This document shows, in pieces, positions 1 to 64,000 of a stretch of DNA of 64,000 nt. Made by a program: the position numbers and the translations under genes. The DNA comes from Umbilicaria muhlenbergii (Eukaryota; Ascomycota; Lecanoromycetes; Umbilicariales; Umbilicariaceae), in NCBI GenBank assembly GCA_000611775.1, contig KK106982.1, positions 1,968,643 to 2,032,642 of the forward strand, read 5' to 3'. A model generated the notes under the pieces. The model ran no database searches. It was not told the DNA's origin and was given only the letters and a program-made list of their open reading frames with translations. The first letter of the stretch is position 1. Each line of letters opens with the position of its first letter.

Positions 1-2155
1 TTAAAATCTGAAGAGGACTTCTCTCATGTCTTATGTTTCTTCATGTCTGATGTAGCTGATGTGATCTCATCAACATTCTTCAGGCTCTTACCTGTCATTA
101 TCTTGATCACCTTGAAGTTTTCAGTTGACAGCTTTTAACTCACTGATAATTCTTCCTGCATTCAAGTGATTCTCTTTTAATTCTTGCTGTTTTTTCAGAA
201 AGCTGTTTGACTCTTCTCTTTTTCTTCAGAGTTTATGAATTCATACATCTTTTTTCATATCTTGTTGTACAACACTTTTTTGTTCTTTATGACTGCTCTG
301 ACTTTCATCACAGGTTTAAAGCTTGACCTCATCTTTCTCATTCACTTGATTGAATTAAAGTCTGTGCCTCAATGTGCTGTGCATTTTGCTGATGATATCT
401 CATTTTTTATTATCTCTGCAGTCAGGACGTCTGTCAATCTTATGTATTTTAAAGATCAAGTTGAAGTGTCATCCTTCTTGTAGTCTTCTCAGTTAAATTC
501 TTTCATCATTATTGATCAGTCTGTAAATGCTTCACTTGAAGGTTGAGTTCTCTGTTTTGTCATTATCTTTGTACTGACTGCTTTTCCTACTCTATAGACT
601 CTTACTCAGTACTCAAGTCTCAGTATTTAAACTCATTCTTTAATAGACCTCAGATCTTTCTTCTCTGTCTTCATGAACATCATTTCAGGAGCTTTGATCA
701 GAAGTGTAAACTTGTTCATGAATGTTCACTGTGATGAAAGGTATGAAGGCGTCATGCTTGTGATTATAAAATGATGTTTGATATCTTTGATTGAAAGTGA
801 AGGCTTGTTCAAGAGTGTTCACTGTGATGAAAGGTGTGAAGGTGTCACGCTTATGATTGTAAAATGATCTTTAATATAAGAGATGAGCTCTGTGATGTTA
901 AGCTTATCTGTTATTATCTTTTTCAGAGTGATAACTCATCCTGTCTGCTCATGTGAAGATTACTCAAATATGCTGAAGTCTTCAGCTTTGAAACCTTCAA
1001 GGTCTGACAAGTTTGATGTCTTTAAATGTGCTTCAGTTGTCCTCCTCACTCAATGTTCAGTGATTGAACTGAGGAACAGACTGATAAAAAGTCTTGCTGA
1101 TGACAAATTTTACAGTTTGTAAGCTTTCAGGCTTGCATAAGCGGGCTGAATCATGATGAGATCAGTAGTTGCAAGTGATATGAGTGTCATAGAGATGAGT
1201 GCAATTGAGGTGAGTGTGACTGAGGCATGCACATGTGAGGTGAGTGTAATTGAGGCAGGTGAGAATGAGATGATTTAAACTTTCCTCTCTTCCCTTTCTC
1301 TCATTTCTCTCAATATCACTTTAGTTTTATTCTTATCAATTTGCTCTGAATTAGTTCCCTCACTCTTTGCTTTCTCTTTCAGAGCAGCCTTTTGATATTT
1401 TATATCATCTCAGTTATTCTTATGATGTTTCTCTGCAGTTAAGCACTTCATTTCTGCTTTAATGACTTAATCTGCTCTTTTTCTCCTTTCTCCTTCTGAG
1501 CTGTTGCTGTAGTATGTGAACATTAACTCATCCTTGCCCTCACTGAGCTTGATGATGTGTGAGCATTTCTTCATAGTAATAACCTGAGCTTGAGATCATT
1601 CTGGCTGACGGTGATAGAGTTTGTTTAAATTTAAGACTTGATTTGTGTTGTCTTTTCACATCAAGTAGAGCTTATGAGCTTCTGCAAAGTTGTAATTGAT
1701 ATTGAAGTTCTCTTCTGTGCTGACAAAGCTGTTTAGTGTGAGGCTTCATTCAGGTCTGCCTCACTGATCTTCTTTTAACTTATAAATGTTTGAGTCATGA
1801 GGTCAGTTGAGTCATCATTTTGATTCTTTCATGAGGTGATAATATAGTTCATATGAAATAAATTGTAAGAGCAGGACTACTGTGTAAATGAGATCTTTCA
1901 CTGATGAAATGCTCTCACATATCTCTTGTAATGTGAAAGCTCCGCCTGATGATGACAGCTCAGCATTTCATAATTCAGAATCATGTTGATGTATTAAGGA
2001 AATTTGTTTACTTGTAAGATGATGATTTTGCATCTGCTCACTGCTCAATCATTCTTAAGCACTTTTTTTTTTGATTATGTCTTGCAATGCAACAAGCGCT
2101 CTGATATCACAAAACCACTGCATGCAAAGAATGAGTAATGTAACATGCAAGCAAA
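1..2155. repeat. RIP-like repeat DNA left of element A, family not identified
   Basis: This stretch is AT-rich, almost free of CpG, and without a credible gene. Open frames are short and show no domain I recognise. It contains a 93-bp tandem duplication (692-784 and 785-877). On the minus strand, near 2093-2107, there is a stretch close to TGATATCAGAGCGC, which resembles the initiator-tRNA-Met primer site used by many Ty1/copia elements. That would fit a copia-type internal region running leftwards, but it is a single weak clue. Alternatively this is the continuation of element C, because A inserted between position 2155 and 16484. Confidence 0.5.
692..877. repeat. 93-bp tandem duplication, two copies
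   Basis: Two adjacent units of 93 bp (692-784 and 785-877) share the core cttgttca...gtgttcactgtgatgaaagg. They differ mostly by C/T and G/A changes, as expected for a duplication later hit by RIP. Confidence 0.7.
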
Positions 2156-2588
2156 TGTAACAGGTGGTGTCATAATGATGAAGATAGTACAATCATTCAA
2201 TGAACTATATCAATGTTCATCTAACCACGGCGCTTGATTCAATGAACTACTGATCACATGTAGACTTAAATAAGCTAGAAGGCAGTAGACCTATGAGATT
2301 GCATTTGATACATGAGTTGAGCATGAGCTCCTAACTATGAATCTACCTGTGATTATATAATACTTTAGAAGACTCATGTGTGACTGTACTGCTCTGTGTG
2401 TGTAACTTTACTGCTCAGGGTGCTCATGCTCTGAGCATCATGAGTGATTGAGTGCTCAAGGTGCTCATGCCCTGAGCATCATGAGCAGTTGAGTGCTTGA
2501 GGTGCTCATGCCTTGAGCATCATGAGCAGTACCACATGTACACCTGCTACATGTATCATCCAGGTACTGTTTAGTGAGAGGTGTAACA
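2156..2588 (-). repeat. 3' LTR of element A (433 bp)
   Basis: The LTR runs TGTTACA...CCTGTTACA on the minus strand. A TATATAA box lies near 2354-2360. It carries the same internal 41-bp repeats as the other LTRs. A purine-rich tract immediately inside (about 2592-2602, read on the minus strand) is the likely polypurine tract. Confidence 0.93.
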
Positions 2589-3121
2589 TTAGCTCTCTTC
2601 TCAACATTTTCATCCTTGAAAACTCAACCTTCTTCATGCCTTCAATTGATATCAGAAAGAAGAAGTCATCTACTTCTCATTGTTCTCATTTGATCAATTC
2701 AATCACTGAGAACAGGAGGATTATCATGTGAACATGTAGTCACTGCTTAACTGATGACAAAGAGTGTAAAATGTTAAATGATTGTGACAAGTGCAACATC
2801 TGCATTCAGCTGAGTGTCTCTTGTGACTTATTCATATCTCTGAAGGAGATCAACAAGGTGAGCATGAAGATTCATCATTTGAAAAAGAAAAAGGATGTCA
2901 TCATGACACAAAAGCAAGAGATAAGAGTGAAGAAAGAGAGGCTTCACAAACAAATTGTTTTTCTGAGAAAGAAACAGTCAGACTTGATCTGTACTGAACT
3001 TCAGAACATTGAAGAGTTGAAGATGAATGAGCACACAGCTGCTGTAACTGCTGATTTTTCTATTGAACCTTCACTCAACTTTCTTGCGTCTGAGGCTTTT
3101 GATCTCAGTGACATGAACTGA
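2522..3121 (+). other. Antisense accessory reading frame of element A (broken), starting inside the 3' LTR
   Basis: This is a 600-bp frame on the strand opposite to gag-pol. It begins at an ATG inside the 3' LTR and ends in the region just after the chromodomain. The same frame, also exactly 600 bp, occurs in element B (15322-15921). Both copies are broken. The visible parts are an N-terminal Ser/Thr-rich segment, then (about 2733-2830) seven cysteines with spacing C-x2-C-x6-C-x5-C-x2-C-x2-C-x6-C, identical in both copies. After that comes a Lys/Glu/Leu-rich coiled-coil-like stretch. Six of the cysteines fit the Zn2Cys6 consensus (C-x2-C-x6-C-x8-C-x2-C-x6-C), although the usual basic residues between cysteines 2 and 3 are weak. 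The zinc-cluster reading is inference. Confidence 0.6.
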
Positions 3122-4132
3122 CTTCCTGCAGGTTTCTTTAATGAAACTGTCACAGTTTCACTGCATAATGAGTGAGATTTTCCTCTGACTCTCATGTGTT
3201 TCCTTCACTGTTGTATCCTTTTCATTTGATCAAGTAGTGTGACTCATCATTTATGTCTTGCTGATCTAGGATTTCTTCTACCTTGAATTCAGCATCTTGA
3301 CTTTTCAGGTTGATTTCTGATGATTTTTCTTGTATTGACATTTCTGGGTCTGCTGGTTTGAGTAGTGATATGTGGAATACTGAGTGTATTCACATAGTGA
3401 GTGAAAGCTCAAGTTCATAGTTGATGCTTCCCTTAGCTTTTGCAATTTAAAAAGGTCTCAACTTCATGTGATTTAATTTGTTGCTAAATCACTTTGTCTT
3501 GATGTTGTGATGCAGAAGGTATATTTTATTCCTCTTTTTAAGAGTAAGTTCTTTATCTCTCTTTTTATTATAATATATCATTGATCTTTCTGAGGCAAAT
3601 TTGATGTTCCTTTGTAGCATTTCATGCAAGTCTTTAAGGTGATTCACTTGTATTCTTGCTTTTTGTGTTATCATTATTAGCCCCCTGACCTCATTCATAG
3701 CCGGGTTGAAATCATAATTGATGTAGAATGATGATACTTCAGTTGTCTTTGTTACTGTTGAATTGTATGTTAACTGAGCTATTGGTAAGAGTTCTACTCA
3801 ATTAGTTTGTTGATAATTAACATAACAATGTAGGTATTGTTTCATAGTTTGATTTAATCATTCTGTCTGCTCATTCATCTGAGGATGATATGATGTTGAT
3901 AACTTGTGATGAATCCTCAACTGGTTCATTAATGATTTTCAGAACTTGAAGGTAAAGAGTTTATCCTTATCAGAGATTATCTCTTTCAGCAGTTCATGAT
4001 TAACTGTTATAATTCTTAAAAACATATATGTGAGTTCCTCTGCTGATGATGCTTCATTGTATGATATGAAGTATTCATATTTCATAAGTCTGTCAGTGAT
4101 AATCAATATTGAATCATAAACTGCTTTCATCA

Positions 4133-5252
4133 CATCCGCAACTTGGCAGCCCGCTCAAAAATAAGGTTTTAGTTAATAGTACTTTATGCGCTCAGAGCAC
4201 TCTCTGAGCAGTAAATGAGCTCATACAAATCTTACACTTTAAATAACTATTATACATTAATGAATAATAAAAAACTTTTTATTGAAAAGTTTTAAATCTC
4301 TTTATTCTGTACACTTTACAAACTAAAAATTTCTTCATAAGTTTTAATTTGCAATAGTTATGAATTAAAAAACTTTTAACTAATTATAAATATATTAGCA
4401 TATTAAATAACTATTGCGCTTTTATACTTATAATATAACTTTCAGTTTATAAGTTGTAGAGAATAAGCTGTTTAAGAGTTTTCTTATACAAAGTTTCTTT
4501 TTATGTGTTATTGTTGTTGAGTTATTCAAAAAGTCATTAAAAGTCTATTTATTAATATTGTGATTTTCATCACTGAAAGTTTAAAATCAATGTAACTTTT
4601 TAACAACAACAGTTATAAAAAAACTTTAAATTATAAAACTGTTTAATAGCTTCTTCTCTACAACTTATAAACTAAAAGTTATATCATAAGTATAAAAGCG
4701 CAATAGTTATTCAAAGTATGTGACTTTTTTTAAAAGATTTCTCGCTATTGAAAACTTGAATTAAATATAACTTAACAACAACAGCAGATATGAAGAAACT
4801 TTTAGTTTAACATTAATAAAAAATACTGTTTTTTATAACTTATGCATTGAAAGTTTCTTCATATCCGTTGAGGTGCAAAAGTTATTAAAGTGTGTAAATT
4901 TTTAAGAGGCGAAAATCTTGAAGTTCTTTAAATAGTCAGAACTCAACACTTATACAGTGCTTGCAGACTCAACAAATCATGATTTTTTATTGCAGAAAAG
5001 TGAATTTTAGCAAAAGTTTACTTATTATAAATTTTACTGTTATTATAACACTGTGTGTGTACTTGTTTAAACAATTGTTTTAATAACTGTTTTTTTATCA
5101 CAAAATTTTGATGTTCCGCTCAAGATTTAAGGTTGAGCTCAAAGCGCTCAAAGGGTGCTAAGAGCGGCTGTTAGCTGAGACATGAGATCAGAAGCTCAGA
5201 GCGCTCAAAGTGCTAAAAACTAACTCAGAGCTAACTTGCTAAATTGCTGATG
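4133..5252. mobile_element. Foldback / MITE-like DNA element inserted in element A
   Basis: Comparison with element B shows a clean 1,120-bp insertion in the integrase region of A, flanked by the dinucleotide CA on both sides (4131-4132 and 5253-5254) where B has CA once. The ends are imperfect inverted repeats: CATCCGCAACTTGGCA on the left against CATCAGCAATTTAGCA as the reverse complement on the right. Inside, long inverted arms fold around about 4558. For example, the stretch from about 4405 (ctattgcgcttttatact) returns in reverse complement up to about 4710. No transposase frame is visible, so it is non-autonomous. The superfamily is unresolved: a 2-bp CA duplication does not fit the strict TA target of Tc1/mariner. 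Confidence 0.8.
4405..4712. repeat. Long inverted repeat inside the foldback element
   Basis: Arms of about 75 bp or more (about 4405-4480 and 4632-4712) are near-perfect reverse complements separated by a loop of about 150 bp. Weaker pairing continues inward (ttattgttgttgagtta against taacaacaacagttataa). The RNA or single strand could form a large hairpin. Confidence 0.8.
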
Positions 5253-8200
5253 CAGGGGTTCTTTCAACCTTGATAGTTTTACTACAAAGTTTAGTGTGAT
5301 ACTCACTCATGATCTCAATGATGTCTTTAATGACTTGAATAAACTGTATGACTTATGTTGATCTGCTTTGCTTCTTCAGCAGATGTCACACTTCTGAATA
5401 ATCTCTTCAATCTTTTTCTTCATGTGTGAGAAGTAATATGTCCTTGTGAGTCATTCTACTGTTTTGTCAATTTCTTGATGATCATGCATTTTGTTGAAAT
5501 GACTTTCCTTTATTAGCTTTCATTGAAGACTAGTAGAAACATAGATCAAGTCTTGAAAAAGTAATAAACTTTTCTTCTTTTTGAAGCTTTCATGATCTTT
5601 AATATTCTGAAGAACCTGCTGTGTTAACTTATCATTCTTCAACACTTTTTGAATCTCATTTTTAAAAATGCTATCCTCTACCTGTATGATAAGGTTGAAC
5701 TGTTTATTGAAAGACATGTCTTCTTGCTTATCCTCCTGAAGGATAACATGACTGATGACTGATTTGTCTTGCAAATAATCAGCTCATTAATTGAGAGTGT
5801 TTATTTTAATGTTCTCTGATCCTTTCTGATAATGAATCTTGAAGTTATACTGTGACAACTCTTCTGATCAACGCACTTGTCTTCAATTTAAGACTTTCAT
5901 TGTCATAAAATACAACAGATTTTTATAATTTGAGTATACTTAAACCTCATGTTTAGGTCCTTTCAGATACACATGTCATTGCTTGAATGCATCAACAATA
6001 ATTAACAGCTTCTTGTCATGTATCTCATAACTCATTTCAGCGCTTAAAAACTTTCTTGAATAGAAAGCTACTGACTGTAAACATCTCTTATCATTTAACT
6101 GATTGATGCATGCTTCTATAGCTTCATCTGATGCATTCATCTCAAGCGTAATAGGTTTCTCAGGGTTGAAACTCATGAGAATTGATTGAGAAGTGAATCT
6201 CTTCTTTAACTCATTGAAGGCTTTCTGTGCTTCAGGTGATCACTTGAATTTCTGATTCTTTTTGATCAACTTCATTAGAGGTGATGTGATCTTTGAATAC
6301 TTCTCAATAAACTTCTTATAGAAGTTTGTGAACTCAAGGAAGAATTGTACTTCCTTGATGTTCTTTGATACTGATCATTCAATCACAGATCATATTTTCT
6401 TTAAGTTCATTTATAACTCTTCTGATGTTACTATGAAGCCTAGGAAGTGTACTTCCTTGAAATAAAAAAGACTTTTCTCAGGCTTTACCTGTAGTCCTGC
6501 ATCTTGAAGTGCTTGCAGAATTTTTCAAATGTGCTGAACATGCTGCTCCTTCATCTTGAAGTAGATCAGTATGTCATCAAGGTAAATGATCATGAACTGA
6601 TTTAAGTACTCTCATAGTATGTTATTAATAAAAGCCTGAAAAGTTGCTGACGCGTTCATCAATCTGAAAGGCATTACCAGGTACTCATAAAGTCTGAATC
6701 TTGTTCAGAATGCAGTTTTTCATTCATCTCCTTCTTTGATATGAATCTGGTTGAAGGCTCCTGAAATATTAAACTTGATGAATCATTACACTCTTTGAAA
6801 CTGATCCTGCAGTTCTGAAATGAGTGACAAAGAGTAACTGTTCTTGACAGTTATGTTGTTCAATGCTTAATAATTAACACACAACTTAAGTGAACTGTCT
6901 GATTTTGGCATGAACAGTATTGAATATTCAGCTGAAGATTAAGATTTTTGTATGAATCCTTTTCATAAGTTCTCCTCTAAGTATTCTCATAATGCGTTTA
7001 ACTTCTGAGGTGACAATGAGTAGATAAGTTGTTTTGTTGATGTACAATCTTTCATGATCTTGATTTCATGATCTTATTCTTAATGTTTCAGCAAGACATC
7101 CTGATCTTTTACAGCTGTAAACAATTCCTTGAAGTCTTTATATTCTTTAAGGATAAGTAGCTTGATAACAGAGTCTTGATCATCTTCAACTCACCTGCTT
7201 CATAATATCTTTGCATTGAGATTCTTTAATTCCTCATGTGTCTCTTCTATTAACATAGTGAAGATCTTCACACCTTCAGGTGAGTTCAGGACTGAATATA
7301 ACTTATTAAGATTATCACTCTTAATGAAGTATATCTCATTTTCAGCTCAATCAATCATCAGATTGACTGCTCAGAGTCATGATATTCTTAAAATTATGTC
7401 ACTTCCTGATTGCTCTGTTATGTTGAATTGAATCTTTTCTCAATGTTGACTTAATCAGATAGGCGTGAGAATCATCTCTCAGTTTACTCATTCATCATTA
7501 TGTTTCATAAAGGTCTCATTAAACTCTTGAAGTTTAAAGGGATTCTGCTTCACCTGTGTTTGAATTACATGTTTCACAGTAAATTCTGAGTTCATGAAGT
7601 TCCCTGTGCAGTCACTGTCTATTAACAGTTGAGCTGGCTGATCATTGACTTTAACTCAGACATGAAAATTGCTCATGTCTTTCTGTGCTGCAGTGATGAA
7701 CTCTTGCTGTCATTCATTGTCTGAAGGCTTCAAAGTAAATGTCTTCAGGAGCCTCTGACCTGAAGAGCCTTTTAGTTTTTTAAATTAAAAGGAGAGAAAC
7801 TTAAGTTCTTCTTTACATACTTGAAGTCTTTCAGATTCACTCTCTGAGCTGAATGTTTGCTCAGATCTCTCTTAAAGTATTCACTTCAGAGTTCTCATAC
7901 TTTCATATGAAGTTCTCATGAGATGTGTACTTCATCAGAGGTAACATATCCTCTTCTGATGATGAACTGAGAACCTTTCAGAGGTGTCTTTTTAATTATA
8001 TCTTGATAATTGATTTCCTTGTGATTTTGCTTCTGTGTAAATGCATCTCAAATAATGTAAAGGATCTGATTTTTTATCTCTTTTACTCACTTCATGTACT
8101 CCTCTTTCTTGCTGAGGGCATTGAGTATTTCAGTGTATGTTCAAATTCATCTTTCTTCATGAGTAGTTAATCACTCATTATTGTCTTCTTTCATAAGTTC

Positions 8201-9441
8201 TCTTGAATCTTTTGAAGATGTTACTTTCATGAAATCTTCCTCCTCACTAGATGAGGGTATCATATCATTACTGTCAACATAATTGCCTTTCAAGTTGAAC
8301 TGCTCATGTTCAGCTTGATATTTCTCTATGTCTGTGATGAGGTTACTGCAAGAGATCATGACATACTCTTTTGTCTTCTTTGATTGACATGAAAATCATT
8401 CAGAGTCATCTTTGTCACTCTGATGAACTGTACAGCTGTCATCATAACAAGCTGTTCAAGACATAATGTTATGTTGAACTGATTATTTCAGTGCTGACTC
8501 TTTTAGCACAGCGGCGTATGTCTTCTTTTTTGATGAAAAGGCTTTCATTGAGACTCAATAATTGCATGTGAAATGTTCTGACTTTTCACAGCTATAGCAA
8601 TTCTCTTTAATTCTGATACTCTTTGATAGCTGCTTGATTCCTCTCTGAAATCAATTCCTTCAGAAAGCTGCATCAATTTTCATTGACTGAGGGTCATAAT
8701 AAGATTGATTATTATATTGAGTGCTTTCATGAGGCTTGTTTGCCTTTGATGATACATAATTCTTTTGGCTTTTTTTCATAGATCTTTCATACATGCAGTT
8801 GTTGATGATGACTGACTTTTCAATCATCTTAAGTAGGGTGACTGATCACTTCAATCAGGAGATTTCATTCTTAATGAAGTTCTTTAAGCCCTTGTAGTAC
8901 TGCGCGGTCAAGGCAGTGTCATCTCAATTCATATACATGACATGTCTTTGAAAATTAACTGCATACATCATGACAGCTTCTTTCTGCACAATATTATAAA
9001 TTTCTCACTTCATGATCCTTTCTTGATTAATGATTTTAAACATAATTCTTATCTGCTTCTTGAACTCCTTTAAACTGAAGAAGATTTCATTCATCTCATC
9101 ATCATGATTCTTCTTCTCATTTTTCATATAATCTCAGAGAGTCAGCTCAAATCAATTGAGAGCATCAGATCTTAAGTAAAAGAACATGTACAACACTTTG
9201 TCAGACTTCTTCTTGAACATAATATGATTGAGGTGAATGTAAGTATCAAGCTGAGTGAGGAATGAACTCAACATTTTATGTTCCTTTAAGAACTTGTCTG
9301 ATGATGAGATCTTGATCTTCATCTCTGATGATGTCAAGCTCTCAATGACTGATGAATCACAGCTGAAGGCTGTCATCCTTTTAAGGAACTCATGAGTCAC
9401 AGTTCATTTCATGACTGATATCTTGATGATGATGCTCAAAA

Positions 9442-9689
9442 TGTAACAGGTGATGTCATAGTGATGAAGATAATATAATCATTCAATGAATTATATCAAT
9501 GTTCATTTAATCACAGTGCTTGATTCAATGAACTACTGATCACATGTAGACTTGAATAAACTAGAAGGCAGTAGACTTATGAGATTACATTTGATACATG
9601 AGTTGAGCATGAGCTTCTAACTATGAATCTACCTGTGATTATATAGTACTCTAAGAGACTCATGTGTGATCATACTGCTCTGTGTGTGT
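9442..9689 (-). repeat. 5' LTR of element A, inner part (248 bp)
   Basis: This is the part of A's 5' LTR that lies next to its gag region. It is cut at 9689 by element B. The remaining 185 bp resume at 16294, and the two parts add up to 433 bp, the same as A's other LTR. Just inside, 9429-9439 reads ATGATGCTCAA, the complement of the presumed primer-binding site. Confidence 0.93.
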
Positions 9690-9751
9690 TGTTACACCTC
9701 TCAGTAAATGGTACCTGAATGATATGCATAGCAGGCGTACATGTGGTACTG

Positions 9752-9874
9752 CTCATGATGCTCAAGGCATGAGCACCTCAAGCACTCAATCACTCATGAT
9801 GCTCAAGGCATGAGCACCTCAAGCACTCAATCACTCATGATGCTCAAGGCATGAGCACCCTTGAGCAGTAAGAT
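9752..9874 (+). repeat. Three 41-bp direct repeats in the LTR (U3)
   Basis: Units start at 9752, 9793 and 9834; the third is diverged at its end. Each has a CTCATG...CATGAG inverted repeat around ATGCTCAAGG, so each could form a short hairpin. The same array is present in every LTR of A and B. They may be regulatory repeats upstream of the TATA box. Confidence 0.85.
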
Positions 9875-9919
9875 TACACATGTAGAGCAGTACAGTCACA
9901 CATGAGTCTTCTAAAGTAC

Positions 9920-9962
9920 TATATAATCACAGGTAGATTCATAGTTAGAAGCTCATGCTCAA
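9920..9962 (+). promoter_or_regulatory. Presumed LTR core promoter and transcript start of element B
   Basis: TATATAA at 9920-9926 is followed about 30 bp later by ATGCTCAA (9955-9962), where the transcript would begin. These eight bases are complementary to the primer-binding site after the LTR (10126-10133). The promoter role is inferred from position only. Confidence 0.4.
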
Positions 9963-10125
9963 CTCATGTATTAAATGCAATCTCATAAGTCTACTACCTT
10001 CTAGCTTATTCAAGTCTACATGTGATCAGTAGTTCATTGAATCAAGTGCTGTGATTAGATGAACATTGATATAATTCATTGAATGATTGTATTATTCCTG
10101 TCATTATGACATCACCTGTTACACT

Positions 10126-10136
10126 TTGAGCATCAT
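10126..10136 (+). other. Presumed primer-binding site of element B, possibly self-primed
   Basis: TTGAGCATCAT begins two bases after the LTR end. It shows no match that I recognise to the 3' end of a tRNA (no leading TGG). Its complement ATGATGCTCAA occurs in the LTR repeats, and the 8-nt core ATGCTCAA lies at the expected transcript start. This is the layout of the self-priming Tf1/sushi-type elements. Element A has the same arrangement (9429-9439 on the minus strand). Confidence 0.45.
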
Positions 10137-13100
10137 CATCAGAATATCAGTCATGAAATGAACTGTGACTCATGAATCTTTTGAAAAGATGACAGTCTTC
10201 AGCTGTGACCTGTCAGTCACTGAAAGCTTGACATCATCAGAGATGAAGATCAAGATCTCATCATCAAACAAGTTCTTAAGAGAATGTAGAATGTTGAGTT
10301 CATTCTTCACTCAGCTTAATACTTACATTCACCTCAATCATATCATGTTCAAGAAGGAGTCTGACAAAGTGTTGTATACATTTTTTTACTTGAGGTTTGA
10401 TGCTCTTAATTGATTTAAGCTGACCCTCTGAGATTATATGAAAAATGAGAAGAAGGATCATGAAGATCAGATGAATGAGATCTTTTTTAATTTAAAGAAG
10501 TTCAAGAATCAGATAAGAATTGTGTTTGAGATCATTAATCAGGAAAGAATCATGAAGTGAGAAATTTATAATATCATGCAGAAAGAAGTTGCTGTGATGT
10601 ATGCAGTCAATTTTCAGAGACATGTCATGTATATGAACTGAGATGACACTGTCTTAACTGCACAGTACTACAAAGGCTTGAAGAACTTCATTAAAGATGA
10701 AATCTCTTAATTGAAGTGATTAAGTACCTTAGTCAAGATGATTGAAAAGTCAGTCATCATCAACAACTGCATGTATGAGAGGATCATGGAAAAAAACCAG
10801 AAGAATTATGTATCATCAAAGGTGAACAAGCCTCATGAAAGCACTCAGTATAATAATCAGCTTTATTACAGCTCTCAACTGATGAAAATCAATGTGACCT
10901 TCTGAAGGAATTAATTTCAGAGAGGAGTCAAGCAGCTACTGAAGGGTATTAAAGTCAAAGGAAATTGTTATAACTGTGAAAAACCAGGACATTTCACATG
11001 CAATTGTTGAGTCTCAATGAAAGCCTTTTCATCAAAGAAGAAGACATACGCCGCTGTGTTAAAAAAGTCAGCACTGAAATAATCAGTTCAACATAATGTT
11101 ATGTCTTGAACAGCTTGCTATGATGACAGCTGTATAATTCACTGAAGTAACAAAGATGACTCTGAATGATTCTCATGTCAATCAAAGAAGGCAAAGGAGT
11201 ATGCTGCAGCCTCTCACAGAAATTCTGTCACAGATGCAGAGAAACATCAAGTTAAGTAAGATCAATTCAGCTTGAAGAGCAACTACATTGACAGTGATGA
11301 TATGATACTCTCATTCAGTGAAGAGGAAGACTTCATGAAAGTAATGTCTTCTGAAGACTCAGATGAGTTCATGAAAGAAGACAAGAATGAGTGATTAACT
11401 ACTCATGAAAAAAGATGAATTCAAATGTATACTGAAATACTCAATGCCCTCAGCAAGAAAGAGGAGTATGTGAAATGAGTAGAAGAAATAAAGGATCAGA
11501 TTTTTTACATTATTCAAGATGCATTTACACAGAATCAGAATCATGAGGACATCAATTATCAAGATATAATTAAGAAGACACCCTCAAAAGGTTCTCAGTT
11601 CATCATCAGAGGAGGATATGTTACCTTTGATGAAGCACACATCTCATGAGAACTTCATATGAAAGTATGAGAACTTTGAAGTGAATACTTGAAGAGAGAC
11701 CTGAACAAGTATTCAGCTCAGAGAGTGAATCTGAGAGACTTTGAGTATGTAGAGAAGAACTTAAGCTTCTCCCCTTTTAGTTCAAAAAATTAGAAGGCCC
11801 TTTGAGTCAGAGGTCTCTGAAGACGCTTAATTTAAAGCCTCTGAGCAGTGATCAACAATGAGAGTTCATCACTGCAGCACAAGAAGACATGAGCAACTTT
11901 CATGTTTAAGTTAAAGTCAATGATCAGTCAGCCTGACTGCTAATAGACAGTGACTGTACAGGGAACTTCATGAACTCAGGATTTACTGTGAAACACATAA
12001 TTCAAACACAGGTGAAGCAGAATCCCTTCAGACTTCAAGAGTTTAATGAGACCTTTATGAAACATAACAATGAATGAGTAAACTGAGAGACGGTTTCTAC
12101 GCTCATGCGTTTAGGTCAACATTGGGAAAAGATTCAATTCAACATAATGAAGCAATCAGGAAGTGATATAATCCTGAGAATATCATGACTCTGAGCAGCA
12201 AATTCAATGATCAATTGAGCTGAAAATGAGATATACTTTGTTAAGGGTGATAATTTTAATAAGTTATATTCAGTCCTGAACTCACCTGAAGGTGTGAAGA
12301 TCTTCATTATGTTAATGAAAGAGATGCATGAGGAACTGAAGAATCCTGATGCAAAGGTATTATAAAGTAGATGAGTCAATGATGATCAAGACTTTATTAT
12401 CAAGTTATTTATCTCTAAAGAATATAAAGACTTCAAGGAATTGTTTACAGCTGTAAAGGATCAGGACGCCTTGTTAAAACATTAAAAATGAAATCATGAA
12501 ATCAAGATCATGAAAGGTTGCACATCAATGAAGTAACTTATCTACTCATTGTCACCTCAAAAGTTAAACGCTTTATGAAAATACTTAGAGGAGAACTTAT
12601 GAAAAGGATTCATATGAGAATCACAATCTTCAGCTGAATATTTAATACTGTTTATACCAAAATCAGATGATTCACTCAGGTTGTGTGTTGACTATTGAGC
12701 ATTGAACAACATTATCATCAAGAACAGTTACCCTTTGCTGCTCATTTCAGAATTGCAGGATAAATTTCAGGGAGAAAAATGATTCATAAAGTTAAATATT
12801 CTGAGAGCCTTCAACCAGATTTGTATCAAAGAAGGAGATGAATGAAAAACAGCATTTCAAACAAGATCAAGACTTTATGAGTACCTGATAATGTTTTTTA
12901 AATTGACAAATGCGTCAGCAACATTTCAGGCTTTTATCAACAACATACTGCAGGAATATCTGAATCAGTTCATGATTATGTACCTCAATGATATACTGAT
13001 CTATTTCAAGACAAAGGAGCAGCACATTCAGCATGTTTGCAAAGTTCTGCAAGCACTTCAGGATGCAGGTTTGCAGGTAAAGCCTGAGAAGAGTCTTTTT

Positions 13101-15321
13101 CATTTCAAGGAAGTACACTTCTTAAGCTTCATCATAACATCAGAAGGGTTACAGATAAACTTAAAAAAGATATAATTTATGATTGAATGATCAGTACTGA
13201 AGAACATCAAGGAAGTACAGTCCTTCCTTGAGTTCACAAACTTCTATAGAAAGTTTATTGAAAAGTATTTAAAAATCACATCACCTCTAACAGAGTTGAT
13301 CAAGAAAGATCAGAAATTTAAGTGATCACTTGAAGCACAAAAAGCCTTCAATGAGTTGAAGAAGAGATTCACTTCTCAATTAATTCTCATGAGTTTCAAC
13401 CCTGAGAAACTTATTACGCTCAAGACAGACGCGTCAGATGAAGCTATAAAAGCATGCATTAATCAGTTAAACAATAAGAGATGTCTACAGTCAGTAGCTT
13501 TCTATTCAAGAAAGTTTATAAACACTGAAATGAGTTATGAGATACATGACAAGAAGCTGTTAATTATTGTTGATGCATTTAAACAATGACATGTATATCT
13601 GAAAGGACCTAAATATGAGGTTTAAATATACTCAGATCATAAGAATCTGTTGTATTTCATGACAACAAAAGTCTTAAATTGAAGACAAGTGCATTGATCA
13701 GAAGAGTTGTCACAATACAACTTTAAAATTCATTATCAGAAAGAATCAGAGAACGTTAAAGCAGATGCTCTCAGTTAATGAGCTGATTATTTGCAAGATA
13801 AATCAATCATCAGTCATGCTATCCTCTGAGAGGATGAGCAAGGGGACATGTCTTTTAATAAACAGTTCAACCTCATCATATGAGTAGAAGATAACATTTT
13901 TGAAAACAAGATTCAAAAAGCATTGAAGAATGATAAGTTAACACAGCAGGTTCTTCAGAATATTAAAGATCATGAAAGCTTCAAAAAGAAGAAAGATTTA
14001 CTACTTTTTCAAGACTTGATTTATGTTTCTATTAGTCTTCAACAGAAGCTAATAGAGGAGAGTCATTTCAACAAGATGCACAGTCATCAAGGAATTAACA
14101 AAACAGTAGAACAACTCACAAGGACATATTACTTCTCACACATGAAGAAGAAGGTTGAAAAGATCATTCAGAAGTGCAACATCTGCTGAAGAAGCAAAGC
14201 AGATCAACATAAGTCATACAGTTTATTTAAATCATCAAAGACATCATCAAGATCATGAACAAGCATCACATTAAACTTTGTAGTGAAACTACCAAGGTTG
14301 AAAGAACCCCTGATGAAAGCAGTTTATGATTTAATATTAATTATCACTGACAGACTCATGAAGTATGAATACTTCATACCTTATAATGAAGCATCATCAG
14401 CAGAGGAACTCACATATATGTTTTTAAAAATTATAATAATCAATCATGAACTGCCTGAAGAGATAATCTCTGATAGAGACAAACTCTTCACCTTCAAGTT
14501 TTGAAAATCATTAATGAATCAGTTAAGGATTCATCATAAGTTATCAACATCATATCATCCTCAGACAGACAGACAGACAGAACAATTAAATTAAATTATG
14601 AAATAATACTTACAATGTTATATTAATTATCAGCAAATTAATTGAGTAGAACTCTTACTGATAACTCAGTTAACATACAACTCAGCAGCAACAGAAACAA
14701 CTGAAGTATCATCATTCTACATCAATTACAGTTTCAACTCAGCTATGAATGAGGTCAGGGGACTAATAATGATAACACAGAAAGCAAGAATACAAGTGAA
14801 TCACCTCAAGAACCTGCATGAAATGTTGCAGAGAGACATTAAGTTCACCTCAGAAAGATCAGCAGTATATTATAATAAAAAGAGAGTTAAAGGACCTACT
14901 CTTAAAGAGGAGAATAAAGTATACCTTTTACATCATAATATTAAGACAAAGTGACTTAGCAACAAATTAAATCACATGAAGTTGAGACCTTTTTGAATTG
15001 CAAAGACTAAGGGAAGTGTCAACTATGAACTTGAGCTTTCACCTGCTATGTGAATACACTCAGTATTTCACATGTCACTACTTGAATCAGCAGACCTGGA
15101 AATGTCAGTGCAAAGAAATTCATCAGAGATTGACTCAGAAAGTCAAGATGCTGAATTCAAAGTAAAAGAAATTCTAAATCAGCAAGACATAAATGATGAG
15201 TCACACTATCTGATCAAATGAAAGGGATATGATAGTGAAGGAAACACATGAGAATCAGAAGAAAATCTTACTCATTGTGCAGTGAAACTGCATCAGTTTC
15301 AGCAAAGAAATCTGCAGCAAG

Positions 15322-15921
15322 TCAGTTCATGTCAACAAGGTTAAAAGCCTCAGGCGTGAAGAAGTCAAGAGGAGGCTCATTAAAAGAATCAGCAGCTGTA
15401 GTAGTTGCATGCTCATCTGCCTTCAGTTCCTTGATGTTCTGAAGTTCAGTACAGATTAAATCTGACTGTTTCTTCCTCAGAAAAGTGATTTGTTTGTGAA
15501 GTCTCTCTTTCTTCACTCTCATCTCTCACTTTTGTGCTGCAACAGCATCCTTTTCTTTTTTCAGATGATGAATCTTCACACTCACTCTGTTGATCTCCTC
15601 TGAAGATATGAATAAGTCACAAGAGATGTTCAGCTGAATGCAGGCATCACACTTATTACAATCATCTGACATCTTGCACTTCTTGTCACTGATTAAGCAG
15701 TGACTACATGTTCACATGACAATCCTCTCATTCTCAGTGATCAAATCAGCCAGATGAGAACAACAAGAAGTAGATGACTTCTTCTTTCTGATATCAGATG
15801 AAGGCATGAGGGAGGTTGAGTTTTTGAGGACAAAAATGTTGAGGAGGAAGCTAATGTTACATCTTTCAGTAAATGATACCTGAATAATACATGTAGCAGG
15901 TGTACATGTGGTACTGCTCAT
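15322..15921 (-). other. Antisense accessory reading frame of element B (broken)
   Basis: This is the counterpart of 2522-3121 in element A: 600 bp, on the strand opposite to gag-pol, starting inside the 3' LTR. The cysteine pattern (about 15610-15712) is the same as in A, and the coiled-coil-like Lys/Glu/Arg/Leu stretch follows. It is broken, as in A. It may encode a DNA-binding or dimerising accessory protein, which is inference from the pattern alone. Confidence 0.6.
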
Positions 15922-16288
15922 GATGCTTAAGACATGAGCACCTCAAGCACTCAATCACTCATGATGCTCAAGGCATGAGCACCTTGAGCACTCAACTGCT
16001 CATGATGCTCAGAGCATGAGCACCCTTGAGCAGTAAGATTACACATGTAGAGCAGTACAGTCACACATGAGTCTTTTAAAGTATTATATAATCACAGGTA
16101 GATTCATAGTTAGGAGCTCATGCTCAACTCATGTATTAAATGCAATCTCATAAGTCTACTACCTTCTAGCCTATTCAAGTCTACATGTGATCAGTAGTTC
16201 ATTGAACCAAGCGCTGTGGTTAAATGAATGTTGGTATAGTTCATTGAATGATTGTATTATCCCTGTCACTATGACATCACCTGTTACA
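15855..16288 (+). repeat. 3' LTR of element B (434 bp)
   Basis: The limits are TGTTACA...CCTGTTACA. It is preceded by a purine tract gaggaggaag (15841-15850), the likely polypurine tract, and followed by the target duplication TGTGT. Confidence 0.95.
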
Positions 16289-16293
16289 TGTGT

Positions 16294-16478
16294 AATCTTA
16301 CTGCTCAGGGTGCTCATGCCCTGAGCATCATGAGCAGTTGAGTGCTTGAGGTGCTCATGCCCTGAGCATCATGAGCGGTTGAGTGCTCAAGGTGCTCATG
16401 TCTTGAGCATCATGAGCAGTATCACATGTACGCCTGCTACACATACCATCCAGGTACCGTTTAGCAAGAGGTGTAACA
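16294..16478 (-). repeat. 5' LTR of element A, outer part (185 bp)
   Basis: This is the displaced outer end of A's 5' LTR, restored beyond element B and ending in TGTTACA on the minus strand. GCAAA follows directly and matches the sequence left of A. Confidence 0.93.
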
Positions 16479-16483
16479 GCAAA

Positions 16484-19400
16484 GCTATTGTAACCTGTAA
16501 ATTACTTTCATGAAGGTTTGCCTCTGATTTTATCAGCAGTAATCTTCTCAATCAGCTCATGTTCTCTCTTATACTTTTTTATCAGATTCTTTAAATTTCT
16601 TAACAGGTCCTCATCATATCATTGATCATGTACAGATGAGTAACCCTTTCATCTGATTAAGTATTTTGTTATGCTTTTGTCTTTCTCAATCTTTCAGTTC
16701 CTTCTACTTATCAGCTTTTTTATCTCATAATCATGTCATTCTGAATTGAACTTCTTTATTGATGATGAGTTATTTAATTAATCTGTACACTCATAAAGGT
16801 CCTCCTCTTTAGGTGCTGACTTCAACTGAGTTATGAACATTATCAGGTGTATTTTTTAGTTCACTGATATGTTTAAATGATAAGTGAGGAGGCCTACTTT
16901 TTCTGTTATCTTAAATGAATCAGCCCTTTGGTTGAAGAGCTTTCAGTTTGTTATAAATGAGAGTGTATACCTTTTATGAAGTTTTATAAAGACCTCATCA
17001 TCAACCTTCATCAACAATGATCAATGATGCTTGTCATATTGTATCTTCATCTGAAAGTTAATAAAATTCACTGCTTCTTCAGCTTCCTTTCATATGATCA
17101 CTCTGTTTTTAATGAAATCAGAGTCTGCTGTTTCACTTTCTCCTCTTAACATGAAGAGAGTGTCTCTCAGCCTGAATCTGTATATCACCTCATTTAATAA
17201 TAACCTGATTGATGTGTTCTTCTGCTTGTTGAGCTCTGATCTTAATCTTGAAAGGTACTTCACTCAATTCACCTCAGGATTTTCAGTTAAAAAGTATTAA
17301 AGTGTTATCTCTGCAGTTTGATTGATTCTTTCTGATTGTTCATTCATTTGAGGATGATATGCTGTCAAGGTCAACATCTTTATCTTCAGTCTCATTGTTA
17401 ATCCTTTTCAGAAATTTGACATAAACTTAAAGTCTCAGTCTGATATGATGACATCTGAAACTCCTCAGTTTGTGAAGCCTTTTAGCAGGACTCTTGCTCA
17501 GTCTTTCATCATGTATGTACTTTTTTCTGAAAGTAAAGTCACCTTCTTGAAGATCTTATCTGTGATTGAGAGTGCAACATCAAACCCCTCTTTCATTGTC
17601 AGCAAGGCTAGAATGAAGTTTATTGTGATAATTCTGAAGGAGATGTTTTTTGTAATGATTGACATCATCAATCTGTATACAGCGTGCCTCTTAGTTTGGT
17701 TAAGCTGACATTGATAACAATGATTGATGTATCTCTTAAGCCGCTTAAATAGCTTTCTTAGGTAAAGGTTGCTCATCACTGCATCATATGCTCAATGAAA
17801 TTCACAATGATGATTATCATCATGTGCTAACTTGAAGATCTTCTTCTTCAGTGTTTTTAAAATGCACAGTCATCTTCTCTCATCAAGTGCCTGATAGTAG
17901 ATTAACCTGTCAATTCAACAGAATTGAATGTTTTTCAGAGACTCTGACTCTGTTGTCTTCTTTTGATCCTCAGCATGCTTCTTTAATGCACTCAGTATCT
18001 TGCTTCATTGCTTATCTTTTTTATATACTTTCTTCAGCTTGACCTGATAGTTCTGTGACAATTTCATCAAGCTTACTTGAAAGGTGAACACTTCATCAAG
18101 GGTGCCTTCATCTGATGATGTTTCAATCTGCTCATCAGCAGTTTTACTCAAGAGCTTAAATAATGCATCTGATATGATATGCTGCTTCCCTGGTCAGAAC
18201 CTAATGTCTAAATTGAAAGTTGACATGTATTAAGATGCTCTCATTAAGCGTAAGTTGACTTTGTCTGTAGATGAGAAGAACAAGGTTGTTTGCTTTATTA
18301 TGAAGGTAATCATCAAGTGATCAGTGTAAATTATGATGAGTTTGATGCAGCTCTTCATTATGTGCCTTATTTTTTAAAGTGTTTATATTAAAGCTGTCAC
18401 TTTCAGTTCTGTAGGTCAGTAGCTTCTCTCTGTGTTATTTAATAACTTAAATAAGAACATCACTGGTTCAATGCTCTTTTTAGAGAAGTTGTTTCTCAAA
18501 GAATCTCCCTTAACATGATATATCATTATATCAAACCCTCACTGCTTAGAGCTGTCTAAGTTGATGTATAATTGCTTTAGCTGGTTGAAAAAGGTGAGAA
18601 ATGTTAACTTCTCAAAGCACTTCTGTAGAAGCTTGAAGGATTCCCTTTCTCTGATTATTAAAGTGAGGGTGATCTTCTTTATATAAGCTCTTCAGTCATG
18701 ATCACTTTTAATTAAGCAGTGTCTGAGGAATTCTGTCTTCTGATGTTGAAGAGGTTCTACTATCTGAGTGTAGTACACTATGTATTGCTGAAGTCATTCA
18801 GTCAAGCCTAAGTAGATTTTCAATGAATCAAGAGTTTTAAAGAACTTCAGGTTTTTCAAAGCTGTTATCTTCTCCTTCACAATAGAATAACTGAATTCAT
18901 CAACTCTTTGTTTTAGCAAAGTCACACTGAGGTATCTTATGAAGGACTTTATTCCTTTTAAGCTTATCCTCATGTTCTGAAATAACTTCAGTATTATCTG
19001 AAGGTGAGCTGCGTGTTCTTTTAACTTTTAAGAGTAGATCATGATATCATCTATGTAGCCTTTAAAGAAGGATTTAAATGAGTGTAGTAAGTTGTTCATT
19101 TTACACTGTATATAAGGAGGTAAATTCTTGAACCTCATGATTGTCATGTTAAACCTCTCTGAGTCTTGATGAGAGATTACTGTTAACTTATGTCAGTCTT
19201 CTTCTTTTACTGATCATTGATGAAAGAAGCTGATGCAGTTCATAATGCTTATGAACTTTAACTCATGTACTGCTGATATGATTTCACTTTGTAGCAGTAT
19301 AAGGTAGGCGTTCATGATTGTTATCTTATTCAGATCATGAATGTTGATGATTATCTTTTCTTTCCTTGTAGGCTTCTTCTCTGAACTGAAAAACACTGTC

Positions 19401-22400
19401 TTTCATATCACAAAGACTGAGAAGCTAAAGAGAGTAAGTTCATTAAATCAGGACATTCTTTCTTGCTCATGCATTTTATTAAACTCCTCATCTATAACTG
19501 CTCATTCATTTGAACCCGTTGAATAGACATGATGAGAAAGTTTAACAGCAGTAAATGTATTTCAATTGATTGTAAGAGATATTGACAGGTACTCTTCTGA
19601 TGAAATGTTAATGATATCTTCAATATCAGTTCAGATTTTAAGGAAAGCATTTATGACTTCTGATAACACAGTTACTGCCTCAGCATCCTCATAAACTATA
19701 ACTCTGTTAGAAAGCTTAATCTCTGGCTTATTTAAATTTACTTTGATTGAAGTATACTTTGCTGTCAAGGAATGATCTTTCACATCAACAGGATAACACT
19801 TTTCTTCCTCATATTCAATAATGATTCTCATGTGAGTGCATCATGATAATATCCTCTCCTGCTTTGAAGTGTTTTGAACGCATATAAAGGGTATGTTGAA
19901 GTTCATTATGTGAGTGTATGCTCTCTTGAGATCAGGTTCAAAGAGGAAGTCTTTATTTAAGAGTGAAACATGATCATGAACTTTCACTGAGACCTTGTAT
20001 GTTGATCTTGAAGGTATAATTAGCCTTTTCACTGTTCTAACAACTCATCACACCTTGATGTTGTCTTTCACTGTTATTTGAATTGATGCAATTAGATCTC
20101 AGCAGCTTTAAATTATTATTCTTTCTTCAGATAAATTTAAACAGATTCTTTCAGACATCAGTATGTTAATTCTCATCAGGAACTTCATCTTTAAATTATC
20201 TACAACATGAGCTTTCCTTCTCATGTGTGCCTTTGATGATTTGTCATTTATCATTTCATCAAGGAACACATCAAGAATGATGTACTCATCATTGACATAA
20301 TGAGTTGAGCTGATGCTGTGAACACTTATGAGCTTATTTACTTGAAGCACTTTTGTCTCAGGGAGAGTTTCTTTAAGAAAGGATCAGTCTATCAATGACA
20401 TTGTGTAATCAGAGTTTACACAAATCAGGATAATGAGATCTTTCATTGAGAAGAATGCTGATGCAGTGACATAATGTCACTTGTTGAAGATTATCTCATT
20501 TTCAGTGAGCTTTAAAACATCTGACTCAATGATTGAGAGGTTAATCTTGAGTGATGTATCTTCACTCATCATGAGGTTTGCTCCTTGAGTGAATGACTTC
20601 ACCTTTGATCTTTTCTCTATGAATTCAAAAGACCTCATAGTATCAGCTCTTATTGAGTCTTTTGAAATGACTTCATTCATTTGAATAGTTGTACTTGAAA
20701 GCCTCTTTCCTTTGACTCAACATTTACTCATGTGGCGGTGAAGCTTGTTGTTCAAGGTAAAGGTGAATGCACATCTTCTACAAGTGTAAGTAGTAGACTT
20801 TGAAGGGCTTTTCATGTAATAAACTTCAATGTAATTCATGTTCACTTAAGATCCTGACAGTTTATTCTCCTGACCTTTAAAATGTTTCATCTTTGATTGA
20901 CTGAATGCTGAGGCCTGATTCTCATTATCTCTGAGCTGTAGTGAATTATTAAATTGATTCATTTAAGATGCATGATAATTGTAAGCTTCTGATACATCAT
21001 AGCTGAGTTCTCAATCATTCTCAGAGTAGAACTCATCAGAATACCTGTGATATACTGTTTAAAAAAAGCTGTAATTGTTTCAGTTATCATAACCTCATTA
21101 ACTCTGATAATTGTTTCAGTTTCCTTGAAACCCTTGATTGTTTGATCTTTCATAAGATTAATTCAGAGTCACTTCAATCATACCTGCAGTGATCTGAAGT
21201 TGTTCAAAGCGTGACTCTGCTTGAATTTAAGTCATCAGCTGAGGTTCAGATGAAGCTCCTTGATTCTGCTGTGAAGGATTGTAAGTGTTGTTCATTGCAA
21301 ACAGAAGAGAATGATTAGATGAAAACTGATACTGATTAAAAAATAATGTTTGAATAGAAAATTGAGCTTGATTAAGGTACTGAAGCTGATTGAGACACTG
21401 ATAGAAAGATCAGTTGTTCTGAAAAGATTTAAAAGGATAAGAAGAATCATAAAGAAAGTCTTGATCTCTTTGATATCTTTGATATTCTTGTCCTCCTCTA
21501 TTATAAAAGTTAAACTCATCTTGATTAAAAGGTTGATTCATTGATTTGTCATTTCTTTCTCTGTATCTTTCTTGTTCTCTATCATTGGCTTGACCTTGAT
21601 TCATGAAGTTGTTTAATTTATCTTGAGATTTATTATTTTGATCTTGATGTTCTGTTGACTTAATAACATTCTGTTTACACTTCTTCATTGCATTTCACAT
21701 CTCTTTTTAACTTTTTAATTCTTCAGAGAACTTCTGAAGCATGATTCCTGACTTGAGCATTACTGTGATTGTTTAAAGCTTGATGTCTAGACCTTGTCAG
21801 GCTCAAGTGAGTTGAGTTAAAAGATCAGTTATGCCTGCTGCTTAAGCATACCTCATCATGTTTTGCAAATAACCTTGAGGTTCCCTGTTGTTATGAGCAT
21901 CTGAAAGAGAGTAGTGTTCCTTGTTAAGCTGTTTCAAGGCCTTCATCATCATCATCTTGAAGTGTTTTGCTAATTTAGAAGTGAACTTCATAAGAGGCAT
22001 GTTTCTTAAAGTTCATCAAGTGAAGTCATTGAGTTCCTGTAGATATCAGTTCAAGATGTTGTCTTAAAAATATGTAAACAGATTCTCTGTCACCTTCTCT
22101 TCTTCTACAAGGAGAGCATAATCTTTGACTCATTTAATGAAAGTGTAGACTTCTTGATAGATAGTTTCTTTAAAGTTGAAGATAACATCTTCAGTTTCAT
22201 ATGATTCTGAAACATCAAGATGAAAGAAATCAAGGTCTGAAGCTCAGAAGTTAACAGGAGCTGTTACATGCAAAGTTGAATCTGCTGATCTCAGCACATC
22301 TGAAGGACCTGATGAACCTTGCAGGTTAAACACTGAGTGAAGCTTCTCATCAAAAAGTTGAGACAAAACTTGAATTTGCTCTGAAGAAAAGGCTGTGAAT

Positions 22401-23530
22401 GCATGTGAGTTATGAGTTGATGAACTGAACTCAGAAGCTACTGTATTAAAAAATTCAACTTGATTAATCATTCTGATTTGTGTCTGAATTTGCTTAAGCT
22501 GATGTTTGAGATCTAAGTGTTCTCATTCTGCTTATTTTAGCTTTAAGTGTACTCATTCTAGATGTTCTTGTTCAAATTATTCTCATTCAAGATGTTGTCA
22601 TTTATCTTGTTTCAACTCTAAGCATTCTCATTTGAGGCACTCTTGTTGTAGACATTCTTGTTTCAGATGTTCTTGTTTCAGATGTTTCAGCTTTAAGTGT
22701 TTTCCTTTTAGCAGGTGTCATTCCTTCTCAAGGTTTTATTCCTTGAAACATTGAGCACATCTTTTGCTGCCTCTGTGAGTGAATTTCTTTCAATCATGTT
22801 CATCTCTGATCTTGTGTATAAATCATCATTGAGCGTCTGCCTGATCCTGTGTTAATATATCTTCTCATGTCAATGATTCTTGTTCCTTCAGAAAAACATT
22901 GACTAGCTCTTTTTCTGCAGATATTCTTTCATAACTGAATGCTCTTTGTTTATCAACCTGAACTGAAGTTAGTTCTGACTCTTTACCCTTTTCTTTCAGC
23001 ACTTCCTCTTCAATCCTAGTCAATTGAATTATTTCTTCTTTCACAGAGGACTCTTCAGAGGGGAGGTTGATGATAAGTTGATACATTTTAACTGACATGA
23101 AGTTTGTAGTGAACTGAGCTTCTTCTTCTGATGAAAAGGCTGTTGAGGATCAAGATGCTTCAGTGATTGCTGTTGCAGACTCTGAAGAAATTTCTGATAA
23201 ACTTGTAGAGGCTTTATCTTGAGTAGAGGGTGATTCTGTTAAAACTCATGTGATGAAGAGTTCTGTTATTGATGAGACACTGAACAGAGGTAAGTCATCT
23301 GCTTAAGAGAGTGCAATGAAGTAAGAAGTCTCTCTGAGGGTAGAAGTTCTGATACAGAATCTGCTAAGAGTGATGTGAAGAGGACTGCCTTTAATATGAT
23401 TAATTGATCACTCTGAAGAAAACTTAAGCTCTGAAGTTCCTTGGCTGAATGAACTTCTGATAAAGCTTATGAATATTACTGATGCTTCTTGAAGACTTCT
23501 GATAGTTGACCTTGACCTTCCTGTTGATTC
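16484..23530 (-). mobile_element. Element C: second Ty3/gypsy-type retroelement, 5' and 3' LTRs not found
   Basis: This is a fossil gypsy-type element of a different lineage from A and B, on the minus strand. Visible parts, read leftwards, begin with a gag-like region (about 23,100-21,000) including a run of 15-bp tandem repeats. A C-x2-C...H-type zinc finger lies near 20,720-20,795. A protease-like interval spans about 19,600-20,700. Reverse transcriptase starts near 19,390 and RNase H follows to about 18,100. Integrase is next (zinc-binding part near 17,690-17,790, core about 16,900-17,500), then a chromodomain-like tail near 16,580-16,680. It is broken many times. The right limit is set where CpG returns (about 23,530). 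No LTR was recognised on either side. Its left end abuts the target duplication of A, so A inserted at or near its 3' end. Confidence 0.75.
22510..22720 (-). repeat. 15-bp tandem repeats in the gag-like region of element C
   Basis: Imperfect 15-bp units (plus-strand form near cttgtttcagatgtt) repeat about a dozen times. In the gag frame they give five-residue units rich in Gln, Glu and Leu, suggesting a coiled coil. The Cys/His-rich frame on the opposite strand is a shadow of this repeat. Confidence 0.65.
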
Positions 23531-25268
23531 AGGGGACGGCTCATAAGGGTAGTATCAGTGGACAATTTTCACGCAGAGGTGATCAGTCTCTCTTAAAATT
23601 CTCACATTTGAAATTTCAGAGACTACAAATCAATGGAACTGGTGCCTCAGAGCTATAATGTTATCATCAAGCTCAGGTAGTTCTTCTGAATCCAGTTTGT
23701 CTGTCTCAAGGAGGTAGTAAGGAAGTAGTGATCAATTAAGCAAGTCAGCTGGTGTTAAGCTGATAGGTTCAATAATGTCACCTGGGCTGGTGGAGGACTG
23801 GTTGTTCGCTGAAGCAAACTGATTTCTGTCTAAAGACAGAGGACTCAAAAATCAGGTGTTGCTACCAAATGCTAAGACTACGTCTTCCGTTTATTGGGTT
23901 GTAAAAAGCTTGCTTCCATTTTCTAGCGAGATGTCTAGCTTTTATGCTCAAGAAGGCTAAACCTATTTGAGAAAGTAAGTAGTCCATAACATTTGATGAG
24001 TAATGATGTTTTCATTTACTCTCAGGCCTTGAAGCCATGATTTTGAGCCAGCTTGAAGCCTCTTGTGGTTTTAACTGGTCTCAAAGCCTTGGTTCTAAGT
24101 GCTTGCAGAGACATATCTCAACACTCATCTCAAGTTTGACCCTTCATGTTAAGGTGGGTCGACATCTACTGGCTCAGACAGCATTGCTAACCTACTATGT
24201 TTGAATGCCTAGTGTACTATGCTGATTCTTCCTTCGAAAGCCCTGCTCCCAGGTCAGGCCCTCAATTTGAAAGCCGTCCCCCCGAAAGCCCTGCCCCGAA
24301 TGCAGGCCCTCAATACTTGCCTCCCTCAGTCATCACCTCCCTCAATCCTCGCCTCCCTCGAAAGCCCTGCCCTGAATGCAGGCCCTGATTTGGCTACAAG
24401 AGATAGAGGTACAACGGTGAGCAACAATCCTATGCTACATGGCTAAGGTAGGTACTTTAAGTCTCCCACCTCACCTGTGCTTTATGCTTTTCCTCTCATG
24501 TGGGGAGAAGGCCTTGATTGAATTGGCTCAATCCATCATGTAGCTACCTAAGATACCTTAGTCATATAGGAAGTAAGGTACTCTCTGTACTTTATATCAA
24601 TTCAATTTTACACCCAGCTTGAATCTCGTGCAATGAATGTGAAGCGAGTGGTGTAGTATGTTATTCTCAACGGTATGAATCTTAAAAAACCGTTTAAACA
24701 CAGTTTTTCTTCTCATACGTAATTGATTAAGAAGGTTCAAAATTGTATAAACGTTCAGCACTTGAGAACGCTATCACATATAATGACTGTTTTACAAATA
24801 TGTACGTAGCTGTAAGTATAAACGTTTTGAATAACTCTACGGTAAAATATTCAAGAGCGTTACACTCAGAGTACGTTATGAAGGGTGAAAACATTCTCAA
24901 ATCATTTAATGTTTCTTGTATTTATACGTGTTCACTTAGTTAATATTGCAGAAACGGTTGAAAGATGTAACTGTTTAACTACTATTTATTTACAGTAATC
25001 TGCACCTGTAGCGGACCGGTAAGGTACTCTTTGCTCAAAACTGCCACGCGTTCTGATAACGCCTTGCCAACATCTCGACATATCTTGTTCAAATGTAGGG
25101 TAGGTATTGCAGGCTCCCGCCCAGGTATCACCGAGTCAAACAAAGTCGATTATGTAAAACACGTAAACTCAGTAACCCTACGCTGATCTGTATGATGTAA
25201 GCAAGAAATGTCCGACAGCGGACTTGGATATCTCATTTATTGGTACAAGCACATTCATTCAAGCTCTA
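23531..25268. other. Transition from repeat block to gene region, no gene seen
   Basis: CpG and GC rise from about 23,530. The stretch contains the short GC-rich repeat array at 24,235-24,390 and an AT-rich section (24,600-25,000) with many AACG/CGTT words. No frame looks coding. Confidence 0.6.
24235..24388 (+). repeat. Three dispersed copies of a GC-rich repeat
   Basis: Units beginning cgaaagccctgcccc and ending with a caggccct word start at 24,235, 24,283 and 24,359. The spacing between them is uneven and filled with ctccctca-type words. The array marks the edge of the AT-rich block. Function unknown. Confidence 0.6.
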
Positions 25269-27072
25269 TCAGTCCTCGTCCCAATTCTGGTTGGGACCGG
25301 GCGGTTTCGGCCCTCCTGCTTGTCTCGCGACAATGATCTGATCCACGCTCAAGACGGTCCTAGCCGCCTCCGTAGCCAACCGTATCGCCCACTGCTTGCT
25401 AACGAGCAGATCCAAAATCCCCTCATCCTGCGCATCGAGCGTCCCCGTGTCATCCTCATTTGAAATATCCACTCCAGTCGTCCATCCCGGCTCGTCCCCA
25501 TCCTTTGATGCGCCTGATTTATGATGTGCGGTATAGAGCGCAGCCAGGACCTCCGTGGCATCCAGGCCCGCAGACTCGGCAAGAGTGCGTGGGATGACCT
25601 CGAAAGCTTCGGCGTACTTCCTGATGGCGTATTGGGGTAAGCCCGGCGTCTTGTCTCCGAAAGCGGAGATGCGCTCCACCAGCTGCATTTCGGTTGCACC
25701 GGCACCTGGCACCAGTTTCGCGTCTCGGGTGATGGCTTTGACGACGTTGACACCGTCGTCGACGGCTCGCTCGATATCGTCGAGATGGTTTTGTGTGGCG
25801 CCCCGGATCACGAGTGTGGCCGTGCGTGTTGCTTCATTTTCTTGGCGAAATACCGTGACTCTGTCGCCTCCTATTTCTAGCGTTTCAACGACGTCCACGG
25901 TCCCCATCTCATCAGGCATTGGAGCACCTAGCCGAGCAAGCGGTGTGGCACCAACAACACGACATAAGCGGCGGAGTTCGAATTTAGAAAGGATTTTGAT
26001 GACGAGGATGCCGAAGCGGTTCAGGTAGTGTAGTGCGAGCTCTCCAACAGTAGAGCCTGCTACAACGACTCGTAGTCCCGAGTCGTGTAGTTCCTTGATG
26101 ATCGTCTCCAACTGGTTTTCTTCACCCTTGGTAAAGTCCATCATCTCCTTTGCGTTGTGTAGTAGTACCGTGCCCTTCGTTTCTGTTTGACTTATGTCAA
26201 TGGGACACGAAAACACTCCGACCTTCGCCTTCTTCGCTTTCTTGACTGATCCATCTGGTTCTCGGCCGAACACCATGCCCTTGACAACTTTGCTCTGCTC
26301 CAAACTCCCACCCATGATCTTGACGACGCGTATGTTGTCAACGTTGAAATTTGCCGCGTGTTTGGGCATAACAGCAAGGACTGCTTCGGCGACCATTTCC
26401 GCTAAGAAGTCCTCACTACCGCTCTGTTTTGAGGCTATTACCGTCCGGATGGCCTTTGCCAGCTCTGGCAGTGATCTTATGTCCTTGACTTCGTCCACCA
26501 CAAGTTCTGCCAATCCGTTAGTGACAGGCCTTCAGTATACAAAAACTCTGCCCCCTCTGGAGCACACTACAGATCCACATACGGTCTAAACACCGTAATG
26601 CCTCCTTTTGCGCCCGTTCATACCCTTGCACTATATCACTGGCCTTCAACCCCATCCTCAGGAGCTCCTCGGCTTTTTTCAGTAACTCTCCGGCCAGCAC
26701 TATGACCATATTTGTTGCATCACCCATTTCTGCCTCCTGCTGCTGACTCGCCATAACGATCAGCTTTGCTGCTGGGTGCACTACATCGAGTTCTCGTAGT
26801 ATGGTAGCCGCATCTGAGGTCAGGATCATCTTTTGCAGATGGTTGATGACGATTTTGTTGCGCCCATAGGGCCCGAGGGAAGTTTGAACGGTTTGAGCGA
26901 TCGCACGGCATGCTTCGATATTGCGGAGAACGGCGCCATCTTCGGATTCGTAGCTGGTTCAGACATTTTAGTAGGGCCGTTTACGAGAAGGCGAGGTGTT
27001 GGCATGAGCTCACTTTTGGTAGCCTTGTTTGAAAAGACCGCCGTTAGGCGCACTGGGGATCGATAGAGACAT
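25269..27072 (-). CDS. CCT8: T-complex protein 1 subunit theta (CCT8)
   Basis: This is the theta subunit of the cytosolic chaperonin TRiC/CCT, which folds actin, tubulin and WD40 proteins using ATP. Three exons spliced by hand (27014-27072, 26583-26953 over the second, 25269-26506) give 555 residues, the normal family length. Introns are 26954-27013 (GTGAGC...CAG) and 26507-26582 (GTATGT...CAG). Seen in the protein: a start MSLSIPSAPN, the SLGPMGRNK nucleotide loop, MILTSDAATIL, a GDATN form of the usual GDGTT ATP motif, the theta-typical SLEQSKVVKG, and the equatorial LVPGAGATE. The start is chosen because it gives the expected N-terminus directly before intron 1. The gene is divergent from the NOSIP-like gene across only 206 bp, so they may share a promoter. 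Confidence 0.96.
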
Positions 27073-27278
27073 TATGGCAGATGTAAGGGTGGAGGAGGAG
27101 TCAGAAAAAGTTGATGGATATTTGGTCTCGTATATTTGAGAAACGCGCCTTGCAGGTAACGAACGAAGGTGAGCGCGAATATGTTTGCACTGTTTGTCAA
27201 AGCTCGTGCCTCAACCCAGCAACCCTGATTATCGAGCGCCCTCCAGCCAGATTCCGCTGATGCTCAGTAGCCTACAAA

Positions 27279-28497
27279 ATGTCACATAGTAAGCGGAACA
27301 TAATTCGTCTAGTTCCATTCTGTTGACAATCTATTAGGCAAGCGCAACACCTCTCTTGCCTTCTTCACATCTCACGAGCGCTCTCTTCTAAAGGCCACTT
27401 GGGGTTCGCAGTCTACCCGCCTCTCCCGTGATTCCTTCCTACCCTTCGCATCCTGTCAACTCTGCCTACAGATTGCTCGTGATCCTGTAGCATGCGCCTC
27501 GAATGGCGACATATTCTGTCGGGAGTGTGCCGTGAGTAATTTGCTAGCGCAGAGGAAGGAGATCAAGCGACTGGAGAAAGAAGATGAGAGACGAAGGAAG
27601 GAAGAGGAGGAAGTAGAGAGGGAGAGGGCGGAGGAGGAGAAGGAGAGGGCTGTAGTGGATTTTGAGAAGATCATGATGGGAATGGAAGGTGGAGCCAAAA
27701 AGGGCGTCAATGGGAGTGGAGCTGAGAAGGATGCAGGGGCGGTTCAGAATGGCGAGAGGGGCACGAAGAGGACGTTTGAATTGGACGAGGAGGAGATGTT
27801 GAAGAATGCGAGAGAGGAGAGGGCGAAGGCAAGGAAGGCGATGGATGAGGAAAAGGTATCACCACCCGGCTTGAATATATACCGACGATTCACAGCACTG
27901 ATACTCCGTTTCCAGGCCGCCAAACCCACCCTCCCCTCTTTCTGGGTCCCTTCCCTTACACCCTCTAGTAACGCCAATGGCTCCGCTTCATCCGCCAAAC
28001 CGCTAAAGCTCAACCCTATATGTCCAGCATCGTCCACCACCCCCTCGCATCCACTTTCCCTCAAGACCCTCGTTCCCATCACCTTCAGTACCTCGTCCTC
28101 CGATTCCACACCTTCGACAACCTCGAACGCTACGGACACCTCGGCACGTATCTGCCCTGCCTGCAAAAAGGGGCTCAGCAACGGTTTGAAAGCCATGCTC
28201 ACTGTCCCATGCGGCCACGTAATATGCAAATCGTGCGTAGGGAAATTCATGACACCTTCTAAAGAGCCTCCCGACCCACACGCTGTTGGGCCTCCGGAAG
28301 ACGAGGGGGGCGTCCGATGTTATGTGTGCGATACAGACCTCACGGATAGAGGCAAAACCAAGAAAGGCGAGAAGGATGGCAAGGCGGAGAAGGAGAAACT
28401 GAAGCCTGGGTTAGTAGAAATCAGCAGTGAGGGGACCGGGTTTGCGGGCGGAGGCAAAAACATGACCAAGAGAGAGGGAGTGGCGTTTCAGTGCTGA
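27279..28497 (+). CDS. NOSIP-like RING/U-box protein, probable E3 ubiquitin ligase
   Basis: Three exons (27279-27288, 27338-27855, 27916-28497) encode 369 residues. The N-terminus [17 protein letters not shown] and the split zinc-less RING/U-box layout are those of the nitric oxide synthase-interacting protein family. An N-terminal half has [21 protein letters not shown] (about residues 45-75). A highly charged Glu/Arg/Lys coiled-coil segment follows. The C-terminal half has [18 protein letters not shown] and a CYVCD pair. Family members are nuclear or cytosolic ubiquitin ligases, and fungal roles are poorly known. Exon 1 is only 10 bp. Intron 2 (60 bp) is in frame and free of stops, so unspliced messages would still read through; homology favours splicing. 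The gene is tail-to-tail with ATG17, 117 bp away. Confidence 0.88.
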
Positions 28498-28614
28498 CAC
28501 AGAGGACTGATGTTGGTATATAGCGATTGCTCACACAGTCACCTGTGGAACATGGACGGGAATTTGGATCGTGGTCGGGGGGGGGGGAACGTTTGCGCCC
28601 CAAGCGCCCTGTCG

Positions 28615-30078
28615 TTATTGCTCCAGGCGTCTACCATTTACGCGCCGCGTAGCCTGTTGAATGATCGACTTCGATACATCGGGCATACTTGCAACATCCT
28701 TGTCCACAGGCACGATCTCGTATCGTACGGGTACAGCCGTTAAGCCTGGCCAGATATCAATTGGGAGAAAATCCCCCTGTTCCTCTTTGAAAATATCCCG
28801 TTTCCTCGCATCCTCCTCGTGGAGTCTCTCGATCTTTGCCATGGCGTCTTCAATCACCTTCTCCATCTTGCCGTGCATGATTTTCCTCCTGTCGATCTCG
28901 ATGATCAGATTGTCGTATGCCCTCAAGAAGCCATCGTAGAATTCCCTCATCCCCTCCAACTCATCCATGCGCTCCTGGATATTAAGTTTTTCTTCATCCC
29001 AGCGCATCAGGAAGACTTGGTTCTGCGTAATATACCCGGGCAATCTGTTACCGACTGCCTCAAGTAATCTAAACGCGGCCGTCGTGCTGGAATACTGCTC
29101 TGCCAATCGGTCATTGTCCGCAATCACCAGCTCGAACTGGCTCTCCATCTCTGTAATGTGGTCTCTGATCTCCAGGACCACATCCTCCACCTCGCTCGCA
29201 TCCTTCTCCAGCACTTCTATCATCTCTTTTCTCTCCTCGTCACTTATAGGTTCCGGAGGCGCCCCTTTGTCCTCCGGCCCAACCATAACACCCTCTGGGA
29301 GATCACTAGTGATTCGCTGTGCGGCGGCACCTCCCCCTTCAGTATGCTTTATGGCCGTAACGCATAGATCGAAATGCTTGACTAGCATCTCCAGGTTTTC
29401 CGCCATGTCTTTCGCACGTTCTTCCATGTCCCTCAAAGTATCCGGGATCGGCGATTCCAATTTGTTAATCTCCTGTGATGTCTGCAATCCCGACCGCCTT
29501 GTTTTCGATGGCAGTAACATTTCCACCCCATGCACATCATTCTCCAGGCTCGAGTTCGATTCGTCATACTCTCTTTGTGCCTCGTAAGACCGGTCGATCG
29601 ATTCCTTGATCCCAGCCATCACCCTTTCCACTCCCGTCTCATCAACAAAATCCAGCAGGCTTTTCCTCTCTTCCCCGTCTGGCTCCTCCGTTCTCTCACC
29701 CCTCAGCCAACCCACCATGGTGCCTCTTAGCAAATCCATCGTGCCTCTCAGCCTTGCTTCAGCCTCATCAAGCCCTTTGATCACGTCGTTGAATTCGTCC
29801 GCGGCCCGTTTACTGATGTCCCCGTTGTGGTGTTGGACGCTGTAAAGGAGATCGAGTTGGGAAGTGATACCGCGCTGCAAGAAGGAAGTGCGAGCGGAGG
29901 TTACGACGGCGGTTTCTAGGCAGGCGCGTGTGGAAGTTACGAGCTCGTTGGCACGCCATACGTGGTTAATTGCCGAGAGAGAGCGCTTCGAAGCCAAAAG
30001 GTGGGAGACTAGGCCTTCGAGGGCGGATGCAGGTTCGGCGACTGGTGAGTGTGGAAGGCTTTCTGTCGAGGAAGACAT
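28615..30078 (-). CDS. ATG17: Autophagy scaffold protein Atg17
   Basis: This is a single-exon gene of 487 residues. Atg17 is the scaffold of the Atg1 kinase complex (with Atg13, Atg29 and Atg31) at the pre-autophagosomal structure in starvation-induced autophagy. The protein is almost entirely predicted helix and coiled coil (heptad-like Leu/Ile with many Glu/Lys/Arg). It carries the C-terminal signature EEQGDFLPIDIWPGL typical of the APG17 family in filamentous fungi, and the length matches. The start MSSSTESLPHSP is the first Met of the frame, followed by a short Ser/Pro-rich leader. No intron is needed. Confidence 0.9.
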   Translation of the reverse strand: MSSSTESLPHSPVAEPASALEGLVSHLLASKRSLSAINHVWRANELVTSTRACLETAVVTSARTSFLQRGITSQLDLLYSVQHHNGDISKRAADEFNDVIKGLDEAEARLRGTMDLLRGTMVGWLRGERTEEPDGEERKSLLDFVDETGVERVMAGIKESIDRSYEAQREYDESNSSLENDVHGVEMLLPSKTRRSGLQTSQEINKLESPIPDTLRDMEERAKDMAENLEMLVKHFDLCVTAIKHTEGGGAAAQRITSDLPEGVMVGPEDKGAPPEPISDEERKEMIEVLEKDASEVEDVVLEIRDHITEMESQFELVIADNDRLAEQYSSTTAAFRLLEAVGNRLPGYITQNQVFLMRWDEEKLNIQERMDELEGMREFYDGFLRAYDNLIIEIDRRKIMHGKMEKVIEDAMAKIERLHEEDARKRDIFKEEQGDFLPIDIWPGLTAVPVRYEIVPVDKDVASMPDVSKSIIQQATRRVNGRRLEQ

Positions 30079-30984
30079 CGGTGGGATAATGGAAACAGTT
30101 CAGCGCATGTTGCACTGGAACTCAATGACGGCATGGAGGTGCTGAGCGCTGTGGCAACTGCATTGCGGCTCTACGAGTAAGGTAAGGTAAGCACGGTAAG
30201 GTGCCGTAGTTGCCTGTGGCTTGAAACAATGGCGGTGAAGTTTAAGCCCTGGCAAGGCTGGCATCTGGGGAAGCCCTACAGGGCGGTTACGGTCGCCGTA
30301 GAGTGTCCAGCCCTGCAAGTGCCTGTAGTCACTAAGGTCGCGAGTCTCAAGGCCGGCAGTAACAAAGCATGCTAGAACGACCTTAGCTATGGCCCTATCC
30401 TGCTCCGATATGCGAGTAGGAGCCCTCTCACGATCGTTGACAGTTTTCGCCTCATTGCGGAGATAGCTTAGTAAAGCGTTTCCAGTCACTGCCGCAGTCG
30501 TCCCTCTTCACGCAAATGGTGGAATGTCACGTGCGAAGGACGTGCTTGCTAGCGGCGGAAAGAAGCGAAAGGGTCGACTCCTCAAACCGGGATTACCTAG
30601 CTTTCTGCTCTCTTTCGACAGCGTGACTAAAGAGTTCCATAGCGGAGAAGGCGTGATGGGGTGGAACCCTCAAGCAAAAGTAAACGCCACCCTGCACCTG
30701 CATCGCACTCTCTCTGCTCTCCCCCTGTACCTCTCCCCATTGCGTCTTTTCTTTCTGATAGACCAGGACATCACGCGACAAAGCACAACCTGAAGCCAGG
30801 GTGAAGGTCGCACCACCGATGATCCACCATTGTTCTTCGGCTCCTAAGCTCCCCGAAGGCTTGATCAATTCGCACGCCATCGATTGCGAATAATTAATCA
30901 CTGTTGATGCAAAGGCGATCTGTCTACCACAGATCCTGCCTGCGCATCAGGCGCTCATCGGAAAAGTCGCCATTTTAAGACAAT
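30079..30984. other. Intergenic region between ATG17 and the sconB-like gene
   Basis: This is a shared 5' region of two divergent genes. It contains a cluster of the GGTAAGGTA word (30,178-30,207). Frames of 90-130 codons occur on both strands but show no domain or coding bias I can support. Confidence 0.6.
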
Positions 30985-33250
30985 ATGGCGTCTCAACACA
31001 TTTCTCAAGTTACTCAAGTTGCAATCACCGAAGACTATGCCGAAAGCCCACTGAAGAGAAGGAGGCTCTCGCCGCCCCAACAACCACCAACCTCCGTCGA
31101 TATACCGCCTGCAATCAACGCCATCCAAGACTACAACAACGCTGCAGCATGTATGAACAGGGCGAGCAAGGATGACGTGGCAGACGAAGATTGCAACATC
31201 TCCATCTCAGCAACGTCGAAAATGGCAGGACAGACAGTTGCCCCTTTCCTGGCAAAGCACATACCGGACCAGTACGCACCTCTCGGAGGACTCGCTGAGC
31301 TGAACGGTCCCGCGAACAAGAACCCCAATACGAAATACTGCTATCGACACCGACCAGATTTAAAGTGCAGGCGGCAGGCTAATGAGCCCTCGATGGATCA
31401 GCTACAACATGTAAGCCAGACTCCGGTGTCATTGTAGTCTAATATTTGCTGAGACCGCCGATTAGGAACTTGAGGTGCTGTCACAGGCAGACCAGCAGGC
31501 TATTGCCCACGTCTGGTCCCTATTCTCTGCCGCGCCATCAAAACATCGAAACCTTATGCTCCAGGGCATCCTCACGCAGTGCTGTTTTCCTCAGCTATCG
31601 TACCTATCCGCCAAAATACGGGACCTTATTCGCATCGACTTCCTGACTGCACTACCTCCCGAAATATCATTCCGAATCCTCTGCTATCTAGATACAACAT
31701 CTTTGTGTAAAGCTGCGCAGGTCAGCCAAAGATGGAGAGAACTAGCGGATGATGATGTAGTATGGCACAAAATGTGTGAGCAGCATATTGACAGGAAATG
31801 TACAAAGTGTGGCTGGGGTCTACCGCTGCTGGAGAGGAAGAGATTGCGAGCTTCGAAGAGGCAGATACAATTAAGGGCAACGGGCAGGGGATTGAATGAG
31901 TGGTCTCCAGATATTACGCCATTTCCAGAGGCAAATACGGAGGCTCAAGATCATGAATCAGGTTTGGATAAGGGCGTTCTCGCTGCGAGTCTGTTCAACG
32001 GGAATGGGAAACGTCAGATACCTGCATCGAATGCACTCGCTACACCCGGAGAATCAAATATGAAGAAGCAATGTCTACCGTCTAAGACTTCAGAGTTCGA
32101 GGACTCCTATTTCAAGCCACGTTTTCGACCGTGGAAAGATGTTTACAAGGATCGCTTCAAGGTGGGCACTAATTGGAAGTACGGTCGATGCTCGACGAAG
32201 ATCTTCAAGGGACACTCCAACGGTGTGATGTGTTTGCAATTTGACGACAACATCTTAGCCACAGGATCTTACGACGCCACGATCAAGATATGGGATATTG
32301 ATACAGGCAAGGAGCTACGTACGCTGAGAGGTCATGAATCTGGCATTCGCTGCCTTCAATTTGACGACACCAAATTGATCAGTGGTAGTATGGACCGGAG
32401 CCTCAAAGTTTGGAACTGGCGCAGTGGCGAGTGCATTTCCACGTACACCGGACATAGTGGCGGTGTCATAGGTCTACATTTCGATTCAACAATCCTCGCT
32501 TCCGGATCCGTGGACAAGACCATCAAGGTTTGGAACTTCGAAGACAAATCCACTTTTGTCCTGCGGGGCCACACTGACTGGGTCAATGCTGTCAAAGTCG
32601 ACTCGGCATCTCGAACGGTCTTCTCGGCCTCGGACGACTGCACAGTACGTCTGTGGGATCTTGACTCGAAAACATGTCTCAAAGTTTTTGAAGGGCACGT
32701 CGGCCAGGTTCAGCAAGTTCTTCCTGTACCAAGCGAATTCGACTTCGAAGATGATACCGCCAGCAGTGAGGAGAATGATGATGCATCGACCTATTCGTCC
32801 AGTTCTCACGAGCAGTCGGTGATTCTTATCCAATCGAACCCACCACAATCACAGTCGAGCTCTTTCGGTGCAGGCTTTGCCACAACTCCTTGCCGGCCGA
32901 ACCCTCCTCGCTACATGTTGACCAGCGCGCTCGACTCTACTATCCGCCTCTGGGATGTTTCAACCGGCAAATGCTTGCGCACATTCTTCGGCCACGTCGA
33001 AGGTGTCTGGGCACTTGCAGCTGACACGCTACGTGTTGTGTCGGGCGCTCAAGATAGGATGGTGAAGGTTTGGGACACAAGGAGTGGGAAGTGCGAAAGA
33101 ACATTCACCGGGCACGCAGGGCCTGTCACTTGTATCGGATTGAGTGACAGCAGGATGTGTACGGGGAGCGAGGACTGCGACGTCAGGCTGTACAGTTTCA
33201 AAAACGAAGAAATCAGTGGGGGGGTGGATAGCTCCCAAGACGGGATATGA
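30985..33250 (+). CDS. sconB: F-box/WD40 sulfur metabolite repression protein (sconB / MET30 type)
   Basis: Two exons (30985-31410 and 31466-33250; 55-bp intron GTAAGC...TTAG) encode 736 residues. This is the substrate receptor of an SCF ubiquitin ligase; in Aspergillus and Neurospora the orthologues (sconB, scon-2) switch off sulfur uptake when sulfur is plentiful. Seen: the conserved block [19 protein letters not shown] across the end of exon 1, an F-box around residues 198-245 ([14 protein letters not shown]...WRELADDD), and seven WD40 repeats from about residue 385 onwards, each with a GH...WD pattern. A Ser/Glu-rich insert lies between repeats 5 and 6. It is longer than typical orthologues mainly in the linker after the F-box. 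Confidence 0.92.
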
Positions 33251-34533
33251 GTGAGCATTCAGAGCCGATCAATTTGATGTCTTTATCACAATGTTACAGT
33301 GCGGCAGTTTGGGCGGTGACAATGATACCCCGAAGGGATTTTTTGGAACGGAGCCTTGGCGCATTTCACTCCATATCAGGCGATTTGGCGTGATTCTTTT
33401 GTACCTGCATTGTAAGTAAGTTGACGCGGTAGGATCAAGAAATCTAGGCCCTGCCAAGGCAAGGCAAGGTACGAGAGTACGTGCCGCAATGTGACAGTAG
33501 CAACTGATGAAACAGTGAGGGTCAAGTCTATAAAAAGTTCGTCATAATTCCTGCCGGGGGGGGGGCACCAGAGTGCCATGTAATCCGTAACAGTGGAGGA
33601 TTACCGGAGGTTGTTAAATCGGTCTTTGACGTTCCAAAGAGTCCTTGGACTCCGACGATAAGCTCGACAGACGACTCTCAACACGGAGCTGTGATGCTAA
33701 AAAACACAGGAGCACAGAAGGACAGGACACGTAGGTGAAAGGCACAGGTGTGCCATGTACGTATGAGGACCATATGAAATGACGAACAACATGACGGCGT
33801 CCCCGTTGCGAAAGGACTCACCAAGCATGGCGCAAAGCACTGCTTTCGACTGGTCACGATCCATTGTCCGCTACTGCAAGCCCCACCTTCGAAGGCAGCT
33901 CGTGCTGCGTGAGCAACCACTTAGAGCTCAACGGCGACCACCTTTCATCCTGAACAAGTCCTGCAGATTATGCGAGAGCTGCCTAGCACGGAGTGACGGT
34001 TCATGGCACGCCGCAGAGGAGCGGTGTACCAGGATGGCGGAGAGGGTCAAAAGGCTGCTCGAGACCTTGCCGATCCCCTGTTTGGCCATAGAGACCCATG
34101 GACGTGGGCAAGTTCACACCGAAAGTCGCAGTCATCTCAACGATCCGGTCGACTGCAGCACGGCTGCCTTGGCACCTTGACTCCCCCTGAGCCGCATGAT
34201 TGGGGGGTTGCCTTCTTTTCCGCGTGGCATGTTGGCGTTTCACCGCTGGGCTGATAAGACGATGGATTCCGCTATCAGTGTCCTTTTCTTTGCTGCACGG
34301 ATATTTTCTGCCCGGATATTTTCTGCCAACTGTTGTTGATCTTATATATCAAGGACCATTGACGCTGATTTACTTGTTCTTGCCGATATCATCACCATTG
34401 CTGGCCACCTTCGACGCGTCGCATCTACTTCTGTCGCATTGTACACCGCCGTTGTCGACAAAGAGTCGACATTCCGATTGTCAAGCTGTCACGATACAAC
34501 CACGAAAGTGGTAAGATCCACCACCCACCCACC
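33251..34533. other. Intergenic region, no gene supported
   Basis: A 133-codon plus-strand frame (33,779-34,180) is open but has no recognisable domain and no convincing start context. A poly-G run lies near 33,557. The word CTGCCCGGATATTTTCTGCC near 34,309 partly repeats its left neighbour (two copies of GGATATTTTCTGCC). Nothing else stands out. Confidence 0.5.
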
Positions 34534-35197
34534 ATGTCGACGACAAACCAAGCAGTGGCAGCAGAGCCTCGTCCGCGTCGTATGAACTCGCGGATCTCGA
34601 CCGCCTCATCCGCATCATCCAGCTTCCCGTCGCCGCTATCACCTGCAGAATCTTTTGCCTCATCACACCGATCCAGCACCTTTTCCGAAAAACCCTCAGC
34701 CCACCGCCCCGGCCTTTCGCAAGACCCTACCACAACCCACTCTTACAGTGAGCCCATCATTCCGGGGTCCACATCGCCGATCTCGAGACCAGGCCAACAC
34801 CACCGGCACATCTCCACCACCTCGGCCACCTCGGCCTGCTCGTCGAAGTCGAACCGCAAGTCCAGCCAAGAGACCAGACCGGTGCTGGCGAAGAAGGACC
34901 GCACGAACGATGGCACATACACGCGATGTGGACGGCACGGGGACGAGTGGTTATTCGGAGATTGGAGTATTACAGCAACAGTGAAGCAGCTGTTTAAGAA
35001 CGATGGATGCGATGAAGGGGCTCGGGACGAAGGATGAGCTTTTGGTTGCGAGGGTGGTGAGGGCGCATTGGGATAGAGAGCATATGGGGCAGGTTAAGGG
35101 GGCGTATAGGCACAGGTTTGGGAGGGATTTGGCGGATAGGGTTAGGGGGGAGACTAGTGGGAGTTATGCGAGGGGGTTGGTTGCGCTGATTGAGTAG
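34534..35197 (+). pseudogene. Annexin-like gene, probably a remnant (frame break and missing repeats)
   Basis: The first frame (from 34,534) has a Ser/Thr/Pro-rich N-terminal tail of about 125 residues, then RCGRHGDEWLFGDWS, a segment like the start of fungal annexin repeats. It then runs into an unrelated tail ending at 35,037. In the next frame, from about 35,003 to 35,197, a clear annexin repeat is seen: DAMKGLGTKDELLVARVVRAHWD and GRDLADRVRGETSGSY. Annexins normally have four repeats and bind phospholipid with calcium. Here only one full repeat and part of another exist, and they lie in different frames near 34,985-35,005. No GT-AG intron of workable size joins them. A sequencing error cannot explain the missing repeats. 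The likely reading is a deleted pseudogene; a very short novel gene is less likely. Confidence 0.6.
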
Positions 35198-36726
35198 GCG
35201 GGGGTGGTAACAGTGGGGGGGGGATAGGGATGGGGAAGGGTCAAGGGGGGTGAGGATGGTGGATTGTGAATGGAGGATCATGTTAAGAAGGGCGTTTGCT
35301 GTTGGTGGCGTTGGAGGGGGTTAGATAGGGTGAGGGAGGGGCGTGGGCGTTTTGGGCCGTTGGATTTTGATGGCGTTTAGCTGTAGGGCGATCGAATTAC
35401 CTCTGCCTCCGGGGTTCTCCGTTATGTGGACTGGCTGACTGACCTTCGTTGCGTTCAACGGTGCTGACGGTCGGGCTGGCGCCTGGCCTGCAGGGAATTC
35501 GCTGAGGTAGGTACGTTTCAATCATGACTCTGTCAAACCGGCAGGGGCTCCTTCTCCTCCATCTTATTTCTCGTTTAATGGAGACTCGCTTTGCTTGTCT
35601 CGTTCTCCACCTCCAATCGACTGTCATAACTTGTAGCAAAATATGTCTTCGTCTCGCTTCGCATATCTGGGAAGTATATCGGTTAATGCGTATTTGTCCT
35701 GCTCCTCCTCACTTCCAATCGAAGGCTTCGCTTCGATTTGATGAAGCTCCTCATCATCCCATTCCACTTCCTCCCATATAACACCATATGCTCGATGCTT
35801 CCATCTCTCTATACATTTCCTTTACTCACCCACCATTCAAGATGCCAGCCCCCTCTCCAGACCTTAGATCTCGCCTTCCACCTCCTTTATGGCTACCCCA
35901 TCCCTCTTAACCGCTGACACACTCACATCTCCGGTCGCCAACGGACTGCTCCCTTCAATTTTCGAGCGGCGAAAGTTATGTGATGGTGTAGCTGCCGCGT
36001 ACTGGGACACTGGTTGTCAGCGTGGGGAGAGGTCCCGTTCCGTGGATACGGAGGATGGCGATGGGGTGCTCTGGAGGTTGGGAAGGGTAAGAACGATGAG
36101 GAGGGAGGTAATGGTGATGGTGATGGGGTTGGAGAAGGCAGTGATGTGGTTGGGATGGGGGTTGGTGGCTTTGTTACTGCCAGCTCGGGGTGGAGGTTTC
36201 CTGGCTCCGATGTCTTTGCCGTTGTGTACGATAGGGGTGCTTGACGGTATCGTTGATGGTGTCAGTAGTATCGTCCGGGAGGGGGCGGAGGCCTCGGGGG
36301 GTGTCTCAGGCTTTACTTTGGTTGAGATAGAGGTGTGTCAAGCATGCATGAAGGTATGCTTGCCTGCATCATTGTTTTTTACAGCACCACGCTAGGTGCT
36401 ACTGCTACATACCTCTGACAGATTCAGATCGTTTGGTCACGGCAAGAGTTAGTCTCGTTACAATGGATTCATGATCAATAACCTTCTGGTGTCCATGAAT
36501 TGGATCGTAAAATGGTGAATGCTGTCTATAAATCCCCTAGCAGTATCATGGTACTGAGATGATTCATCACGGATAGAAACAGTATCCTATGCTTGGAGCG
36601 TTTCCATACAGTACACACTCTGTTATCCTTACCAGATGTTACATAAAATAATAGAACTCTCATTTCCCCGTAACTAAGTCACACCGTGCCGCTTAGGACA
36701 AGTGACTCCTTGCCTTCAGCTCATAG
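35198..36726. other. Intergenic region, no gene supported
   Basis: The 5' part is G-rich (gggggtt and gtgggagg words) and may be the tail of the decayed annexin gene. A 168-codon plus-strand frame (35,889-36,395) is open, but its composition follows a GATGGTGATGG-type low-complexity run. I see no domain. Confidence 0.45.
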
Positions 36727-37507
36727 CTAAGCAAGATCCATGTTAGTGATATACTCCTCGTGCCTCAAGTATCTTCTCTCCTCGATCCGAATCACTAATG
36801 GTGTCCACGCCATCATCGAACTGTAAGGACTCCATGGTCAGTACATCCTCTGACCCTCCCTTTCAAGCTCCTTCAGCCATTGATAGCATGCAAAACAAGT
36901 AAGAGGGGTGGTGAAGAAGAAGTGAGTGAGTGGGCACTCACCCCTCTACGATGGATAACACCACAGCCACAGCCCAGATAGTGTAAGGTGGTTGGTCGAA
37001 CAAATTCCTGAAGTCTTTGCCTTTGGGGGCGAATGTCATTGCGGCGCAGAGAACAACCCAGACGATCGCTATCGGCATTGAAACCATACTCATGAACTTG
37101 AAGCGTCTGGAAGGCGGAAGAGGGTGGAAGCCTCGACGGTCACTGAGCGTCTCGATGAGAAAGCAGAGGACGGCGATGATGGTGAACAATGCCATGGGAA
37201 CTGACATGTAAATGTTAGCATGGCGACAACAGTAGAATTAGCAGTTGCTTTTGCTCCATGTACCTCCGCAAGCGACTGTGGGTTTGATGTGCATCCACCA
37301 GCCGTGGTGGACGAGGCTCCAAATGATGAGGACCATGTATGCAAAACTGACGATGATTTGCAGAATGAAGCTGATGATGACGAAACTGGCGGCACTCGGG
37401 ACGCAGAGCATCTTGATGGTGTTCGCATGGGATTTCGGGTCGATGTGACGAAGGACTGAAGGTGAGATGGATGGGTAGAGTGTGATGAACGGTGCGGAGG
37501 TTGCCAT
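36727..37507 (-). CDS. Four-TM membrane protein of unknown function
   Basis: Three exons are inferred (37264-37507, 36942-37200, 36727-36820), with introns 37201-37263 (GTACAT...CAG) and 36821-36941 (GTGAGT...CAG). They encode 198 residues. Four hydrophobic segments are seen: SFVIISFILQIIVSFAYMVL in exon 1, FTIIAVLCFLIETL and MPIAIVWVVLCAAM in exon 2, and YTIWAVAVVLSIVEG continuing into exon 3. A short charged tail (RIEERRYLRHEEY) follows. The topology resembles fungal MARVEL-like four-TM proteins, but I see no specific signature. Exon 3 was chosen because the splice restores a complete fourth TM and a charged end; exon 2 alone would stop inside the helix. An alternative start lies upstream at 37,564. 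Confidence 0.6.
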
Positions 37508-38722
37508 ATGTGCGGCGAGGAAATAGCGTCGTAGGGCTTTTCGCCGCTCACACGCATTCAACACATCATATAAGAAACACTTGACATTCTCTACTCGACA
37601 TCATGATAGTACATAAAGACACGGATGGAGGATATGTTTCTGCAATCATGACTCGGATAGTAATAGTATATATGATATTCAATGAGATCAATGCCTGAAG
37701 TGGAAAGATAGTACAGGAACGAGCTGTTCCAAAATCCGCGAACCACGCAGGTAATGAAGAGCCCCAAGAACAGCATCAATCCTAATTACTGTTATATCGC
37801 TGATCCCAAGAATTCAGGATTGTGACAAGTCTGCCAGCTTCCGCCTGCAGGAGATAGTAACACAACAGAGCTGCTGTGTCTGTTAGCCCAAGGCCGGAAG
37901 TGGTTCCCACACCACTGCTTGACAAGGAGCTCGAGTGGCGGCACTTGTCCATTTCTCATTTCAGGGCTGACATTTGTAGGATAAAACTCAGTATGCTCAA
38001 TCAAGGTAGTCGAGATTGAGCACGTGAAGAGACCTGGTAGTCACCTCGTGCCTAGAAAGGAGGTCTCTTGACCGTACTCGTACAAGGTTAGAACTTTTCT
38101 TTACCATACCCTTACCTTACTGAGTATAGAGTTGAGGGTTCAGGTGCTCTTGTTTTGAAGTCCTCCTGCCGGTATATCCATTTTCACCGCAGTAACAGGC
38201 ATATCGGTGAGCTGCATGACGGTTATTAGGGACGCTGTCGTCGTTAAAAGGTCTTCCCAGTCTCGGAAGAACCGGGATCAGGGTCACACAGCCGCCTGCC
38301 TCTCAGCATTCGTGCCTCATGTGCTCATTGGATCTTGATGACCTGATACGGGCACAACTGACCTTCTCGGCGCGAGTCCACATTTCGGTTGTGAAGTGAC
38401 TTGCTTATTCCTGCGTCCATCCGCACCGCGCAGGCATACTTTCCTTGTTCAGGTCACTGGCCAAGCCTTTATCGGAGTACGACAGTGAACCTTAAGCACT
38501 CACCGCATCTGTCCGCTGCAACGCCCTTGCAATTTCCTGCTCAACATAAGGTAGCACCGAGCCTGAAAGGCGTGTCAGACCATTCGATTTCTTTCAGCCG
38601 ACGGCATTCCACTCTGCATCAGATTTCAAAACCCACGCCAGCACGACTTCCGCAAAAGACCTCGAACACTACCTTCACCACCGCTATACCGCTTCCTAAG
38701 TCAGACACGCCCGGTTATTGTA
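37508..38722. other. Intergenic region upstream of the CDC4-like gene
   Basis: It contains a GGTAAGGTA-type cluster (about 38,100-38,125). The 3' 320 bp include an open plus-strand frame (38,401-38,733) overlapping the start of the next gene, which may be 5' leader. No domain is seen. Confidence 0.5.
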
Positions 38723-40884
38723 ATGGACAGTGACTTCAATATGATCTCGCGACTTCAACACCGAAATGCAGCACTTGAATCGGACGATGAAGAGTTCCCC
38801 GCACCCTCCACCCTCTCACCCATAAGGGTACCATTATTGGCGCCACGCCGGGCCCCGCGAATAAGCCATCCTTTACAACATCCTCATCCAAGACCACCAC
38901 CTACCCCAAGCACAGGAATGCCGTCCTCCCTTCCACAGCATAGCCTTCCACTTTCTGCACCTGCTTCACCGCCGACACCAATCCCTACTCCAAGTCCGAA
39001 GCCCCACCAGAGAATACCGATCTGGGATACTCGGGATGAGGAGGAAGACTCCGTCCTTACAGATGCCAAAATCCGCTTCAGCCAGATGGACCCTATGGCA
39101 AGACAGAGATACTTGAGGGACTTACTGAGCATGTGCGACATGCAACAGCTGAGCTTTGTTCATCACTTTGTTAGCCCAAGGCTCAAAAAAGACCCGTTTC
39201 GGATCTTGCCGACGGAGCTGTGCCTGGAGGTCAGTCTGATCTTGATCGCATCTGCTAAACTTTAGTCTGATACCGGCGTTCACAGATATTGAGATGTGTG
39301 GACGATCCTAAAACCCTAGCGCGCGCCTCACAAGTATCGAGACGATGGCATGAGGTTTTGAGCGACGATTCGGCTTGGAGGGTCTTGTGCGAGAGGAGGA
39401 CTAAGAGGCCAAGGCCCGGTGGCCGGACTTTTAAGAGCCATTTCAAGAAGCACTACATGGTTGAAGCAGCATGGAGAAAAGGCGGCGACATGATGCCAAG
39501 GCCCATGATACCAGATCAGGGCGTTGTGACCAGTCTGCATTTGACGAAGAAATATATTGTGGTAGCGCTCGATACTGCAAAAATCCATGTGTACAATACC
39601 AGGGGAGTTTTGCAGAGGACGTTGTTGGGCCATGTTATGGGCGTCTGGGCTATGGTGCCATGGGGCGATATTCTGGTCAGTGGAGGGTGTGATCGAGATG
39701 TGAGAGTGTGGAATATGGCTACCGGGTGAGCGAAGCAATCACAGGCTGCTCAAAGTCTACAGACACTGATACAAAACTTTCCAGGGCGAGCGTTCATACA
39801 TTACGCGGCCACACATCCACTGTGCGATGCCTCAAAATGTCCGACGCCAATACTGCAATTTCCGGCTCGCGAGATACTCAACTCCGAGTATGGGACATCA
39901 CAACTGGGCAGTGCAAGAGCGTTCTGGCAGGCCATCAAGCCAGCGTCCGCTGTTTGGAGATCCACGGCGATTTGGTTGTATCGGGAAGCTACGACACGAC
40001 CGCGAAGATATGGAGTATATCACAAGGCGTGTGCCTGCGCACGTTGCAAGGACACTTCAGCCAGATTTACGCCATCGCCTTTGACGGGAATCGGATAGCA
40101 ACCGGAAGCTTAGACACTAGTGTCCGGATATGGGATCCTCACACCGGGTAAGGCGCCCCGGACCATTACAGTCATATTGTAACAATACTGACGCTATGTC
40201 TTGTTATGCAGATCTTGCCAGGCTATACTACAAGGCCACACCTCCCTCGTCGGCCAACTACAGATGCGGGACCAAACACTCGTGACTGGTGGGTCCGATG
40301 GCAGTGTCCGCGTCTGGTCGCTAAATACCATGCTTCCTATCCACCGACTAGCCGCCCACGACAACAGCGTCACCTCCCTGCAGTTCGACGAGACCAGAAT
40401 CGTCAGCGGAGGCAGCGACGGCCGAGTCAAGATCTGGAACCTTAGAACAGGAGCGCTGATTCGGGAATTGAGTCAGCCTGCGGAAGCGGTGTGGAGAGTC
40501 GCGTTCGAGGAAGAAAAAGCCGTTATTATGGCCAGCAGAGGCGGGAAAACGATCATGGAAGTCTGGAGCTTCGCGCCGCCGCCGGGGTCGCTGATGGAGG
40601 ACTCGTCGTCGGAAGAGGCGCCCTTGTTGCCGGATCAGGTCATGACGGGCTTTGGGGCCATCGGGGAGGAGAGGGCGAGGAAGAGAGTCCAGATTCAAGA
40701 GGAGAATGTGGATATGATGGATGTGGGCGGGACAGAAGGAGAATATGATGTCGACGCGGGGGTTTTGTATACGGATGATCGGACGGAGATGGGGGCTGGA
40801 ATGCGGGACGCTGGTGAGCGGCAGGGGAACGAGGTTAGATCGGGGTATTTGAGGGCGCAGAAGAGTCACAGGAGTGCGTTTTGA
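38723..40884 (+). CDS. F-box/WD40 protein, CDC4/Pop1-like SCF receptor
   Basis: Four exons (38723-39229, 39286-39725, 39785-40147, 40212-40884) give 660 residues; all three introns are short (56, 60 and 64 bp class) with GT-AG ends. The N-terminal third is Pro/Ser-rich and likely disordered. The F-box (FRILPTELCLE / ILRCVDDPKTLARASQVSRRW) is split by intron 1 at about residue 169. Seven or eight WD40 units follow (for example VVSGSYDTTAKIW, IATGSLDTSVRIW, LVTGGSDGSVRVW). Introns 2 and 3 both fall at the same place in a WD40 unit, after a TG pair. An acidic C-terminal tail closes the protein. By architecture it is a Cdc4/Pop1-type receptor that would recruit phosphorylated substrates to SCF. 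The exact orthology is uncertain. Confidence 0.88.
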
Positions 40885-42613
40885 TGATTCTTGGGGATGG
40901 TGCTATGGGTGGAGGGACCGGGGGGGTTGTGAGGTGTTTTGGTCGTGTAAATTGGGGAAGGAGTACCTCTCCGGTGACGGTTGTCGCATGTCCAGTTGAG
41001 AGGGTTGACAGGTTAACCGGTCGGAACTGGCAAGGGTGCCTTTACTGTTGATAACGACAATCATAGACTCCCGCGAATGCATCGATGGCGCTTTAGCCAA
41101 CAACGGGGGGGAGTTGGCTCGACATCACATCCAGCTACGGCAGGTGCCTTTGACTCAATCGGTTCGGCCAGGGACGCAGTTGCGAGCTCGGTCCGCGCAA
41201 CGTTTCCCTCGCTTTCTGTTCCACGACCCCCCCCCGCCGGCTTGCACAGGCCCGGGCGTTGACGAGTCTCCTCTTTTGGAATTCGTGTGATTATGCCTTA
41301 TCCGCGTGCTGTCAGAAGTGGAACTTTTCACGGACGTTTCTTGAGCTTGGACATACGCGATAGGATAGGGGGAGTTCGCAGCCTTCCCGCTGAGGTGCTG
41401 TGGTGTTCTTTCTTTCCCCCCTGCGGCCACGTCGGAGCCGGGTTGCTGGGTTGTGCGGTTTCTGTGTTGTTGACGGGGAGATGCGGTTGTGAATGCGATT
41501 GAGATGCGAATATACCACTCCATAGACGCTTGTTTTTTCCGACTAGGTTAGAGGGCAATGGAGTTTTGACATCCTGTGCAATGAGATGAGATGAGATGTG
41601 GTGAGATCCGATGCGTTGGGGTAGTGATGGGGTGTGGGCGTACGAGGGAGTAGCATAGGCTGGGAGGTTGCAGATACGGCTTGCCTGTCTTACGTTGAGG
41701 ATGGTGTTGGAGGGTGACTTTGCGCTGGGTTTTCTCGTCCTTCTGAGAGCAGACCGTATCGTGGATCACGGTATCCGCGACTTCGGTGGTATGGAGGCAT
41801 ACAGGCATGCTTGATCGAATCCGAATGATAATCATATGATTCGAGGGTAGGTAGGGAGGCACTTACTACACCATCATGGCTGGCATTCATTACCTTATAT
41901 TCGACGGGAGACAAGGGAAGGGCCTAGTTGGTAAGATACTAGGAAATCACCTCCACCCCTCTCTGCGTGGTACGGTCATTCCTTATATTTCAGCCCCATG
42001 TGAGTTGAGTTTCTGGATTATCGAGCTTTCTTCCATGCCTGCTCACAGTACGTTTGTGGGTGAGCTTCGTTCTTCAATTGTGTCTTACTCCCCGCCTTTC
42101 TTCTAGAGAGGGTTCGACGTTCCACCTGCAGATACAGATGCCGTGATCAAGGCGGTATGGAAGGAACTCTCTACCCTTCACCGCTTCTGTGTCGAGGTAG
42201 TCTAGATCTCGCCTACAGCTCCTCTAACACAACGATAAGAGAATATCTCAAGTATTCCAACCTCACGTCGGAGCAGCGTAAAGTAATCATGCCACTAAAG
42301 AGAGGTCCTCTGCCATGTTACAGCTGAAAACAAACGAGGATAGTGGAATGTCCTCTTCAGGCTCGAATGATAGCTGAATAACCGAGACGTCTGATACACG
42401 ATTCCTGACCTGGAGAGGTGGTGCCCCTGTAGTAGTAATACAATACAAAAGAGAGCCTTGCCTGAGCAATACCAATAATGCCTATGTTTTTGCGCCTCCA
42501 ATGCGCCTCCAATGCCCTATTACCCCCTAGCCCATGCCCTAACCCAATGCCTTGAAACCATTCCACCAATCCATCCTAACCCCCATACAGCCAGCCAGCC
42601 CACACCACCCTCA
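40885..42613. other. Intergenic region, no gene supported
   Basis: Several frames of 60-125 codons lie on both strands without recognisable domains. Short poly-C and poly-G runs occur (near 41,105 and 41,229), and an atgagatgagatg run near 41,580. Confidence 0.5.
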
Positions 42614-44039
42614 TCACCAAAGATCCTGATCCCCACTCACGCGATCAAACGCCTTCTGAAAGTCCTCAACTACACATCCCAAATCAGCATATCTCGAACC
42701 CCCAAACCCCACGGAACAATCTCAACTCACCATACCCGCCCATCCCCCCACACTCACTCTTCCTGCCCGCCTCCTCAGCCTCCTCCAACCACCCCCTAAT
42801 CATCCCGATCCGATTATGACTACTCGGATGCGTACTCAAAAACTGGGGCACCGTCACCCCACTCGCCTTCTCCTCCGCCTCCATCCTTTGCCACAAGCCA
42901 ACCGCCTCCTTGGGATCATAGCACACGCTCGCCATCATCAGCAAACCGATATGGTCGGCCTCGCTTTCTTGTTTGCGGCTGCCGGGCCGCATGTATATGT
43001 ATTCGAGCGCCGTGGAAGTGATTTGGCCGCTGACGTCGAAGAGGTAGGCGAAGGCTAGGGCGACGGGGAGGACGATGACGGATTGCGACATGCGTTCGGC
43101 GGCGTGGTGGGCGAGGGTGTGGGCGATTTCGTGGGAGAGCACGGCGGCGAGGCCGGATTCGCTGGTGCAGAGGGGGAGGATGCCTAAGGGAAGGGGTTGT
43201 TAGTATCTGCGGCGCTCGAACGTTGGGGGGGGGTGGGTTTTGGGATGGAGGGAAATTGCGGACGTACCGCTGAAGACGAAGACTTTGCCCCTGTTTACCC
43301 CGTTTTGTCAGCTCTGCTTGCTTTTCCAGGATGCGGTTGTTCGGACGAGACGAATCAGGGCAAAGGCCCGGCAAGCAGGCCGCATGGGAGAGTATATCCG
43401 AAGGCCTACCTACCCGGGTATCACAAATGCGTTCTTCTGGCTCTTATCATCGATAACATGAACCTCCCACTGCTGATCCTGCAACCCACTGGCGGGAATC
43501 AAGCGACTAAGCACCTTGTGCACAAGTCTCGAATCCGGATGCCACGCGGGAAGGATTCGCTGTCCGTATTCCTGGAGAATCTGGGCGTACATTTGCTGCG
43601 CCATGCTGACCTCGGTCTCTGGGGAAACGCAATTGAAGCGCAGACGGTTGGTCACCTGGTATTCATGTCTACGGATTAGCACGCGTCTAGTCATAGAGCT
43701 TGTCGGAGCCATTTCTGGGACACGCCCGAGTGTGCCCTTGACCGTAGGGTATGTTTCGGCATCACTCACCGGTACCCTCTCCAAGTTATATCCCACAAAC
43801 CCCACCGCCCCAACCCCTAGAGCCCCAGTTCCATATCTGAATGCAGGACTTTTATACCAGAAATATTGGATCTGCTGAGCACGATTAAATCGATTGTATT
43901 GTGGGCGTTGTCGCCCACCTGGGTACTGGAAGCCGGATTGATGTCGGCGGGCGACATGTGTTGGAGACGGTGGGCATCGGAGTGGGAATGGGCGGAGCGG
44001 AAGGCGGGCAAGTACGGAGGGACGAGGGAAAAGAGGCAT
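42614..44039 (-). CDS. OMA1: Mitochondrial inner-membrane metallopeptidase OMA1 (M48)
   Basis: Four exons (43414-44039, 43268-43290, 42731-43183, 42614-42669) give 385 residues with consistent phases. OMA1 is a zinc peptidase of the inner membrane that cleaves misfolded or stress-marked proteins. Seen: an Arg-rich N-terminus without acids (mitochondrial targeting), a TM near residues 68-90 (GTGALGVGAVGFVGYNLERV), and the zinc motif SHEIAH at about residue 235. The third ligand is in ESEADHIGL, and a conserved STHPSSHNRIG follows. Exon 2 is only 23 bp (coding GGKVFVFSG across both junctions). The end exon (YVEDFQKAFDRV...) is short and was chosen because it gives a family-like C-terminus. Intron sizes are 123, 84 and 61 bp. 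Confidence 0.93.
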
Positions 44040-45342
44040 TGCGACGGCAAATCAAGAGGCTACCATTTTAACTGTGTAGAATGCAGAGCACGGAGGTTCT
44101 GGAGGTCGCGTTGGGAACGCCGATGCTGTTGGTGAGAGACATTGAGGGTTGTCGTTGCGTCTTGAGGTAGGGCTGATTTTTGTGACGTAGCGGAAACGGT
44201 CCCGTTTAAAAGTCAGCCAGTGGCGTGTAGGCTATCTACTACACAGACTCAGTTTATGAGAGCTGGAAGAGATCAGAACCTTGTCATGTTGCAGCTGCTC
44301 AAGAGCCAACAAGCCTTGTCAATTAACAGCTTATTCAAGCAACAATCAGATATGATGGAGGACCTTCATGTCACCGTTCAACATTCTCTGTGAAGCAATG
44401 AAACAAGTGATATGAACACTATGCAAAAGCAGGCTGAGTCATACTGAGGCGCCAGAACTTGGATAATGACACATGAGCTAACTAACCCAGGCAAAAGGCT
44501 ATCGCGGCCAGTGCGAGGGTCACTCCTAAAACACTATAGAACAGCGCCCTCAGACTTATGCTCAAATATGTGACGATCTTCAGCTGAGGCCCCTCTTGAT
44601 ACTACAACAGCGAAAGTGATGTATGTAATTGTTGAAGTGGATTTTGTAGGCATTCATGACTTCTACCATCTCTGCATTGATCAGTCCTCAAAAATTGTGT
44701 TGATTGCTGAGTGGCTGAGGGGATCCTCAGCGGAAGACTGTCACCTACTTCGTGCACAAGCCTGCCCCTCCGCATGGTGAGAGAACCATAAGATAAAGGC
44801 CGCTAGCTGCTAGTTTCTGTCAGTCCACACGCCAGTCACAAGCTTTCGAAGACACCTGCCCTTCGCAGAGTGGTGGGCACAAGTAAACGAATGAGGAACA
44901 TGACTGCACTGATAAGAGCTGTATTCGTGTCGCTGAGATTCTAATCCCCTATCTAAGTCGATGCCAATGTCTAATAATCCCACAGTATAGTCTCTTGAAT
45001 CTACAGAGTAGGCACCAGCCTCCCCCCGCGCCGACCAAATATCTTTCAAAATACCTTCCTCCACGTTGTGACCAATACCCATAACTTAAGATAGACAGAC
45101 ATAGAACTCGTAGACAATCATAGTGCTAAGTCGCTCGAAGAGGTATCTCCAAAGTATCGCAAAGTCATGCGCGAAAAGCAAAGAGTGGTATCGAGATGCA
45201 GGACACCGTATTAGCAAACCAAATGACCCAAACAGTAACGTTATCATCAATGACTCTTAACATCTTATCCAGCATCGACAAAATCTCCATCGTCCCGTCA
45301 GCTATGAATCGTCACGGCGAAGTATTGTAACATTAGATATGC
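44040..45342. other. Intergenic region, no gene supported
   Basis: This is ordinary-looking sequence. A 90-codon minus-strand frame (44,810-45,082) has no domain I recognise. Confidence 0.5.
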
Positions 45343-48300
45343 TCAAGCCTCCTCCGGTAAGGGTTCTTCACCCGTCTCCCGCCATTCACGGGACTGTCTT
45401 GTAAGTCGTTTGATGCCAGACACTCTGCTCGCCCACAGCGATTCCGCGGCTGTGCGGAACGTGTAACCTCGTTGTGAGGAGATTACTCCAATCGCCTGAA
45501 GGACCGCCTTCCTTGAGTCGCGACCGAACACTGCAGGGTGGTTGATCCACTCCAGAGATGACTCCAGTTCGGCGTCCAGTGCGGCCATGGTCGTAACATC
45601 AATTCCCGCCGCAGGACTGAGGCCCGAATCGAATTGTGGCGATGGTTGACGTTCTGGGGTGCCGTTAGTCGGCGACGTGCTTCCAGCTCCGTTCACGGCG
45701 TTGTCGATACTTGGGGCCTTATCAGCCCGCTGCGGAATGGGTGGGAGGCCGCCTTTACCGAGTCCTTTCAAGATACTTCGGGTCTCGCTTAGCAGATGGT
45801 GCGCGCGATCATGCTGGCCTCGCGAGACAAGGGTCAATGCTCGCGTGAGCATGTCGGAAGTCAGTAATTCCATGCGGCGCTGCACGATACTGGGATGCGG
45901 GGGGATTGGAGGGGTTATGGGTCGTCCAGACTGCTTCGATTTGCTCGACGCCGGGAGCATGGTGATGGCCAGGAGTGAGGGCCGGGATGGATGCATCAAA
46001 CTGCCATCGCGCAGTATGTCGCCATAAGTGAGATCGGCCTGGATTAGCGGGACTTCTTCAACGCTGAGGGTCCTCTGCTCATCCTGGTCGAGCGGACCGC
46101 TAAGGGCCTCCAGACCAGATACAATCGTCTCCCACGGATCCTGGGGTAATTGCTCCTGCGACGAGTTGTCCGGCGCAATCGCTAGCTGCACCAGGATATC
46201 TAAGAAAACGACATTAGGTACCTGTGCGCTTTATGACCCTCCTGACCAACTCACCTCTTTTGTCGCCGAACCTCAGGTCCCCTAGCGCAGCCTCGGCGTC
46301 TTTCCCAGTGGCGCGCTTTGTGATCTGCAAGGCGCCCGAGATTTTGACGAATTTGGCTGGAGAGCCTTCAGGCAGACGTAGCTTCAGCTTGACATTCTGA
46401 TGCGACGTCGTTTGCATGGAGCCCAAACATCCTGCAACGCACTCGCGAAGCATCATCCAATCTTTGACGTATGTGTAAGACGCCTTAGTCCGAGTCGATA
46501 ATTCGATCATCGTGTCGGGTTTGTGCGTCAATCCGAGACCGAATGAGTGGATTCCGACCCTGCGGATCAAAAGAACAGGTGTCAGCAAGCGCATACAAAA
46601 TGCCGACGGTCCGCAAGTGCAGATAACCGCGCAAATGATGGGAAGAGATTAACGAACTTGGCCGCTTCAGCTCGTGACACCACAAAATCCACGCTTTCCG
46701 TGTCAGACGTCGACGAGTCGCTTATCAAAAGTATTGTTGCAATGGGATTGTTCGATTTGCGCTGCATGAGCAAGTCCATGGCGACATTCGCACCCTCCAC
46801 AACGTCGGCTCGGAGACTTTTCTGCCCAACAGGACGAATGGAATTGAGGATCTTGTTCCAGCCACCCCATGCTTTCGTTGTCATTCCCACGAGCGGCACC
46901 CCACCTCCACTAGACCCAAACGTGACCAAACCCATTCTGTCTCGCTCGCCAAGGTTTTGCACGAGGAATTTGAGTGCGTCGCGCAGGAGGGTGATCTTGA
47001 GACCTTGCATCGAGGACGAAACGGGGATCACGACGACGAGATCGAGTGGTACGTGGACGGACGCCGACAGACGGGATACTTGCATGCCTCTAGCCGAAGC
47101 GGTGTATTCAGTAGGTGCAGTGTAATTCGATTTGTTGGCGCCATACGATGAATCCACCGACGACAACCGTTTCGTCTTTTGCGTCCTGTAATCTTCCTCA
47201 TCTGTGCCTGAATTGTCCAGGTCGTACTCGGTAGTCCGCATGGAGGGCTCTGGAATGTTCAAATCAAGTAACGCGCGTTTCCAATGCTCGAGCTGGTTGC
47301 GGCTGTGAAACTGCAGGTGGAAGTGTGGCAATTCTTGAACCGAAAGGCTCAACGTGAGGACCGGGTCATCTGTGCATGAGCGGAATCAGCGGTGAGCAGC
47401 ACAGTAAATAACAGGACCGGACCATACCAGAATTCGACTCAACCTGCTTCAGATGCTTCTTGATTAAAATAGATCCCTTAAGCGTGCACCTCGTAAGCTT
47501 GCGCTTCGAATTTCCGTCTGCATACTGTGGAGGGGCCCCTCTCTTCTCTTTGACGCATATCAACATTTCGGCGAAGAGAAAGCACTCGAGTTCTTGCCAT
47601 GATCGGCGATCCTTGCCAACGCGTATTGTAGCGTAGAGACGTAGCTTGCCGAATCTGCGGTCGGTTAGTGACTGATTTAATCAAGCTTATTGGAAATCCC
47701 ATGCCTCTGGAAGTCCAATCCATGCCAGTTGTCCACGCGTACTCTTAAATCTTCTGTGACCGCCTCAAGAAGGTCTTGGGATTCGGATGGCCAATCAGCA
47801 TGTCTGCTGCCCGTTGTTGATCTTGGACGTGAATCTCCGCCATCTTGGTGTACGGAAGATGGTGGTGGGGCGCTCCGTAAGTCCTCGGGATCAGGACTCC
47901 ATTTGCCTTCGGGGACTTCGATAGTTATCAGGCAAGTCAAACTTTGCTGCTGCCGTGATCGGCTGAGAGTTGGGAATTCACTCCTAACGGTAACTGTGGG
48001 TGCCGGGATAGGATTTCTCGTCATGTCCGTCCGTGGACTGGGCAGGTCTGTCTCCATAGACTGCACATCGTAGTCATGCCGTCTTCCGCCGTTGGTGTTG
48101 TGCGTGTCCCGATACTCGCCTGAAGAAGCCACACCGGTGTCCCCACTTTCGTTCCGTGTATGGTTCTGCCTCGAGACACTCCCGTATCTTTCTACGCGTT
48201 CGCGCTGACCCTCTCGACTATCCCGATGTTGCTGCTGGCGATGATTGGACTCTGTAGTACTCTTTGGGCGGCCCGGAGAAGTTTCATGATCATACGGGGT

Positions 48301-49368
48301 CGGCGTGGGTTGTGCGTTGCGCTGGTGCTGTATTCGGTTGTCGTTGTTCAAAGACACCGAGCGAACGATGCTGCTGAGCTTCTCTGGAAAAGAACATTAG
48401 GGCTCGGTCTAGCAAGGCAAATGAAATAGTCTTACCCAAGTCCAGTACATTCCCCCCCCTACTTGTATCTAAACCTAGGGGCGCGTTGCAAGTCGGACAG
48501 TATTGAGAGTCAATCTCCTTGATGTATTCATAAAAGCAGGCCTCGTGCGATACGTGACCACATGAGAATTGTAGGATTCGTTCGCCGCGAAGAGTATGTT
48601 CCAAAGGTTCCTCACAAACGGCACATTCACTCCCAATAAATGTCCTCTCTCGTCGTGTTCGTGCGCGTTCCTGTTCCAGCATGCCCGCCATGGGTCGTCC
48701 TGACCGCCAGTTGAAAGAAGTCTGAACACCGTCGCTGTACACCGGGTTGGGCGGCGGCTGCTTGACGCTACGTTGAGGACGAAGAAGGCCCAGGGAAGTC
48801 AAAGTCTTCGATCGATTCACTCCAGGCCGGTCGGGTGCAGTCTTGGTGGAGGTGGTCGATTGAAGACGGTTGTAGGAGGGCCGGGCGCTATTCGTCGGTC
48901 GCGGAGCAGAAAGGTGCGAAGTCTGAGGTGTATAGGGCGGGCGGATAGCGGCGTGCGAAGAATTATCTGGAAAGCAGCGAGAAGGCTGTCAGCTGGGTTG
49001 TGTCAATGCTGACTGTATTGCGCTGCGCTCGCCACGCTAAGTCCGAAAGGCGACGGATTGGAGTGTCTCGGAGGAGGGGTTGGCTTGCAACTCAGGTGGA
49101 AGATATCATAGGGTAGAAGCAATTAGAGTATTCTGCACGGAAGTACTCCAACACGGCTGTACTCGCACTCGCACTCGCACTCTCGTATCATCTCGTTCTC
49201 GTAGGACTTACTGCGCTCATTCACCGGCCTTTCACTTGCTGTCCTCGGCACAAACCCAAGCTCGTCCAATCTCACCGCCTTCCCGAACTGGGTTTTGCTG
49301 CTTCCTCGGCGTGGAACTTCGGGGCGCTGGTGTTGGTACGATGTGCTTGCTTGATTCATAGACGACAT
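45343..49368 (-). CDS. Far1/Ste5-like scaffold: RING-H2, PH-like and VWA domains
   Basis: Seven exons (49212-49368, 48436-48966, 47705-48383, 47428-47654, 46658-47369, 46255-46559, 45343-46199) sum to 1,155 residues with every phase consistent. Domains: RING-H2 at about residues 166-215 (CAVCEEPL...SCGHVSHEACF...CPTC), a Ser/Arg-rich linker, a PH-like region at about 456-568 (FGKLRLYATIRVGKDRRSWQ ... LEHWKRALLDL), and a VWA fold from about 640 (PLDLVVVIPVSSSMQG). The first MIDAS Asp position is Pro, so metal binding is doubtful. This order is that of yeast Ste5 and Far1, MAP-kinase and polarity scaffolds of the mating pathway. Intron 3 (47655-47704) starts with GC rather than GT. Intron 1 is 245 bp and holds an ACTCGC microsatellite. 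Confidence 0.85.
49160..49186. repeat. ACTCGC microsatellite in intron 1 of the Far1/Ste5-like gene
   Basis: About four units of ACTCGC lie within the 245-bp first intron. Confidence 0.7.
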
Positions 49369-52300
49369 GGGATATAAGGAGACTGTATTATTCAATATTA
49401 ATATTCGACGGTACCTTAGTACGGACTCGTGAGCACTTGCAGCTGTGACAGCTGCAATCTCAAACTAACGGGAGTGTAATGTTACTCCCCGGCCTGGTCG
49501 TGCTTGGGTCTGCATTTGTCTCAATTCATAAGTGGGACTACATCTGCTTTTGTCTTCCGTCCTAGCAGCAGGCTTGACAACGGAAGCATTGCATTTACAT
49601 AACGCTACCGCAACGACAGGCATCCAGAGGACTGCCCTGGGGCGCGGTGGCTTGCCCAGGATCGAAATGCTTGGCCGCGCGCACACAGTTGCTTTGCTTC
49701 AGGTTCGCGGCGAGGCTTCAGAGAGGGGGTCATGGTCCCGAAGAGACTAATCGACCCAAGGGCTACTCGTAAGGGATTAAGGGAGTGTGGCCGGGGATCG
49801 GCCAGGAGCCACGAGGAGTCAAAGGCAAATTGTTGGTGTGTGGGTAAGACGGCTAGGTACTTCTCTTCCCTTTAGCTGAGAATGAGTTAGTATGACAGGG
49901 AAATGGGTCCAAGGCGCGAAAGGTAAAAGCGACCCTTTGTTCCCAGCAAATGGGATGAGAGACACGTCTCGAAGGGGACCACAAATACCATGGTGCACCA
50001 CGGGCCCGCGAGGCCAGAGGTCGAACTCAGTTCGAAGCAGCTAAACAATAGGTCCTGCGTAGGAAGACATAGCGGCCTACTGAGATGCCCTCCTTGAGCA
50101 CAAGCAGCAACCGAACAAGAAAGGGTCGGTCCTTTTCTACTGTCGCGGCGAATCGACTTAATCAATGAACTGGCGAAAGCCCGAGATGGCCTTGTTCCAC
50201 CAACTACAGTAGGGTGGTACTCTAGATACTGCACCGAGGGAGTCACACGGGTTACGCTAGGGGCATGGAAACAGAAGGCTTGGAAGTTAGAGGCCCTTCC
50301 ACCAACGGTTTGGCAGAGTGGTAGCACGCGTTAGAACGATCCTAAGAGTAGCTATCACCAAGGTTCGGCGTTGTCAAGAATAATTGCATGGCTATAATGT
50401 AAGGGCACTTCTCCGGATCTGAAACGGGCATCGAAACGGGCATCCGGATCATTTTTCCAACCTTGCGGTCATCCTCTTGCATCATTTCTTCCTCTGCCGT
50501 GCCGGCAGGCGGCAGCGACCTTCCATACTCCCTGCAAGCGCGCTGCAGCAACGGGGACCTAAGGTTACAATGCTGCCCATCAGTGGTAAGGTAGAGGCTG
50601 CAAGGATTCCTGCAGTGCTGTCGACCTGGGCGTAGAAATTCGCGAGTGTGATCCTTTGGGTTACGAGGTTGATCGGGATCCCAATCCTCCGCTCTGTTCG
50701 GTTCGGGTCGTACGAAGGAGCGATGCCACTAATATTTCCACAGAGTTGATGAATTTGAAGAGTTTGGGGTCGTTCTGCAGCTGTTCCAACACCTGACCTT
50801 ACCGCTGAAATATGAATTTCACACAAATTAAACTCGCGGGAGGCTACCTTGATGGCTGATGCAACGTCTTCGACGTGTGACCAAGTATAGGAGAGGCAAA
50901 GAAAGTGGTGAACTTGCTGTGCCATCTGTGTCACGACGTCATCGTATTGCTTCTCAATCGACTTAGCAATGGCCTGTCCGATCAAGTGAGGATGTGATAC
51001 TGCAGCCCTACCAGTGTACCACGCTGGACTTCGGACTCCGTGTTGCGGCGTCAAACTGTCGTCCACACAGAAGCCTGACACATCAGCTACAGTATTGTTT
51101 GCTGCATGCGCCCGGAAGCATACGGATCATGCTTTGCATATTGGAAGGCTATATTATTGAGTGCAGCAGGATGGCAGCAGGACAGCTGAAGTATCATTAT
51201 TGGCGATGCTCAAGACCGGAGTCCGGAATACAGTAAGCTTCGGTGTCTCAAAGTGATTAACTGGCGACAATGTCACAGTCAAGGCTGCATGAAACGGCGC
51301 TGCACAATGCGCAGCATGCAGATGCCAAAAACGCAAGATGTCTGCGAGACGTAAAGCTGTGGCGTAAGGTAGTACAAGGAGCAGCATGACACCATCACCA
51401 CCCCGATTGTCGATATAAGCAATATTGCAACATACGAGTCCACGCCGTATAAAATTATCAAAGTTCGCATGTTTATACTGATACGTCATCAACGATACCC
51501 AAAGCAGCATTCGCAGTGACATTCCCTCAAGGACTTTGAAATCTTCTTCGAAGACGATTGGACGAAAGGCTGCGAGCAATCACCGCGAGTCAGGGAACTA
51601 CTCTGCGCCTTGGGCCAGCAATATTGCGCCTCACCATCGACTATCCATCAAGCTTGAAAGTCCCAGGAAATCTTAACAGTGGAAAGAGAGTTCCCACGAT
51701 GTCCAAGAGCGCAGATGTCGAAAGCAGAAGATGTTATTATCGAGTGAGGTTCCGTTAAAAGTCCTTGCTTAAAACTGTAACCAAAACTTCATGCCATGTG
51801 CGTAAGGGAGGTTTGAGTCTCCTCTAGGCTTCGGTTTGCAGGAATTGTTTATCCAACGCGTCATCTTGATTTGCAGAGCTCGCTAGGCATTCAATAGATC
51901 TGCGCCACCACATCATTATCCAAGCCTGAGGAGCCTCCAGATCTCCAAACTTCGGTTCAAGCCGACGGGTTATTATTGCGGTTTACGACCACTGATCTTC
52001 AAGCCACATGGACTAGCAACAAAAATCCCTCATTCTGTCTGCCGTCTATCCCAGAAAAGGCTTTCTCCATGATATCAGGGACGGCATGTTTGTGGATTCT
52101 GTCAAATCACAGGGTGATCCAACCGATCATATCATCAGTCAAGCATTAGGATCATTTTCACTACTCCAACAGCAGGCAACTATCCCGAGTCCACGAAAAT
52201 CAAATGAGAATAGCACAATAAGCAAGAGGTGGGTTGCATTTGCAAAGACGCCTGAATAAGTGCCGTCTTCCTTAGGACCAGTGATCGTCTACGCCCTTTG

Positions 52301-55300
52301 CTAGTCAGGGCAGCAGTCTCGCGTGGCTTCCACGCTGACGATCTTTTTGACACCTTACGATCAAAATTCCCGAAGAATCCCCAGAGCTGCGATTCTAAGC
52401 TCCCGCTCCCAAGGACAAAGCCTTTTCGGAGCGAGCGGGCGACGATCTTGTTGTTCATCTGTTCATGACAGACTTTCCACTATCTTACTGCTTTCGCGTT
52501 GTGATATACATCGTATGGCCTTTTTCCAGGTCAAGCTCATATCCGCTCTTACTGCCGCGGACGCCGTCGAGGCCATCTCTACGGACTGTACCTGTCAATG
52601 TTGGCTTAACATCATGTCTTCTTACGCTGCCTGGTGGCGGTATGCCTCACCGAGGGCTCAGAACCGCTCTCTCACTCGCTCATATATGATTTGCTCAGAT
52701 AAGATTGACGCAAGCTTTCCGATTCACATGGTTGAAAGGCTTGAATGGCTCCTAAAGCCGTATACGTTTTCGACTAACCCCTCCAAACCGAACTCCAATT
52801 GGAATCATGTTGGCACTCTTCTTGAAGCACGGTCTGACTTGTTCGACCTCGGAGCTGATTAGCCCCCAACAAAGCGACCGGCGACACAACCTTTAGGGTG
52901 TCCAAGGTGTGTTCAAATTCGGCCGATCCCACTATCAAATAAGTATGCACGACGTTTCTAGCAGTAAAAAGCTCAAATCCCCGTCTTCATAGGCTCCAAC
53001 CGCTACATCAACTGTCCCGCTAGTGGTCCCCCATCCCGCGATCTTGTCACTAAGAATGGTGGATCTTTGCCATGCTGTGCCCAAGGTAATTGTTGAGGAT
53101 TTGAGACTCGTGACTTAAGGCGGAGTACTAGTGAGCCGGAGGATTGGCGCAAAACTAAGGCTGAGGTCGGGGGAAGGGAGTGTAGTCCCTGAGACCTGGT
53201 AGGTGGGTGTGATACTCTGATTGTTCGTCATAAACCTTCTCGTATCCATCCGCAGGCTTCCATAGTGTTCCTGCAGATAGGTCTAAGGTATGTTTAACGC
53301 CATGGGGAAAACAGAATGTAGAGTATCGGGCGTAGGGCTGCTCTATGAAGCGATGTGTTGCTTTACGGAGTCATCCAGCCACATGTACCTGCAGGAAGCA
53401 GCAGCAGTACCTTAGCAACACAAAACCTACAATCCCAAAACTGGCTGACTAAAACATTTGGACTGACTGCGTTGCCAAGGCGCAGCGACTATCCTAAACG
53501 GCCATTCTGCTTCTGTCTCAATGTGGGAGTGCTTACTGCATAATCGAAGCTCATGAAATAATCAATCTGGTACCTTGCGAGGATTCACGGCAGTCAGATC
53601 GAATGCAAGGAACGCACACCGTGGGCTACCAACAGGTAACCCCTGACAAGAGGCAGCGCCTTAGTAACGGCTGCAGCATTCGAAAACACTCCAGCTCCCG
53701 AGCTGATTCTTCCTCCTGTAGGTCGTAGTCCAGATTCCTGAACGAGGGTCCTCGCCTTGCTCCAAGGCTGGGCACAGAAGCCATGAGTTCCATAGCGCTA
53801 CCACGACCGTGTCTTCGGTCCTGGCAATTATAAATGCCGGCACGCCGTTGAATGTGGGAGTCCCCCTCCGCCTGAGGGCAACGAGGGAGTATCCCTGGGG
53901 GAGAACTTGGAGCCTTGGAAAGTGGGAGGGGAGTGGGTCGGAGGGTGGCTACTCCTTTCCTGGAGTCTAGGACAAAGTCCCAACAAACGTCAAACAAGGG
54001 GCCTTGTATGAAGCCAGGAGTCAAACAATCCAGCCCGTATTCCTTCACAATAATGCACGCAAGGAGCCGTTCAGACTCCATTTGCTGCACTTAGTGAAGC
54101 CAACTGATCACCTCAGCCCTTAATGCAGGTATCTAAACATCTAAGCGCGCCATCAGCAACGCTATTGTTGTGGCTTTCCTCCAAGTCCCAGCAACGAGAA
54201 TTCCAGAGGGTCCAATCCCCTCCCGCGAATTAAGCTTCTCCGCCCCCCGTTCGGGCTAGGAGAAATTCGCCGTCGCAAGGGGAATTATTCCTCCAAACTC
54301 CGCCACGGTGCGCAGTTGCAGGGACCAGGCTCTCTCATGTACTATCACCGTAAGCCTATCAGTGTACCTATAGGCGTACCTTACGCGGGATTCCTCAATT
54401 TCGCTGCGGGGTCCTCGAGTCTGGGCGAGGAACTCGTGCTCATGCTCGTGCTCATGCTCGTGCTCACGCTCGTGCTCATGCTTGTGCGTGCTTGCGTTCA
54501 GTCCTCCCCACCTGACGAACTCCCCGCCGTGGGAAAAATTCTCATTGGGGCGGTTTTGCGTGCCTGATTTAAAATGCGGGTGCGGAGATAGATTGAAGGT
54601 AAGGTAATCAGGGCGCGTGATAAGGTAAAGCACAGGGACTGCACGAGCATCGAGGATTCAAGGTACGATCTTGCGTGCGCTCGTGCGCTCGAGGGTGCTT
54701 CTACGATGCATGCCGTTGAGTTGCGGGGATGATATAGGTACGGTGTGCATTTCCACGGGTGGGAGAAGTGCCTGCAGGAGGGGAATTATGTAATTGTTTG
54801 GAAGGTCCCGGGGGGCGCGTTCAAAGCGTGGGAACTTGGGAAAACCAAATTATGTGATATGATTGGACGTCCAATTCGAAGGCCAAACGCAAGAACGGTA
54901 TTGCTATGAAATGATGCAGTTCAGTACAAAAAGTGTGGCCATTAGTGGTTTATTCTGGCCAAGTGGTGTAGGAAGACACGCTGCTATGCTTCTGGTGTGT
55001 AGATACCTTACTGTAAAGCCTAGTCATCCGCATGCCTTGAGAAGCGCCGTGCAAGCACGAGGACAGGGCTACATCTAAGCGTTTCAGCATACCGGGCATA
55101 CCGGGCATAGACGGAGTCATCTGGCTTCTACTTGTGATGCATCGAAGACTTAACTGTGCAGATTCGCCGAGTCCAGGTCTATGATTAGCCAGCGCCTCCG
55201 TGGCCGGGCCCCGGGTCGGAACTTTTGAGTGGTCACACGACATGCTGTTCCATTGTGTCCCTGCGGTACCTCTCGGTGCTTGATAAATCAACGAATCGGT

Positions 55301-55309
55301 ATTTAGCCG
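49369..55309. other. Six-kilobase gene-poor region
   Basis: I can support no gene here. The longest open frames are 50,482-51,081 (minus, 199 codons), 51,154-51,579 (minus, 141), 52,323-52,862 (plus, 179) and 53,626-54,090 (minus, 154). None shows a domain, clean splice partners or an obvious homologue by eye. The stretch holds several GGTAAGGTA/TACCTTA words, a CTCGTG/CTCATG microsatellite, and an odd-looking block at about 49,750-50,350. It may be a decayed gene or transposon graveyard. Confidence 0.5.
54433..54486. repeat. CTCGTG/CTCATG hexamer microsatellite
   Basis: Nine hexamers alternate mainly between CTCGTG and CTCATG. The His-Glu repeats that appear in a minus-strand frame here are a by-product of it. 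Confidence 0.85.
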
Positions 55310-57133
55310 TCATGGTGAGGTCCTCCTCACGTGGCAGGGCAAACCCCCTTCCATCGGCAACGTAAGGCTGTTCTGACTAAGCCTTGGATTGCCCACGCCG
55401 CATCCGCCCATCTTCTCGTCAAGCACCTCCTCGAAATCGAACTCCCAGACGAGACTGGTGATTACGTAGACAGCCAGTAACTCTGCCATCTTCTTTCCAA
55501 GGCACGAGCGAGGTCCACCATTAAACACGGGAAACTCGAATGCGGTCTTTGATTTCAGGGTGGGTTTGGTTGGATCAGAGCCGTCCTCGAACCATCTCTC
55601 CGGTCGAAACGCTTCAGGGTCGTCTCCCCATATGTACTTTGAGCGGTTCATGGACCACGGTACCCACATCACCACCGCACCAGTTGGTAGAGTGGTTCCA
55701 TCAGGGAAGGTCGTTGGTGCAGTGCACTCCTTGAGCTCAACAGGAACAGGTGGATATAAGCGTAAACTCTCGCTGAAAACTGCCATGGTGTATGGAAGGA
55801 AAGAGGGTTGTACGGTGTCGAAGGATAGGGGAAGAGGCTGATCAGCAGTGGGGAATGACGCTTGCAGCTCTTCTCTTATCCTAGTAACGGCTTGTGGGTG
55901 GCGCATCAGGAGGTATAAGGTCCAAGTTAGAGACTGTGCTGTGGTGTCTCGACCTGTCCAATGTGAGCGAGCGTGACCGATAACTTATGGACGAAAATTG
56001 CTCACCAGCGGATAGATAGTTCATCGCAGCGTCAGCGACAACCTCGTGGTCTTCAATGTTGTCTAGTAACGAATTGATTAGGTTGGTTCGTAGCGAATCA
56101 AAACCGGTGATTCTGGAGTCTTTTCCGTCAATCTGCTCACGCTTCTTCTTCTGCACAGCAGCAGAAACGATGGCATTACCAAAGCTCTTGACTTCAAATA
56201 CTGCCTTGCGCAGAGGGGCTCCAAGCAAGAGCTCCTTCAGCTTCCAAAACGGATTCTGAAAACGCTCTCCGATTGCTCCGGATGCGAAATCAAAGGCTTT
56301 CGAGAAGGGAAGAGAGCCATGCATGTCCATCTGTGATTCGCACACATTTTTTAGGACAAGAGCTTTTGACTAGTCAACGAAGGATGAAACATTGGAAAAA
56401 ACTTACCTCGTATGCCATCTTACCCATGAGACGCGTCGTGAGCTCATGAAAGACGTTCTGAAGATCCACAAGGGCACCCTGCTTAGCATTTTCATGCAAA
56501 GCCTGCTTTGTATCTTCTAAGAAAGGTGGTAGTATTTCATCGATGAATGCCTTCAGATTGGCACTGCTGAAGAATCGAAGTCCAGCCTTTCGTTGGATCC
56601 GCCATAGTTCACCATCGGCATTTATTATACCATTACCTACACAAGTATGCTACGTTAGAGTCTCCAGATCACGAAGTACCCGCGCTTCAGGAGTGGGTTT
56701 AGCCCTAGCTACAGCTTGGCAGCTTACCTACCGAATAGGTCCCACGATCTCTGTCGAAAGAACGCTCCTTTGATGAACAAATCATTGTTCTTCAGGACAT
56801 GCTCCACATTCTGTGGATCATTGATCACAATTGCGGGAGGAAGTGAGGGGACCGATATCTCGAAGGTTTCGAATCCCACCTTATCCTGGCATTCCGTAAA
56901 CCAGTCTAAAAGCTCGTGCCGTGGCTGAAGAAACCAGATGCCATTGCCCGCAAAAGGCAGTGTGCCAGGGGGTCGCCTGAGAACATGGTCAGCAATATAA
57001 ACTTGATCGATGGAGAATTGATCGCAAAAGTCCCTTACGGTAACCGTTTCCCATGGCGTCTTATATCAGATCTTTGGCCTTGGAGGAACCACAGAGCGGC
57101 AGCGACCATGCAACATATTATGATCGTGAGCAT
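55310..57133 (-). CDS. Cytochrome P450 monooxygenase, membrane anchored
   Basis: Five exons (57039-57133, 56732-56976, 56407-56636, 56006-56330, 55310-55953) give 512 residues; introns are 62, 95, 76 and 52 bp, all GT-AG. Seen: an N-terminal membrane anchor (MLTIIICCMVAAALWFLQ), the Pro-rich hinge RPPGTLPFAGN, an I-helix AGRDTTAQSL, the K-helix ESLR, PERWFEDG, and the heme loop FPVFNGGPRSCLG with its Cys ligand. The pattern resembles the CYP52/CYP4-CYP86 type that hydroxylates fatty acids or alkyl chains; the subfamily is not assigned. It would sit in the ER with a CPR partner. It is divergent from the type III PKS across 641 bp, which suggests a shared promoter and a joint pathway, perhaps oxidising an alkyl-pyrone or alkylresorcinol. 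Confidence 0.92.
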
Positions 57134-57774
57134 CAGTGCTGCGGGACGATGGCGAGGTCGTTACACATGCGCTCGGTGTTATCTAACCCCAGTGATCCAC
57201 ACTGCGAAAGGCGACTCGCGGTCAAAGGAGATGCACACTGCGCAGGACCCCAGCCAAAACCTGATGCTGTTGATTGCTGGCGATAAGGATCACCAGTCGG
57301 AATTGTGGATAGCTCTATCTTGTGGGATTGAGGCGTTGCAAGGGAGCTTCAAAGAAATTCAGGGACTCCATTCATACTCCCGCTTCGTGAGTGGTCAATT
57401 GCGAAAACAAGCACAAGAACAAACGTAATCAAGTCACCTCAACACCTATGAAATATCCTGATCGACGCGACTAGGCTCGGACCTGCAGGGACTGCTAACC
57501 TCGTACAACACAGCCCCCGACACCTCGAGGCTTTAGGGTATCCTTGGATCGGGAAGGTACCGTCCTACCTGTCACTTGGTCGTCAGAGAAGTAGTCCTGC
57601 CGACTCAAAAGGCGACAACGCGCAAACTTTGGGTGCGAGGTCCCAGGCGTCTTGAACAATGCGCTGATTACATAACCCAAACCATGACGTCTCTATCGCA
57701 TTTTGTTGATCGTCTTGGGCGGCGACTTTCCCAACAGTCTTTCCCAAGCAGTCACTCATGCAATTGCGCTCGTT
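57134..57774. promoter_or_regulatory. Shared upstream region of the P450 and type III PKS genes
   Basis: 641 bp separate the two divergent start codons. Open frames here are short and lack domains. No specific factor site is identified. A bidirectional promoter is inferred from the gene arrangement. Confidence 0.35.
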
Positions 57775-59170
57775 ATGTCGCCGTCAGCAGTGCACAATAG
57801 CACCGCAAACAATCGTTTCGAAGATGATTTGAGTCTTTCAATCGTTGGGCTTGGTGTTGAGTATCCTCCATTTTCTCTCGGCCCCGAAGCTCTGGAAACC
57901 ATTGCAGCGCGGTACTACCCTGACTCAACCGCGTGAGTCTTCATTTCGCCAACCTTGTTGAAACTTACCTGCTTAGCTGGCTTCTATCTCATTCTGGAAC
58001 TGCTCGTCCTAACAATGTTATGCTTACCAGGCTTAAGAAGGTGCTCTCGATCAATCGTTTCACTGGGATCGAAACCCGTGCTGCTATAGGCACTGTCGAC
58101 CATCCACTCGCTAATCAGCCACACCCTCCTACAATCACTCAACTCGATGACTTCTTCCGCAAAGAGGGCGTACGACTGTCTGTCAATGCGTGCAGAAAGG
58201 CAATCAAAGAATGGGGCGGAAGTGTCGATGAGATCACTCACGTGGTCTCCACTACATGTACAAACTCGGCCAATCCTGGCTTCGACCACTACGTTATCAA
58301 GGAGCTAGGCATAAAAAGCAGCGTTGAGAAAATATTGCTACATGGGGTCGGCTGCTCAGGCGGATTGGCAGCGATTCGAACTGCTGCAAACCTCGCATTG
58401 GGGTCATCATATCGTCAGAAACCTGCCAGAGTGTTGGTACTGGCGTGTGAAATATCGAGCCTGCTGGTACGATCCGAGTTAGAATCGATCGACAAGGACC
58501 AGACGGTCAGGATAGGGGTCTGTCTCTTCAGCGACTGCGCTTCTTCGGTTGTCCTAAGTAACGGCATTGGTGATCACGTGGGCTCGGAGCCGATATACGA
58601 ACTCCTAGGGTGGAAGCACGAAGTACTAGAGGACACTGAGAAAGACCTTGGGTTTGACATCGATCCGCTAGGTGGGTGGATTACGCCTCAAATGGCATAT
58701 CTCGCACCTGAAAGCGTGATTGCCTCCAGATCTGCGGCAAATTAGCTAATATATTCCTAGGCTGGAAGGTAGTGTTGTCACCACGTGTCCCATCTCTAGC
58801 TGCTGCCGCAGTCTCGCCCGCTTTCCAAGACCTGATGAAGTCACTGCCCGAGCTTCACAAAGGCGGCAAAGCACCAGCAGCCTCGGACTTTGACTGGGCT
58901 CTACATCCTGGCGGTTCTACGATAATTACGGGAGTGGAGCAGGCGATGAACCTGACATCTGAGCACATGAGAGCGAGCTATGAGATCTACATTAATTACG
59001 GCAATAGCTCTAGTGCAACTGTTATCAGTGTCATGGACAAACTGAGGAGAATGGGCGAAGGCCGGGAAAACGTGGTTGCATGCGCATTCGGACCTGGCAT
59101 CGTGTTGGAAATGATGGTGCTACGGAGACCAACTGCTTTGCATGATCTCCCAACAGAGGCATTGGATTAA
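57775..59170 (+). CDS. Type III polyketide synthase (chalcone synthase-like)
   Basis: Three exons (57775-57932, 58031-58671, 58761-59170) give 402 residues, the normal length for a homodimeric type III PKS. These enzymes extend a CoA starter with malonyl-CoA and cyclise it into alkylpyrones or alkylresorcinols. The catalytic triad is visible: Cys in GVGCSGG, His in WALHPGG and Asn in YGNSSSA. The STTCTNSANPG and GFDIDPLGWKVVLSPRVP blocks match fungal members (the latter is rebuilt across intron 2). Introns are 98 and 89 bp. The start at 57,775 was preferred because the conserved LSIVGLGVEYPP follows soon after; an in-frame Met at 57,703 is possible. Neighbours include the divergent P450 and a tail-to-tail methyltransferase-like gene. 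Confidence 0.94.
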
Positions 59171-59535
59171 GCTTCACCCCGCAGGACAATAATTGGAGTG
59201 AGCGCTCGATTTCAATGTCCGATTATTGACTTATGAAGAAGCCTTGAGGAGTAGGAGGATCATTGATGGCATGCCGGGCAGCGATTAGACTACAGCCGCA
59301 GCTTGCGTCAGTTTCTTATTGACTTTTTGGATAACATCCACGGCTCCAGGTCTGCATTTGGGATTTTCAGCGATCAGACCACCTCAAGCACACGTTCAAT
59401 GGGACAAAGCTAGCCAATAGATGAGGATATACACATTCGATACTCTCTCACTATGATACAGCTTCTTCACTATGACCCACCTCCTTCACTATGATACACC
59501 TTCTGCAACATCAACAACACCGCCTCCTCTGACAA
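59171..59535. other. Convergent intergenic stretch with a short tandem repeat
   Basis: This is the space between the 3' ends of the type III PKS and methyltransferase-like genes. At about 59,443-59,508 a unit like cttcactatgatacac occurs three times at about 20-22 bp spacing. Nothing else is seen. Confidence 0.6.
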
Positions 59536-60435
59536 TCACTCCCTAACCCCGATAAACCACGTCATCTCCCCCGTCGGCCAAGTATGCAACTCCCTGCCAC
59601 TCCGAAACCTCCACCCCTCCCTCTCCTCCACCCCCTCCATCAGCGCCGCCAACTCCCTCGGATCCCTCGTCCTCAAACTACTAACATACCCATCAAACAC
59701 CAACACGAACGGAATAACTGGCACCAGATACGTAAAAAACAAATGCCCCGGACTTCTCCAGTAGTAAAACGGCGTGATCAGTAACAGCAACGGCCACATC
59801 ATCGACACCGTAAACAAACTCGACACCGTCCGTCCCTGCAGTTCGAAGATCCCGAACCCGTCACTCGTCTGCAACGTGTTTTTCAATATCCGCCGCGCCA
59901 GTTCGTCGTCGAAATGGTGGAACGCGAGGTTGAAGAGCCGGAACACTTTTTTCCCTTCTCCTTGGCCTAGGTCCCGCGGCGCGTCCCCGGCGTCGACGGA
60001 GCGCGCGATGTAGCGAAGGTTCTCGCTCTTCGCGGCCGCTGCCTCCCATGCCTCTAGGTGCGGGTGGATGTCCGTGAGCACGAAATCCACCCCTTGCTCA
60101 CCCCGTGCTTTTGCGTAGCCGTTTGCGCTGCCGTTCGCTTGGGCGGGGGAAGCGCGGAGCCGGGCGTTGAGGTCGCGCTCGATGTAAGGGGTGGGGCCAC
60201 CGGCGCCGGCGGCAAAGTCGACGTAGGTGTAGGATGTTAGTGCGGGGCCAAGGATGCGGTGGAGGGTTTTAGCGACGAGGGAGGCGGGGGAGGTGGGTTG
60301 GATGGGGGGGATGGTGAGGGTCCAGAGGAGGGTTAGGCATGATTGCACTTTGCTGCGAAGGTAGGGAGGGAACCTGGCGGGGGGGTTAGAGGGGAGTGGG
60401 AAGGTGGATAAGGGGAGGGAGGTTGGACGGACCAT
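59536..60435 (-). CDS. Methyltransferase-like protein with two membrane segments
   Basis: This is a single-exon frame of 299 residues. A class I SAM-methyltransferase core is suggested by VDFAAGAGGPTPYIE (motif I, about residue 70), VLTDIHPHLEAWE (motif II acidic loop, about residue 118) and FRLFNLAFHHFDDE (about residue 165). After the core, two hydrophobic stretches (MMWPLLLLITPFYYW and LVPVIPFVLVFDGYV) would anchor it in a membrane. A WPTGEMTWFIGVRE end closes the protein. The substrate is unknown. Its place beside the type III PKS and P450 allows O- or C-methylation of the polyketide, but similar proteins outside such loci are likely, so the link is only contextual. Confidence 0.7.
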   Translation of the reverse strand: MVRPTSLPLSTFPLPSNPPARFPPYLRSKVQSCLTLLWTLTIPPIQPTSPASLVAKTLHRILGPALTSYTYVDFAAGAGGPTPYIERDLNARLRASPAQANGSANGYAKARGEQGVDFVLTDIHPHLEAWEAAAAKSENLRYIARSVDAGDAPRDLGQGEGKKVFRLFNLAFHHFDDELARRILKNTLQTSDGFGIFELQGRTVSSLFTVSMMWPLLLLITPFYYWRSPGHLFFTYLVPVIPFVLVFDGYVSSLRTRDPRELAALMEGVEEREGWRFRSGRELHTWPTGEMTWFIGVRE

Positions 60436-60695
60436 GACTGGTCGTTTATTTCGTAGAAGTGGATTCGGGGGGTTAGGAGAACCATTGGGTTGGTAGAGGG
60501 TGGGGGGGAGGGCGGGTAGGAAGGTGGCGGACTACATTTTTATTGTTGGAGAGGACGTGGAGAGGAGGGAGGTTGTGGCGCTTGTGTATTGCGCTAGTCG
60601 CGAAGTAAGAACGATTTTCTCTTGGCCTCGAGTTCTTATTCCCATCTCATGATTCCTATGTCCATGATCGCCGATATCAAAGCATATATCACGAA

Positions 60696-61079
60696 ATGGT
60701 CAATTCAACCAAAGTAGCCTTTCTGCTCCACATCCTCGTCGAAGTCCCGGCCTCTCTGAACTTCTTCTTCAACCCGTCCGCCACACTTTCCACCCCGCAA
60801 CCCCACGCGCATGCGGTAATCAGGCAGTATGCTGTCCTGCTGATGGTCACCAACATCATCGCTCTCATCTTGTGTCTAAGACCGCCAGATCTGCTTTCAT
60901 GTCGAGTTGCTGGTGCATTGTCTCTTTACCATGTCGGGCCCCTTGTCAGAGCTGTCACCAGGCAATCCTGTTCGGAACAGGGGCCGGGGGGAAACAGGCT
61001 TGGAGGGCCATTGGTGCATGCCATTGTGCATTTGGTCTGCTTCTGGGGCCTAGCCCTCGAGTTTGCTGCCTGTCGCTAG
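60696..61079 (+). CDS. Small four-TM membrane protein, unknown function
   Basis: This is a single-exon frame of 127 residues with three or four hydrophobic segments (VAFLLHILVEVPASLNFFF, YAVLLMVTNIIALILCL, ALSLYHVGPLVRAV, HAIVHLVCFWGLALEF). It is divergent from the methyltransferase-like gene across 260 bp. I do not recognise the family. Spacing and regular hydrophobicity favour a real gene, and it may belong to the type III PKS locus. Confidence 0.55.
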   Translation: MVNSTKVAFLLHILVEVPASLNFFFNPSATLSTPQPHAHAVIRQYAVLLMVTNIIALILCLRPPDLLSCRVAGALSLYHVGPLVRAVTRQSCSEQGPGGNRLGGPLVHAIVHLVCFWGLALEFAACR

Positions 61080-61535
61080 GCTCCTGGTTTAGAGGCTGTA
61101 GCGTAATTGTGTTTGCTTCCTGCATATTATTCTAGGATGGAGGACAGATCAAGTGCTGGAAGGGTCATCACAAGTACATCTGTTCTTCGCCGAGAATAAT
61201 CGAATATCGCCTTAGATATACGATGAAGACAATTCCACATAGAACAACGAGCAAGGACTGTGAGTAAAGATATGGAGTTTGTTGTATGTCTTATACGAAC
61301 GGTAAATTTGGGAGCATAGAACGAGCCGCGTGTGATATTATCGGACGGAGGTCTGTCTAGTCAGAGGGAAGAGTCGGAGGAGTTTCCTCACTCCCTTCGG
61401 TTTCCGAAAAAGTACAGGACAGCCTCAAAATCCACTAAGCACGTTAGCGCAAGTCTCCCAACGTTCAACATCGCAACTTGCGCCCTGAGCTTGACTTTGA
61501 ACGGACAGCTTCCCTCGAGAGCGACACCAACAATC
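61080..61535. other. Upstream region of PDA1
   Basis: 456 bp without a supported gene. It probably holds the promoter and leader of the pyruvate dehydrogenase gene. No motif is assigned. Confidence 0.5.
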
Positions 61536-62948
61536 ATGTTCAGCAGGGCTTTGAGGACGAGTCGAGCAGCGCCGCTGAGGCAGCGTGCTTTCGTGCCTCG
61601 ATCGAAACGTGCAGTGACTACCGACGCTGCTTCATCGCACGCGGAGAAGGAGGATGTGCCAGAGGTACAATTAATTAACTTTGCTTCGATCATACAATAT
61701 ACGCCGCCCGCATGCGCTGATGCAATTGCATTCATTAGGAAGATGATAAGCCCTTCCAAGTACAGCTCTCCCAAGAGAGCTTCGAAACCTATGAACTCGA
61801 CCCTCCTCCATACACCCTCAACACTACGAAGAAGGAGCTCAAGCGGATGTACTACGACATGGTGTCAATAAGGTAGCTTCGATACCAAATAGATCTAGGG
61901 GATCAATCGCTGATTCTTCGTACAGACGGATGGAAATGGCCGCCGACAGGTTGTACAAGGAAAAGAAGATAAGAGGCTTCTGCCATCTTTCCACCGGCCA
62001 AGAAGCAGTCGCAGCCGGAATTGAGCACGCCATCACAAAGGAGGACCAAGTCATCACTGCCTACCGATGTCACGGTTTTGCTCTAATGCGCGGCGGTACC
62101 GTAAAATCAATCATTGGCGAGCTGTTAGGACGAAGGGAAGGAATTGCCTACGGAAAGGGTGGCTCGATGCACATGTTTGCAAAAGGCTTCTACGGTGGCA
62201 ACGGTATAGTGGGTGCTCAAGTACCTGTCGGTGCTGGTATCGCTTTCGCGAATCAGTATACTGGTTCCAAGAACACAACCATTGCTCTCTACGGTGATGG
62301 AGCTAGCAACCAAGGTCAAGTCTTCGAAGCATTCAACATGGCCAAGCTCTGGAATCTCCCTATACTATTCGGCTGCGAAAGTAAGACCTTCAATGGACAT
62401 AACGTTTTCTTATTTCAAGAAATACTGACGCTCTTACAACAGACAACAAATACGGTATGGGCACAGCCGCCAACCGCGCCGCCGCTTTAACCGAGTACTA
62501 CAAACGTGGACAATACATTCCCGGTCTCAAAGTCAACGGCATGGACGTCCTCGCCGTCAAAGCTGCCGTCCAATACGGCAAGAACTACACCGTCGAAGGC
62601 CACGGCCCGCTCGTCCTCGAATACGTCACTTACCGCTACGGTGGACACTCGATGTCCGACCCCGGAACCACTTACCGTACGCGCGAAGAGATCCAGCGCA
62701 TGCGCAGCACCAACGACCCCATTGCCGGCCTGAAGCAGAAGTTGTTGGATTGGGAGGTGACGAGCGAGGAGGAGCTGAAGGGCATTGACAAGGAGGCCAG
62801 GGCATATGTGGATGCGGAGGTTGCGGAGGCGGAGAAGATGGCGGAGCCGGAACCAACTCCGAAGATTTTGTATGAGGATATCTATGTTAGGGGGAGTGAG
62901 CCCGAGTTCATGAGGGGGAGGGTTCCGGAGGAGAATTACTATTATTAG
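61536..62948 (+). CDS. PDA1: Pyruvate dehydrogenase E1 component subunit alpha
   Basis: Four exons (61536-61664, 61739-61872, 61926-62380, 62443-62948) give 407 residues. E1 alpha, with E1 beta, uses thiamine diphosphate to decarboxylate pyruvate in the mitochondrial matrix, feeding acetyl-CoA to the TCA cycle. Seen: an Arg/Ser-rich targeting peptide ([19 protein letters not shown]), [19 protein letters not shown], the thiamine motif running from GDGASNQGQ to the Asn pair in GCENNKYG (rebuilt across intron 3), and the loop [20 protein letters not shown]. The last holds the serine phosphorylated by PDH kinase in other eukaryotes. Introns are 74, 53 and 62 bp. All phases fit, and length is typical. 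Confidence 0.97.
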
Positions 62949-63179
62949 GTTGCCAAGGAGAAGGGCCTGTGAAGAAGCGATGGCTGAGGAGGGGATCGGG
63001 GGTCTTGCGGGCATGAAAAGGAGTAAATATCCGATATCGAGCACGGCTTCGTTGCACACTTCAAATTCGAGCATTTCCCACATCTCTTGCTTCTATTTTA
63101 AAAATGCATGGAAGTTTTAAAATGTGAAAAATCGCCGTCTATGCGAGCGTTGAGATTCGTATAAGATGTGCCGCTACTT

Positions 63180-64000
63180 TCAATGCGCATGCCCAACCTG
63201 CGTAATCAGCGGTAACAACATCCCCCCCACCGCCGCCAAAACCAAGCGCAGACTCTTTCCCTCCTTCTGTCGCGCCTCCCTCCCCATCCCGCCATCTATA
63301 TACCCATTCCCATGCATCGCGTCCCCTTGTCCCTGTTGCCCCCCCGAATCATCCTCTTGCATCGTATGCATCGCCACATACCTACCAACCCCCCTTGCGT
63401 CAGCAAACCTATACGACCACCGAAGAGAAACCACACTCACAAAAACGTCCCCCCGCTAAACAACAACACCACCCCCGTCCACCACCTCATCCCCTCCTCA
63501 CTTCCCCCTTCAACCCCTCCCCCTAATATCCTAACCAGCATCCACGTCCCCACCGCCCCCGCCGGCGCCGCAAGACTAAACACCACCAACTGCGCCCTCG
63601 CCCCCCTCTTCCCCAACCCCTGCCTCAACAACACGCTCGTGAGGCCGAACGCGGCGGGCGCTTTGTGGATCATGATTGCGAGGAAGATGATCAGGGAGAG
63701 GGAGGACGGGGTGGTAGAGGAGGCGCCGAGGGCGATGCCGTCGGCGAGGGCGTGGATGCAGAGGCCGAGGGTTGTGGAGAGGGAGCGCCCTTGGGGAGAA
63801 GGGGTGGGGGAGGTGGAGGGCGGGTGGGAGAGGTCGGAGAGGGAGTAGATCGTTTGCGGGGGGGAAGGGGGGGAGGAGAGCCGGGAGAGGGAGAGGGAGA
63901 GGGGGGGGAGCGTGTCGATTAGGTACATTAGGATGAAGCCGAGGATGAGGGAGAGCCCGATCCAGGCGTGGGGGGTGCGGTGGGGGAGTTCGGATGGGGG
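63180..64000 (-). CDS. ZIP-family zinc transporter, ZIP9-like (5' end beyond the window)
   Basis: The 3' part consists of an exon from the window edge to 63441, a 59-bp intron (63382-63440, GTGAGT...TAG) and a last exon 63180-63381. About 254 residues are visible. Seen: a TM (WIGLSLILGFILMYLID), then the ZIP signature HALADGIALGAS and HKAPAAFGLTSVLL, FSLAAPAGAVGTWML, LFSGGTFLYVA, and a final membrane segment ending in a GHAH C-terminus like the GHQH end of animal ZIP9. ZIP9-type carriers move zinc into the cytosol from the Golgi or cell surface. A Ser/Pro-rich loop precedes the signature, and a Gly/Gln-rich low-complexity loop lies after the intron. Confidence 0.9.

What the first reader, a model, noticed from the sequence alone, without database searches (positions are those of the whole stretch)
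2522..3121. Antisense, LTR-initiated reading frame with a zinc-cluster-like Cys pattern in a gypsy element
Both copies of the A/B family hold a 600-bp frame opposite to gag-pol that starts inside the 3' LTR (A: 2522-3121; B: 15322-15921). The seven-Cys spacing is the same in both despite heavy decay, and six of the cysteines fit C-x2-C-x6-C-x8-C-x2-C-x6-C, followed by a coiled-coil-like stretch. That is the layout of fungal Zn2Cys6 regulators. An element carrying its own antisense regulator would be unusual: it could control the LTR promoter, or the host. Because each LTR holds the start codon, the 5' LTR would also point the same start outward into flanking DNA. Caveat: the basic residues typical of DNA-binding zinc clusters are weak, and both copies are broken fossils.
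Basis: partly seen in the sequence, partly recalled or inferred. Interest (0 to 1): 0.72.

Follow-up and report, generated by a model that had tools for sequence, protein, structure and literature searches.

The report
Antisense zinc-cluster-like gene in fungal retrotransposons
Two decayed retrotransposon families in this fungal genome share a gene on the opposite strand to their own machinery genes; it encodes a small protein with the cysteine spacing of fungal zinc-cluster regulators, so these elements may once have carried their own regulator.

Summary
The frame is real and was very probably a gene. A (2522-3121, +) and B (15921-15322, -) lie antisense to gag-pol between pol and the 3' LTR, in two nested gypsy copies. 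Neither is open: both stop at codon 70, B also at codon 132. In 64 aligned copies the six zinc-cluster cysteines are kept in 62-64, the seventh in 19. A second gypsy family (L069-L073) has a homologous antisense frame (tblastn E 5e-05 to 5e-14, 30-38% identity) with only Cys or Tyr at the same six positions. There 14 of 19 transversion columns are third-position (P = 0.0004), the mark of past coding constraint, though from five copies only. Against: in A's family third positions do not dominate (4 of 11), and the two families differ equally at all three positions. 'LTR-initiated' is not supported: the Met shared by both families is codon 39 (2636), outside the LTR. Zn2Cys6 membership is not shown (PF00172 below cut-off, no confident cluster fold). 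Antisense genes here are known (brtn of Botrytis Boty; plant aORF-3R/TRP28); the zinc-cluster layout seems the new part. Most likely a regulator acting on the LTR; that step is inference.

The parts
2522..3121 (+). Frame A as first reported; codons 1-38 (2522-2635) overlap the LTR end and the presumed polypurine tract and are probably not coding
2636..3121 (+). Likely ancestral antisense gene in A, from Met codon 39; decayed (stop at codon 70). The end stop is present in 41 of 57 copies
   Evidence: ATG in 61 of 64 copies; Met aligned in 5 of 5 family-2 copies; end stop
2735..2824 (+). Zinc-cluster-like motif C-x2-C-x6-C-x8-C-x2-C-x6-C in A
   Evidence: cysteines kept in 62-64 of 64 copies
2825..3034 (+). 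Helical, coiled-coil-like stretch in A (bounds approximate)
   Evidence: AlphaFold helix, 61 residues with pLDDT 90 or more; heptad test not significant
15322..15921 (-). Frame B (minus strand); likely start codon 39 at 15807; stops at codons 70 and 132
15619..15708 (-). Zinc-cluster-like motif in B
2156..2588 (-). 3' LTR of A (sense is minus); target duplication 2151-2155 GCAAA
9442..9689 (-). 5' LTR of A, first piece (split by B)
16294..16478 (-). 5' LTR of A, second piece, followed by target duplication 16479-16483 GCAAA
9690..16288 (+). Element B nested in A's 5' LTR; duplication TGTGT at 9685-9689 and 16289-16293; LTRs 9690-10123 and 15855-16288
2589..2605 (-). Purine-rich stretch next to the 3' LTR on the sense strand, presumed polypurine tract
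   Evidence: read directly
2412..2530 (.). 41-bp tandem array, 2.9 copies, in the LTR, overlapping the LTR ATG; possible regulator sites (inference)
2353..2359 (.). TTATATA in the LTR, invariant in the 55 of 57 copies with sequence there; TATA reads on both strands, possible two-way promoter (inference)

Best explanation
The frame is the fossil of a genuine antisense gene carried by at least two related Ty3/gypsy families of this fungus, placed tail-to-tail with pol between pol and the 3' LTR. It encoded a protein of about 160 residues: a short basic lead, six cysteines spaced as in fungal zinc clusters, a long helical stretch that probably makes a dimer, and a variable tail. Most likely it was read from an antisense promoter in the 3' LTR side, entered the nucleus and bound DNA; the first candidate target is the set of repeated palindromic sites in the LTR itself, which would let it tune the element's own transcription, as HBZ and APH proteins do in HTLV. 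Shown: position, orientation, homology between families, motif conservation, and past coding constraint in one family. Inferred: zinc binding, dimerisation, DNA binding, antisense transcription and the LTR as target. The confidence given covers 'gene for a DNA-binding regulator'; the LTR as its target is the 0.35 of the novel case. Every copy examined is dead.
For: Six cysteines kept in 64, 64, 62, 62, 62, 64 of 64 copies. Homologous antisense frame in a second family: A's 129-residue piece against L069-L073 at E 5e-05 to 2e-12, B's at 2e-05 to 5e-14. Translating A 2636-3118 in six frames, this frame reaches E 7e-09 to 1e-14 and the next best, its mirror, 2e-04. At the six positions all five family-2 copies have only Cys or Tyr, Tyr being one transition from Cys. 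Family 2: 14 of 19 transversion columns third-position, P = 0.00038. Transversions mostly trace the time before the copies died, since the LTR pairs of A and B differ by 41 and 32 transitions and no transversion. In A's family 4 of 11 transversion columns over codons 39-199 are strictly silent (12% expected, P = 0.033), 8 of 11 under a decay-tolerant rule against 5, 2, 6, 4, 3 of 11 in the five other frames. The frame has the fewest fixed stops of six in A's family. AlphaFold gives one long confident helix behind the cysteines. Precedent: PMC7264820 and PMC11963269 (passages).
Against: No copy is open. In A's family third positions do not dominate (5, 2, 4 by position, 64 copies), while pol in the same copies gives 2, 1, 12. 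The strict test is marginal, and the decay-tolerant rule has a high background. The family-2 test rests on five copies and treats columns as independent; in 9 of its 14 third-position columns the codon also shows other changes, so that only 5 keep one amino acid in all five copies. Between families, fixed transversions are equal by position (41, 42, 42) and third positions differ at 33% against 10% in pol, so constraint is not visible at that depth. Short DNA-level matches also exist between the families there. In family 2's five copies the mirror frame has as few stops as this one (30 against 31 in all). Pfam Zn_clus stays below its cut-off, and an unrelated cysteine-rich family, PSI_integrin, matches more copies (23 against 17 of 45), also weakly. 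AlphaFold does not form a confident zinc cluster; Foldseek finds nothing in the PDB. No transcript data.
Confidence: 0.6

Rival explanations
1. A coding antisense gene as above, but the cysteine cluster does not bind specific DNA; the protein works through protein-protein or RNA contacts, for example in particle or silencing functions.
For: Basic residues are weak in the copies; PF00172 cut-off not reached; the long helix is the most confident part of the model.
Against: The exact zinc-cluster spacing is shared by two families that are otherwise about a third identical. Arg codons are prime victims of the decay seen: 3 of 32 codons within 70-101 show both decay classes, so weak basic residues say little.
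Confidence: 0.2
2. The strand matters as RNA: an antisense non-coding transcript from the 3' LTR forms double-stranded RNA with the element's message, and the frame is a by-product.
For: [quoted passage not shown] the LTR TATA reads both ways.
Against: Third-position bias in family 2 and stronger amino-acid similarity between families in this frame than in the other five point to a protein.
Confidence: 0.1
3. Chance open frame: low-stop antisense reading over non-coding 3' sequence, with cysteines produced by decay.
For: No intact copy; no third-position bias in A's family; two frames of the other strand are also fairly open.
Against: Homologue in another family with the same six positions; 14 of 19 third-position transversions there; none of the six cysteine columns shows an Arg CGN state (0 of 57 copies at each), so nothing suggests that decay made them.
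Confidence: 0.07
4. A sense-strand gene (env-like third gene) in the mirror frame, the antisense frame being its shadow.
For: The mirror frame is second best in openness in A's family, equal in family 2, and gives E 2e-04 to 3e-03 between families.
Against: The antisense frame scores far better (to 1e-14) and has fewer majority stops in A's family (2 against 6 of 161). Its third positions carry the transversion bias; the sense frame that shares those third positions has 10 majority stops in each family.
Confidence: 0.03

Closest known systems
brtn, antisense gene of Boty-like Ty3/gypsy elements in Botrytis cinerea (Zhao et al. 2011, Virology 417:248; not held, known here only through passages of PMC7264820, PMC8365987, PMC4227169 and PMC5987419)
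   Same: Fungal gypsy element; additional gene antisense to gag-pol between pol and the 3' LTR.
   Different: BRTN's sequence could not be read here, so homology and any cysteine cluster are untested. PMC8365987 notes that it is not in the last B05.10 annotation.
Plant aORF-3R genes (maize Grande gene23, rice RIRE2, Retand; TRP28 domain, PF04195)
   Same: Antisense, between pol and 3' LTR, kept across a lineage, proposed nuclear or DNA-binding regulators; tandem arrays in the pol-3' LTR area in about half of the Retand elements (passages).
   Different: Plant elements; the word 'zinc' does not occur in either paper.
HBZ/APH genes of HTLV (PMC10186651, passages)
   Same: Antisense gene expressed from the 3' LTR; regulator of the virus's own expression; HBZ has a bZIP dimerisation region.
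   Different: Here a cysteine cluster, not bZIP; the start most likely lies outside the LTR; no transcript known.
Fungal Zn2Cys6 transcription factors (PF00172)
   Same: Exact six-cysteine spacing, helical stretch behind it.
   Different: Profile score below cut-off, weak basic residues, about 160 residues only, encoded antisense in a retrotransposon.

Membership tests
Zn2Cys6 zinc cluster (PF00172) | Six cysteines C-x2-C-x6-C-x5..12-C-x2-C-x6..8-C (spacing recalled) | tested here: met
   family 2 has Cys or Tyr at all six: Cys in 5, 4, 1, 5, 1, 5 of 5
Zn2Cys6 zinc cluster (PF00172) | Profile score above Pfam's gathering cut-off (21 bits) | tested here: not met
   17 of 45 copies matched at E up to 10, best E 0.024; of 10 scanned singly 4 matched, 10.7-12.7 bits; A's and B's own pieces 0 matches
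Zn2Cys6 zinc cluster (PF00172) | Basic residues between second and third cysteine | tested here: inconclusive
   Lys at codon 80 in 57 of 57 and at codon 81 in 16 of 57, no Arg; Arg codons are those most hit by the decay
Zn2Cys6 zinc cluster (PF00172) | Two-zinc fold | tested here: inconclusive
   AlphaFold with 2 sequences, mean pLDDT 52, 58, 75 over residues 1-30; Foldseek 0 matches
Antisense additional gene between pol and 3' LTR (aORF-3R / brtn kind) | Antisense to gag-pol, between pol and 3' LTR | tested here: met
   L069 likewise
Antisense additional gene between pol and 3' LTR (aORF-3R / brtn kind) | Present in most copies, conserved as protein | tested here: met
   64 copies (all chosen because they match this region or its surroundings), second family; two other gypsy families, two copies each, without a significant homologue
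brtn homologue | Sequence homology to BRTN | not testable with these tools
   paper not held, no fungal protein collection
HBZ-like LTR-initiated antisense gene | Coding start inside the 3' LTR | tested here: not met
   ATG in 63 of 64 copies, but 7 transversion columns in codons 13-18, 1 strictly silent, and Val plus a stop in the single family-2 copy with that stretch
HBZ-like LTR-initiated antisense gene | Antisense transcript from the 3' LTR | not testable with these tools
   no RNA data

The most novel reading that the evidence does not exclude
A lineage of fungal Ty3/gypsy elements carried its own zinc-cluster transcription factor on the antisense strand and used it on its LTR, a fungal, independently evolved counterpart of HBZ built from the host kingdom's own type of regulator. 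If the regulator also acted on host promoters, such elements would be a source of mobile transcription factors.
Probability: 0.35. Interest if true: 0.75.

Novelty: new variant of a known kind. Interest (0 to 1): 0.52.

Why it matters
Antisense genes of LTR retrotransposons are known in plants and in Botrytis, but the passages of the review seen here (PMC7264820) say that their function is unknown. A recognisable regulator-like motif in such a gene gives a concrete, testable idea (zinc-dependent DNA binding to the LTR) and would tie retrotransposon self-regulation to a main class of fungal regulators (class importance recalled). It also shows a way to test coding constraint in elements ruined by transition mutations, by using transversions only.

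Tried and rejected
LTR-initiated start: rejected as the likely start. Cysteines as decay products of Arg codons: not supported for the six cluster positions (0 CGN states in 57 copies at each), but likely for codon 11 (5 CGN states). Subfamily split by one marker codon: only one column followed it, so no subfamilies were used. Third family L065/L066: a cysteine-rich antisense stretch looked alike by eye, but tblastn E 0.44 (L066) and a profile search E 0.39 (L065) and 3.4 (L066) are not significant; rejected as evidence. Search of IMG/VR for relatives of A's piece: 19 pattern matches, none confirmed. AlphaFold plus Foldseek for a zinc-cluster fold: no help. PDB profile search with 45 copies: 3 matches up to E 10, none a zinc-cluster protein. 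Heptad count: 102 of 2000 (A) and 290 of 2000 (L069) shuffles reach it, so not evidence. Retention of TG in the six Cys codons (6 of 6 in at least 55 of 57 copies, against 12 of 45 other TG in the frame and 39 of 106 in pol) is not read as selection, since the copies are dead. Low indel count in the frame (1 frame-shifting in 57 copies) is no evidence, as 3122-3330 has none. The sigma-70 scan of the LTR does not apply to a fungus.

Full report
What was checked. The window is a stretch of contig 2 of an unnamed 34.8-Mb, 7-contig genome; genes further along (a TCP-1 chaperonin, an Atg17-like protein) fit a fungus. The first 23 kb or so is AT-rich and holds the repeats. Element A (sense on minus) spans 2156-9689 and 16294-16478 with a perfect 5-bp duplication GCAAA; element B (sense on plus, 9690-16288, duplication TGTGT) sits inside A's 5' LTR. 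A's two LTRs differ by 41 transitions and no transversion, B's by 32 and none. So nearly all decay is C/T and G/A change, and transversions mostly record differences between the parents of the copies.

The frame. The reported frame is antisense to pol in both elements, as stated. It is not open: codon 70 is a stop in A and B and codon 132 in B. The 57 copies are A, B and 55 fetched loci with a single match of 1.6 kb or more to A's 2153-4132 (L001 is A itself; L054, broken into shorter matches, was dropped). Seven shorter fetches make 64. The genome tool scored only the best 40 of 172-417 candidates per search, so these are not all copies. Of the 64, 56 are gap-free over codons 39-199 and all 56 carry one to five stops; the other 8 were left out of that count. 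At the two common stops the copies are split in the way CpG decay gives, so the stops look secondary; the end stop too is present in only 41 of 57 copies. Over 2636-3118 the frame has 0 codons stopped in at least 95% of 57 copies, the other five frames 8, 6, 1, 2, 8. Pol's frame has stops in at least 95% of copies at 3941, 3800, 3224 and 3194. I take the last two as its likely end, which would place pol and the antisense gene tail to tail with little or no overlap; this end is an inference.

The cysteines. The exact spacing occurs only at A and B in the window and in 0 of 100 shuffles. Across 64 copies the six codons encode Cys in 64, 64, 62, 62, 62 and 64, the rest being Tyr; the seventh cysteine is Tyr in 45 of 64. 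None of the six columns shows an Arg (CGN) state among 57 copies, so nothing suggests that decay created them.

A second family. An integrase profile search listed other gypsy copies. Five downstream stretches, from three families as judged by their DNA similarity, were fetched (L065-L069). L069 belongs to a family whose pol is about 77% identical in DNA to A's. On its antisense strand it has a frame matching A's piece (38% over 100 residues, E 1e-09) and B's (E 1e-10). Four more copies of its family were read (L070-L073): the three most diverged of those listed and one close one. All five match: A's piece at E 5e-05 to 2e-12, B's at 2e-05 to 5e-14. Among six translations of A's region this frame is far ahead; its mirror reaches 2e-04. 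Some short DNA-level matches exist too. At the six cysteine positions the five copies have Cys or Tyr only, Cys in 5, 4, 1, 5, 1, 5 of 5; the seventh position is Phe or Ser. The other two families tested (L065/L066, L067/L068; two copies each) have no significant homologue.

Coding constraint. In family 2, transversion columns fall 3, 2 and 14 on codon positions 1, 2 and 3 (binomial P 0.00038, columns taken as independent). In 5 of the 14 third-position columns one amino acid is kept in all five copies; in the other 9 the codon shows further changes or stops. In A's family, pol (3400-4132) gives 2, 1, 12, showing that the test works. The antisense frame (codons 39-199, 64 copies) gives 5, 2, 4. 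Judged by silence in 57 copies, 4 of 11 are strictly silent (12% expected, P 0.033) and 8 of 11 are compatible with silence once decay is allowed for; the five control frames score 5, 2, 6, 4 and 3 of 11 by that looser rule. Within codons 39-174, 3 of 7 are strictly silent and all 7 are compatible with silence; the three others lie in the tail (codons 175, 181, 196). Between families there is no position bias (41, 42, 42 fixed transversions), and third positions differ at 33% against 10% in pol. The antisense region is thus older, faster or exchanged between elements, and constraint cannot be read at that depth. I count this against a strong claim.

The start. The ATG in the LTR is present in 63 of 64 copies. 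The first 38 codons cross the LTR end and the presumed polypurine tract, which limits change for other reasons. Codons 13-18 hold 7 of the frame's 18 transversion columns; over codons 1-38, 1 of 7 is strictly silent and 3 of 7 by the looser rule. L069 has Val at position 1 and a stop at position 17, while Met 39 is present in all five family-2 copies read and in 61 of 64 copies of A's family. I take Met 39 (2636) as the likely start, 48 bases past the LTR edge. A spliced message beginning in the LTR is not excluded.

What it probably does. A protein of about 160 residues with a basic lead, a zinc-cluster-like motif and a long helix is laid out like a small dimeric DNA-binding protein. The LTR holds a 41-bp tandem array whose unit has inverted halves (2412-2530) and a TATA that reads both ways, invariant in the 55 copies with sequence there. 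A self-regulator acting on the LTR is the simplest reading; every step after 'it was translated' is inference. Filing it as Zn2Cys6 is not justified: the Pfam cut-off is not reached, another cysteine-rich family matches more of the copies just as weakly, and the fold prediction does not show the cluster.

What is known. [quoted passage not shown] A 2025 paper on Retand (PMC11963269, passages) finds antisense ORFs with a probably DNA-binding TRP28 domain in 97% of clusters, with tandem arrays in the same area in about half of the elements. PMC8365987 and PMC4227169 (passages) mention brtn and, in what I saw, no zinc motif in it; PMC5987419 (passage) reports a Monilinia transcript resembling BRTN. 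The finding is therefore a new variant of a known kind.

Noticed in passing
window 4133-5252: About 1.1 kb of AT-rich sequence interrupts A's pol and is absent from B; it contains an inverted pair (4403-4524 / 4593-4714). Looks like another inserted element.
   Followed up: no
window 2412-2530: 41-bp tandem array in the LTR; the LTR stretch 2156-2521 also shows repeated indels of 27-41 bases among copies, as if the array changes in copy number.
   Followed up: partly
L065 and L066, about 1770-2200, minus strand: A third gypsy family has an antisense cysteine-rich stretch resembling the second half of the motif, followed by an 83-codon open stretch; similarity not significant (E 0.44).
   Followed up: partly
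G000:C4:4513701-4518353: Six matches to the L069 antisense region in tandem, spaced 742 bases: a local tandem amplification of this part of the element.
   Followed up: no
window 2522-4132 and copies L002-L057: Variation is nearly all transitions, with 117 column pairs showing both TG and CA, 78 showing TG and TA, 39 showing CA and TA: CpG sites are strongly affected, not CpA alone as in the classical Neurospora pattern (that pattern recalled).
   Followed up: partly
window 692-877: 93-bp tandem duplication (84% alike) left of element A.
   Followed up: no
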